Assembly: GCF_964204865.1 (NCBI RefSeq)
Contig: NC_135258.1
Coordinates: forward strand, 12,515,001-12,579,000
Direction: 5' to 3'
Source: Styela clava
Taxonomy: Eukaryota > Chordata > Ascidiacea > Stolidobranchia > Styelidae
DNA length: 64,000 nt
In this document: piece by piece, positions 1 through 64,000 of the stretch
How positions within the stretch are numbered: position 1 is the stretch's first letter
How the letters are laid out: every line of letters begins with the position of its first letter
Program-made: the position numbers and the translations under genes
The notes under the pieces: model-generated
What the model saw: the letters and a program-made list of their open reading frames with translations, nothing else
Databases searched by the model: none
Told to the model about the DNA's origin: nothing

Positions 1-630
1 CGATAGTGAAGAAGTGCACAGACCGCAGAAGAAAGCGATTTCGACGGCGTGATTCGCAGATTAGATTGTCAGTGTGAATCGTGATCCCTGCTGTAACAAT
101 ACTTTATCTACGTTCAATAAGGACCCTCATTGTCTGCGTCCAACTTACGCAGAGAGAAAAATTTCATTTCAAAAAGCAACTTTAACAGAAACAAATACCT
201 TATATTCAAATTTTAAATATATAATCCACAGTTCAGATGATGTTTTATAGGCCCGTTACTCGTTATATAATATGGTACAATTTGAAAGCACGGAAAATGA
301 TAAGGAAAGAAATTAGTCCGCAAGTAAGAATTATCGCCGATCGGTGATTATTATACGGGAATATGTTTCGGGTTTTGTATAACATTTGAATTTACTAAAT
401 CCCAAATTCAGACAATTCATTGCAACTGTATTTTTGAGAAGTAAATATGAAGGTCGACGCATTCTGCTGCGTGCTGAGATCACATTTGCTATATAGTCCG
501 GCAGAATCGGGCCTTAACATTGTTTTGGGACATAAAGTTTTTTTTATTGTTTAGATATAATGTATATGACATATATAATGATACCCAGGTGGGTGTGGAG
601 TATATAATGTTGAACAATTTTTTTTAAGGC
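1..630. other. Left-edge sequence without a recognised gene
   Basis: AT-rich sequence. The first 85 bases are richer in GC and can be read on the plus strand, from base 3, as a short arginine- and lysine-rich tail that ends at a TGA. It could be the end of a last exon whose gene lies outside the window, but nothing supports that beyond an open frame. From about 90 to 630 I see only AT-rich sequence. Confidence 0.3.
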
Positions 631-982
631 GCGGCGGTGTGGCTCAACGGGCTAAGCGTTAGGAATACGCTCGCCACCGCACCTCTAACTACTCTGCGTG
701 GGTTCGCAGGTTCGAATCCCATACAGGGATGGTTATGTGCGAGAGGATTGCTGGACTCCTCGCCGTCGTTGGGTGGTTCACGTAACCGCTGGTCGGTTAC
801 GGCTTCCTCCACCACCAAGTCCATGCTTCCGAAAACAAACAATACAGTAAATCTAATCCCAAACCCGACTTGGAATGGTAACAGGACGAGAGGCCGTGGT
901 TCGCCATATGGATAAGCCGTCTTATCGGCTTTCCTCTCCCCCGGGATAAATATGTAAAATCCTATCCTCCTATCCTATCCTA
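631..982 (+). repeat. tRNA-derived SINE, full-length-looking copy
   Basis: The head (631-720) has an A-box-like block (TGGCTCAACGGGCTA) and a B-box (GGTTCGAATCCC), so it resembles a tRNA with a long variable arm. A tRNA-unrelated body follows, then a 3' end made of short TCCTATCC repeats near 958-982. The head pairs imperfectly and carries a long body, so I read it as a SINE and not a tRNA gene. A shorter minus-strand copy lies at 55407-55548. Weaker relatives of the B-box region occur near 4030, 8240, 11075 and 13300. Confidence 0.75.
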
Positions 983-1003
983 AGTGGATTCAAAGTATTC
1001 GGT

Positions 1004-1140
1004 CCAAGATGGCGCACGACCTGAACATTGTATGTTTACCAGGTTAGGGTTCAGGATGTGCGTCATCTTGGACCGAGATGACGCACATCCTGAACCCTAA
1101 CCTGGTAAACATACAATGTTCAGGTCGTGCGCCATCTTGG
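1004..1140. repeat. Near-perfect foldback (palindromic MITE-like element)
   Basis: Two 65-base arms (1004-1068 and 1076-1140) are exact reverse complements around a 7-base loop, TGGACCG. Imperfect pairing continues outward to about 992 and 1150. The arms contain CCAAGATGGCGCACGACC and AACCTGGTAAACATAC, shared in part with the MITE family at 9975, 11580, 48176, 49836 and 62304. The right flank ends in CTTCAGGAGCGCC, close to that family's terminal repeat. A single strand would form a long hairpin. Confidence 0.85.
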
Positions 1141-1155
1141 TACGAATACTTCAGG

Positions 1156-3360
1156 AGCGCCTTTTTGTTAAAAACAATTATTTCATAACTACATGGTTTA
1201 GTTTCGCATACATAGTAACATTGAATCTCCTTACAATGTCAGAAATTCAATTTCAGTAGAATAAATGGTAGTTTATTTTACTAATACAAGTCAAGATCCA
1301 TCGACAGCATCTAGCCACTTTCTATTGCGCTCTTCAAAATACATTGGCGTTGCCGCGCGCATTTCGTTTTCCTAGTTTAAGCTTAGGGAGTTGGGAAATA
1401 TTTTATCAGTTGAATTGGATTGGAATATTTGACCTCGTCTTTAACTCCGAACCAGGGCATGTAAAACCATCCACTGGTATCTAAAGATGTGTAACGTGTT
1501 TTCTTTTGAAAGAACCGCAACCTTTCAGTGCTGCATTGACTTTGGCAAAATTAATATATATATATATCCTTGTGGAGATAGAAGGTATGCGTATGCGAAA
1601 CCGAAATGTGCATCTGTTATGCCAACATAGTTGAGTCAAACGTTTTGAATACTAATACATCTTTTGTGTATAATTTTATTCCATAGAATTTGTATGCTGT
1701 TCTAAAGAATACTAGTTTCAGCTTTTTCATTCATTCAAACCGCGTGTTGAAAGTAAGTTTTGTAATATTGCGTGTTGGTTTCCAACATCCTTAAATCAGT
1801 GATGCCAGTAAATCTTTAATACAAAAAGATCAGTGACATCTGCAATAAAAACAGCAGTACCCACTCAAATGACAGCTGGGGGATGGATACTCTTAGTATC
1901 TGCTCCATCGCGTGCCTCTTACAGTCTTACCAGTTTACATGAGTGCCAATTGATATCTAAGCTCAGCCAGAGACAAAAAGTTTCGGACTGCAGTTGGCGT
2001 GACGAAAAGTTTTTAAATATATATTCTACAATAAGATTATTTGATTGAATACTACTGAAAGTTCTGCCTTATATGTCTTTCCCCATTGCACTATTCCTTT
2101 ACTGATGTTTGATAATATGACGCTCATCTGACATAGTTCTTAAAGTGTGTAGATGGGTATAATCTTTTCCACGCTGTTCAGATGGGAATGCGCGAATATA
2201 TATAAGAATTGCTAATATTGGTTTGCAATGCGATGAAATCCCATCTTGGCATTTCTGTCTCTCGCAATTGCTGCGTAAACTTCTCGGGGAAGTTCTGTGG
2301 CGTGGTTATCAAATGAAAAATAAAACATGGGAGTATTTTTCCTACTTCTCTACTACTATTAAACCTTGACATTTTGTGAAAACTTTTTTCCATGCAACCT
2401 TTTTTTTAAAACATCCTCAACAACCACAATTAATTCTGTTATTAAACTTCCGAAACAAACACATAAAATCATCAACAGATGCATATCACCAAGTAGATAT
2501 TGCTGAATTGATCTTTATTTTACCATTTTTTCATGTAATTCTTTTTGGTAAACCTGTTATCTATCGTAAATACAGCACATTTGACAATGTTGTAGTGTGA
2601 CTATTTTGGCCTCACATTTTTGATATTTGTAGTTAGAGCTCTTGGGGCTCTGTCAAACAAAGTTACATACAAAATATTGGTTGTAAATTGCAGAACATGA
2701 TCATGTTGTTGGAAGAACTTGGCATTTTACCCGTATATCATTCATTGAGAATATTAATAAAATCATAAAATTTAAAAATCGGTTTTCGTGAAATTTTTGT
2801 TGTAGCTTAATTCCAGGGGCAGCATGACAACAGACAAGAGAAGCACGGTCGCCTCTTTCAGTTTATGACAGAGTTTCTCAAAAGGGGACCCCGTCCTCCT
2901 TGGAGGCCGCTGATCGGTTATCTGGGAGCACGAACCATTAGATGGAAATACGAATATATAATAACAATGTATTTTTATAGAAGAGAAGAAGCAAAAGTGT
3001 TGAGAGTCTTTGGTAGTTTGAAAAGCATTGGCATGGAACATAAGAATGAACTACATTCTTTCCCAGGGATATACTATAAAACGTAGCAATTTTTTCATTC
3101 TTGTTCTCGTGATATCATTATCTTTCACTGCGTCGTCGTGATCATCCCGCTGCATAACAATTCTCGCTAACAAATAATTAACTGTTCTCCACCGGGTGTA
3201 TATCCACTTGGACCACTGGCGACTGCATTAGCAGGCTTGTATTGTTAATTGCAACAAAAACGGGTATTTTGAAATAGTAGGCTACTCTTTATTTTACGCG
3301 TATGTTTCGACAGTATTTCCATATACTGTATATGGGTCGCGACCCAAAGCTGGGCTCAAC
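1156..3360. other. Intergenic, no gene recognised
   Basis: AT-rich sequence with a short TA microsatellite near 1551-1567. Open frames are short, lack recognisable motifs and have no convincing splice partners. A segment near 2865-2945 is less AT-rich but matches nothing I know. Confidence 0.5.
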
Positions 3361-3863
3361 AAATACCTAAAAGTTATTGATTTTATTTTCTATAGGAAAT
3401 TTGGTGCTTGCGTAGTTTGTGCACCAAGATTGCGCACAACCTGAACATAGTATTGTAACAGGTTATGGTTCAGGTTGTGCGTCATTATGATGCACATGTT
3501 TGACGGAAAACACTAATACAAATATCTCAATAAATACCTAAAAGTTATTGATTTTATTTTCTAGTAAATTTGGTGCTTGCGTATTTTGTGCACCAAGATT
3601 GCGCACAACCTGAACATAGTATTGTAACAGGTTATGGTTCAGGTTGTGCGTCATTATGATGCACATGTTTGACGGAAAACACTAATACAAATATCTCAAT
3701 AAATACCTAAAAGTTATTGATTTTATTTTCTAGTAAATTTGGTGCTTGCGTATTTTGTGCACCAAGATTGCGCACAACCTGAACATAGGATTGTAACAGG
3801 TTATGGTTCAGGTTGTGCGTCGTTATGATGCACAGTTTTGACGAAAAAACTAATACAAATATC
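3361..3863 (+). repeat. Three-copy tandem repeat, unit about 170 bp
   Basis: Three head-to-tail copies begin at 3361, 3532 and 3701, each opening with AAATACCTAAAAGTTATTG. Every unit contains CCAAGATTGCGCACAACC followed by AACAGGTTATGGTTCAGG and GTTGTGCGTCATTATG. That core is a diverged relative of the 1004-1140 foldback. Copies are nearly identical: the first has a few extra bases near its start and the third differs at scattered sites near its end. Confidence 0.85.
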
Positions 3864-3965
3864 GAGCTGTAAAAAAAATTGCTCAAGGCTGCAAACTCCA
3901 CACCCATGTAGAAATGATGGGCAATGACCCCAAGATGAATAATCACAAATAAAAAAAAATTTATG

Positions 3966-4090
3966 TTTGAAATCAAACTTGGGCCGAAAAGGTCCCCTTA
4001 TCTGCCGATCTAATAGCGCAACAGATCACACTGTGCGGCTTCGCAGGTTTGAATTACATTACAGGAGAGATGATTACCTGCCAAAGTATT
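3966..4090 (+). repeat. Degenerate tRNA-SINE fragment
   Basis: GGCTTCGCAGGTTTGAATT followed by ACATTACAGG resembles the B-box and the start of the body of the SINE at 631-982. The A-box half is barely recognisable. An old fragment is the simplest reading. Confidence 0.4.
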
Positions 4091-4371
4091 GGTCCACGCG
4101 CATCCTGGTCGGCAGTGTTAACATTCACCATCAAAGCACACATGCGTACAGAGTGTCAGCTTTCGCACCAAGACGGAGTGCAAAATAAATTATCTGCATG
4201 CCATACTTGAAAATCAATAAAAGGAATCACGTAAAACTAAACTTGATTTTCAAACAGCCACAACGAAGGTTAGCTGGTTAACTTGGATGACTATATTTCA
4301 GAAAATCTAAATGTTGTTAGGACGAAAAACGGAATCCAGGTCAAAGGTACAATGATTTCCTCTATCTAACT

Positions 4372-5009
4372 CAGTGGTTCCCAACCTTTTATGGCCCGTG
4401 GCCCCTTTCCGGCGCCTTTTTGCACTCGTGTTCCCCCTGTTTGCCATTCCGAAAAAACTAAACATGTTGGATTGTATTATGTACCAGATACGGTAGGTTG
4501 TGGCAAATTCAACTAGGAGTGAAGAAGCTTTCTTGCTAAGTAGTGGGTAAAAATCAGATATGCCACTTCATAGCTGCACTCATTAGCTACGTAGGTTTTT
4601 CCTCCGACAGAAACCCGAACTTGGTCAATGTTGCTTTCTTGTCAAATCTAACTCGCTTGGCCAAGAAGCCAAGCCAAGAAACCGTCAACGTCTTTCACTT
4701 GGGGATGATTTTTGTCACGGTGGTTTTGGAATTTAGATGGACTTAATGATTCATTTATCATTACGAACGAGCAATGGAGGCATTGAACCGATTGAATTCT
4801 ATGTCATCTCGATTTACTTTTGTAACACCAAAGCCAATGTAACTGTGGTCCCATTTTGGGCATTGGGAATTCACAAATGGGTTTTTGCGTCTATGATAAG
4901 ATAGCAAAGGTTATCTCGCAGTCTAGTGAAACCGCCCTTTATGATGAATTGTGTCGTGCCCCCCCCTCCCCCCTGAACTGCTTCGTGTCCCCCTGGTTGG
5001 GAACCGCTG
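4372..5009 (+). mobile_element. Non-autonomous hAT element, 638 bp
   Basis: Ends are CAGTGGTTCCCAACC and, inverted on the right, CAGCGGTTCCCAACC, typical of hAT transposons. The 8-bp target-site duplication is exact: ATCTAACT at 4364-4371 and 5010-5017. The interior has only short open frames and no transposase motif, so the copy must have been mobilised in trans. Runs of C in the right subterminal part (4960-4995) are striking. Confidence 0.9.
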
Positions 5010-5017
5010 ATCTAACT

Positions 5018-5696
5018 AGTTATATAGACGTCTCCACTTCTGCCAAATCCTTAGGAAATAGTTTGTGCATAGATCGGTCGCTTTCAACATCACCAGGAAT
5101 CCCAGAAACCAATAGCGTTGGATGAACGACAAAATAGACTCCAGATTTATAACTTTTCCTGACAGAGACTATATGCGATAGTTAGTCAAACCAGCATTGA
5201 TTACAGACCGCTCATCAAAAACTTAACACATCCACACAACCTCCAGAATGTTTCAGAAAAGAAACAACATGCATATACAAAAGTTGGGAACATTTATTAC
5301 AGGCAATGAGAATGACACTTTTTAATACATTTACTCCTGGCAGTACATTTTTCAATGATATTAACCCATGGAAACATATTTAGATATGATTAATTTTCAA
5401 AGTAAACAAATATCAATCCTGCTTGCTAAAAATGAGCTTACAATCTGTGACTTCAGTGTATTACAACCAAATTTTTCAAAGAAACAGTGGCATAAGTTTA
5501 TCAAAGAGTTTTCAACAACTCAGAAGGACCATATATGGTTTTAGTTTCAATTCCATTTTTAGTTGTAACCAAAACAATGGTATTCCATTCTACAAGTTTG
5601 AGATGTAATTTACATTCTTGATTGTGTGTGTGTGTACTATAACATACTTAAATAACTCTAGTCTATGATTGATCAACTGCATTCTGGGCAATGAAA
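5018..5696. other. Region 3' of MCMBP, including its likely 3' UTR
   Basis: Lies just past the MCMBP stop codon when read on the minus strand. An AATAAA-type signal on that strand near 5288-5294 is a candidate polyadenylation signal. A short GT microsatellite sits near 5622-5634. I see no further coding sequence. Confidence 0.4.
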
Positions 5697-8600
5697 TCAT
5701 GAGCCGTTAAATTGGCTTGTACAGGTAGAGCCAGTTAAACGCTCTTTACGTTTCACTTCCAATGCTTTCACTCTCTCCCATCTTTGATGACTTAAATTCT
5801 GTTGTCCAACACTTATACTCAGCAATCGTGCAAGAACCAACCAGGCATGTAAATCATCCGCAGTCACCCCATTTGGGTCTTGTCGTCTGGCCGACACAAA
5901 GTCATCTTGAATCGTCTGAAATATAAAAAAAAAATGATATTTTATTGTCCAGGAGCAAAGCCAAAGTCCAGGTGATTGTTTTTTGTTGGGGAGGTGTTTT
6001 CACACATTTACTCTGAACAAGGCTCTGTAGAACCATCCACTACTATTTTTGGGGAAGACAGGGTCAATCAACATTGTTGCATTATCTACCAATTTACTAC
6101 ATTACCCCGGGTGAGGTGGTGGGCTACAAAGATCTTTACCACGCAAGCTGATATAGTTACTTTTAATTTTCTAACTACTGTCCGCATTATGACACCACCT
6201 AATTATTCAATTGGAGTTCACACACTGACAATATGATTTACTTCAAGTACTGATAAATGAAGACTATCAAATCTAGTTACATTGCCCATTTTCTCTACTT
6301 CACACAGTAAACAAATTTTTCAAGCATGTTTAAAAGTCTTCAATATATGGTAAATTTAAGAATTTGTTTAACAATTTACCTTTGTCATTTCTTGAGTCAA
6401 TTCATAATCCATTAGTTTTATAAATGATATGAAGGATCTGCTTTTATTTAAAAATTCCATAGGACATTGAGAACAGAACGATGCAAAATATTCTTCTATA
6501 TTTCCTGGGAATCCATCTTTCGGTTTCAACTCAATCTAAATGAAAAGTAAGCTTTAACTCTATGAATTAAGTACAATTTCATTGGTAATGAGAAATCAAT
6601 GATCTAATTTAATTTTTCTTATAGATATATAATACAAATAGGTATTGTCAGTTGGATAAGTTTAGCATGGAACTTGTGATGTCTTCATCCAACAGTACCC
6701 TGAGTTTTTTAAGTCATGACGCATTAACTTTCTGTAGTACAAATCATGGCCAAATGAAAAGAAAATTGGACTGTATTAACAATAAATTTGAACAAGATCA
6801 ATATTTATAATATAGGCAAATTAAGGCAACAGGTTTTCTCCATATAAATGACCTGGAGGGGCTGAATATTGGATATTACCAGTCGAACTGCTTTCTCAAC
6901 ATTTTTTGACAGATTTTGATAGCGTAAAGGAAGAAAACCAGGTCTCACAAAAGTAAGGCCCAGTAAATACCATAGTAACCTAAAATTTATACACTTTCAA
7001 TAAGTGGGTATATATAAATTTTCCGAAAGTAGTACAGCATTACAGCTTGACAAAATTTCATAAACTACACAAAAATCTTTTTTTTATACCTGACAATCGC
7101 ATGGTAGCATAGATTTTCCCTCAGATAAGATCAAGACATTGATATCACAATCAAATGATGCTTCATGAAATTGAAAATTGTAATCCACTTTTTGAAAAGT
7201 CAATACATTCTTGAGAGCCTGCAAGAAAATAGTTTTTGTCACAGTTATTTTATACACTCCCATGTCTTTGACTCCAAACAAGGCTCTACATAAGCAGGTA
7301 CTCATGTGTACGAAACTACTATTTTTCATCAGGACCAGAATATCTTGTTCTGGATTGCCTCCCTAAGTTATTACATCCTGGGTAAGGTGGTGCATGGTTT
7401 GAACCCGAGATATTTAACCTGCAATGCAAACAGGTAAATTATATTCTACCTCAAGGCCATCACGTAGAAGTTTCATTCAGCACAAGGATTTAAAAATGTG
7501 CACAAATCCTATATACTTTGAATGTTTCATAAATGTTTTACTTTATATAATAGCTACCTGCACATTTTTCACTCCATTTGCATCCATGGTACCGGGTTTC
7601 AACATGGTTTCATCCAATACAAGATGTGTACCAGTTGATAATTGAAGTATTCCAGAATCTAATCTATTTGTTGAATAATTTTTCGTTGGTATGAACTTCC
7701 CTTCATTCAATTTATCAATTGACATAGGTAAGTAATAGAGCTAAAAATACAATGTTATATAATGGAATAAAATAGACCAAAATTTTAACGAAATTTTCAA
7801 CATGATATGTTTTGATTGGTGTGCCAATGTGCAGCCGCGTGTTCCTTTCAAGCACAACAACTAACTAATTATAGATTACCGTATATCAAAATTGCAGTAT
7901 ATTGTTATATAATTTTCCGTTAATATTACCCGTTTCCCAATAAATCAAAAAAACATTTAAGTTATCACTATTCCTTAACATAGAAAGTTTTACACATGCG
8001 CACAAGTCAGATAATTCCCTGATAAAAGCAAAGTTTGATAATTATTTTTCATTTCTTATTTCCATTTCAATATTTTCATCACATAAAACCACATATAAAA
8101 GAATGTTTAACTCAGAGAGCAAGATGTCAATTTTGCATAACTCGAATCAGTCAAACAACGGCCTCATGGAGTCATGGTAGATCCATAGTGCAAAGCAGTA
8201 TGACCACATTTGCCATGGTTCCACTGATCAGCCTGCGTGGGTTTATTGATTCGAATGCATTCTACCACAAACAAATAAAACTTTCTCACTATCAAGTAGA
8301 AAGATATGAAACAAAGCTTACCTTTGTCACTAAATCTTGTAAAAACTTGGACAAAATCCTAGGATATGTTGAATTTGGTGGAATACCAGAAATATTAAGT
8401 GAAAATTTACCTAAAGCAAGCATGTCTCGCCTGGAATACACCCTGAAATATGAATAAAAATGTACTCATTTTAGGGCGCAGTACAAATCTGAGGCAAAAC
8501 TGATATTAGATTTAGCAGCCCCAAACTTACCATACTTTCTCAATTAAGCATGGGTTGAGTAAAAAGACACCAGAAAGCAATGGCAAAATTTGAGAAAAAA

Positions 8601-11600
8601 ATGAAACGGTTATCATTCGACCAACCTTGAAATCAAGTGCAACAACAAATATTCAGCAGCAAGTGAATCACCCAACAAAGCTTTTTCAAGTAATCCCAAA
8701 AGACAACTACGAACGGTTGAGGCATCTTTCTGCATCTGAGATCCTGATAGAAGAATATATGATGGTAAACAGATATCTAAAATTAGAATTTTTTCAAAAG
8801 AATCAGCTCATTCGCACTCACTCAAAAGTCAAGAAGACTCTAGTAAAATTAGAATTTTTTCAAAAGAATCAGCTCATTCGCACTCACTCAAAAGTCAAGA
8901 AGACTCATGTCTGAGCAAACTTAGAGTTACCAAGATTAGGACTTGAAACAATTTTACTTTCATCAATTCTATCTACGTTGTCAACTTTACTCAGTCATGT
9001 TTTTTTCCAAATAGATGCGAGAAACAAATAGTATCATACTCTGTTCTGGGAGAATTTCCATAGGAAGAATAGGATTATCATGATTCAATCTCCTCATTGT
9101 TAAAGCATGTAGTCTTGGAACAATTGATGCTGGAGGATGATGGGCTTTCTTTTCTTCTGCATCTCCAACATCCATTTCACACATGCCTGGAATCGAACAA
9201 GGTGGTAAATATTAACAAAATTGTCAGAGACTTCAAAAATGAGCATGTACCTAAAAGTATAGAGCCTATTCAGTGCGACAGGCTCAGTAGAATAGAGGGA
9301 GGGGGATCAGAGCAGAGAAAGAAGTTTTTCTCACTCATTCGATGACTGAACATAGTATGTGTACCAGGTTATGGTTATCAGGTTGTGCGCCATTTTATTG
9401 CACATACTTCTTGAGCGCCCAGAATTATGTGCAGTTATGAGTCTCTTCGTATAAATAGAGTTACTTACCATAAATAATTCAAGCAATTATACATTAACAA
9501 TTGTTCATGTGATCATTGCTGCATACTTGTGAATTTTTAAACATAGAAACTGATCAAAATCAAATTCAGCAAGCATCATCAGCAAGCTATAAGGTTTTCA
9601 ATGATTGAAATTGCTGGCTTGGTCTAACCCAAATTCAAGTTTTTAAATTGCTAACCCGTGAGGTTTACATAGGCTTACCCTTGAGCTATAGTAACACTGA
9701 TGCTTACACATAATATGTAAATCTTGTTCAATGAATGATAGTAAGAGTTATTCAATCACAAAAATCATACCATTTTCTTCATTCGTTTGTGCATCATAGA
9801 TACTTGATAATTCAGGATCGACCGATAATACACCATAAAACTCTATGATTTCATTCACCTTAAAAAGAACAATACCAACATTCCGAATGCAAATTCAAAT
9901 TGCTTTGACTGTAAACATTGCCAATGACGGTGGGTATCATTGTTCAATAAAAACAGTTTTTAAGCAGTTTTTAGGGTGCTCCCGAAGTATGCGAACCAAG
10001 ATGGCGGACATCGGAACGTAACATGGGTAACAGGTTAGAGTTAAGCGATAATTTTTTTCCAATTTTCCTTATTTTAGTCCTATTATCAGTTTGAAGACTA
10101 GCCAAGAGCCTCCCGTAGTATTTATACCTAAAATTATGGCCTAACCCAAACCTAGCACACATATTACATTCCGATGTCCGTCATCTTGGTTCGCATACTT
10201 CGGGAGCCCCGTTTTTAGTTTCAATTTAGTTGCCAATATTCAGACCATTTCTGTCAAAATGCCTGTTGGGAAAAGTTAAGTATAAAGCAAGGCACTAAAA
10301 TTCAACCGCTCTTATCAGAATTGATAATATAATTCTAACTTTTCTAAAAGCCTAGTAATACCTTTTACATTAATTTTAAAAATTCAATCTGATTTATTTA
10401 CCTTAAAATCAGCTGATTCATCATAAACTTTTACGAGACAAACAGGACCGTTTTCATCAGGTAAAGGATGATTCTTGTTCAATGGTTCTGCAGCACTACT
10501 GCTCCTTCCTTGAAGTATAAAAGAAGAATACATAGATCAAATATGGAATCATGTTCAATATATTCACCGCCGATTTCTTATTCTCAAACAGATAACACAA
10601 ATCATAGTAGTGGTTTTATAGGAAAAAAGTAATTTTAATAATCTGTATTCTAAGTTAAAATGAAATAACGAGTAGCATCAATTAGATATTTCAGTTTTAA
10701 TTACTTTTTTACTTTAACTGAAAAGATTGACATCCTCGAAAAGAGATCACCAGACTCACCACCATGAATAATCACAAAGCACCAAGCAGAAATGATTCTA
10801 ATTGAAGAAGAAAAGATTACCTGAATTAGCAGAAGGCTTGGCTCTCTTGTTGCTTCCAAAATCTCTATCACCTTGATCTTTATTGCCTTCTGAAATATCA
10901 TCAAGATATATAATATTATATTTATACATGACCATTATTTTGTGCTAAGGCTTTTGATTCACAAATGGGAAGACATGGGACTGATGGGAGCATCAAAACA
11001 TGTGGGTTTGACGATCTATTGGTTAGAACACTTGGCCTATATTGGTGCCGCAATTCAAAATGCTCGAATTCAAATCTCATGCCCGCCATTTCACCTAGGA
11101 TGTGGTAAATTGAGCGAGAAGAACCGGAAATATTAGAGATATTATAAAAATAGTAGTTGCTTTTGTGTTAGGTGCTGTTTCTACAAAGCCCTGTTTCAGA
11201 TTGAAAGTGTAAAAAACAAGTCCTTAAAAATTACCAAAAGGCATTTACCCCTTTTTATCATTTAGCCACAATCAGTTTATCAATTTCCTGAATAAGACAG
11301 CTTGAAGAGTATGCAATACTAAGTGTAGTGATTATAAAACCATTACATAATAAAAACTACATATGTTAAATTGAATCAAATCACAGGACCAAACAATTAC
11401 ATGTCAAAAACAGATTACCTTCAACAGTCATTGTGTCATCATCTTCATCACGGCTCCTTTTAATTGATTGTCCACTCGTACTTGGTTCTTCCTTGTTTGG
11501 TTTGGTTGAAGTGAACACTGACTTCCATGACTAGAAACAACAAATTTGTTGGGAATAGATAAAAATAGCATACAGAAGAGGCGCTCCAGAAGTATGTGTA

Positions 11601-14600
11601 CCAATATGGAGATAAACAATTTTGTTCGCCTACTTCACATCAAGTGTGCAAAGGGACGGAAGCCTATGGGCAGGGGGTAAACAAACAGTTCCCGAACTCG
11701 TTATAGAACTAAAGGACATTCGGAATAAAATTATGGCCTAACCCTAACCTGGTACACATACTACGGAGGTAACCCAAAAAAGTTTTAAAAGGTATTGTTG
11801 CATCCTGAGCAATATCTAAAATTTTGAACAATTTCCATCATCAGAGTATTTGATCAAATGTGGATATTGCAATTTGTAAATGTCAGTAATATGAAAGCAG
11901 ATCCAATGTTAAAATTCACCTCTTTAACCCAATCTGTCTCTGCAGGTATAGATACACAATATAGAATTTGTCTCATTCCTGTCTTGTTTTTATCTGAAGA
12001 CATATCAATGTCATAATCACCCTGCAAAAAATAAAGGTAGAAACATCAGGTGATTGCAGGTCTAGCAAACATCAGTGTCAATTATAAGAATCCACGCACA
12101 TATTGTCGCATAATAAATATAATATACTAAAGTTTAGATGACAATATTGTCAATTATTATTAAAAGCTGTCATATTGATAAAATCAATTTATGCCTCATC
12201 AATCGATTTGAAATACCTAAGTAAGAGTGTAGACAACCCATTTAAAAAACAACAGGACCAGACCCCATCAATGAATTAACATTAGCACTGTACTATAAAC
12301 TAGCCTACTACCAACAGAGAGAAAAAAAACTTATTTGTAGAAACTGAACCTTCAATCAAATACCATATTGACATAATTTGATACTCACTGGTCCAATCAA
12401 GTCCTGGAAGCAACTGGTCTTCATCACCTAGACAAGCCAAACAAAAACAATATGAATGAATCATAGAGTTGATGATTCAATGCAAAAAATTTTATTATCA
12501 TGCAAACTTATGTAAAAAATAAAAAATAAATTCATGCTTATACTAGAGGTAAATAGATAGGAATAGTTAGCTAATTTGATATGGTTTCATACAAAAATAT
12601 CTGGTAATATTTCCAATATCTCAATGTTATCACTTATCAACTTAAGTAATGTTCAAGCTCTTATTTTAGATGCTACACTGTATTACAGAACCTTCATATT
12701 TATTCAGCAGATAGGATTGTTTATAAATTATAGGATAAAATAATCATAAGGCTACCATTTCCGCTTGTTCAGTTTCAAAAATCCCCTCGGACACGAATTA
12801 TTCGTCACTGGATTTGTACCTCTGAACCCAGTCTGGGTAATTATGGTAGTGGATACCAGTTATTATTACAACTTACTGTTTCACCCTTCACTTTATCTGT
12901 GATATTGTAGGTTTCGAGAAAAAACTCATTGTCGAATGTGTCTTGCACCATACATCTGAATCTAACGAGACAGTTAGGCTGAATTTCATGAATCGGTTTG
13001 TCATTGAGAGAAGGAACCTAGAACAGTAGAAAGAGAAGCGTGCTAAAATTATCCAGTACTGTGTTAAATTTTTGTATCTAAGTAGTTTAAAATGAAGGCT
13101 ACTGCAATCACATATGGAATGATAGTATATATAATATATCAAAAAAGTACAACAATATACTCTCTGATTCCAAATATATTGACCAAAATATCTGCTTTTC
13201 ATACAGCGTAAATAAGACCAAGCGATCAAATGCTGAACTCTATTTTCAATTCATTAATCTGGAAGGTGTTGGGTGTTGGATCCAGGTAAGAACCATGGTT
13301 CGAATTTCAGAGATTTAGAAAATATTGATTCGGATTATGCAGTAGGCCTAATGAACAAAACAACCAACAAAAGCTTATATTACAGGTACCGGTATACTAT
13401 TTGTCACATTTAAATGACTGCACAGACGGATAGATAAGCTATAACAATTACAAAATTATGAGTTAAACATGCTTGAAAATTAAACAAGTTTTCATATAAG
13501 ACTACAACACTGCCATAACTCACCACTGATATATTTTCTTCATTACTCAAACGTGATTCAAAATATTTTGCAACTTCTGAGATCCAATCATCTTTACTGC
13601 GATTTTCTATAGATTTAAAACATCAGTAAACATTTGAGCGGCAAATATAACAGTGTTATGTAGATATTACAGTATTATTACTGTATTAGGGTATGTTATT
13701 CTTCAGATCTTGTTTGGTCTGTTGCTACCGTGTTTACCCGAAAATGGTACCTAGCCTGAATTTTCAATATGATATTAATATAAGCCCTCCCCTTAAAATA
13801 AGACCTAGTCGATAGCAAGAAATTTGTAATACATGTTTTGAATGAAATTTATTACGGTACCCTGGTACCGGTACGGCGGTACCCTGGTACCGGTACGGCG
13901 GTAGCCAGTTATTTGTTTTCAGACGCATGCCAGCATGGACTTGATAGTGGAGAAAGCCCTAACCAACCAGCGGTTACATGGACCAACCCTAAAAATTTCA
14001 CATCACATTTCTGTTTGGCATTAATGAAGCAGTTTCAGCGGTAAATGCAAGTCACAATTTTGTTTGGTGCCATTTTATATAGTTACCGGTACCGTACGGC
14101 GTGTACCTACTTCGCTCAGTCGCTAGACCCAGTTACCAGGTTACGGTATCGTACCGTAAAAGCGCCTAACTTCGGACAAAATTACTATATTTTCGTCAAT
14201 AACTCGGCCATTTATTGTCCAAACGGTGCCAAAATTGCTCGGTAAAACATTCGTGCGGTAATTTAGATTCCCTGCAAATTTCGGTTCAATTGGACTATTT
14301 TCACTATTGAAATAATCTATTTTTCTTGCCATCTGACCGTTATCATTCACTGCCCTAACTTCGGACAGTCATTTTCTTCACTGCGTAACCGCGACGCTCA
14401 GAGAGAGAGGCTTCCGATGCGGATGACGTAATCACGTCGTTGCGTGAAGATAAGACGCTCGATCGTCGTCGTAACGTAACATTAACGTCACGACGAAAAT
14501 GCATTATTTGAAACTTCCGTCGTCCTATGTTTACATCTTTCGTTCGTTACGTCAGATAAGTATTACAACACGTTAGTCATTTTAATCAGGAAATACATAC

Positions 14601-15654
14601 GTAAATATATCTGATGCAAACCGTTTCAATCCACAATGAAATATTTTAACGGGCTTCTATCGAAGTCTTTGAAGTATTAATATTCTCGACGGATAGCTTG
14701 GTTTATTCTGCGCGGTAATCTTTATAAGTGATAATTTATATCAAACACACGGTGAATCCGATTGTAAAGTTTAATTTAAAGTTCAACCTAATTTCGTTAA
14801 CATATAAGTCCCGTTTATTTGTTGATTTTTAACTTCGAGTGAATAAAATTCACCCAGGCCGTATTCAAATAACTGTCATTTCGACTACTAATCATAAAAT
14901 AATTGTTAAGTCAGTACACTGTGCCATACGGACGTTTGATTTTTTACAGTTTTATATATTCGATTTTTAACGTCATCGATTAAGTGTGACATGTATTTTT
15001 ATTAATGTAATTTTGGCATATATTCACACATGGACCGAACAAAATACAAAAATATTACATTGGAATGCCGTCTTTATCTTAACGAAAATTGTCATATTGG
15101 CGCCGTTGTGTCTGGCGTCAAAATTCATTTCCGCGACGCAGTGTGACGTCGTGTCGGAAGTGAGCGAAAAATAATCTACGTGAGGTTGACGTAACTGTTG
15201 ACGCTGCGTGAAATCTTAATATTCTTACGGAATTTATAATTCAGAATTTTAGGTTTTATTTAAATCTCGTACGACATCTTGCGATCACTCAAATAAATTA
15301 TATACATTGTTATCGCCCTCTACCGAATGATGGTATTTTGACGATGATAGCTTTAGTAGGAGCGACGCTCTGCGCCGTTGAATGCCGGGCAGTCAATTTT
15401 CGGCAAAATTGCCGTTTTTGTACCAAAAAAATTATAATGCCACATTAAAAAGATGAGAATAGATGTAGATATAACAGCGCTACCTATAATATTTGAAATT
15501 AGCAATATATGCCCCGTTTTAGCCAAGATATGGCCGTTCAAAAATTTTGTCCGAAGTTAGGAACTGTCCGAAGTTAGGCGCTTTTACGGTACTCACCGAA
15601 AATATTTTGAACAATGCTTAACGGTTTCTTCTGCCAGTTCTCTATGCAAGGCAT
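5697..15654 (-). CDS. MCMBP: Mini-chromosome maintenance complex-binding protein, 16 exons
   Basis: Nuclear partner of the MCM2-7 helicase, involved in MCM assembly and unloading and in sister chromatid cohesion. Coding exons in transcript order: 15597-15654, 13524-13606, 12877-13017, 12389-12427, 11920-12021, 11419-11530, 10821-10889, 10402-10508, 9771-9858, 9040-9186, 8626-8743, 8322-8442, 7558-7740, 7090-7218, 6380-6535, 5697-5915. Every junction has AG and GT and keeps phase. The sum is 1872 nt, or 623 residues, close to human MCMBP (about 640). Family-typical stretches are [62 protein letters not shown] and the C-terminal [20 protein letters not shown]. The start MPCIENWQ follows a family-like N-terminus. 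Introns carry several MITEs and a 66-bp duplication. The short exon 12389-12427 is the least certain. Confidence 0.93.
8779..8906. repeat. 66-bp direct duplication in an MCMBP intron
   Basis: Two adjacent copies start at 8779 and 8845. The first 62 bases match exactly, beginning AAAATTAGAATTTTTTC and ending AAGTCAAGAAGACTC. The unit is a multiple of three, which leaves an open plus-strand frame with an apparent 22-residue peptide repeat. The region lies just upstream of the MCMBP exon at 8626-8743 in transcript direction, so the peptide is probably an artefact. Confidence 0.85.
9975..10210. mobile_element. MITE with long inverted ends and an 8-bp duplication
   Basis: Left end GGTGCTCCCGAAGTATGCG; the right end inverted reads GGGGCTCCCGAAGTATGCG. 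Pairing continues inward through ACCAAGATGGCGGACATCGG for about 42 bases. The target-site duplication GTTTTTAG is at 9967-9974 and 10211-10218. It sits in an MCMBP intron and is very similar to the copy at 62304-62530. Ends starting with GG plus 8-bp duplications would fit a Merlin-type superfamily, but no transposase is present to test this. Confidence 0.88.
11580..11775. mobile_element. Relative of the GGNGCTCC MITE family
   Basis: Left end GGCGCTCCAGAAGTATGTG and inverted right end GGGTTACCTCCGTAGTATG enclose AT-rich sequence with CCTAACCCTAACCTGGTACA near the right end. Lies in the MCMBP intron between exons 11920-12021 and 11419-11530. I find no clear target-site duplication, so the copy is older or its edges are misplaced. 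Close to the copy at 49836-50060 in inverse orientation. Confidence 0.65.
13855..13905. repeat. Short tandem repeat rich in GGTACC palindromes
   Basis: Two adjacent copies of a 22-base unit, GGTACCCTGGTACCGGTACG plus GC. GGTACC and CGGTAC blocks recur nearby at about 14090 and 14150. It lies in the first MCMBP intron, left of the large inverted-repeat element. Confidence 0.7.
14154..15589. mobile_element. 1.4-kb non-coding inverted-repeat element, TA-flanked
   Basis: Left end CCGTAAAAGCGCCTAACTTC is the exact inverse of the right end, flanked by TA on both sides (14152-14153 and 15590-15591). The 14-mer CCTAACTTCGGACA occurs twice near the left end (14165, 14354) and twice inverted near the right end (15548, 15565), a subterminal arrangement typical of transposase-binding sites. 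No transposase frame is visible. TA duplications fit the Tc1/mariner group, but other families use TA too. The interior is CpG-rich around 14380-14540. It fills most of MCMBP intron 1. Confidence 0.8.
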
Positions 15655-17337
15655 GATGTCGCAGGCTTCTTTAAGTTTACGGGTATGTCTTCGGCAAACA
15701 CAGAATTAAGGGGAAGTCAGTAGGCTATTTCTGTACTCTGAGCGATGAACAATAATAACACGTGCCAAGTGGATGCATATCAACAACCAAACGGATTATA
15801 AAAAAATATATACAGGGAACCTTTTACCGCGCGAAATATCAATGTTGCCATTTCCTTGAGTAATATTCATGTTCCGTTAGGATTCATATAATGAATTTAT
15901 TATTATATTTGTTGTATTTTTATGCAGGCTCATTTGTAATTTCATTAGAAAAAAGTTATACCTGATAGTTTTATTTAATCTCAAAAAAAAAATTGGAATG
16001 TGTGCGATAATTCAATAGTAACTATAGAACCTGGCAACAATAATCACATACATATGCCATTAAACATTCTACTCGCAGATTCATCTTTCATTTTCCTGGT
16101 CGTCTCGCGATGATAAAATCAATGCAACAGCTAACTTGTCCAACAATAATGGTATCCACATCGATTTAATTTGCAAAGACTGATGAATCATCCATGTTAA
16201 ATTTGAACTCATCCTAGTAGTCGACAACCTCTATTATAATTTCGGGTCCAAAATTAATGTGAAAAGATGGGACCGCTGCACCTGTTGCAATTGTGGTCGT
16301 TCGTGGAAATTCGATATTGATGTTGGAAGCATTGGAACGGATACGATGATTTTAAATTGAACTTATCGAGAACGACAAAAGGACCCGATATCCCAATCCA
16401 TGATTTGTGCATAGACTGCTATGGAACATTCAATCTATTTACCGAGCTTGTTTTTTAGTAACACTTTTTGTCACTGTGTTATTTCTGCAATGAAATTGAA
16501 CTAGGCGCTCAGCATCACCATTTCACGTCAGCGAGTGTTTTTTATTCCATAGTTTTGTAGGAAAAGCACTGTTGTGTTACAAATACACGTCTCACATCCG
16601 TTTGTTGTTGTTTTGTTTCTATCAGAGTGACCAAATAAAATTAACTGATTGATGAATATGAAAACCTTGCTTCAACCTTTGATAACCTGTATATTCCCAT
16701 AACTCATTCTCCTACCTCAGTACCACACTGCCCTATTTTATTTTATTTTTTAATTATAATTACATACACTGATTCACGATATGGGAAGAAATAAACTTGA
16801 CTATGACTATATTTGATATAATATGGACTTGGTGAATTTGGCTTTGGTGAGTAAAGTGTAGCCCACCTCTTCATGCATCCAACTTAGCAATTTGGCTTTA
16901 GAAGACTCCAACTATAATCAGCTTGACGATATCTTTTCAGAATTTTTTTTCTACAATTTCACTCCTGTCAACTAAATCGGTATCCAGTTCGGCAATCCTT
17001 ACAAAATTATTAATATATACGGTATATGGTAAGGCAAAAATTTTTTTTATTAATACATGTTTTTGTATATATATTTCTCTTTTTACCAAGTAATATATCT
17101 TGTGTCTTTTTTACTCTCGTCTGATATTATTTTGTCTGCATCATTGTATGTATGCGTGTCAAGAGTCTTGAGCAAACGCGTAGGCTACCACTTCTTTTGA
17201 CAATACCTCAATAAAAAAATGTACGTTTTAAACCTTACTCAAGGTTTTGTTCGCCCTTCTGATTCCGTAATCGATTGTTTTTATCAAATATTTATCTGTT
17301 TTCATCAATTATTGTCTTATTACCGTCTTTCATCTGA
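15655..17337. other. Upstream of MCMBP; no gene recognised
   Basis: Should contain the MCMBP promoter and any 5' UTR on the minus strand, but I cannot point to a core promoter element. A plus-strand stretch around 16250-16360 reads as a cysteine-rich peptide (RCTCCNCG) that stops quickly and has no partner exon. It could be transposon debris. The segment 17136-17305 is a repeat also found at 45762-45945. Confidence 0.4.
17136..17305 (+). repeat. Dispersed repeat, copy 1
   Basis: Shares AAACCTTACT(C/T)(A/G)AGGTTTTGTT plus the following CTGATTC/TCGATTC region and a GT-rich 5' part with 45762-45945. No coding sequence or terminal repeats are apparent. Confidence 0.5.
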
Positions 17338-17562
17338 TTATGAAGTCAAAACAATCCTATACTCATAAACATTGATTCCATCGATCTGGAACCCAAAATA
17401 AGGACGACTGGAAAAATTCCTGCATTGTGAGCAGAAATAGCTTGCTTTCCTGGCCTTCAGGCTAATGTCACAATTACAGACGTCACAGTGTGCAAAGCAC
17501 TCATCTATCAAGCCTCGTTTAACTTTGAATTTTTTCCTGTAGGCTACTCCTGTACTCACCAA
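17338..17562 (-). pseudogene. Possible BED-like zinc-finger fragment of a transposase
   Basis: The minus-strand frame contains KRGLIDECFAHCDVCNCDIS and later YFCSQC. It resembles the start of hAT-like transposases that carry one BED-type finger (aromatic-rich start, C-x2-C, then H-x-H), but the second half of the finger is eroded. A start reading MSKCKN lies just upstream on the same strand (near 17610), in another phase. I see no catalytic domain nearby. A diverged exon of a host zinc-finger gene is the alternative. Confidence 0.3.
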
Positions 17563-18009
17563 AAACGTTCTTACATTTGCTCATTTTGAAATTTAGGCTA
17601 AAATAACCACCACCACCACGACAAAACGTAAGGATCGCCACACTAACAATGCTTCATGCCTATCTGTGCCTTGCTTTTTCGTGTTCCAAATAAGAATGTG
17701 TGCTTTTATGATGCCACAATAAATCTTTGGCGATAAAACAAACAACACAAAGCTTCCTTTATGATGTCCAAATAAGACAAAATAAAGACAAGCAAGCCAA
17801 ATATAAGGGCGCAAGCTAAAAATAAGAATAAATCTCAGGAATAAGGACGGTGTGGATTCCCTGCTTATAAATCAAGTCTGTCGGTCACTTCTATCGTAGA
17901 ACTTATAATGGCATTGCTGGTTATGAATTCTATCACCATTTTACGCCGATTACAATTTGTTCATTGTTTTAATATAGAAGAGTTTATATCATTCGCTGAC
18001 ACGTTAAAG
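17563..18009. other. Intergenic; no gene recognised
   Basis: AT-rich, with ATAAG-type motifs repeated around 17770-17850 that look like the edge of an old element. TSD base cgttaaag of the next hAT copy occupies 18002-18009. Confidence 0.35.
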
Positions 18010-18912
18010 CAGGGGTGGACAATTACTTTCCTGAGTGGGCCGGATGCGGATATTAGACTTGGTTACTGGGCCAGAGGATTTTTCCTTATCCTCGAAAATG
18101 CTCAATTGCCCAATTGTTGGGGCATTCACGAAAAAAAATTGCGGGCCTAAAGTTTTTGAATGGCATAAATAATTCGGATGAATGATTTTGCACATTATAT
18201 TCAGGTGCTTTTTATGGACCTTTTCCAGACCCTTGACACCAAAAAATTCTCCCTATACTTTATTACTGCAAAAGTGTAGATGCCTATTTTTCAAGTGTTT
18301 TAAAGAGTTGACGCTTACAAACTGATTTACATGCTCAAACTCTCAATTTTATCAAAATATACAACCACGTGCCGCTTATACGTACTAATCGTTTTAGCCG
18401 AGTCTATCGCAGTTTTCCGGATACTAATTTTTGATTATTGCAACTAAACTGAAGCTAACTGAAAGACATGGTGACAATTAAAATACATCATTTACAACTA
18501 ATTTTTGAAATCGCAACTAAAAACCGACAAATACCACGCAAAATCTCAAAAACTAGGCAATGTTTACAACCATGTTTTTATATCTGTCTGAGCAACTGCA
18601 GTGTCTAAGCGGCTGCAAAAATTTTAATTGTTACGTCATCGTAAACTTTTTGCTGCTTTGTCATTGTTACGGAAATAACCGAGGAAATCGATGGTCGGAG
18701 AAACGTCCATGCGTAGGGAATTAAGGTATTTACTTTAGCTGACGATCCGTTATCGATATTTTCGAAGGAATGTCAATTTATATCATCGATACCTTCAACG
18801 GAAATTTATATTCATACAAAAGCATAGTCATAATTTCAGCAGTCACAAGTGGGCCGGATGAAAACCCAGGTGGGCCGGATCCGGCCCGCAGGCCGTAATT
18901 TGCCCACCCATG
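18010..18912. mobile_element. Non-autonomous hAT element, 903 bp
   Basis: Left end CAGGGGTGGACAATTACTTT; right end inverted CATGGGTGGGCAAATTACGG. Duplicated target is CGTTAAAG (18002-18009) against CGTTAAAT (18913-18920), 7 of 8. Subterminal GGGCCGGAT motifs occur at both ends. No transposase frame. A related terminus, without its partner, lies at 58460-58498. Confidence 0.85.
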
Positions 18913-18920
18913 CGTTAAAT

Positions 18921-20376
18921 TATATACACATGTATAATTATTTGCGTATACTTTCAAACCAGAATAAATTCTAAATATCAGCTACTAGAATTTCAGTGAC
19001 TACTCGACCCGGGCCTCGGGTGCATGTTGCGGATTTTCGCGTTGTGTCATTTACGGCAGAATAACCCAAATATTTTCATTGATTTGATACTGATTTATGG
19101 ACGACATACAATGGATAGCCCTGAAAAAACTCAGAAGTACTAGACAATGAAAACTGCAACATTGAGTAAGTCTCCCAAATCAAACAGTGGATAAGCAGTG
19201 GCGGATTGCAACCCCTAAACGGCGAGTAAATTCAATTCACAGGCTATCCGAGTTTGAGAAGCAGCGCTCCCTAGTTTAAGGAGTCAAGTCCCGACTTGCA
19301 AAACGAGTCTCGAGTCATAAAAAAATCATAAACAACAGCGAAATCAATACTTATGAGTCACATTGACACTGTAAGTCTGAACTTTTTATTTCAAGAATCT
19401 AACTACTATTTAAGCTAGTAATCGAAAGTATTCACATCGGTATTATCACTTCCTATTTGTTGCTGTAACAATCTAATGAATTTCAATGACATCAATCGAT
19501 GTAGAAAATCTTGCTTTTCCGGATTGGTTTCTCCAGGCTCACTAGCAATTTTTTTCGAGTCTTAAGGAAAATCTCCCAGGTGCTTAACCGAGTTCGAGAC
19601 AAGCCATTACGTTCCCTTTACGAGGACATTGAAAACATGGCGCGAGTTTCCCCAAAACCAGTAGATAGTTGCTATCAGAGCTAATGAATACATACATACA
19701 AGAGAATTTTATTTCGCAAAACAACAAACTCCAACAAGCAAATATATGCAATACCGAACATAAAACTCACAGTTCGGATTAAATTATTTATGTTGGTCAG
19801 TTTACAAGGCCGGCGAAAGTCATCGAGGCTCCTGGCCCTCCAAGTTCAATGTATTTTGAACATTCATGTGGCAGTAAAAGAAGAAAAAAATACGGTAATA
19901 AAAATACGATGTAATTTAAATATTATGAAAACGATATGGATAAAATTGAGTCGACACTATTTCGAGACACATGGAAGATTTAATACTGTTGAGGTCATTT
20001 GATTAAAGTCGGTCAGTTAAAGAAAATATGGAAGTCATTTCAGATCAAAATAAGATTGACACAAATTCAACACAAAAATTGCTACTACAAAAACTATTAC
20101 GTATTGCTTAGAAGGACACGACAATTATGTACTTTGTGATAGACTAATTAAGAGCCAGGGTTCAGTCAATCGATTCAGTAGAATGGAAGTACGCCGACGA
20201 TTAGAGCGTCTTGTCCAAATTGAAAAAAGCTGATAGAGGATTGAAACAGGATTACGAGAGATAATTCAATCTTCAATATACTTGGAGGAGAACCTTATTC
20301 ACCGAATAACAGATTTATATACATGTTACCCAAGTTATGGCATGTTATTATGAATAAAAAACATAGTTTTTCCATG
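18921..20376. other. Intergenic; no gene recognised
   Basis: AT-rich sequence with short, motif-free open frames. The right part may hold the 3' UTR of the small membrane-protein gene read on the minus strand (stop at 20377-20379). Confidence 0.4.
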
Positions 20377-21669
20377 TCAAGCTTCCTCTGTCTGTTGATT
20401 CCTTTGCCAAGGTCCCCAGCTGTTGTTACTGAAAACCTTCACATTCGCATATTTGAAAAAGTAAGCCGTCAGTGCAACGAGAACTGCCAGTGCCACCCAT
20501 GGTAGACTCGTACTGTAAAATAGTATAGTTATGTTCATTTATTATCACTTGATTTGTATTCAATGTCTTATTTGTAATCGAGGTCATATTTATTACGCTG
20601 CACAACTTTGAAGTGATTGCGGCATAATATTTTTAAATAATTACCCCGACTAGAACGGTTAAAAACTGACTGATATGGGAAGAAGTATTTTTCACGCGTG
20701 GCTCATGTCATTGTATATAACAGGGATGGCGAACCTTTTTCAATGAATGGGTCAAAAATGGGTCGCGGAGCAGAAGAGAGTGGGTCACAGATATTTAATC
20801 AAAGTTTGATATCTGTAAGAAACTTCTGAAACAAATCTTATAAGCTTTTGTTGGTGTTGGTGTAGTTTTGGGCTTCACTTATGCAGCGCTTCTAGCAGGG
20901 ACTTTTTATGGCACTCGATTTTATGAAATTATAGTACGAAAAAACGCATATAAATTACCAAAAATGTTAAGGATGATAAAGAAAATTATTTTACGGTTCC
21001 AAAGAGTTTGGAGGGAATTCCACTCTGATAGTGTTATATTTTTCGAACAGCTTTCAACCACATTAAAGCACTTTTACTCTTCCCCATCGTTATTTCAGAT
21101 TTCTAAGTTTTTATTCCGAGTCTGAATGATTTTTTTTCAACGGTATTGTAGTCGAGAAACTAATAAAATGCAACTTAGTAGCATCTAGCTCTCGTATAAC
21201 CCCCAAAACAGTCTGCAGATGCGCTTCCGAAAGAGACAAAATATTGCGAGAAATGAAAAGATCAATTGCGTTGTTATGTCAAAAACGATATCAGAGCCAA
21301 TAGCTGAAAAACGGTACACAGCGGTGCAGACATGCGTCAAAGATTAGGGGTTTTGAAAATTACCATACCGACCAATAAATAATAATTTGAATATGAGCGA
21401 TCGCAGCCCTGACTGCCCAACTGACGATACATTATAATAGTTCAAGTATTGTTAAATTAATTTAAGGTCGGTTTTATCAATTTTGAGTACTGATATGATA
21501 GCATTTTTTTTATTTTATTTGTGCATTGGCGGGTCACGAATAAAACTCGGTGGGTCACTTTGTGACCCGCGGGTCAGTGGTTCGCCATTCCTGGTATATA
21601 ATATACTTACTGAAAAATTCCACAATCATGATCATCTTCCGTGCCACGTATTGTTTCATTTGTTGACAT
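20377..21669 (-). CDS. Predicted 64-residue single-pass membrane protein, two exons
   Basis: Exon 1 is 21611-21669, starting MSTNETIRGTEDDHDCGIF and ending at a consensus GTAAGT donor. Exon 2 is 20377-20512 after a TTTTACAG acceptor. Joining them keeps phase (19 codons plus 2 nt, then 136 nt to a TGA) and gives 64 residues: an acidic N-terminus of about 20, one hydrophobic helix (LPWVALAVLVALTAYFF, residues about 23-39), then a polar tail ending in TEEA. There is no cleavable signal peptide, so an anchored microprotein is likely. I do not recognise the family. The intron is largely a hAT element (20721-21593). Support is splice signals, frame and amphipathic layout only. Confidence 0.6.
20721..21593. 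mobile_element. Non-autonomous hAT element, 873 bp
   Basis: Ends CAGGGATGGCGAACCTTTTT and, inverted, CAGGAATGGCGAACCACTGA. The 8-bp duplication GTATATAA at 20713-20720 and 21594-21601 is exact. Subterminal GGGTCGCGG and GGGTCAC motifs appear at both ends. Inserted in the intron of the small membrane-protein gene, ending 11 bp from its donor side. No transposase. Confidence 0.92.
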
Positions 21670-22980
21670 TGCTTCTTTTGATTTTAGTTTTTCAATTGTA
21701 AAGAATATTCAACGTATAAACGTGAAAGTTTTATGAAAATTTTAACCAAAAAAATATTACTGCGTACGAATAGAGGTAATAGTGTAGTTAATACAGTCTC
21801 AGCCTGCTAAATGTTGCATATCTCGCCTTTTCAACCAACATAGAACGGTTGAAACTATTAACAGTTTGTATATATATTATCTCTCCCGACGGACTTTGGT
21901 GACTTCTACAATTCTACATGTTTCGACAACTTCTGAAATTTTTGCAACATCCCTGCAGGCTACAGTCGTATAGGCGACTCTGATTATTCTGCGGAGTTAA
22001 TAAGCCGAATCATGGATTATATGCATATCTATCCAGTTATTGACAATTAACAAAAAGTCGATAAAATGGCATCGTCAGTATGTATTCTTATATTCGCGTT
22101 GACAGGCGTTGCCAAAAATTGATAGTAAGTTTTGTAAGTAAGTTATTCTAATTTACTGGTCCAATGAACAATATAAAGGAACGTTATGACAGGTCGGATA
22201 AGGGCATTAATGCAAAGTTGAATAATGTTGTTTGGAAACTGATGTACATGATTAGTTTATGATAGGGGCAGTCAGCAGCAATCTAGTAACACGCCATGAA
22301 ATATTCCATTATTAGACCCGAAAACGATTATTTCTCGCCAGCGGTCACGCAAACCACCAGCGGTCACACAAACCACCCTATGGCCGTTTAGCACAAATCA
22401 AGATGCATCCCGTGGATTTTTTTTTGTTAAATATCGAGTCTCATGGAACTCAGAGCAATGAGGTGAGGAGGTGTATACGTCAATGTTTAGAGCCCTGTTA
22501 TTTTTGAATGAATGAACGAGGCTCGCCCGACCTTACTTCCATATGCCACTCTGCGACAGCGAGAAGTAAAAATGTACTTTCGTACTTGAAACTATTTTTG
22601 CGTGGTTAAATCGTGCTGGCGATTGAAATTGACGTCGAAATTTCCAAAAGAAAAAAGTATGTCTTATGTTTCAAATCTCATTTTAATTTTCGACAACCTT
22701 CCTGGATTTCCGTCCTATGTGTTTGTCTTGTGTAAGGTATTGTTATATTTTTGTACCATAGTGGGGTTCAATAATCTTTAAATTGTCAATAAATCTCATT
22801 TTATACCGTACTTTAACCGTAAATATATATATACTACTACGATTTAACGCTGTAACAATAAATACTGAAATAGGTTGATCATTTGTTTGTCTGTTCGTGT
22901 GAATCAGTGTGTTAAACAGATGCCTCGATTCGCACAACGTGGTATGGTTATATAAGTCCTATGTATGACCAAGGCTACTC
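21670..22980. other. Intergenic; no gene recognised
   Basis: Upstream of the small membrane-protein gene, so it should contain its promoter. It has a short direct repeat AGCGGTCAC(G/A)CAAACCACC near 22340-22375 and an AT microsatellite near 22820. No coding motif seen. Confidence 0.4.
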
Positions 22981-23210
22981 TAGCCCACAATTTGCCATCC
23001 CACAATTTCGCGGTGGTCATAGGCTTATTCGTGCATATATTTACAGCGATTAGGGGATTTTTAGCAGGGCATACCTAATGAATTCAGACATGGGACTAAT
23101 ACCACGATCTTTTACATCAAAACCAATCTCGTTAATCAAATTTGCAGCACGCTAAACTAAAATGTGGGAACAGAATTGTGGACCAGGGTAACCAAAATTG
23201 TCTGATGGCG
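22981..23210 (-). repeat. Dispersed 230-bp repeat, copy 1 of an inverted pair
   Basis: Aligns in reverse complement with 30135-30375 over about 230 bases, roughly 85-90 percent by eye. Landmarks: CACAATTTCGCGGTGGTCA, GCATACCTAATGAATTCAG, GCAGCACGCTAAACTAAAAT and GGGAACAGAATTGTGG. No terminal inverted repeats or open frame identified. Confidence 0.8.
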
Positions 23211-24059
23211 TAACCAAATTGTGGGATGACGTAACCAAGCACTACAACATAATTCCGATGTGTCTATATGTCTCAGCTATATCTGTAATGAAAATTGTAA
23301 TAGACGACGCAATGAAAAAGCTCGCTTCTCGACATTAGATTATTCAATATCTAGAGAAAATGTGACTTCATCTCGAGGCACCATTTACCGCGAACGAAGC
23401 AGTGCGTGCACATGTGACGAGTAAAAAGTTGTATATTGCGAGAGATACCGAAGGCCAGCTAGGATGTCGTGTTTGCGACGGATAGCGGACGCCTTTTCTG
23501 CTACAATTTGCGACAAGGCACTTGTGCGAGCGAGGATATTTGGCACTGACGGTTATCAAAAAAACTAAGCTCGCAAACGCTTCGATACCCGTGACAACTT
23601 GCGTATTGCGTTAAGTAAAATAGAGCTGTGTATTGAAGATATAATGAAAAAAGAAATTTCAGTTTCATCAATCTCACTGAGTCAATGGACTGTTTCTAAT
23701 AAATAGTTGTCTGTATTTGAGTCAAACTGTACTAACATTAAAAACACATTTTGCGTTTTTTAGGATTGGGTCGCGAGTATTCATAAAACTCAGATTTGGG
23801 TCGCGCTCGAAAAAGTTTAAGAACCACTGGTCTATGGCTAGAGGACATACGCAATTTTGCAACTTGTCTATATGTACCAGTCCTGAAAACCAAACAATCC
23901 AAAATCCCCAAAATAGCTAATCTGTTTCAATTACATTATTTTTTATGTTTAAAAATATATATTCCATCAATATAACACGCTCTGCACATCACCGAAATAA
24001 GACTAAAGTTAAATATAAAGAATAAAACAGTAATGTACTCTTATATAAAAGTCAACCAA
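23211..24059. other. Repeat-rich intergenic with one hAT terminus
   Basis: The stretch 23780-23829 ends GTTTAAGAACCACTG, the inverse of a common hAT left end, and includes two GGGTCGCG motifs. I cannot find the partner terminus, so this is a fragment. GC-rich sequence near 23380-23560 with CGA-type motifs looks like another old element. Confidence 0.4.
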
Positions 24060-24350
24060 GGTGAATTGGACTCAGACCAATGACATTAAACAACATGATG
24101 CGCAACTCCGGCATTTTTGTCCGAAGATCGTATTCGATAGCACGCTCCAATGCACATACTTGACGAGACGAAAACGAGCGGATGTGTGCTGCTTTCAAGG
24201 CGTAGCACGAATGGTGTTCGTGCCTGCTTTGACAGTTGTTGTCGATTTTATTGATATTTTTGAAAGTTGGGGTAAAAAGAAATCGGTAAAAGGTAAGGTG
24301 AATACTATTGTTGTATATCACACCCGGGCATCGCACTGTTAAGTACATGT
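24060..24350 (-). repeat. Dispersed repeat, copy 1 (partner near 27700-27900)
   Basis: In reverse complement it shares TATGTGCATTGGAGCGT, GAGTTGC and ATCATGTTGTTTAATGTCAT with 27760-27900. The shared block also has CGACGAG/GAGCGGA motifs upstream. Open frames on both strands are by-products of high GC. Confidence 0.55.
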
Positions 24351-25414
24351 GGGAAAGCCAGCCTTTGTCAAATACTACGAAGTTATTAATTCAGTACGGT
24401 ACGTAGTTGCCCATTTGCCGAAATTACATATTTACTTACCCCTTATGGTTTCAAATAGTTCATGCACCTCCAGTTAGATTTTTTTAATCAGTGAGGATAT
24501 ATACTCATTGTTGATTGCTGCTCATTGTAACATACTATTACGCATTCACTTTTATTTGCGTATTGAATCAAAGTGTTAACAAGTTCACCTAACATTTCAC
24601 TCATACCGGTCTATATTGTATAGTCTGATTTCTCAAGTATTTGGAGCCACGAATGCTTGTAATTTTCTGACTAAACCCTTTTATTAGTTGGTTTATATAC
24701 CAAATTCAGTAAAATATTTTTTAAATAAAACATGAGATATTGGATTTATTAGCTTTTCCATTCTGAATCATATAGACTGCTTTATTTATTCTTAACGAAA
24801 ATTAATAAATCTCCTCTCTTTCTTCAGATGTGAAAGTTGTGGACAAACCTGTCTAAGCATTGTGAGACTCTTGCAGCACAAGAGGCAATAGCAGAAATAG
24901 TAAGTATATCAATCAAGAAATTAAGCCGACATAAAGCAAAACTTTCAACTATTCGTCTAATCTCAATTTCCTATTATTTATTCACAGGACAACTATAGCA
25001 GACGGGGAGATATCAGAAGTCTGGCGACATATCAGTGACAGTGTGATTCCAAGAAATATAATGCAATTGAAAATAGAAAATTGCAATAGAAAAACAACCT
25101 ATGGAGGCATGCAAAGACATTTGACCCTCTGGTAGAGTTGTGTATGGCCCCCACATCCTGCAGGGCTTGGGGAAAATAACTAAAAATTCCAAAGCGTAAG
25201 ATTGCATAAGCGGTCTTATTTGTAAAAAGGCACAAAACACGCCAGACATACTTAAAACAGCTTTGGAAATGAGGATTACGGGTACCTCACTGCACCTGTG
25301 TTATATTTGGTTCATCAACTTTTGGTAGTACTATAGAAGAAATTTCGGAAGGGGTATAACCATCATTCATGATAAAATACTATCATATATTTTTTGAACA
25401 ACTTCAATCTAGAC
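24351..25414. other. Intergenic; two weak exon-like segments only
   Basis: A plus-strand segment near 24836-24899 ends at a GTAAGT-type donor, and 24988 onward follows a CACAG acceptor. Joined they give a short C-terminus ending SLATYQ. With no recognisable family and an in-frame stop close upstream, I do not call a gene. Confidence 0.25.
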
Positions 25415-26601
25415 CAGGGGTCTCAAACTCGCGGTCCCAGAGAACTTCCAGTGCGGCCCTCGAACGCTTAACAATAATTGTAATAGTATTTTTGAAGTTT
25501 TTTTTTTTATCTAAATGTAATAGATTTTTCAAACCTTCTAAAGTGAAATTGATTATTCACACAGAAAACAATTTACTGAAAGTAGTTTTGGAATATTAAT
25601 TTTTTTGTCCACATTTTGACCCAATTAAGAATACACATCAAGCTAGCAAAAGAATACTTGAATAAAACACTTGAGTAATTAAATTAAACGCAAAGTACAT
25701 GAAGAAGGTGGCATTTTCGAAGAAAATGGGAGTTGTAACATTTCTGCTCTTCATAAAATTCTGAAGCACATTGTTTAATTTGTCATATTTCCGTCAATAC
25801 AATCAAAAAACACAATAAGCTCAGCAGTCAATATGACAAATTCGAAGACCAACTTCGAACAGAAAATTTCCATGTGTTTGTATATTAATATAATTATACA
25901 ACGACTTAGTTACTAAAAATCAATGTCAATAATAATTCAAGCAATCCTATGCCACGCAATGTAGTGCGAAATGTCTTGTCGAAAAAATCTGTCATTTGTT
26001 TTTTTACTGATCTATACATGAAATGATAAAAGTAACTTTTTTGCATTATTGGAATTAATTAAACATTCGTAAAGATCCAGATAAACCCATGATCATGTGG
26101 CCTCGTTAGTTAGAGTTGGTACTATAAAATCATTTCAGACTGGCCTTAGTATGCTGGTGACACAAAAAAGATGCCAAACGCCAGGACAAATGTAATTATT
26201 AAAACATTGAGTTTATACTGTAGTATTTTTGTTAATTTTAGGTTCATATATTTAGATTAAGTTATTTTTAGTGTATGTATTATTCTTTCCTTATTCAAAG
26301 CTTGTTCAAAAATGATTTTGATGGTTGTACATAGAATTTTACGATTTTTTATAATAAATACTGTAACTTGCAAATGTTGCAATAATAGTGGAATGCAAAT
26401 ATTAATATGTAATTGCATTTGAAATTGAAGAAAATAATAAAACTTAATCCAACTGTTTAGTTGCATCACAATATATGTCACAAACTAAAACTATCTTAAA
26501 AATATCTTTTAAGTATACATTATCAAAAACTGTTTGCGGCTCTTTTTACAATTTTCAAAATGCAATGCGGCTCTCGAAAACCCATGAGTTTGACACCACT
26601 G
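25415..26601. mobile_element. Non-autonomous hAT element, 1187 bp
   Basis: Left end CAGGGGTCTCAAACTCGCGG; right end inverted CAGTGGTGTCAAACTCATGG. GCGGCCCTCG / GCGGCTCTCG subterminal motifs match across the two ends. Flanks are ATCTAGAC and ATCTATTC, only a partial 8-bp duplication, so the insertion is older or its edges have mutated. AT-rich interior, no transposase. Confidence 0.75.
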
Positions 26602-27515
26602 ATCTATTCTAGACGATTCAAGCATTGCTTTGGGAAATTATATCACTTCAATTAAATTGAAATAATTTCGCTATATTAAATACAAAATCGTTGCTATCAT
26701 AAAGGTAAACCAATTCAGCCACTCGAAATATATTGGCCTTCACAAAGAAATGGAGGCAAAATTGAGAGTTCATGAGCTATGAACATTTGTTCTTTTCTTT
26801 GTCTTGAACTTTCCATACTCCACAGCCCCTATTAATTTTAATTACCATGTGATGGTCATACATATCTTTAACTTGTATTTTCTGTCATGATGTATTATCT
26901 CAATGTGCCAAACTATTAATTAGTGTGCATATTCTGCTTCCAGATGACATAAATGTATTGTCATGTTTATTACCTCAGCTTGGAGTATTGACAAGAAAAA
27001 GGTGCCAGTAAATTAGGTAAAAAAATTTTCAACTCATTGTTATAATCAGAATTCACAATCAATAGGAATTATAAACAGCCAACAATCAGTGAGAATTATA
27101 TGCGAAATTCCTCAGAATAAATTTGTCCAAAATCGGAGGAAGGCAAAAAATATAGGTGGTTTCCATCCACACAAGCATTTTAAGAAGACTTGCTCGAGCC
27201 AAACTAAATGAGCATCGTCAGGTGATCGGTAAGGCTGCAAGTTGAATTCAGCCCTGCAACCTCCTGCATAGAAGATAATATTAATTAGTGGGCTATGAGC
27301 TAAATTCCTAAATTTAAACAAACCTATCTACGATGCATTATGTACCAGCAATGTTACCTACGATTAACTGAATATGTAATATGTCTAATAAATTCACCTA
27401 CGAAAGCAAGTTCGATAGGTGCAAACTTTGTGTTATGGAATTGTATCGCAGCACAGTTTTGTATGACACCCTCTTTAAATGAAATTTCAATGATTAAGCG
27501 CAAACATTAAAATTA
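26602..27515. other. Intergenic; no gene recognised
   Basis: AT-rich sequence. A less AT-rich stretch near 27150-27270 has no motif I can name. Confidence 0.4.
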
Positions 27516-27593
27516 CTAACTTTGAACTTTGTCATTATCTGCAAAATGTTCCACACAAATCTTTCCGCTATCGCGTTTGTAATCTTCTCTGAT
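27516..27593 (-). pseudogene. Possible THAP-type zinc-finger fragment
   Basis: After a TTTTTATCAG acceptor-like site the minus strand reads EDYKRDSGKICVEHFADND, then stops. The C-x2-H-F block resembles the central part of THAP domains (C-x-x-H-F), which occur in P-element-type transposases and in host proteins. The rest of the domain is not visible. Short, so weak. Confidence 0.25.
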
Positions 27594-27689
27594 AAAAAAA
27601 AACGTCTATGATGTCCAGAATTGCTCTTTACAGCTTGCCTGTTATTCCAGCTTTCCAAGTAAGCAAAACTTCTTAGATATAGAGATTAT

Positions 27690-27900
27690 TTTGTTTCGTT
27701 ACAGGCGCAAAAAGGCAGGTACTACACGTAAAAAAGACGCCGAGTAGCAAAAGCGAGCGGAAAACGGACGCGAAAGGCGACGAGAAATATGTGCATTGGA
27801 GCGTATCATGAAATACAATGTTTTGCCTGTAGTCTTATGGAGTGACGTCAGAGTTGCCTATCATGTTGTTTAATGTCATTGCTCAGACAGTAAATATCAC
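27690..27900 (+). repeat. Dispersed repeat, copy 2 (partner near 24060-24350)
   Basis: Carries ATATGTGCATTGGAGCGTAT, GAGTTGCC and ATCATGTTGTTTAATGTCAT, matching 24060-24350 in opposite orientation. A purine-rich CGAGCGG / GGCGACGAG segment precedes it. Confidence 0.55.
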
Positions 27901-28448
27901 AAGTACACGCCTTCCTATACAGTAGTATAAATTGAAAATTATTAGCGCTAAGCTAGAATCTGAGATGCAAAAACTCGAAAATCCTTCGCCTAGGTTATTT
28001 TGCCTTTGTGACGTCACAATAGTCCTGCGTTAACAATGATAATTCATTATGACGGAACAATTGAACAAATTTGCATATCATACAAAATTTCTATTTTTAT
28101 GGGTTTCGGAATTCTTAAAATAAAATCTGAGTTAACAGACAGGTGCGCAGCATTACATAAATACCTATTTTATGAAAAATTCAAAACCGCCCAAAATGAC
28201 TTGCGCAATTCGGTTATTAGCGTGACGATATGTGAATTCAAATTTATATGTATTTATATATTTTATTATTTATTCAAAAATATATGTATATGTAAATTCA
28301 AATTTTAATGGAACATTTTATTTAAAGAAGAAGCAAAGCTATACAAAATAGAGCATATGTCCCACTCAGTTACTGTCAAAGATGATCTACATAGTCTAAA
28401 ATAAATTCATTTTTTCAATTTCACTGTCGTAAACTGGTTAACACGTCA

Positions 28449-28823
28449 TCAAAATCTGTTTTTTTCCAATGTTTCTCTTTCAACACTTAGAAGTGCAAGA
28501 TCACGGAGACGATCCTGTCCCGTTGATGCACGCGAATACGACAAAATAAGTTTCAATCTGCTGAAAGACCGTTCACAGCTTGCAATTGAAACTGATATTG
28601 TTAACAAAATTTGTAGAGAAATTCGCAGATTGAATAAAACGTCGTCTCCAAAAGACACAATAAAACCAAGAAGAGCCGAAGGAGTTTCTGGTTGATCTAC
28701 AGTTCTGTTACTGAGCAGCATTCTGCAATCTCCAATTTCGGTGAAAAGTTCGTGGCCATTGATGTCCGTGTGGTAGAGATTTGCAAAATCTGTGCAATCT
28801 CGACGAATTGTCGAAAACGGCAT
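28449..28823 (-). pseudogene. hAT transposase C-terminal fragment (dimerisation region)
   Basis: A 124-residue frame contains LLTISVSIASCERSFSRLKL and SYSRASTGQDRLRDLALLSV, the signature of the hAT C-terminal dimerisation region, here closest in style to ZMYM1-like transposases. Full-length proteins are several hundred residues, so catalytic and DNA-binding parts are missing. The 5' part runs out of frame near 28824. A hAT-like terminus reading CAGAGGCGTAGC on the minus strand at about 29337-29348 may be its 5' end. Inactive. Confidence 0.75.
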
Positions 28824-29349
28824 TGAGGTCTTTTAGCACAGTATAATATATTTTATGTAACTCTGCCGCAAAGTACGGTACTTTGACAACAAAATACAAT
28901 CCACGCATTACTCAAAACATGTATTAACATCATTCAACCAAATTCCGTTTCCATTTGTCTCCAGCACAGAACTAATATCAACTTACATCCGAGTGCGCAG
29001 CCAAGAACTTAACGATACAGAACCACGTAATTAACCCGGTGCATTTTGTTACCTAACGTTACCAAATCAAATTTTGCTTTGTTTTCCGGCCAAATTTTTT
29101 TGGCCATGTAATTACGATGGAAATCTGACCGTGCTATGTGCGTGATGACGTCGGCAGTCGTAAGTGGTCTGACCAAGTGTGCAGTTTGCCATGTACTAAG
29201 ATTAGATGTCTGCCGCCGGTGCGATCTTGCTTGTGACCGTTTTTTTACCTTTGTTGTGAAATTTTTGCCAGCCCCATTTTGGCGCCCCTGTACCTTGGCG
29301 CCCGGGGGCATATGTACCCCACTGCCCCCCCCTAAGCTACGCCTCTGCT

Positions 29350-30134
29350 AAACATACTCTGAAATGAATATTTCCCTACTTAAAGCGATTTGCCGTCAAT
29401 ACCACATTTTAGTGAAATTCTCATGTACATACACCCCAAAGCGTATATTCACCATTGCTTTTACTTTCTAGTACAATTTCTCCCTAAACATACTCTAAAA
29501 TAAATATTTCCCGTACCTCAAATCGATTTCCCGTCATTCCCGCTTTTTGTGAAATTTCCGATTTTTAGTGGAATTTTCCCGTAGTTCCTGTCACTCCCCT
29601 AGTTCCCGCATTTTAGTATTGGCAATTTCCCGTCGTTCCCGCAGTTCCCGCATTTTGAGGCGCAGTTCTTACCACTTAATGGCAGCTCCTGCCACGAACG
29701 TACCACGGCGTCTATTGCCATGGTTTTATCGCGCTATTACCGGTATATTTACAAAGTCGTGTACAATATTTTAGTTTATCATGCGGAATTATATCTACTT
29801 AAATCTAAACCTTACCCCGAATACATCAAAACTGTATTTATGAGAAAAGCCTTCCAACTTACCCAAGATTTATCACCATCAGGGACAGCCGACATGCCGT
29901 GGTTACGGCAGCAAAATTTGTGATATTCGATTTGCAGTCGTAACCACGGCTGATCACGGCAGCTCGCTATTGGTTTGTGGCAGCTAAAAAGTCAGTCGCC
30001 GTTGGTTTGGTCATGGCGGCCATGGTTTGGAAATCCCGCCATGGTTTTGCGGCAGCTCTAGACGTCACAAAATACTTGAAGCTGCACTTGCGCATTTTAG
30101 TGCAGTTTTCGTCGTTCCCGTTTCCCGCATTTTA
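29350..30134. repeat. Degenerate array of TTCCCG motifs and GGCAGC-rich sequence
   Basis: From 29380 to about 29680 and again at 30100-30135, variants of TTCCCGC, ATTTTAGTG and CGTAGTTCC recur at irregular spacing. AAACATACTCT(G/A)AAAT(G/A)AATATTTCCC occurs at about 29350 and 29485. From 29680 to 30060, short blocks such as CCGTGGTTACGGCAG and its near inverses recur. No gene seen. It may be a worn minisatellite or nested small elements. Confidence 0.5.
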
Positions 30135-30375
30135 GGGTTGCCCATCTCACAATTTCGGTTACCCTGGCCACAATTCTGTTCCCACATTTTAGTTTAGCGT
30201 GCTGCAGATTTGATTAATGGGATTGGATTTGATGTAAAAGATCATGTTATTACCGGTAGTCCCATGTCTGAATTCATTAGGTATGCCCCGCTAAAAATCC
30301 CGTAATCGCTGTAAATGTATGCACGATTAACCCTCTGACCACCGCGAAATTGGAGGATGGCAAATTGTGGCTAAT
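30135..30375 (+). repeat. Dispersed 230-bp repeat, copy 2 of an inverted pair
   Basis: Reverse-complement partner of 22981-23210, with matching blocks across its length. It ends about 200 bp before the LINE insertion. Confidence 0.8.
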
Positions 30376-30590
30376 AGGGTAACGTTGGTCATTCAGACGT
30401 TCGGGCAATTCAATCAATGCTTGAAGAAAATTATGAAAACCATCATCTTCTAACAGCAAGGGTTTTTGCCTCGGCAATTGAGTACGGTACAGAAATAGCT
30501 GGCAGACTGGTGATGCAATCTCTGAATCTACCTATGGCAACAGTACGGTATTCCTAATGCCAGAATGCTGTGATGCATGGCACTGTCTGG

Positions 30591-32900
30591 AACAATTGGA
30601 AACAATTGCGCCCAATTCTCTTACTAATCTATAATAGTTATCATAAACAGTCATGTCTGTCTCAGAACACAAGTCTTGGTGTAATAACTTTACTTTATAA
30701 AAAAGGAGATAAAAATGATATAAAAAATTGGAGACCTATTACTCTACTTAATTTCGAATATAAATTAATCGCAAAAGTTTTAGCTTTGAGAATGAAAGCA
30801 GTACTGCCTGATATAATAAATCATGACCAAACAGGATTTATTGAAGGAAGAACGATTCATGAAAATTTATTAACAATAAGAGATGACATTTTTTGGGCGA
30901 ATAAACAAAACCAACCGTTAATAATTTTTAGTATAGACCAAGAAAAGGCTTACGATACTGTTGATAGAGTTTTGTTACTAAGAATATTAAAAAAAGTTAA
31001 TTTTGGTAATTATTTCATTCGATGGGTCAATACCCTATTTAACAACACCAATGCAAAAATAATAACAAATGGATATTTATCAAAGCAATTTAGTATAACA
31101 CGAGGAGTTAGACAAGGTTGCCCCCTTGCCCCACTTTTATATATTATAATGTCCGAATTGTTAGCATCCAGCATCAGATACAATAGAGCAATAATAGGTT
31201 TTCAAAATTGTGCAGGAGATAGGGAGAAATATAAAGGTTTTGCGGATGACACTATTGTCACAGTAGAAAGTTTATCCTCCATAGATGAAGTATTAAAATT
31301 AATGGCAGAATTTGAAAAAGCTACAGGCTTGAGAATAAATATTCCAAAATGCAACATATTGTTGTGTGGGTCAGCAAAACGGCTAAACTTAGGACCTTCA
31401 TACAAGGGTATTCAAATTCAAGAAGAGCTTAAAATTCTAGGAGCTTATATAGGAAACAATGTTGTATCAAGAGATAAAAACTGGTTGAAAATCATTAACT
31501 CAATTCAAAATGTAGTAAATTTATGGCAGGGACGGAAGTTATCAATGATAGGAAAAATTATTATTGTCAAATCATTAATGTTATCCAAAGTGTGGCACAT
31601 AGCCAATTTTGAAATTATGCCAGGAAATTTCGTTCGAAAATTAGAATCTATAATATGGAAATTCATTTGGAATAATAAAACTCAACTAGTGTCAAGACAA
31701 ATTACATCTAATATTTTCACATCCGGAGGTTTGAATATGTTAGACCTCAGGAGCCAAATAAAAGCTCTTCAGGTCAAATGGATTTTTAAAATCCTCAAAA
31801 ACGAGAGTAGGCCATGGAGTAAAAGAGCCAATTATTTTATTAATAATTATTGTAATATTTTGTCCAAAGATAATTTGGAATGTCTGTATTTGAAAGTCCA
31901 ATTTGACAAAGTAACTACCATACCTAATTTTTATACCGCCATTATCAATTCATTCAAGGATATTAAGTTGGAGAGAAATCATCCCTTTAATATTACAGAG
32001 GTTAAAAATGAAATTTTATGGTACAATCCCTTAATCTCAGAGCAAAATTTTAGATTTTCGTCCAAATGGATCCAAGCAAAAGTCATTTCTGTGGCTGATA
32101 TTGTGGATAACACTGTGCATTATTTAACAAGTAGAATATATTCTATTGATCAAATTGGGGATCACAGAAGAAAGCTCTTTTATTTAAATAGATGCTCTAG
32201 TGAAATCCAACAGGTTTGGGGCAATCTACCTATTAGCTGGAAAGAAATTCTATCGAGAAATCATAATTTACCCGAAAACAGACTTGGAATCGATAGATAT
32301 ATGAACTCCAATTTATCCACCAAAAAAATAAGTAGTTTATTGAAAATAAGGAAAATCACAGAAATTGCTACACGGCATGATATGTACATTACACAAAAAT
32401 TAAATTTGAATATTCCTATAGACTGGTCAAATATTTGGCAATATAAACTCTCAAATAAATATAAAATTCTGAGTTGGAAAATTTTACATAATGGTTTACC
32501 TACGGGGGACAAATTAAAATATTGGTTTGATGATGAGAATGGACAATGTGTATTTTGTAATGAAAATGAAGAAACCTGTATACATTTATTTTGTTATTGT
32601 GATTGGATAATTGACTTTTGGCAGTGGTGCAATGTAAGGGAAATCAATTGTGACATAATTATTGCTAATAATATTCATAGTGAAGTGGTATCATTAATCA
32701 TTCAATGTGGAAAATCAGCCATATGGGAGTTCAGGAATAGTGTCAAATATGATGATGTATTCCAAATGCAATGTAACTTGCGAGCTATTTTTAAATGCAA
32801 ACTCCTGGGTGTAATCAGATTAATGTCAGATTTTGATAGACAAAGAATATTATCTGACGAAATCGTTGATGATGTACTACAAAAATCGATAATGAGTTGA
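30591..32900 (+). CDS. Partial LINE ORF2: reverse transcriptase and C-terminal zinc knuckle
   Basis: About 769 residues of non-LTR reverse transcriptase open without a stop. The frame extends 21 bp into host flank, so any start codon there does not belong to the element. Motifs in order: LLYKKGDKNDIKNWRPITLL, QTGFIEGRTIHENLL, FSIDQEKAYDTVDR, RGVRQGCPLAPLLY, the catalytic FADD (the usual form is YADD) and a C-terminal CVFCNENEETCIHLFCYC that matches the C-x2-C-x8-H-x3-C knuckle of L1-type elements. Without the endonuclease this copy could not retrotranspose on its own. Confidence 0.92.
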   Translation, partial: NNWKQLRPILLLIYNSYHKQSCLSQNTSLGVITLLYKKGDKNDIKNWRPITLLNFEYKLIAKVLALRMKAVLPDIINHDQTGFIEGRTIHENLLTIRDDIFWANKQNQPLIIFSIDQEKAYDTVDRVLLLRILKKVNFGNYFIRWVNTLFNNTNAKIITNGYLSKQFSITRGVRQGCPLAPLLYIIMSELLASSIRYNRAIIGFQNCAGDREKYKGFADDTIVTVESLSSIDEVLKLMAEFEKATGLRINIPKCNILLCGSAKRLNLGPSYKGIQIQEELKILGAYIGNNVVSRDKNWLKIINSIQNVVNLWQGRKLSMIGKIIIVKSLMLSKVWHIANFEIMPGNFVRKLESIIWKFIWNNKTQLVSRQITSNIFTSGGLNMLDLRSQIKALQVKWIFKILKNESRPWSKRANYFINNYCNILSKDNLECLYLKVQFDKVTTIPNFYTAIINSFKDIKLERNHPFNITEVKNEILWYNPLISEQNFRFSSKWIQAKVISVADIVDNTVHYLTSRIYSIDQIGDHRRKLFYLNRCSSEIQQVWGNLPISWKEILSRNHNLPENRLGIDRYMNSNLSTKKISSLLKIRKITEIATRHDMYITQKLNLNIPIDWSNIWQYKLSNKYKILSWKILHNGLPTGDKLKYWFDDENGQCVFCNENEETCIHLFCYCDWIIDFWQWCNVREINCDIIIANNIHSEVVSLIIQCGKSAIWEFRNSVKYDDVFQMQCNLRAIFKCKLLGVIRLMSDFDRQRILSDEIVDDVLQKSIMS

Positions 32901-33344
32901 AGAAATTGAGATTGTCTTGATTTAGGAGGTTTGACTATATAAATGATTGCATAACATAGACAGATTAAATGAAAATCTAGTAGCATGATAGGTTTTTGAA
33001 TTTTCTGTCTAATTTTTTGAAACCTTTTCTTTTTCCATGCTAATATAAAATAATTAATTATATATGTACATAAAAATACTATATTTATGACGAAATATGG
33101 ACAATCTTCAATACAAACGGATATATGACGAAAAATGGATTATCATCACTGGGTTTGATATGTATTAATAATTGTTTATCCAACTGTTTTAATTTTCCTC
33201 AATTACCGTAATTGGAACGCAATACATGCAATTGGTTTCAAAAAAACAAAAAATAAATAAAATTATATAAAACAAAAACTGAAAATTTAATTGGCTTCAA
33301 AAACATAATTAAATAATTCCATATTGACTCTGGAATTGAATTTG

Positions 33345-33374
<30 letters not shown>
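30591..33374 (+). mobile_element. 5'-truncated LINE (L1/Tx1-like) with poly(A) tail
   Basis: The 14-base target-site duplication ATGGCACTGTCTGG lies at 30577-30590 and 33375-33388. The right copy directly follows a poly(A) run from 33347. Between them is one open frame to 32900, then about 450 bp of 3' UTR. The endonuclease domain and ORF1 are absent, as expected from incomplete reverse transcription. The exact duplication and intact frame suggest a fairly recent insertion. Confidence 0.93.
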
Positions 33375-33379
<5 letters not shown>

Positions 33380-33388
33380 ACTGTCTGG

Positions 33389-34576
33389 CTGTGCAGCTGT
33401 AGCATGTGACCAAATTGTGTTTTTTTTTTTGCTGAAAACTAGAATGCTATAGTAAATTTTTTTCCTCCAGTAAATCGGATTTTCTTTTTCGAGTAATGTC
33501 TTTCAATGTAGTTGTGTGTATGTATGTTTATTCGTCTCGTAAAAGCAAAAACACAGGAGTTAGTAAATATCAACATTGAAGACGGGATGTATACACAAGA
33601 CCATACTGGCTTAAAACACATGAAAGTGCGGCATACACCCCCTGCCCCCTATGACTGTATGATAAGCATAAAACTGTAAAATGCAATAAATCAAATAAGT
33701 ATAATGGTCCTTCATACAGACAGTTGTGCAAGGAGGGTGGATGGGTAGCAATATAGGCAACACTGCAACAGGAGTAAGAGTGGAGTATGCCCAACTGTTT
33801 GTACAAAGGAGTTGGTAGGACAAGACAATATCAATAAATAGAGACAATACAACATGGAATATAATACATGTAAACATAATAATAAAATTTGGACATATAC
33901 TAAATATAGCACCCTTGAGTAATGATACCCCACCCTATAAATGAGAGAAATAGTCAAGTTTAAAGGAGTATGTGCATATATGGTATGTACCACTCAAGGG
34001 TGAGTGTCTTAACTCTTAAGTAATATATGGCTAATCTAGCAAATATGCATTCCTTCCAGGCTTGGGAAAATGCGATGTAATAAGTTATGTCAAGTTATTC
34101 GCTTTTCCAAGTTACTTCGTATTTTATAGTTCTGAATACCGCCAAAAAAGATCAGGATTCAAAAAAAGATATTCTATTCTCGGAATCAGAGAATTGTGCC
34201 ATACTGCAAGTTCAGGAAAAATTTGGGAAAAAGTGCAGATTACGGTGGTTTCATATGTCAGAATCTGAAAATATATTGTAACACTTCTTGGCGGGCTAGT
34301 TCACTAAGCGCCCTCAAGTACTTCTAGTATGGCATAACCATTTTCGCATATGTCATTTCTAACCCCAGCCTGACTACGACACAGTGACGAAATAAGGCTC
34401 GTCAAAGTATACGGATTGTCATCCAAACCGCACATTCGATAACCCGAATTTAAGCAAGCTATTTCTCTCGTTTTCTCGTCGTAACAATGTTACGCCAACT
34501 AGAAGTACTTACGACGTTTATTGAATATGCGCCCTTCTTTCTGCATTAGCTGATAACTTTTTTTTCTAATTTTCAG
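33389..34576. other. Intergenic between LINE and malectin, one orphan exon-like frame
   Basis: The stretch 33600-33850 is less AT-rich but unrecognised. At 34126-34281, after ATTTTATAG, the plus strand reads LNTAKKDQDSKKDILFSESE and on to a TAA, about 50 residues of mixed charge. It looks protein-like, yet no upstream exon can be matched. A last exon of a gene disrupted or displaced by the LINE is one possibility, chance another. Confidence 0.3.
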
Positions 34577-34588
34577 AATATTAGAAAA

Positions 34589-35431
34589 ATGTGGGCAACA
34601 GAATCTTTAGTTATACCATTTACTTTGGCACTATTGTGTTTCATTGATATTACGTTTGCAAATGATGTCATTTATGCAGTAAATGCAGGAGGAACACAGC
34701 ATGTTGATTCAAATGGAATACAGTATATTGCCGATCCATTAAAAGTTGGAGTTGCAAGTGATTATGGTCAACGATTCAATATTAGAAGAGTTTCACATAA
34801 TGATCAAGTTCTTTATCAAACTGAGAGATGGCATGATGAATCATTTAGTTACGATGTTCCAGTTAAAAGTGATGGTGATTACGTTTTGGTGCTTAAATTT
34901 TCTGAAGTTTATTTTACTGGATCAGAGCAAAAGGTATTTAACGTGCAACTCAATAATCAACATATGATTGTACAATCTCTGGATATTTTCGATAAAGTTG
35001 GCCACGCAACTGCACATGATGAAATCGTCCCTTTTTCCATTAAAAAAGGAACGTTGAATGTTGGAACTGAATCTTCATCTTTCAATAATATTTTGACTGT
35101 GGAGTTTTTAAAAGGTGCTGCTGATAATCCAAAGATATGTGCATTCTATTTGTTGAAGGGAAAACCAGAAGATGTGAATCAGCTACCTCCTTTGGATCTT
35201 CTCAACAAGGCAGAGGAAGAGGAGGAAGAAGAAGAGGAAGAATCCCCTGATGTGGGAACCAGACCGGACGACAAGAAGACAAGTTATAGTGATCAAGCAA
35301 AGCGGGAGAAATTGAAATCTGGCCCTCCTGCTGTAAATCCTTATGCAGAAGACAATAGCAGCTTGGTTTTACCTATTATAGTTGCATTTTGTGCATTCAT
35401 ACCTACTCTTGTATGTCTATGTAGGCTTTGA
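34589..35431 (+). CDS. MLEC: Malectin, ER carbohydrate-binding membrane protein
   Basis: ER lectin that binds Glc2-high-mannose N-glycans early in glycoprotein quality control, together with ribophorin I. The 280-residue intronless ORF has a signal peptide (1-24, cut after TFA), a malectin domain (about 26-190) with NAGGTQHVDSNGIQY, YQTERWHD, VYFTG and FNVQLN, an acidic run (about 210-217), a basic segment and a C-terminal membrane helix (about 256-276, VLPIIVAFCAFIPTLVCLC). Length is close to the human protein (292). A TTTTCAG acceptor lies 12 bases before the ATG, so the 5' UTR is spliced in cis or trans. Confidence 0.95.
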   Translation: MWATESLVIPFTLALLCFIDITFANDVIYAVNAGGTQHVDSNGIQYIADPLKVGVASDYGQRFNIRRVSHNDQVLYQTERWHDESFSYDVPVKSDGDYVLVLKFSEVYFTGSEQKVFNVQLNNQHMIVQSLDIFDKVGHATAHDEIVPFSIKKGTLNVGTESSSFNNILTVEFLKGAADNPKICAFYLLKGKPEDVNQLPPLDLLNKAEEEEEEEEEESPDVGTRPDDKKTSYSDQAKREKLKSGPPAVNPYAEDNSSLVLPIIVAFCAFIPTLVCLCRL

Positions 35432-38135
35432 ATTCACTAAGAACCGTAAAAGTGAAGTTATTGAGCACAGAAATTTTTTTTAGGAAATTTACTGTTGTAC
35501 GTCTGAACAACTGATATATACTTGAGATATCAAAATGTTCGATTGTTTTTGGTGAAAATGGCATTTTTGATAATTTTTTTTCTAATGTTTTCCGACATTG
35601 ACCAGAGCAGCTGTTGCCATCTAAATTCTGATGAAAATATGAAATTCTTATCAAACTCTATGCATGTGCAAAAATTTAAAGTTAGGCACAGCTGCGGTGC
35701 ATGTATTTGTCCTGTTTTTTTGCAAATTATTTTGTATTTATGGTTTTATCAGATGTTACAAACATTAGTGTATGTAATTTGTTAATTATCCTGTAAGGTA
35801 TGTAATTTATATCTGCATATTGGCTGATAAAAATAATTTATGATCTAGTGTTGGTTTTGCCACATTGATTACAACACAGCAGAGAGAGAATCGCCTTGAA
35901 AATGTGTCTGTAACATTTCTTGTGTTATATGTTCTTGTAATTGTTAGGTAATCTTTACGTAGTGTATAATTAAAAGTGGGAATTATACAATATTTTTATT
36001 GCTAATCAAATTCACTGAAGTTGGGGATTAATTGTGGACGATATTATTTTAACTATCAGTAGAGGTTGCGTGACACTAACTCCCAATCCTTCCTCAATGC
36101 CTTTGTGTATGCGTATAATGCAAGGATGTTGCGGCAGGAATAAAAATACCATGCTATACATACTCAATTTGAATTGATTAGTATGGTATTATTGTAGTTC
36201 ATGTTTCATATTCATTCATCCAAATCTAATTGTTAACAGAAAAAAATGTGCCCAATCATATTTTAGGACTAAATTTACGTTACTTTATGAAATTGTTTAG
36301 GGTGCATATCCTTAAAGTGGTATCATCCTTCATTTATTACGTAAGAGGGTATTAGTTTTGGAACAATTTTTTTCTTAAATTAAGCTCAGAGTTGAAAATT
36401 TTTAGTTCTGATTATAAAGATGTATTTCATGTGGTACTGTCCTTCATTTAAATATGTAATAGGGTATTAGATTAGAAACCTTTATTTCTCAAATTAAGCT
36501 TTAGAGTTGAAAATTATTAGTTCTATTATAAAAATGAATACAACTACATAATATTCTGCTCAAAGTTGGTTATTAAAGTCTAAAAAATAAGACAATTTTT
36601 GAATTTAAATATTGATCGCTAGATTACATGTACTTTGTCATTATTAAGATTTTTTAAGCCAAGTTCCATGGTTAATTGTTTTTTGATAGAAATGCAGTCA
36701 TTGATCGCTGGCAATAGTGTAGCAAGCGTAGGTTTTATTTTGTTGAATGCATTGTGCAATCATTGTTAAATCTTATCAAGTTGTTCCAATTCAAAGTGAC
36801 TGAAAAGTTTTACCAAAACTTGTGCTTCCCGATGCCTTTCTTTTGGGGCCTCAATATCATTTTTTATAAAAATTGTTAGTTTTAGTCAAAAGTTTCTATT
36901 TGTTGTTTCTTTGAATGGCATCAATTATTGGTTACATACTACTTCAATGCAAAAATGTTTAGAAAATTCTGGATTCAAAATTGATTGTGCTTTGTTAACA
37001 CTGGTTGTAATTTTTTTACAACTAAACATGGTATAATCAGTGCTTACAATCATTAGTAAGTGGCAAACGTTTTTCCATTTTGATTCTGGAATAATAAAAA
37101 TAAAGCACAAAATCTTGGGTTGAAAATTTTGTTGTTTAATATTAGTTTACAAAAAAACTTCATCCTTTTTTCATCCTGAAACACATAAATGTCCTCTACA
37201 ATCACTTTCTGAAATTTGCACACTTTATGCAATATTATATCTGATATAATATTATTCAAAAGTGTCTTGTTTATTAAGTGCATAGGTATACAATGCCATC
37301 TTAAATGTTATATTTCAATATTGCTTAAATTATAAAAAGTCTGTTTTTGACAATGACACCAATCTTATTTGAATGTTCAGTGAATCCTTTGATTTGGTAT
37401 TCCATACCGTTTCACATTATTTTACATCGATGGATAATGCAAAAAATCATATATAACTAATGTTTTTGTGTTTGTGTATACACTATCTATTGTGAGTTTA
37501 AATTGATATGTTATTGACGGAGTGCAAATATGAAACACTCTATAATGGTTTCATAGTTATTTGGAGAAAATAAGTTGAATCAAGGTAATTGTATTAAAAT
37601 AAAATAAGTCCTTAAAAACTTTGTCCTTAGAATTCAATTCACCCACTGAAACTAAACGCCAACAAGCATCAACAAACACAATCAAGTCATTCACTTCTAA
37701 ACAATGCTAAACACATTTCCAGATTCATTCCTAAAAAAATATTTTGGCATTTTTTTCTGAAATTTTGATCCAAATTATTGCTATAAAGATGTGTCAAATT
37801 TTGTGACAATAAATTAAACTTTTATCCTGATTTTTGCATATGGATCAATATAACAGCCTTCAACGAATCTCAATATGGCATAATATTTCAACCTAAAAAA
37901 TGTCCAAAATGCTATTTTGACTTATTTCACTGTCGCTTGTAGTTGTGTAATTAAATAATTGTTTCTAAATCCCAGCCATATAACCTTAGTTGAATTTATA
38001 TTTAGTATAGATATAGACTAATTATGCCAATGACCTATACTTTAGTTACACTGGGTTTTTGACTGGGATAATCACTGCACGCTTTCTAGGTTATGTGCTT
38101 TGCAATACTGTAAACGGATTTTGTTCTTATTTTAG
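35432..38135. other. Intergenic, malectin 3' UTR and a tandem duplication
   Basis: AT-rich. A pair of diverged tandem copies lies at about 36310-36420 and 36425-36535, each with CCTTCATTTA, GGGTATTAG, AAATTAAGCT and AGAGTTGAAAATT. Several AATAAA-like signals are spread through it. No coding sequence seen. Confidence 0.5.
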
Positions 38136-38197
38136 AATGATAATGTAGTAATTTTTTTCCAAACAAAGACTGCTTTTTGGGTATAAAAATAAGAAAA

Positions 38198-39889
38198 ATG
38201 TCACACATCAGTAGGATCGCGTCTCCTATGAGCTTATGTGAAGAGGATTTATTCGATGTTGACAAAAAAGTACAAAGCAAAATTCGTCTTCTTGAACAAT
38301 TACAAAAAGAATCGCCCGCTTCTTTTCTTGTTGGTACGATTGGAAAAATTAACCAAAGAATCACCAATCTTGATGAAGAATTATCAAAATATGAGAGCCA
38401 GCTTGAAATTGACAGTAGAACACCAGAGCCGCAAAAGAGAACTGAATCTTATGCTGAAAGCTATTCTCCCTCTATGAGCATTCGTGGAACAACTCCTTCA
38501 GAGAAAAAGTATGGTGCTGATGTAGAAAAACAAGCTCCTGGAACTCCAAGAGCAAAATCAAGTGACGCTCCTCGATTGGTTGAACTCCAGCAGTTCCCAG
38601 GATGGAATAAGAAGAAATGTGCTCCTCTACCGCATTCTCTACAAACTAACAAGGTGCTTGATAATGTTGTCGCTGCTCAACCAGATTTGAAACACAAAGT
38701 TGCGTTTCGTCGGGAGTTTTGCAGACTACTGTTTTCAAAAATGCAAGAATCGATACTGCAAGATGGTTTCTGGTGGTTTTTCTTGAGAAAATTTCATCCT
38801 GATCCAATCAACCAAGGCAAGCTCTTTAAAAGAATATCAACCAATTTTGTTGGTCTGTTACTCAGTGCTGAAATTCCGAAGTATAGAGATTTGTTTTTCG
38901 CTAATTATGGTACAATTCTGGCTCAATCAATTTATGCTGCTTTTTGCCTTGCATTTCCGCAGTCATGGAGGCAGTTTGACGAACCAGCGTTCAAGGAAAT
39001 GTTAGCTCAAGTTTGCGGCGAATGGATTTCAGGTATTCCACCGCCACCTCGCTCTTATGAAAAATGGAATATGGCAGCTTTAGAGCCAGATGGGATGCGA
39101 AAGGAGGAAGTTATAAAAAAGAAAAAGAGACCTGATCATGCAGCCAAGTCTCTAGGTGGAAGAGCAAGTTCATACAGCTCCGCTGCTTCAACTAAAACAT
39201 CGTCAATTCGATCACCGACTGGATCTCAAAAAACGCATGGATTAAGAATGCATACTGCTAAATCAGATGCTGCATCTTGTGCACATTCTCCTAAACTAAC
39301 ACCGCGTGTTGCGGAATTAGCATCTGAGCAAAATGCCCTTTCAACAATTACAGAAGAACCTTTGACATCAACCACTGAAAGCACTGCTGGATTAAGAACG
39401 AAGTTTATTGCACCAAAAAGCGATTCATCTTGTGCTGCTGGGCGTGCAATGGAGTTTTCAAGGAATGTCTTCAACGTGTATGGTCGCTCACCATTGCTTG
39501 TTCAATTTTCTCGTCAATATGGTTTCGAGAAAAAATCCTTTTTTGATGTATTAGTCCAGCATTCACTTATTCAAACACCACCAGCTAAAGATGCCCAAAC
39601 CTATCAAGACATCATTTACGAGAGCAGAATTAAAGCATCCGCCGCAGCACAATCTTTCAAACATATTTACGAAGAAGACATGAAAGCTCACAAATCTTTT
39701 TGTGCAAAACAGCGAGAGGAATTACAAAATTTCAAAAAGAAAACGGATAAATTATTGTCGAAGCCACGTCAAGTTCACTATCTTAGTAATCTCATCTTGA
39801 TGGAAATGAAGAACTTAGAAGAAGATACGAATCCGGTTGGTGCCACTGCAACAGTTCAAGCTGCTTTATCTGCAGAATCAGCTGATTAA
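38198..39889 (+). CDS. FAM227 family protein, intronless
   Basis: Function of the family is not established; members are often linked to testis and cilia. I start at the first ATG (MSHISRIAS), giving 563 residues. The FAM227 domain is clear at about 185-300: GFWWFFLRKFHPD, LLLSAEIPKYRDLFFANYG, QSIYAAFCLAFPQSWRQF and EWISGIPPPPRSYEKW. A second conserved block, NVFNVYGRSPLLVQF, is near 422-436. A serine-rich linker and a basic coiled-coil-like tail (about 485-540) flank these. Whether it is the A or B form cannot be told. An acceptor-like TTTTAG lies at 38135. Confidence 0.9.
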   Translation: MSHISRIASPMSLCEEDLFDVDKKVQSKIRLLEQLQKESPASFLVGTIGKINQRITNLDEELSKYESQLEIDSRTPEPQKRTESYAESYSPSMSIRGTTPSEKKYGADVEKQAPGTPRAKSSDAPRLVELQQFPGWNKKKCAPLPHSLQTNKVLDNVVAAQPDLKHKVAFRREFCRLLFSKMQESILQDGFWWFFLRKFHPDPINQGKLFKRISTNFVGLLLSAEIPKYRDLFFANYGTILAQSIYAAFCLAFPQSWRQFDEPAFKEMLAQVCGEWISGIPPPPRSYEKWNMAALEPDGMRKEEVIKKKKRPDHAAKSLGGRASSYSSAASTKTSSIRSPTGSQKTHGLRMHTAKSDAASCAHSPKLTPRVAELASEQNALSTITEEPLTSTTESTAGLRTKFIAPKSDSSCAAGRAMEFSRNVFNVYGRSPLLVQFSRQYGFEKKSFFDVLVQHSLIQTPPAKDAQTYQDIIYESRIKASAAAQSFKHIYEEDMKAHKSFCAKQREELQNFKKKTDKLLSKPRQVHYLSNLILMEMKNLEEDTNPVGATATVQAALSAESAD

Positions 39890-40018
39890 AATGTTAGATA
39901 ACATATCACTGTGCCTTATCAGTTATCTTAGTATTAATATATAAATTGTATTATGTTGTCATAGTTTTAACATCTATTGTTCACTGTAATTTTCGTAACT
40001 GCTGTACTACTACTTTAC

Positions 40019-40612
40019 CTAAATATATCTTCAAGTGTAGTTTTAATTTTATAGTTATAATATATTTAAGTTTCATTGCCATGATTATACCATACAAATT
40101 GATACAATGTATTTTACCAAAGTTGTGTGTGCTTATTGTAGTTTTACAAGCATATAATAAAATGACATGTTTTCGAAAATTATCATAAATTCCATAAAAA
40201 GTGCTTCGTGATATTATTTTATCTAATATATCTTCAACTGTTTGTAGTTTTTTGAATGAATTTAGATTAAAATTATTCGTTGGTGCCATTGACATGATTA
40301 TACAATGATGTAATTTATCAAATTTTTGCGTGCCTATAAGCCCATTGTATTGTTACAAGTATTTAATAGAATGATATTTTTTTAGTTATTATTACAAATT
40401 CCAAAAAAAGAGTACTTCATGGTATTATTTTACCTAACATATCTTCAAATGTTTGTAGCTTACCTGTTACAGCATAATTTAATGAAATGTCATTGCCATG
40501 ACTATACAATGCTGTTTTTTATAATATGTTTGTGTGCTTATTGCCTATTATAGTTTTACAAGCATATAATAAAATGATTTGTTCTATTTTTAGATATTAC
40601 TGTTAATCCAAA
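40019..40612 (+). repeat. Three diverged tandem copies between FAM227 and RAD1
   Basis: Units begin near 40019, 40222 and 40432 with CCTAA(A/C)ATATATCTTCAA(G/C/A)TG variants and continue through ATGACTATACAATG-type, GTGTGCTTATTG, TTTTACAAGCATATAATAAA and ATTCCA(A/T)AAAA blocks; the period is about 205-212. Each carries an AATAAAATGA or AATAGAATGA motif that could act as a polyadenylation signal, and the third copy contains the acceptor-like site before RAD1. Confidence 0.75.
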
Positions 40613-40642
40613 AAAGCTGTTTTACTTTATAAATATTGATAA

Positions 40643-41470
40643 ATGGATGGCACAACGCTTGAAGATGAGGATTACACATTCCTAGCCAAACTTGGTAATG
40701 CAAGAAATCTTTCACACATTTTAAAAGCGATACATTTCAAAGATGTAGCAACTGTATTTGTAACAGAAAACGGTTTGAAAGTAACTGTAGAAGATGCGAA
40801 ATGTTTGCAAGCTAATGCTTTCATTCAAGCAACTGTTTTTGATGAATATGATGTCCATGAAGAAGTAAACTTCTGTATCAATTTGAACGTTCTTCAAGAG
40901 TGTTTAACTATATTTGGAAGTAGTTCCATTATGACAACATCGTTAAAAATGGTTTATGGGGGATATGGTTCACCTCTTACTCTAACCTTAGAAGAAGAAA
41001 ACATTACAACTGATTGTAGTATAAAGACGCAAGAGTCAGAAGAGACTCTAGATTTTGAATTCTGCGCTGCTAATGTTGTTAATAAAATTATAATGAAAGC
41101 TGATTGTCTGCGAGACGCTTTTAACGAGTTAGACCACACTTCTGATGTGGTTGAGATTACGATGTCTCCACAAAAACCATATTTCCGACTTTCAAGCTCA
41201 GGATATTGTGGACGAACAGATAATGATATTCATAAAGATTCTGATATGGTAGAAATCTTTCAATGCTCAGAGCCGCAGTCAAATCAGTACCGTTTATCCT
41301 TGCTAAAACCTTCCGTAAAAGCAGTTAATCTTGCAAGTAAAGTCTGTATAAGAATGGATCATCGTGGGTTTTTATCCTTCCAATACATGATCAAAAATGA
41401 AAGTGGACAAATTTGTTTTGTTGAATATTATTGTTGTCCAGATGAAAAATTTGATGAAGAAGATGTTTGA
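40643..41470 (+). CDS. RAD1: Cell-cycle checkpoint clamp subunit RAD1, intronless
   Basis: RAD1 forms the ring-shaped RAD9-RAD1-HUS1 (9-1-1) clamp, loaded at damaged DNA to activate ATR signalling. The 275-residue ORF matches the usual length (282 in human). Recognisable stretches are HILKAIHFKDVATVFVTENG, LKVTVEDAKCLQANAFIQ, VNFCINLNVLQECLTIFG, ITMSPQKPYFRLSSSG and the C-terminal SLLKPSVKAVNLASKVCIRM followed by an acidic tail, fitting a two-domain PCNA fold. It sits 245 bp before YARS2 in the same direction. A TTTTTAG acceptor lies 49 bp before the ATG. No frame damage, so not a pseudogene despite lacking introns. Confidence 0.94.
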   Translation: MDGTTLEDEDYTFLAKLGNARNLSHILKAIHFKDVATVFVTENGLKVTVEDAKCLQANAFIQATVFDEYDVHEEVNFCINLNVLQECLTIFGSSSIMTTSLKMVYGGYGSPLTLTLEEENITTDCSIKTQESEETLDFEFCAANVVNKIIMKADCLRDAFNELDHTSDVVEITMSPQKPYFRLSSSGYCGRTDNDIHKDSDMVEIFQCSEPQSNQYRLSLLKPSVKAVNLASKVCIRMDHRGFLSFQYMIKNESGQICFVEYYCCPDEKFDEEDV

Positions 41471-41715
41471 CTTTAACACAAACCATTTTACCCTGTGCAA
41501 ACTAGCAAAAAATATTCATGTATCTAAATATGAACCCATTCAGACCTTAAATCAACAGTATTAATAGCTGGGAAAGTACAGATGGCATCAGTAATTTTAG
41601 ATTTTCACTTCATTTGTCAGTGGTTATTTAGCTTTCAATCATCAATTTCTTTTAAAATGTTGTTTATACACATAGTTCTTATTGTTTTTTACACTCTTTT
41701 CAGAATAGCATAAGC

Positions 41716-44700
41716 ATGCTGTGTCCCATTATTAAATATCGTAATTTATTTTGTCATAAATGGACATCAAAGTTTTTTTCAATGTCCTGCGCAAAAAACA
41801 GCGTCAAAAAATCTTCAGTGATAAAGCCACAAAACATTCTTAACTTGCACAAGCGAGGACTTTTAGAAGATATTTTTCCAAATGCTTCTGTCTCATTGCC
41901 AGAGCAGTTATTAAAACAACAATGCTTTTATTGTGGCTTTGATCCAACATCCGACAGTCTACACATTGGAAATTTAATGTCTTTAATGCTACTGTTGCAT
42001 TGTCAAAGAGCTGGTAAGTACTGTAAAGAATAGTAATCTCTAACAACATAGTTTTGCTGTATTATACTTTCAAAAATAGGAACATGGAAACAGAGTATTT
42101 TATGCTCAATACACAGAATAAACCAATAGCAAACTCAAGTAGAGAACAATGTATAACAAATACACGACAAAGTCCGTTACAGTGGCTGTGCTCCAGTACC
42201 TATCATGTAAAAATGCATTGTACTTAGTCCATAAAGCAATTTGTCAATTAAAAAATGATGAGAATTTTCATGTTTTAGTCTATACAAAATATTCATAGGT
42301 CTATTTCATATCTGATTATGTTGGTTTGTTTTAATGAAAAATGACGAGGAAAATTAGGGGACAAATACGATGGCCAGTTTTTCATCTAGAAACTTGAATT
42401 ATATTTCTGAAATATATATCTGTGCTTTGTATTCAACGTTGTTTCAAAAAAAGTGTTCTTATCCCTTCTAATAACGCTAATATTTATAGGACATAATGTG
42501 ATCGCTGTTATTGGAAATGCAACTGCGAGAATTGGAGATCCGAGCGATCAAACAAAAGACAGAAATTCAGTCTCGACAGATGTATTAGACAAAAACACAA
42601 AAGGACTTATCAATTGTATCACAAATATATTTGAAACTCATGAACAGGAGCATTATATTCATCGCGGAGTTAAAGAACTACCAACAATAAAGATTTTAAA
42701 TAATTATGATTGGTATCGAGATATCAATGTTGTGGATTTTTTTGCCAATGCTGGAAGGAAATTTCGAATGGGTCCTATGCTTGGTAGGTAAATAAATAAG
42801 GTATTTTGTTGTTCAGTTTTTTTGGTAAAATTAAACGAAATTCCTGATTGAAAATGAAGTATATATTATGTGTGAATATCAGGAAAAACGTAGTCAAAAT
42901 TTATTCCTTGACAACCAAAGATGCAAAAAATAATTTCCTCCTGGAGTTTTATGGACTCTAATATTTTACCCCAATTTATTTTGTTTTTAATTCATAGAAA
43001 CAATTTTTATAACATATTTGAGTACTTCTCTCTTGTTTTTTTCAGGTTCTAAATTTCATTTAATTTGCATTGCAATTAAATTTGTGTGCCTTGTTAAGTT
43101 ACATACTGTAGCGAATGTGCATTGTGTAACTATGAATTATAATGTATTTAACCCTTTCATTTTAATAGTGTGTTCCATTTCCCACAATAGGTCATTTTAT
43201 TGTAGCATTACTGATTACATGTACTGCCTTTCTCGTATCGACCAATTTGATGACGTATCGTTCCGGCTTGCCGAGAGGGCTGCAAATATTGTGTTTAGAT
43301 TTCACTTCTGTTTTACTGCGTTAAGCGGTTGTGTTTTGTTTCACTCCTGATTTACTGTGTTAAGAGTTAAGTGTGTTGCAATTTTATCTGTTTCCGGAAT
43401 TTGGATTGTGCATCTTCCTATAATATACAACAATCGAACTTAAATATATAGGTGATAGTCTTTATCCCCCCATCATCACCATCTCTTTATCCCTATAATA
43501 CCATATGGATCAAAGCATTAAAACACTATTCCGTGCTTTAACGATGAATTTTGAAATTTTTACGATTTTACAAGGTAATTGTGTGAAAAGCATTTTTCTT
43601 AATTTCCAAATTTTTAACATTTCTTCTAGATAAAAGATTTGTAAAAGAAAGATTGAATAGTTCTGAAGGACTTCTTTTGCCTGAATTCCTGTATCAAGTA
43701 TATCAAGCATATGACTGGTTACATTTATTACAAAATTATAATTGTCGATTTCAATTTGGAGGTTCCGATCAACTTGGTAACATGAATGCAGGACGTTATC
43801 TCATTGATCGGTAAGTTTAAATGTTCGTTTCATTCAACATATGGTGCTAAAGATATCATATATCACTACAGGAAAAGTTTGTATTCATTCATTAAGTGAC
43901 CTATTACATACAGATCAAATCAAATCTTCTTATACTTCTAAATGAATTCTAATGGTTTAGTGTGACATTTTTTATTTTAAACGAAAATATTTTTGTTTAA
44001 AATATTATTCTCAATACGTTGACAATAACTCATGTATGTTGTTTGTTGGATTAAACAAAATTGAAATATATTCAATAGCAGAAATAGTTTTTCAGAATAT
44101 GTTCTGAATAGTACAATATTTGGTTTTGCTTGTAACTGGATTGGTATTAGTTTAATGTGGTTATACATGCGAACTTGGATTTCATCACGAGATTAACATG
44201 CCTTGTGGTCACAGTTACGCTAGATCACATTTTACACCGCAAAAAACTTATAATGCTGTTCAATCATAATTTGGCGATCCACAAAAATGTTAACACTGTA
44301 TCAACATGAAAAGGACTTCCTGAGCTTATTTTGTATGTGAATAGGTTCATTCATATCTAGCTATGAATAGAAAATGAAACATGAATTGCAGCAGGATTTT
44401 ATTATATTTTTGTTTACTGTAAAACAAAACTATGTACTGGTATACATTTCTCTTTCTTTACTACAATTACTATAAACATTCAATGGGAAGACCAAGACTT
44501 TGTGATTATATTGTTTTGCCATTTTGGGTATATTGTTTGAACTTATGAATTTTTAAAGTTTTACTAATGAATAAAGTGGTCCGAATATATCAATCTTTTC
44601 CATTTTCACAATGACTGATTTACTATGTCACATGTAAGAATATAGAATTCACAGATGTGTTGAATCTATAAGTTTTGATGTGTGCGATTCTCCTTTATCT

Positions 44701-47700
44701 TATCCATCTGGTTCCGCTTTCATGTTAGTCGCGAAGATTGCTGTATCGGTGGTCGACTGTGACAAATTGCATACTCATACTACTCAGTTGAGCATCACTC
44801 TCTTGTTGAATGGTCAAGAGGCAGCTGAGATGCATGGTTCAGGTTATGTCATCTTACTCGGCAGCACGCTCAGGTGTTCGAGTAACGCAGAGTTTTTTAG
44901 TGAATTGTTCGAGTATAGAGTCGTTCGACTACAGAGGTATCACTGTATATGTCAAGTGGTTAGTTTTGCAAAAATGGACCTGGGTCACTGTCTCTGAAGA
45001 ACGCACTTCTGTAAATAATTGTAATTTTATTTTTTAATTATACTGACAAATTTAACTGAAAACCTGAAAAATTTCTTTGTATGGATCATGTAAAATTTTT
45101 TAAGAATTGGAAACTTGTATATATTTTGTTACAAAGTTAAATGAAATTTAGCTGGGTAATATCTAATTTTTAGTGCAGCTCTATGTAAACCAATGCACTG
45201 CCATTGTATATTACTTTGCAGTGTAACTCAACAGGAAGTTTATGGATTATTAACTCCTTTGATAACCACACACACCGGTCAAAAAGTAGGAAAAACCGCC
45301 GGGAATGCAGTGTGGTTAGATGCTGATAAGACATCACCATTCGAGTTTTATCAATATTTTCTTCGTCAACGTGACGCAGATGTTGAAAAGTATGAAATAG
45401 ATATTTTTTATTATTGTATGATGTTTAGCTGATCATATCAACAATGGATCAAAATCAATGGTTTTATGTACTATTTCTTTCAACAATTGTTTGAATGGAT
45501 TGCAACCCTGTATGAGTTGAAAGTTGAAACTAAAAATTCTTGACAGCAGCTATTTGAATATATTTTCTAATATAAAGATATTCAAGTGGCCAATATGATG
45601 GTTAAAAGGGAACTTTGAACCAAATTTAAGCTCTAATTTGATTGAGGTGTTTTTGGCACACTGTGCTAAACAGCTTTCAAGTCCATAATTAGGGAATAAT
45701 TAACTGCAGAATTCCTTCCTTGATTTTAAGTCTTGCTTTTTTACTTCCAACCTTATCATGTCTCGATGATTGTATGAGTGTGTGTGTGTGTGCGTGCTTT
45801 AATTTGTTTTTATACTTTTGGGTGAGCGAACACGTACTACTTCTCTTATCAATACCTTTCCATCTAAAATCTGTGCGCCTCAAACCTTACTTGAGGTTTT
45901 GTTTGCTCTCTCGATTCTATAATCAGTTATTTTCTTCTGTTTTCTAAATACAAAGCAAAATTCTTCCCAAGAACGATAAAATTCCCCACTGAGGAGGAAT
46001 TCCTTCCCGACTGGGCAACGTTGAGTCAGCGGTTTAAAAGTCCTGCATCATGCTTCTTATTTGAGTTTCCACCTTCACTATTATAATATTTTAGATTTCT
46101 AAAGTATTTTACTTTCATTGAACTCACCAACATAAAAGAAATAATGCAAGAACATTCAAGGTATCCAAAACGTAGGAACGCACAGAAGATTCTTGCCAAA
46201 AATGTATGCAAGCTTGTTCATGGTGAGGAAGGCTTGAAATCCGCTGAAAGGTAACTTGTTAGTTGAAAATTGTACCCTTTGTATGTTCAATATAGATATA
46301 GTAGTGCCAATAAACTATTCTTTTGAACGCTATCGCCTGTGAGTATGCTGTGTCAGAATATATCAACATAATAGCAGGAAACAATATTCTGTTCCAGTTC
46401 TTATTCAGGTACCATTCGCCAAAGTTTGTTTCAAGCTGTAAAGTATTCTCAATGTCTGAATACAACATGCCACAGCTGGTCGTAATCGTGCAAATATCTG
46501 TGCCTTAATTTGACCAGGAAATGACTTGTGACGTTAATAACCTGTACAGACACATTTCAAAGGTTATATCCGCATGAAATGATGTTCATTAATGAAGTAG
46601 TTTGTTCCTGAGGAAATGGGAGTTTCCGATTTTATGTTCAAGTTGTGTTTGGCAGTGAAGATTAAATATCAATTTTATGAAACTAAAAGTCTATATATTA
46701 ACAAAACTATTCATATTTAACGTTGATCATACCCGTAGGCCAGGGGTCGGCAACCTTTTGTCGCTCGCAGGCCGAAATAAAGGGTTGCAAGTCATTGGCG
46801 AGCTGCACATATTTTTAGAAAGTTGAAAACCTAATGGATGATACTATTTATAATAAAAATCAAGCAATGATACATCTCAAAAAAGAATATAGATTTATAT
46901 CTTCATTGCATTATATCTCAAATTGTTCCAATTGAATATTGTCGGCGCCATTAAACCCTTTACACTCAGCTTCACCTTTCTTCGTAATTGTGAATTTTAT
47001 ACTTGTCAGATTATAATTCAATTTAGTCTACACACCTCTCACAATAAATTATGTTGAATAAAGAATATAATCGCCGAAACAGCTGTTTTATTACTATGAT
47101 TCAATCAAACGTAGCGGGCCGGATCATATTACTCCGCGGGCCGGATCCAGCCGGATGCCGACCTGCCGTAGGCTACAGTCGTAATAAGATTAAAAAACTA
47201 TTTTGAATATTCTGTGTTAAATTGAATTTTACATATAACCCTTCAAAATTTGTGTACCCCTCTGATGCAAATTCATTTATTTATGCTGGTCCGTTCATGC
47301 TGGCAAGCACGGCTGCGGAGTTGGACTATTGTATCTAAATCTTTGAAATTTTTAATAGTGACATTCAAAGTATAATTTTTGACCCAAACTCAAAAAGCAC
47401 TGAGCTGTCTAAGCATTCTCAACAGACGATTGAATCAAGAATCCATATGCAAAAGCTTTCGTTCTGAAAATTAAGATGTTTGGAACAGAAGTAGAAATTC
47501 CTGTCAACCCTGAATCAGAGACGTTATTTCAATGGTTCATAATTTGTAGTTGAGTTACTGTTTTCCCAGACTCCTCGGCATTCCAGGGTACAGTCATAAA
47601 GTTAATCATTACTTTTCCATGTTTAGATGCACGCAAGTGTTGTTCCATGGCCAGTTAGAACAATTAGAAAATCTTACTGATCAGGAGATAGATGCTACTT

Positions 47701-48673
47701 TTAAGGGTATGAAGATACATCATGCTGTGTTGGAACCCACAACTACAATTTATGATATCGCAACAAAAATAAAGGTATGGAATGTCACCAATGTTGAAAC
47801 TAAAGTCACACATCCAAATGCCTATATTATATATTTTTTTACTCAATCTTCGGAATTTAACTCATCTGAGGGGTTTAATACACTTTTTATGCAAAGGCTT
47901 CTTCTAATACCCATAATATCCCTACAACATCATTTCGTCAAAAAACATTCAGGATCAGGGGATCAAAACCATTCTTGGTTTGAGCTTAACTTAACTAAGA
48001 GTGTCAGTACATCATGAATGTAAATGATCCTTTCGAACATGATAATCCTCCTTGGGATTCGAAAGTTACTCGCAAGAATTGTTCTAGTCCTAAATAGGGT
48101 TGTGGAATCCGATAAAATTTCGAACTCTCGGTTAAGAAAAACTTCAGTTTAATGCAACATGTTTTTTAACATATTTTGGTACTCATGTAGTATGTAAACC
48201 AAGGTACAAATACTACGGGAATCACTTGACTAGTCCCCCAACTCGTAATAGAACTAAAATAAGGAAAATTCGAATAAAATTATGTCCTAACCCGAACCTG
48301 GTATACATACTGCGTTTTGGTGTCCGCCATCTTGGTGGACATATTATGGGAGTGCCCATATTATGTAATTTTGACTACGGTGAATTTTCAACTTCGAGGA
48401 ATTTGAAAATATGAATCCAGGATACTTTGCAAAATAAAGACAAGCATCGTTATATGTCAACAGGCAATTCCAGATGGACCAATAGGAATTGAAGCAATCA
48501 ATAAAGGTGGCGTTTTAGTAAATGGTATCGCAATGCAGAATTCGCAACAAATTCTTCTGTGTGATTTCCATGTCTTAAAAAATGATCTGTCTCTGATAAC
48601 TGTTGGTAAAAAGAATCATCATATTGTACGTTGGAGAGTCCCAGATGATATGTATCAAGTATCAGCAAAATGA
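41716..48673 (+). CDS. YARS2: Mitochondrial tyrosyl-tRNA synthetase, 7 exons
   Basis: Charges mitochondrial tRNA-Tyr with tyrosine. Exons: 41716-42013, 42490-42783, 43630-43810, 45222-45389, 46095-46250, 47627-47774, 48464-48673. All junctions keep phase; total 1455 nt, 484 residues against 477 in human. Class I signatures are [11 protein letters not shown] (HIGH-type) and [12 protein letters not shown] in place of KMSKS, as in bacterial-type Tyr[17 protein letters not shown] is the tyrosine-pocket region. The C-terminal exon ([13 protein letters not shown] to VRWRVPD) corresponds to the S4-like RNA-binding domain. A basic N-terminus fits a mitochondrial presequence. A CAG acceptor lies 12 bp before the ATG. 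Introns hold a hAT element (46741) and a MITE relative (48176). Confidence 0.95.
45762..45945 (+). repeat. Dispersed repeat, copy 2, with GT microsatellite
   Basis: In the YARS2 intron between 45389 and 46095. Shares AAACCTTACTTGAGGTTTTGTT and flanks with 17136-17305; a GT run (about 45777-45791) lies at its 5' side. Confidence 0.5.
46741..47165. mobile_element. Non-autonomous hAT element, 425 bp
   Basis: Left end CAGGGGTCGGCAACCTTTTG; right end inverted CAGGTCGGCATCCGGCTGGA. The 8-bp duplication CCGTAGGC is exact at 46733-46740 and 47166-47173. GGGCCGGAT repeats lie near the right end. Inside a YARS2 intron. Confidence 0.92.
48176..48359. mobile_element. Degenerate relative of the GGNGCTCC MITE family
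   Basis: Left end GGTACTCATGTAGTATGTAA, right side GTCCGCCATCTTGGTGG then ATTATGGGAGTGCCC, with CCTAACCCGAACCTGGTATA between. Sits in the last YARS2 intron. Edges are approximate and no target duplication is clear. Confidence 0.5.
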
Positions 48674-49129
48674 AAAGGTATACGACTTGTATTTATAAAG
48701 ATATAAAGTAACAGAAAATTAAAATATATTTATTTTATTTTTAAGGATATATAAATTATGGATTTGTGCCTTGTAGATTAACCAATAAAATAAAATGTGA
48801 AATTGTCTAATACAAAACTTCTGCATTTGATAGAAATAGGTAGCCTTGGCACATAACATCTTTCACCTATAAATGCGGAAACAACTAATAAAAGTTGAAC
48901 GTGATAAAACTGTCCTTATGTCATCATTCATAGCATTAGTTAAAAATAATATTTCATCAATATTGAAATTTGTTTAAAGTATCCAATTCTTGGTTGGAAG
49001 TGTAAGCGTGGTCATGGTTTACAAATCGCTTTGTATGTAATATACTGTTAAATTTTATCTGTTCGTGTTATGCAGAGGATTCACTTTGGAATGGCACTTT
49101 CGAATTTTCCCTATTTCCACGTTAATGCT
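48674..49129. other. Convergent 3' ends of YARS2 and DRC6
   Basis: AT-rich 456 bp separating the two stop codons. CCAATAAAATAAAATG near 48781 is a good polyadenylation signal for YARS2. No other feature seen. Confidence 0.5.
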
Positions 49130-52100
49130 TCATTCTGTATCTTCCAGCTCAATCCACTTTGGACCTTCATCTGCTCGAACAGGTTTCTTTTTGCCATGCA
49201 ACGAAGGAGCGACAGCATAATTGAACCAGCTTGGAACTTCATCGCTGCTGTATTCAAGTTTTTCCAATTTCGACCGGAATTTGTGAGCCATAGCCCTGGC
49301 AGAAATAAACAATCATACTGTATTGTCATCATTCCTGCTGGGCGCAACATTTTAAACCTCAGCTTTCGCAAATAGTTAATTTTAGTTGTTATGACCGCTC
49401 TTTCAAAAGTCTGGAATTTTTCTAGTTGCGCTTTGGTTATGATTGAAAACAGTGAAAATATCAACAATTATTCATGCCCGGATTACATGAAATATATTGA
49501 TTGTTTGTACTTACTTTGTCACACTTTTACAATACAGCATTATCAAAACTCGAAGTTGTGCACATCCTTTTCTTAAATATTTAAGTGCTCTGTCACTGAT
49601 GTGGATACAGCCTGATATGTTGAGGATATGAATGTAATGACAAACGCCAGACAAGTATTGAATGCTTAGATCGGTAAACTGAAAATAAATAAGAACTTTA
49701 GTATGGTGTTTATAAGCATCTTTGTGATATCGAAAAAGTACCACCATCATGAAAAATGTGACTGTGCATCTGCACAGAGTTGAAACAAACTTATCATTTT
49801 CGTGCATTTTTTTAAAAAACTTTGGGAGATATTTTGGTTACTCCCGTAGTATGTGTACCAGGTTAAGGTTAGGCCATAATTTTATTCTGATTTTCCTTAT
49901 TTTAGTTCTATTACGAGTTCGGGGACTGTCTGTTTAAGCCAAGTGAATATACCCCCTGCTCATAAGTTTCAGTCCCTTTAATTTATTTTGTATATTTGAT
50001 GTAAAGTAGACGACCAAAAATAGTTACCTCCATGTTGGTACACATACTTCTGGAGCGCCCAATTTATTCATTTAGGTTAGGGACGTTTGAAGCTAATAAG
50101 AACATTGACAATTTGTATTATCTATGAAACCTACCAATGGGCATCCAGAAAGATTTAAGCTTGTCAGCATTCTGCAGCAGAAAGCGAGATTTTTGATTGC
50201 TGTATCGGTGAGAGTCATGCAATGGGAAACATCAAGTTCTTCCAATTCTTTTACTTGTTGACAAAATTTTTGTAAACCAAGATCAGTGATGGATGAACAT
50301 TCTGATATTACTATCGACTTCAATCTACTGTTGGTTCCGAGTGCAGTAAGACCCTGGGTAAAAGGGAATTTGTCAATCTGGAAGCCGATGGCAGGTTATG
50401 CAGCATCTTGTTCTGCCAGTACAGTTTGGGGGTTCCGCAAGTTTCCATTCAAATGCGAGAGTCAATATATGTATATTGTAAGAATATAGTCAAATTAGTT
50501 TTACTAATGCTGAAAAATTTGTAGATCATCAGGTTCGCTTTTATACATATGAAACAATACAGGCAAGCTAATGCACAATGGTTCCTCACCAAAAGCCAAA
50601 TCGGTAATTGCCAAATATGTTCCGCAGTTGGGTTTTATCTTTTCAGTATACTTTTGCATCCATGAATAAAGTGAAATACCTTCTAGTGTGTGCGGATTTA
50701 TTAATTCTGTAAGCTATGACTAATTTCAATTTTCTAAATTGAATTTTCTTTTCTCAAACTGGCAACTGTAGGTTTGTGAAAAAAGTTCACTAGGAAAGTC
50801 TCACCTGGTCTTGAATGTTTGTGCCAGACAGGTCGACATGCGTTAATGAAACCATGTTCCCAAGCAATTCAATTCCAGCATCTGTTACATGCTCACAGAA
50901 ACATAGTGATAAGTGAGTTAATCCATGGCATCTGAAAATATTGGATACTCAATTGAGCTTTCCTGGGTTAAGTCATAGTCAATTTTATTTTTTCCAACCA
51001 GCAAAAAAATAACATACAAAATCAAAAAATAAACAAAATTTAACACACATTTTTACTGGGGAAGGGAAGCCGCGGGGAACCAAATTTGGTTATCGAGCAG
51101 CGACACCCAAGTTAAGTTCTTTGAGTCATCAGATCTTAGAATATTTATAGTGATTTAGTTGAGAATGATATGCTCTGCCGTGTTGGAAACACATAATCAG
51201 ACTTTTAATATTAGCTCTCATTTGCAAGATAACTTTTATAGTTATTCGGATTATGATGTCATTAACGAAGTCTCAATCAGATGGAACCATATTCTGAAAT
51301 TACCATGTGTTACTTGTTGTTGTTGTCAATTACAAAGACTATAGAGTGCAAGTGAATTGGCATTATAGTTTTAATTATTGTAGTGGATTCTTGTACTGAG
51401 CCTTGTTTGAATTGAAAGCATATGATATGGCGAAAAGATAAGCATATGCCATTACCTTTGTGCTATTCTCAGTAGAGAGACATCACTAACTCTCACACAA
51501 TTTGTGAGATTCATTTCTCGAATCTTCGGTCCAGAAGGACCTTCCACTAGCTGTCTCACTCCTGAGTCGCTGATTCTCACACAATCCGCAACATTGATGA
51601 CAATGATGTTTCTTAACGAAGCAAGTGCTTTCAACATCATGTCTGTGATTCTCTGACAATCCACGACATAACTAAATAGAAAAGAGAATAAAATTACAAT
51701 TACCACAAAACAAAGGCAGCTGTTTTGAACATGGCGCAAAACAAGCAGGCACTCAGATATACAATTCTATTGGATTTCACATTTTCATTTGTGCTGTATC
51801 AGACATAATATTCTTGAACATTTGGATTCCTTGAAACTAATTATTTGAGTTTCTCATGACCTGCTTAACAATGTTGTCAAAATCTGATTTGTTGTTTGTA
51901 ACAATTGCATCTATTCAAGTTTCAATATTTTTCTATACCTAGATTGGTCACCATTAAAGTATTTTTTTTTAATTCTCTTATTGATGAAACGATAATCAAA
52001 TTTTATAAACACGAATTAACAACAAGTAACATGTTTTTTTTCCTATTTCAATGATGCTTACATGTGGCCAAGCATTGGGCATAGCTTTCCGAATGTCTTA

Positions 52101-55100
52101 AACGTGTTATCTGAAATCTTTTGGTTTCCTTCGATTCGAACTTTCTGCAGTCTCTTCCCTTGTGCTAGAGCTTTGAACGAAGAATCAGAAAGATTTGGGG
52201 ATCCAATAAGATATAATCCCTTGATATTCAGGCATTTCTCTGCAATATTCTAAGAAAAAACGAAATAAAATAATTTATTACTGTATTTTAAAGTTTGTAT
52301 GATTTGAAAACATATCTTCTTGCAAGTCATCTCGAAGATATACAGCCTTCAGAAGCTGCAAATCCCAAGTGTGCATTGCTATTATTGAACATTAATAAAT
52401 TGATAACCATTTTGTCATAGTACGGTAATTTAGTTGGTGTGGGTATGGCTTACATGTAACAAGTCGATTTAGTCATATTTGCATTAGAAATCATGGATAT
52501 TGATTTCTGGTCATCAAACTGCATCATCATTGTGTATTGAATCTACTATAGAGAGAGTAAATTAAAGACTGAATTCACATCTTAAGACAAATCTTACTGT
52601 TAGACAGCTATCAGTAAGAGTATGTAGATCATTCAGAAACAGTGATTGAAGACCATTGCATCCGTTAGATATATGCTTGAATCCCTGAGGAGTTATTTGT
52701 GTGCAGCCAGACAGGTCAAGATAAGTCAGTTTCTTACATCCTTTCCCAGTAGCCAGATAGTACAAGCCTCTATAGCAAAGAAATGTTCCACTTCAAATCA
52801 TTGTCCAACAATTTATGTTAAAAAAAAAACTTAACTGTTTAAAAATTGAAATTTTTCTCTCTCTTCGGATAATTATATCTTATATATGTTTCAGCCATGA
52901 TTATGGACTTTTCTTCAAATTAATTTCTAGCATACCTCTAGTTAATCCAATATTAACTGTTATACAATATATACTTATTGTCCTTTTTATGAGTTGCTTT
53001 TGCTACAAATATAGCAAGTTACTTGATGGAATCAATTTTTTTTTATATTTCAACATGGTGTCATAAATAACACCCTGCATGAGGTAAAAGGCTCATGATA
53101 TATAGACAGCAATACCTATCTGTAAACTTGTTACAATATGCCAGACTCAAGTATTGCATGTTCAGACAACATCTTGCCAATGTACGCAATGTGCCATCGG
53201 TTATTTCAGTGTACGAGAGATTGAGATACAGAAGCACTGGACATCCTTCAGCAATTGCTCTTATAATTTCATCCTGTAGAAAAAATCATTATTCACACAA
53301 ATGTAGGTTAAAATTAAGGGCTCACACACTACTAAATAATATACAATGCATTACATTGACTCCTTTGCATTCTGAAATGTTTATATCCTGAAGATTTCTG
53401 CATTCAGCAATTGCTTTGAAGGCAGGCCAATGCACAGCAAAACATTGTCGAAGATTAAGATGTACAAGGTATGGACGACTCTTCTGTAAGCACTGAATAA
53501 TGGCTCTATCATTCACTCTGAAATCAAATATAAATAATGTTAAAAATGTTATCAATATACCTAGATTATACTTCCATATTGAAAAATGTCCCTCACCATA
53601 TTTAAAAAAAAAGATGTTTTAGGTTAGTACATTTTTGAAGGCAGCCAGCGTTAATTTCAAATTCAAAAATAGAGACCAATGAATGTCTCGCAACTGTGTC
53701 TTAAGACACCAACAATGTCCTGTAAAAGTATCCGCTTTTTATTTATTTATCAGGCAGACGAAGTTACACATTTTGAAACAAATATACATACCTGCATACT
53801 AAAACCTTAAAGTAATCACCTGAAGACAGCACCAATAGTCACCTAACTTGATGCTTGAGTGTAAATAAAAAGTATCTCACTTACTTATTTTTAATTCTAC
53901 TGAAGTTAAGATGACTCCATAATGAAGGTGCTCCAGTGATAACTTTCCATGCTCTACAAACTTTTGCACATCTACTAAGTTCAATCAAGTTCAGGTTACT
54001 GAATATTTGTATAGCACATCTTCGTGGAAGCAAAGACACTTCATCTCTAGTAGAAAAATTAATCTTTAAAATGTTGGCGTTGGCTTGAGTGTTTTTCTTT
54101 TTAAGTTAACACATTCAAACATTACCTAAATGTATCACTAGGCAGATCCTTGTCTCCAGTTTCGACACCGAATTCTTCATCCAATTCTCCACGTTCTAGA
54201 CGTTCAAAATATTCTCTAGTCTTACGTGCGTCTACAGCAACCGATCTCCAAGCTCGAAAAACAAGCCGACAAACTGATTCATTCCAAACTTTTGAAATCA
54301 TATCAAAACCACCTAAAAAATTTTTTAAAATAATATAGAACTACAAAATAGTAAAGCTCCAATATATGGTTACCGCGAGAAAAAAGCCAGTATCTAGATA
54401 AAATCCTCAAAGTAAAAGTCATTGCTTTTAATTATGAATCCTATGGATAGATTTGCCGAAATTTTTCCCAGTAATTGGGCTATTTTATTTCAGTTGGATA
54501 AAAATAGATATATTTTACTATTTTGTCTCTTTTTCACGTAACATTTCCAAGTATGCCATTTAGAAAATGATATTCTCATCATTCTTGTCCTGTGGTATCT
54601 GAAATAAAGTTCTAAAATCTTGATATTGAAAAAAAAACAGTTTAAAGTAAACCAAATACTAATATAAAAAATAATATCTGTTGTTTATTTTTCATGTATA
54701 AATGGCAAGTTTAGGCTTCAAATTACACATGACTGTCCTTAAAATAATTTAAATACAGCATTTGGCTCGATAATTCAAGTATGTCCAAAGTTGTACATAC
54801 TGTCTGGCTTCTTTGACTTTATTTCGAATCATATTTCGATGATTTTTCTTGTCCAAGTAGTATTTAAGCCATCCTTTGAAACATATCTTTTGTAATCTGC
54901 CATAATAATGGCTATAGGCTGCTTTCAGCATATCTGGTGATGGCTAAAATTATGAATTGCACTGTTAGTTGACGTTTCACTTTGAATAAAAGAAGAAGAA
55001 ATATTTTAAAAAAATTTACGGTTAACTTGTCATAAAACTTGAAAATCTCATCCAAGTAACTTTCTGCCATTTGTTTTATCTTTGGCTGACATTCAAATGG

Positions 55101-55819
55101 AACGAACATATCCCTGAAATGAAGAGCAAAAGTTAGTGGTCAAAAACGCAATGTTAAATGAAGATTTAACATCATATGCAAACTTATTTTGATGCAGGTC
55201 CTACCATTACATACAAATTATAATCCTTCACCTACCATGTCATTGTATCCAGACCTTGATCGCGTATTTTTTTAATGCTTTCAACAACCCATTTGTAAGG
55301 ATCCTCTGGACATGCTATCATCAAACCAGTAAGGATACACTGCGAAAAATGAAAGGTTTGTAATAAAATTACAATCATTAAATATCTAAACTAGTATTAC
55401 AGCATTGAAGGATAGGATAGGATTTACATATTCATCCAGGGGGTGAAAAAAACCGATAAGACGACTCAATCATATGGCGAACCACGACCTACGGAGATGC
55501 CGTGGTGAGCGTATTCCTAACGCTTAGCACGATGAGCCACACCGCCGAGCACAATAGGAATGCTATTGACTGGGTGATTAGCGCAGATTCTGAGTGTTTG
55601 GAACTAGGGTACTTTTCATTATTTATTTACTTTATATTAGCAAAACTGGGCTGTATTTTTAGCAGTATTTTTATCTTTGTTGCAACCTGAGAAAAAATAT
55701 GAAAAAAAATCCTAAATCTGAAAATTGTGTAGTATTGTTATCACCTCATATACTTCGGGAAGTTGGTGTACTTTAAGATATTCTTTTAGTGCGGGATCGA
55801 TCCCTTGAAGTGACGCCAT
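49130..55819 (-). CDS. FBXL13: F-box/LRR protein 13, dynein regulatory complex subunit 6
   Basis: Component of the nexin-dynein regulatory complex of motile cilia (DRC6). Exons in transcript order: 55745-55819, 55245-55339, 55020-55113, 54801-54943, 54374-54393, 54126-54312, 53885-54046, 53355-53517, 53116-53273, 52598-52769, 52062-52249, 51456-51671, 50805-50931, 50135-50353, 49515-49678, 49130-49295. Phases agree throughout; 2349 nt, 782 residues (human 735). The N-terminal helical region (MASLQGIDPALKEYLKVHQL) leads to an F-box (DEVSLLPRRCAIQIFSNLNL to APSLWSHLNF), then many cysteine-containing LRRs such as LTYLDLSGCTQITPQGFKHI, LNLSYTEITDGTL and LNISGCIHISDRALKYL, and a C-terminus with VPSWFNY. 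The 20-nt microexon is inferred from phase. The first intron holds a SINE. Confidence 0.93.
49836..50060. mobile_element. Relative of the GGNGCTCC MITE family in DRC6
   Basis: Left end GGTTACTCCCGTAGTATGTG; right end inverted GGGCGCTCCAGAAGTATGTG. The interior, with AGGTTAGGCCATAATTTTAT and CGAGTTCGGGGAC, is close to 11580-11775 in opposite orientation. In the DRC6 intron between 50135 and 49678. Flanks GATATTTT and AATTTATT do not match as a duplication. Confidence 0.65.
55407..55548 (-). repeat. tRNA-SINE, internally deleted copy
   Basis: Reverse complement of the head (GGCGGTGTGGCTCAT, then GCGTTAGGAATACGC) and of the tail (GGATAAATATG-type plus TCCTATCC repeats) of the 631-982 SINE, but missing roughly 200 bases of the middle. 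In the first intron of FBXL13. Confidence 0.75.
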
Positions 55820-57351
55820 TGCCTTTATTTCGCACCAAGAGAAACTTAGTAGATATAGACTAGCAAAATCATTTACAGAAAAAGAAATCAGAACGTCTCG
55901 CGGGAATTTTGCTGCTTCACCGTCTCCTTAGAAACATATCAGGTCAGCGTCGCGGGTCACTGATTCTTTCGCGTGACTAAATATGGTCCCAAATATTTTG
56001 TTTTTCTCCAAACAATCCCGCTGTATATTTATATTTAATCCTCTAAAACTTAACTCACTCTCTGCTATGACACGTTGCTGTAATGATTGCTAAAAGAATA
56101 AAATAACCATTCATAGTCGTTTGCGGCGCAGTGTATTCATTGCTTATTTATAGCCACAGAGAATGATGGCCCTGTATATTATAGCGATTACCCCGTGCAA
56201 GATTTTCATTTTACATGTGGTTAGTACAAAGAGTTAGTACAAACTATTTTGGACATAATCATAGTTCGTCTGTTTGATTTTTACTCGTTGAAGATGAAAT
56301 TGAAATAAAATCTAACCATCAACTGTCGTCCGATGGCAGTTTGGATAGGATTTTCATATTTATGGGAATAGTTGAACAATTCAGAGTTCCAGATGCGTGG
56401 AAAATCGTAATAAATGTTCATTTTTATATCCCGTTTCTGTACATGTTTAACTGTAATTTATGACATATTTTACACTTTTATTTGTGCATCATTCACTAAT
56501 TTCTTTATCTTATTTATATTTTATGTACCGGTAATCCATTCGCATTTACCCTGGTACTATATTATGCCATGATGTGCTTATATATAGCATAAACACAAGG
56601 GTCGGGAGCCTAGATGAACCCAACCGGTCCTGCACACCGACTCGCACAAAACAATAATCAATCACTGTTATTACTGCTGAAATATTTTCTTTAATATATT
56701 ATGTTTATATTAGTGTTGATTTTGTTTTTGCGGCAATGATTCTCTCTCTTTATTTCTATTTTATTCGAAAAGTACATTTTTACTTCTATCCAAGTGCATT
56801 TTCACTCTTTAAACAACATAACAGGACAGAAATTTGTTTTATTTTTGTTAAGTAGGTTTCGGCACAAGTGCACAAACCAATCATTCCTGCATAAACATTG
56901 GCAAATTTGACGCGAGACAAGGAACGCATGACTCAGCCTAAAAGGTTAAGGATAAAAATGTGATCGACTCCGATCACCGCTGCACTAAGAGGAAGTACCC
57001 GTCTTGACCGTTTTCTTCCCAGCAGATCAGCTGGTAACTTTTGTGTCAAGCGAGCTGTGCTAAATGGGGCAATTACGCCATGAATAACTCGTTCATAAGG
57101 CTTCACTTTAATCTGATTTCGAAGCACCAATTTAATGGCACATGATACAGTAATAGCACGAAGTTATTCAAACGTTAGTATTAATCATAAATCTGAAAGA
57201 ATTTTATTGCAACAGTAAATTACAATAATATTTTGAGTATGACATATTTTTTTCTTTTTGTTCAAGTAGTTCCTAAATGAGCATAGCGTTGTCAGGTTCT
57301 GTTCAATTAAATTTTGATATTTGGTACCGGTAGTGGTTGAAACATTTTACT
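55820..57351. other. Intergenic between divergent DRC6 and the repeat-protein gene
   Basis: Must hold both promoters; no core element is evident. On the minus strand 56936-57130 a frame reads RVIHGVIAPFSTARLTQKLP and on through LLGRKRSRR. It is richer in GC than its flanks and looks coding, but has no family I recognise and no splice partner. Confidence 0.4.
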
Positions 57352-57930
57352 ATGTCTGGTCGTAAAATTCAAAGTGATGCAACTGCAGTGCCAAAAATGT
57401 ATACTGGGGGAAAATCAACTAAACAATATGTTGAGGACACAGTAAGAGAAGCTATGGCTGAAGTTAATAGGGCAACAGGACATCTTGGAACTGTTAATCC
57501 TGGAAAAGTTTCATATAACACTTCAGGAGGTGGAAGTGCCATCAACCAATTCAATATTGTGGGAGGTACTATTGGTCAAGCGGCAATTGGTAACAGAGGT
57601 GACACTGTTTTCAACGAAGAGAAAAAAGTTTTCCAAAAAGGTGCCTCAAACACTAAATACAACATTAGTGGAGGAAATTTCAATCAAGCAAACATTGGTG
57701 GAACTTCTCACTACAATAACAAAGAGTGCGAAATTGGATCTGGTGGTGGTGGTAAAGGAGTTTCATTGTCAGCTGAAGATTTGACCCTAAGCATTTTGGA
57801 CAAAGGAGTTACAGCTGAGCAGTTTGTCTTGCTCCTTGAAAGGAAATATTCCTTGGCGAATATTGCTTTTGCGATGCCCAGTGATCCAGAACTCAAAAAT
57901 CGTATGGTTGATGCTCTTCTTGTGAAGTGA
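57352..57930 (+). CDS. Unrecognised protein with two amyloid-motif-like repeats
   Basis: A 192-residue intronless ORF starting MSGRKIQSDATAVPKMYTGG. Three parts: a helical, charged N-terminus (about 20-45, YVEDTVREAMAEVNRATG); two similar motifs of about 21 residues, FNIVGGTIGQAAIGNRGDTV with FN (about 68-89) and YNISGGNFNQANIGGTSHYN (about 108-127), separated by a charged linker; a glycine run (about 135-138), then a C-terminal helical segment (LSAEDLTLSILDKGVTAEQF to MVDALLVK). The shared pattern is (F/Y)NIxGG-Q-A-x-I-G-(F/Y)N. Asn, Gly and Gln-rich paired 21-residue repeats are the layout of HET-s-type beta-solenoid amyloids, and QAxIG loosely recalls RHIM cores. Function is unknown; the resemblance is mine and untested. 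AATAAA near 58415 may serve as its polyadenylation signal. Confidence 0.8.
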   Translation: MSGRKIQSDATAVPKMYTGGKSTKQYVEDTVREAMAEVNRATGHLGTVNPGKVSYNTSGGGSAINQFNIVGGTIGQAAIGNRGDTVFNEEKKVFQKGASNTKYNISGGNFNQANIGGTSHYNNKECEIGSGGGGKGVSLSAEDLTLSILDKGVTAEQFVLLLERKYSLANIAFAMPSDPELKNRMVDALLVK

Positions 57931-59153
57931 TTACCAAATCAGACTTTCTCTTGTAAATAGTTATCATAGTTTTTTTTTCAAACATAAATCAAGCAATCGA
58001 ATGTGCTTTATCATCAACAATGTGTTTTTATTTTAAATGAAACTTCATGTTCATTTTAATTTAAATGTTTCAAATATAATTTTACTTTGTTTATGCATGT
58101 TTAGTGATACTGAACATCAATCTTTACCACATAAATAGGGTCATACTTCATGAGAGGATGATTTTGGATGTCATGAGAAAGATTATCTCTATAAATATGT
58201 ATAGTTTGCCAGCTGTCTTAACTCTATCAGTAATGATTGATTCTCTTTGGTCAGGGATATGCAAGGCCCGGTACACTTGGGTGTGCGGCAATTACGACTA
58301 TGGTTTTCATGGATATAAATTTCCATTGAAAATAATGTCATAATGACCCCGATTGCCACATTGTGCTTCTTATTATTATATAAATGTTAGCCTAGCTGTT
58401 GAACTAGCTTTTGTAAATAAACTGTTTTTTATTCATAGCTTTTCATATTAAGTTTTTGAGCCTCTGGCCCACTCAGAAAAGTAATTGCCCACCCCTGTCT
58501 TTAATGTTATCTAAAGAATGGCATCCAGTAAATGTCTAAGCTTGATTGTATGTAATGCACAGCTGAAGTCAATTGAGTACTATATTTTATTGTATCATGT
58601 ACAGAAAATTATTATGCAATGAATTTCTTGCATTAAATAAAGAACGAGTTGTAACAGAATGGAGAATTTGTTTTATATGAACTTTCATGAGTTTTTATTA
58701 TTGCTCTCATCTTTTATAATTGATCAATAATCTTGTATTTTTATGCATAGAATGATGTATTCAAAAGTATATGTTCCTGTCCTAAAAAAAAATCTCATCT
58801 CATCTATAATTGCTAAATTAAAATAATAAACTATTTCTAATATACAATATTTTCTACATTTATAATAGAGTGGAAAATTTGCATGGAATTGTTACAGCAC
58901 ATAACTTTATAAAGATATTTTTAACTGCTGCGCCTGTGGGCAATTTTACTATTGATTATGATATGTTGTAAAAAAGAATTATTATGGATTATTTTAAAAT
59001 TCTAGAAATAACCATATCAAACTAAGTAACTAACTAATACTGAATGTGTTTGAATATTCAATTTGTTATGGAATGAACATTTACTGTGGAATATGTAACT
59101 TGGTTGTCTATATACAATTTTTATTCATCTTTTTGTATTATAATTAGATTTAG
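57931..59153. other. Intergenic between the repeat protein and TSR3
   Basis: AT-rich. A lone hAT terminus (58460-58498) ends AGTAATTGCCCACCCCTG, the inverse of the 18010 element's left end; the partner is missing. AATAAA-type motifs at about 58415 and 58636. No coding sequence recognised. Confidence 0.5.
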
Positions 59154-59179
59154 AATACATAACACTATATACAATAGCA

Positions 59180-59956
59180 ATGTCTCACAAAAAACAGCAT
59201 CAACGGAGGAAAAACTTCAAAAACAAAAATAAATATGAAACGCCGCAACTTGCAATGGATGAAGAGGATTTACATGAACCAAGAGGCACGACGAGCAATT
59301 TTACAATAGCATGCCCCCTTGCAATGTGGGACCTGGGACACTGTGACCCGAAAAAATGTACAGGAAGAAAGCTTGCTCGTAAAGGAGCAGTTAGATTACT
59401 GAAATTACAACAAAGATTCGCTGGAGTAATATTAAGCCCGATGGCTACTGAATATATCAGTGCCGGAGATAAAGACAAAGTATTAGCTCATGGCATAGCT
59501 GTAATTGATTGTTCATGGGCAAGGTTGCAAGACACTCCATTTTCAAAAATGAAAGGAGGTCACTTGAGACTTTTACCATACTTGGTTGCAACGAATCCAA
59601 TAAATTATGGCAAGCCCTGTAGGTTGTCATGTGTGGAGGCATATGCAGCTACACTTTATATTGTTGGGCTTGAAGATAGTGCTAAATCTGTTTTGAAACC
59701 TTTTAAATGGGGTCCCAACTTTTTTACATTGAATGAGGAACTTTTGGAGTTATATCAGAGTTGTGAAAGTTCAAAAAGTATCGAGACAGCTGAACAAAAT
59801 TGGCTACAAAATGAAAGAGATGAACTTAATGCTAAAAGTGAAGAACGGGATCCTTTTGATATAGATTTAAGTGTTGAACACTGTAATCCCAACCATACAT
59901 CCCTGCCACCAGATGAAGATTCTGATTCTTCCTGTAATTCATCTGAAGAAGTTTGA
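59180..59956 (+). CDS. TSR3: 18S rRNA aminocarboxypropyltransferase TSR3, intronless
   Basis: Transfers the aminocarboxypropyl group from S-adenosylmethionine to the hypermodified m1acp3-Psi in 18S rRNA late in small-subunit maturation. The 258-residue ORF has a basic N-terminus, CPLAMWDLGHCDPKKCTGRK, then SPMATEYISAGDK, IAVIDCSWARL and RLLPYLVATNPINYGKPCRL followed by SCVEAYAATLYIVG, all typical of the family; an acidic, serine-rich tail follows. Human TSR3 is longer only through its tail. HDDC3 follows 272 bp downstream in the same direction. An acceptor-like TAG lies 27-33 bp before the ATG. Polyadenylation signal AATAAA near 60003. Confidence 0.94.
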   Translation: MSHKKQHQRRKNFKNKNKYETPQLAMDEEDLHEPRGTTSNFTIACPLAMWDLGHCDPKKCTGRKLARKGAVRLLKLQQRFAGVILSPMATEYISAGDKDKVLAHGIAVIDCSWARLQDTPFSKMKGGHLRLLPYLVATNPINYGKPCRLSCVEAYAATLYIVGLEDSAKSVLKPFKWGPNFFTLNEELLELYQSCESSKSIETAEQNWLQNERDELNAKSEERDPFDIDLSVEHCNPNHTSLPPDEDSDSSCNSSEEV

Positions 59957-60228
59957 TGTCTGAATAGATTCTATAGTAGCAGATTGTTAGGATAGCAAAT
60001 TTAGAATAAAAGTTCAAAATAATCATACTTTTTTTGATATAAAATGTTGTTTTGTCAATTTCAATACAATAAATCGTGCCAAGTTAGCGTCTTTGTTATT
60101 GCCTCTATGTGTAGTAGTTACGCTATACTCACACAATGAATCATACATTAAACTATTGCCTCTTAGTCATATAGCTATCTGCTAGTTTACCTGCAGACTG
60201 ACACTGAAACCAGGAAGTGTTATTTGAA

Positions 60229-61512
60229 ATGGATTTAGCTGTGCTTGTAAAAACAGCAAACTTTGCCGCTAAGAAACACAAAGACCAACGTAGGAAAGAT
60301 GTTTCAAAAACACCTTATATCAATCATCCAATAGGTATGTATGTATATACTGAGATGTCATATCCATTGCGACTTTTTTGCGGAAGCATCAACATAATTG
60401 CCTGCTTTGCGAAAGTCCACATAGTGTCATATTTGTAAGGCTTTAATCAGATACTACAACAGTAAATATGCAGTTGTACATGATGTTATATATGTGTGTA
60501 GTTCTCTTCTTTCCCCTAGTCAAAAAGCAGGAATTTCTCAAAGTGAGGCAAAACTTTGAAGGCTGGGTAAAGCTTTATAGAACTTTCTTTCTGAATGCAT
60601 ATACCTAAGATAATAATGGCTCAAACTGCTGCATTAAACTCTTTTTCAATCAGAAATCACCAGCTTGTGAATATTCATTTGCTATTCCCAACGAACACTA
60701 TAGATTTATCAAACTTTAAAATTAAGAATTTAATACAAACAGGGGTTGCAAACATTCTTTCTGAAGAGGGATGCATTACAGAACTTGAAGTTCTACAAGG
60801 AGCATTGCTCCATGATACTGTGGAGGATACAGATACAACATTAGATGAAATAGAAGAAATATTCGGCAAAACAGTAAGGTAAGACATGTTTAGGACCAAT
60901 CAGCAAAAACATAAATTACTCTTAAAACTACAGTGATAGGTTGATACAATTTTACATCCCGCTTGCTAATACAAACGGTACAACAGTAATAAATGTACTT
61001 GTGGACTTGAAAGAAGATGGCTGATCTTTTACACATTATTAGCAATTTGTAAACTTTTCTGCTTGACAGAGACATTGTAGCAGAGGTGACTGACGACAAA
61101 TCCTTGGCAAAACAAGAAAGAAAACGCCTTCAGGTTGTGAATGCACCACATAAATCGAGACAAGCTAAACTTGTAAAATTGGCAGACAAACTCTACAATC
61201 TCAGGGATTTATGTCGAGAAACACCAGAAGGTAATATTGGTATTTGTTTTACAGTGATTCTATTTATGGCACCAGTTTGGGATAATAATTATAATTTCAA
61301 AATAAATGATCAAAAAGGGTTGCATATTATAAGCTTAACACTAATAATACTCCATTCTAACGGGAAATTTATTTTTAGGTTGGACTGCTGAGAGAGTGCA
61401 GGAATATTTTGAGTGGGCATACCAGGTTGTATCTGGACTGCGAGGCACCAACGAAGCTTTGGAAAAACAACTTGATGAAATTTTTATATCAAAGGGTATT
61501 CATAAAGGATAA
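60229..61512 (+). CDS. HDDC3: Metazoan SpoT homologue HDDC3 (MESH1), 4 exons
   Basis: HD-domain, Mn-dependent hydrolase; the animal enzyme cleaves ppGpp in vitro and acts on NADPH in cells. Exons 60229-60334, 60743-60878, 61070-61230 and 61379-61512 keep phase and give 178 residues, as in human (179). Metal-binding HD residues are present: H33 (NHPIG), H59-D60 with E63-D64 ([10 protein letters not shown]), and the later [10 protein letters not shown]. The C-terminus [20 protein letters not shown] is family-typical. A CTGCAG acceptor lies 32 bp before the ATG, so a leader is spliced. It converges on RXYLT1 with 115 bp between stop codons. Confidence 0.95.
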
Positions 61513-61627
61513 AGTAGATTGCACACATAGAAAAAATACACACAGTTTTAGAACAAAAATTTGCAACCAGCAACCAGTTGTAGTGTAAAACAGGACTCTG
61601 TCCCCCAATGATTGCTAACGTGAACAT

Positions 61628-63465
61628 TCAACAAAATCTACTGCTTACAATGTGTAAAAACTTATCTCGCATGGCTTTTTTAAAATCAACATACCACCTT
61701 ATTAGGTTAATTCGAGACCGAACTTTGGCACGATGAGTCATTTCTTGAAATTCTTGAACTATATTGGGAAGCTCATTTTCCCAATTCTTGACAAAAATGA
61801 CAGGAGCACCATACTTTTTTAATAGTCTATATGGAGATGAGTAATTTTTATTCTCATTGTAGTCACAGGTGCCTTCTGACACGACATCCTCTATTACAGG
61901 TATGGAGCCAAGCTCCATTGCTTCATAAGTTCTGTAGCACTCTGAATTTCTTCCCGCAGGTGATAGTGTTAAATCGCTTGCTAGTAAAACATGCTGATAG
62001 TTTGTCATGCTTTCTGAATCCTCTTCCGGTACCCAGCTGTATTAGGCAGTACGAATGTTGATTGATGCATTAGTTAAAATACTTGGAAGCTATGAATATA
62101 TTTAGACCAGTGGTTCTCAAACGGAAGGGCGTAGACAATTTTTGAGGGGCCGTGAAGCTAATACAAATAAAAATATATTTTTGAAATAACATATTTTTTG
62201 AATAACATACCTTCTTACTGTTATTTGTACATTATTGTTAGCTAGTTATTTCCAAGGTAGGACGTGGCTTGAAGTTTGAGAACCACTGATTTAGACAAAT
62301 TAAGGTGCTCCCGAAGTATGCGAACCAAGATGGCGGACATCGGAACGTAACAGGTTAGGGTTAGGCAATAATTTTCTTCCAATTTTCCTTATTTTAGTCC
62401 TATTATCAGTTCGAAGACTAGCCAAGAGCCTCCCGTAGTATTTATACCTAAAATTATGGCCTAACCCTAACCTAGTACACATATTACATTCCGATGTCCG
62501 CCATCTTGGTTCGCATACTTCGGGAGCCCCCAAATTAAACCATGATAATATCATGTAAAATAACTATTGTTTTTTATGAACCATATAGTAATACCATAGT
62601 AGCACCAATCTAATCACTCTCATGTGGAGTCTTGACATGTTTTTATCGCTGTCGAAAACGAATTTTGAATTTTTAGAAAGTTTCAATGTTCATAAGAAAA
62701 CAAAAAAGCGTTGCATGTGCCAAATATGGCTCAGGATTAGGAGCCTGGTGTAAATTTTAGCCAACTCCAATAAAGCTTTGCTCATATGCATTTTCAATAT
62801 GCTATCACTTACTTTTCTCTTGTTTTTGTGTATTTCTTTGTCTGATTTTTTATATGTTTATGCACTGTATTCATCATACCAACTCTGGATGACCCATCAT
62901 ACACTGTACCAATAAAATTGAATACATATGGTCTTTGTGCACTTAAGTCCAAGAATTCTTCATTAAAATTTTGGAAATTCCTATATCTAAAAGTTGATTT
63001 GAATTTCAGAAATCAATTAATATGTTATTCCACTTTATAATCTATTACATAGACAGGCAGGCAGTTCTATATAGTATTTATTGTAAAATGTACTACTTCA
63101 CATCACTTGAGACTGATTGTAGTCAATTAGTCATAATTGAAAAATATAGTACTTTTACTCACGATGCCACTCCTAGAGGCCACTGGAAAACTAACTCATC
63201 ATCGACTAAAGTAGAATCATACACCATGAATACACATTTAATTCTGCTTTGTTGTAGGTACGGTTGAAGCCAATCATTATCACAAGTTTCGCTCCCAAGT
63301 AAAATAATTGCAACTTTTTCTATATATGCACTTTTCAATACATGATCCACCCACAGTTTTGCATTTGGAATCAGATTAGTATCTCTCGCATTGACGACCA
63401 ACACTATGTTGGGATTGGATGGTGTAAGAGCATAATCTGGTGTTAAACCATATCCAAGGTTATAC
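61628..63465 (-). CDS. RXYLT1: Ribitol xylosyltransferase 1, C-terminal part (5' end outside)
   Basis: Golgi type II membrane enzyme (formerly TMEM5) that adds xylose to ribitol phosphate on alpha-dystroglycan. Exons in view: 63163-63465, 62813-62986 and 61628-62036, in phase. Family stretches are ARDTNLIPNAKLWVDHVL, LLGSETCDNDWLQPYLQ, VFQWPLGVASYRNF, RPYVFNFIGTVYDGSSR and the glycosyltransferase core SDLTLSPAGRNSECYRTYEA with MELGSIPVIEDV. C-terminal exon ends SSRFC. About 295 residues are visible; the signal anchor and N-terminal part lie upstream of the window edge. A hAT and a MITE fill the intron between 62036 and 62813. Confidence 0.92.
62108..62288. mobile_element. Small hAT element, 181 bp, perfect termini
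   Basis: CAGTGGTTCTCAAAC occurs at the left end and exactly inverted at the right. The 8-bp duplication ATTTAGAC is exact at 62100-62107 and 62289-62296. Non-coding. In an RXYLT1 intron. Confidence 0.94.
62304..62530. mobile_element. GGNGCTCC MITE, 227 bp, exact 8-bp duplication
   Basis: Same termini and interior as 9975-10210. Duplication CAAATTAA at 62296-62303 and 62531-62538. Its first duplicated base is the last base of the neighbouring hAT's duplication, so the two elements are immediate neighbours. Confidence 0.92.
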
Positions 63466-64000
63466 CTATAGAAATAAAAGAATTATGTAAAATGAAGTGC
63501 TGTATTTAGATATTGTGGGAGATTAGAAGTTATCAAAACAAGAATCAAAATCCAAAGCTTCAGAGAAACTTCTAGGTCTGAATAAACTTTAAAATAATAA
63601 ACAGAGCTTCATGGATCTAGCTTCACACAAATACCGTTCAAATTGGTCAGGGACCACAAGAACTTATTTCAGACTTTGTGTAAATGTAACAAATATTAGG
63701 TTTGAAATTACAACTAAACTATGATAAAGCTGCTAGCATTAAACCCAGTGGTGAAATTCAAATTTTTTGTCAGCCGTTTCCTTCACAAAAGTCATATTTT
63801 TCAGCTGTTTCTGTTACAAACAGAACAGTAACCAGTAATGCTAACCGGTTCGCTGATCTCATAAAATTCCGTGAGACGGTCATATTGGACTGGCTGAATC
63901 CCACCACTGATTAAACCTAATGTTAAGAATAATTTGTACCCTATTTATATAGTATACTTTATAGAAAAGTTGTCAGTCTTCAATGAACTCTGTATCCATC
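63466..64000. other. Right-edge sequence, probably an RXYLT1 intron
   Basis: Upstream of the RXYLT1 exon at 63163-63465 in transcript direction. Apart from the SINE-like stretch at 63735-63875 I see no exon or feature. Confidence 0.4.
63735..63875 (-). repeat. Degenerate tRNA-like SINE fragment
   Basis: On the minus strand GCGAACCGGTTAGCATTACT resembles an A-box region and TTTGAATTTCACCACTGGG a decayed B-box followed by CCACTGGG-type sequence. The open plus-strand frame here is a by-product. A different SINE family from 631-982. Confidence 0.35.

Follow-up and report, generated by a model that had tools for sequence, protein, structure and literature searches.

Paired short motifs in a Styela clava protein resemble stretches near the N-termini of some caspases: a candidate motif-based switch, possibly amyloid in form

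Does a small intronless gene of the ascidian Styela clava, whose product has two copies of a short motif, encode an amyloid-based signaling protein of the kind known from HET-s and RHIM proteins, and if so, what might its partners be? The gene lies in a stretch of 64,000 nucleotides (here, the window; C10:12515001-12579000, where C10 is NC_135258.1) of a genome assembly of 376.6 Mb in 379 contigs. It was singled out from the letters of the sequence by a model (the original prediction), which proposed an adaptor or scaffold in innate or cell-death signaling, or simply a repeat-built structural protein. The description of the gene as intronless is correct for the coding frame, which is a single open frame (Table 1).

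Table 1. Layout of the two-motif gene (positions within the window)
Feature	Position	Strand	Remarks
Coding frame, single exon, 192 aa plus TGA stop	57352..57930	+	ATG 57352, TGA 57928-57930; two C16 paralogs with introns
N-terminal region, residues 1-64, one short stretch of helical look (by eye)	57352..57543	+	
Motif 1, residues 65-88, 24 aa, NQFNIVGGTIGQAAIGNRGDTVFN	57544..57615	+	similar to N-termini of C1 caspases L032/L033
Linker, 12 residues	57616..57651	+	equal spacing in spliced paralogs, with an intron within the linker
Motif 2, residues 101-123, 23 aa, TKYNISGGNFNQANIGGTSHYNN	57652..57720	+	similar to a stretch of the C14 caspase's motif exon
C-terminal region, residues 137-192, helical look by eye	57760..57927	+	common to both paralogs

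The paired motifs are present in this intact frame, as predicted. Motif 1 follows the pattern N-Q-F-N-I-x-G-G-T-I-x-Q-x-x-I-G and motif 2 the pattern Y-N-I-S-G-G-N-F-x-Q-A-N-I-G-G, and their alignment has a Smith-Waterman score of 48, compared with a mean of 23 for shuffles that preserve composition (none of 2000 equaled it). The two had been described as 21 residues long and about 20 apart; that there are two was right, but they measure 24 and 23 residues, with a gap of 12. Beyond the motifs, residues 1-60 gave convincing matches only to themselves when compared with the window and with the regions fetched from C16 and C14, and residues 137-192 matched no known family. The gene adjoins a TSR3-like single-exon frame (window 59180-59956, plus strand) with Ribo_biogen_C and Fer4_RLI domains, and a 776-aa frame elsewhere in the window (30570-32900, plus strand) resembles, by eye, the reverse transcriptase of a non-LTR element.

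No family had been recognized for the termini, and database searches give none for the protein: it has no match in Pfam, PHROGs, NCBIfam or PADLOC, and the joined proteins of its two paralogs (C16a and C16b, below) have none in Pfam either. A search of solved structures with the window protein gave one weak match (E 0.42), and a six-row motif profile gave weak matches to unrelated chains, the best of which (E 0.04) was a photosystem chain. Pattern matches in viral contigs (26 and 6) and in prokaryotic genomes (73) were rejected as candidate relatives after none was confirmed by tblastn (with the motif-1 alignment in the prokaryotic case), and plasmids gave no match.

Within its own genome, the protein does have relatives. 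When the whole genome was searched in six frames with the window protein, five places emerged, namely the gene itself and two exon pairs on contig C16. Read by eye, the exon structures of C16a and C16b comprise four or more coding exons apiece, and the internal junctions show AG/GT; the joined frames are open, with motif 1 followed by a linker, motif 2, a second linker and a C-terminal region of helical look. The two motifs align with each other within each paralog (0 of 2000 shuffles as good for C16a and 2 of 2000 for C16b), and the motif-to-motif spacing is identical, at 12 residues, in all three proteins. The HET-s-like layout of two repeats that the original prediction described is shared by all three paralogs. 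Upstream of motif 1, C16a has an additional in-frame exon of beta-rich look (L006:4628-4880, TIDGKTVTIGQNG...GGHVKIGKG), of which a genome search found no second copy.

The paralogs have an intron between the motifs, and once it is spliced out their inter-motif spacing equals that of the intronless window gene; the window gene therefore likely arose as a retrocopy. It could then be an old copy with no function, a reading that accounts for its lack of the introns found in both paralogs and for an inter-motif spacing equal to the spliced one; but its 192-codon frame is intact at an identity to C16a of 61 of 164 aligned residues. Over those 164 codons, the differences number 84, 63 and 109 at codon positions 1, 2 and 3, respectively, so that third positions have changed most, as expected for coding sequence under selection. 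Identity is also higher in the motif regions (45-53%). We regard a functionless retrocopy as very improbable.

The motif also leads to the caspases of the same genome. When the C16a motif-2 exon was searched against the genome, the single match outside the family at E<=10 was at C14:8693043-8693129 on the minus strand (E 0.32), and the reverse search with that exon returned itself and C16a only (E 0.37). Among the six motif regions, the C14 exon scores highest (75) with C16a motif 2. None of 1000 shuffles was as good for C16a motif 2, C16b motif 1 or C16b motif 2, compared with 1 of 1000 for window motif 2, 14 for C16a motif 1 and 15 for window motif 1. Given that C14 also resembles the motif-1 rows (0-15 of 1000 shuffles), the division into motif 1 and motif 2 is not clean. 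The C14 motif exon and six exons downstream of it can be joined into one open reading frame, every border having AG/GT (the splice sites were picked by eye), and the joined frame is a Peptidase_C14 (Pfam 3e-26, the p20 part), with a p10 exon further downstream on the same strand. SHGE is present and the active site reads QFCRQ, a variant of the usual QxCRG; a start codon was not found for this gene.

A scan of other caspases was made on the best 30 of the 62 caspase places in the genome list (43 after merging), picked by domain regardless of motif, together with C14. On these 31, the six-row motif profile ranked C14 (8.6e-5), L033 (0.0015), L032 (0.11) and L029 (0.82) ahead of L023 (E 0.98), the rank of C14 not being independent because it was found by the motif. 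The top four matches all fall among the initial ~40 residues of the respective frames (no start codon having been found for C14), and that of L023 is internal. The score of L033 was reached by 1 of 200 shuffled sets with the six-row profile, and by none of 200 with a motif-1 profile. L032 and L033 are both similar to motif 1: none of 1000 shuffles does as well in comparisons with the window protein and C16a, and 5 and 10 of 1000 do so with C16b. In comparisons with motif 2 they do no better than shuffles (178-570 of 1000). Being close neighbors on contig C1, with 70% identity in the initial 40 residues, they are treated as a single observation. For L029, the likeness to motif 1 is weak: 24-135 of 1000 shuffles do as well in comparisons with the window protein and C16a, and 10 of 1000 in that with C16b. 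The motif-1 profile gives L027 an equal score, though the L027 match is internal (305-312).

The C14 and C1 candidates are caspases by domain and catalytic residues (PF00656 with the catalytic His and Cys). Peptidase_C14 is matched at 8e-39 by L033, 1.2e-39 by L032 and 3.3e-40 by L029; L029 and L033 have SHGE and QxCRG, and L032 has SHGK and QICRG. Two caspase exon sets also lie on C16 (16346222-16357039), ~28-38 kb upstream of C16a (16384627), and no motif was seen in the 5.5 kb pieces taken there (L052 and L053). Indeed, the motif was found in none of the caspase pieces L052-L054 (motif-profile scan) or L062 and L063 (by eye), which lie on C16, C14 and C3. No further copies came from genome searches that used a motif-1 exon or the N-terminus of L033, and it should be noted that their coarse first pass missed the L033-family link too. 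L027 (C6:18838035) and L035 (C6:18835175) are Death-domain caspases that have, by eye, one and two stretches, respectively, of the form I-x-x-x-G-K-N-A-x-x-[IV]-x-[NT]-N between the death domain and the protease; possibly, these are another short interaction motif.

How seriously should the similarity to caspases be taken? The window protein might be a repeat-built structural or unrelated protein, with the caspase similarity owing to chance or to a shuffled exon that brings no functional link. Taken alone, the C14 copy has a genome-wide E-value of 0.32-0.37, which is not significant, and no immune gene is conspicuous by eye among the frames of the window (Pfam was run on three window proteins). 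Nevertheless, the C14 and C16a exons are each other's only match outside their own families, the former splices in frame to a protease, and a random match would have a chance of about 6e-4 of landing no more than 10 kb upstream of a same-strand caspase. In addition, a stretch resembling motif 1 lies among the 25 initial residues of a second caspase group. In our judgment, an origin by chance or by inconsequential exon shuffling is quite unlikely. The survey of the genome's cell-death proteins that the original prediction proposed thus found motif-like stretches near caspase N-termini, and from the sequence comparisons, it is likely that the motif has cell-death partners in the same genome.

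Membership in the named amyloid families is a separate matter, and here the original prediction fared less well. The published HRAM features are Gly at position 19, hydrophobic residues at 5, 8, 10, 16 and 18, R/K at 15 and N/Q/H at 3 (PMC4518210). The best register of the six motifs agrees with 4-5 of these 8 features, and 690-1905 of 2000 shuffles do equally well, so that HET-s-type membership was rejected. The likeness to HRAM and HET-s is rather one of layout, with a pair of pseudo-repeats of ~21-24 residues each, a linker in the 6-18-residue range (12 residues, as delimited here, in all three paralogs) and single repeats in a partner protein. In contrast to HRAM proteins, the host is an animal, Gly19, the hydrophobic core and the basic residue at 15 are not seen, the candidate partner is a caspase, and Pfam finds no HeLo domain in the window protein. 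NACHT matches in the genome number at least 97 (97 of 194 candidates scored); among the matches listed, none is on C16 and the sole one on C10 is ~1.5 Mb from the gene. At least 53 (hand count) lie on C2 at 0.02-8.9 Mb (G000), many with near-equal score and a 467-aa frame, and this cluster looks like a young NLR array.

Membership in the RHIM family was likewise rejected. No place in the genome exceeded the cut-off for Pfam RHIM (PF12721; 10 candidates scored), the two weak matches being elsewhere, and Pfam found no RHIM in the motifs, the window protein or the joined proteins. Like the RHIMs of RIPK1, RIPK3, ZBP1 and TRIF and the cryptic RHIM of insects, the motif is short, found in an animal, rich in I/V, Q, N and G, and associated with cell-death proteins. 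The RHIM core tetrad is [IV]-Q-[ILV]-G, and it is replaced here by Q-x-x-I-G. Judged by sequence, the logic may be HET-s/RHIM-like, but the protein is not a member of either family.

Bacterial BASS motifs, found with Bell, CHAT-protease and TIR effectors, resemble the motif in being rich in Gly, Ala, Val, Ile and Gln. They also occur with domains of caspase-like (CHAT) proteases, according to PMC7889193, by which, in addition, the number of motif families appears to be highest in bacteria, lower in fungi and lower again in metazoans; BASS is described also in PMC12261475 and PMC8086366. A difference from BASS is that the search with the motif-1 alignment confirmed no prokaryotic relative. No case of an animal or caspase-borne amyloid motif was found among the titles and abstract openings searched, and RHIM does not occur in the available portion of PMC8195603. 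The CARD, DED and death-domain prodomains of initiator caspases are comparable in function, each bringing its protease to an adaptor by means of a homotypic N-terminal element; there, the element is a six-helix death fold, whereas here it would be a motif of 20-30 residues.

The motif could, of course, be homotypic without being amyloid, in which case a short beta-element would build a finite adaptor-caspase complex (by beta-augmentation or as a small beta-roll) and no open-ended fibril. The similarity between adaptor and caspase in itself needs no amyloid, and the HRAM mismatch and the absence of RHIM point the same way. However, the composition (Gly, Asn and Gln with beta-branched residues) and the arrangement (a pseudo-repeat pair joined by a short linker, the partner having one copy) correspond to the amyloid-signaling pattern described in PMC4518210 and PMC7889193. 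We consider the non-amyloid reading unlikely, although less so than chance similarity.

Overall, the interpretation given in the original prediction is partly supported. The reading that we favor, with modest confidence, is that the window protein is a two-repeat adaptor or scaffold of a caspase-activating pathway, the motif pair of which recruits caspases by way of a short cross-beta stack. In this mechanism, the two motifs would be homotypic interaction elements, and a similar motif, in single copy, would be the N-terminal element of certain caspases. Once the adaptor assembles, its repeat pair would template or stack with the caspase motif, and the caspases so brought together would be activated by proximity. 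The form of assembly would most likely be a short cross-beta stack, with Gly at turns, Asn/Gln ladders and alternating I/V/F/Y/A, and the C-terminal helical region may bind an upstream sensor or control assembly. What the sequences show is an intact gene, a layout of two motifs common to three paralogs and a motif likeness to caspase N-termini; recruitment, proximity activation, the cross-beta structure and the direction from adaptor to caspase are what we infer, and we consider amyloid formation likely. More tentatively, and with somewhat less than even confidence, we suggest that this is animal amyloid signaling in which death folds have been replaced, with two-repeat adaptors templating single-repeat caspase N-termini, and motifs 1 and 2 perhaps serving different caspases.

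In animals, the known amyloid signaling is that of RHIM and related motifs, and death folds serve to recruit initiator caspases. If true, the present case would represent a new recruitment code for animal cell death, in the form of a short motif common to a repeat adaptor and to caspase N-termini. Judged by the literature searched (titles and abstract openings), caspases would here have their first motif of this kind, and animals a new one in addition to RHIM. Its design would also connect animal cell death with those fungal and bacterial systems whose killers and CHAT proteases are switched on by short motifs.
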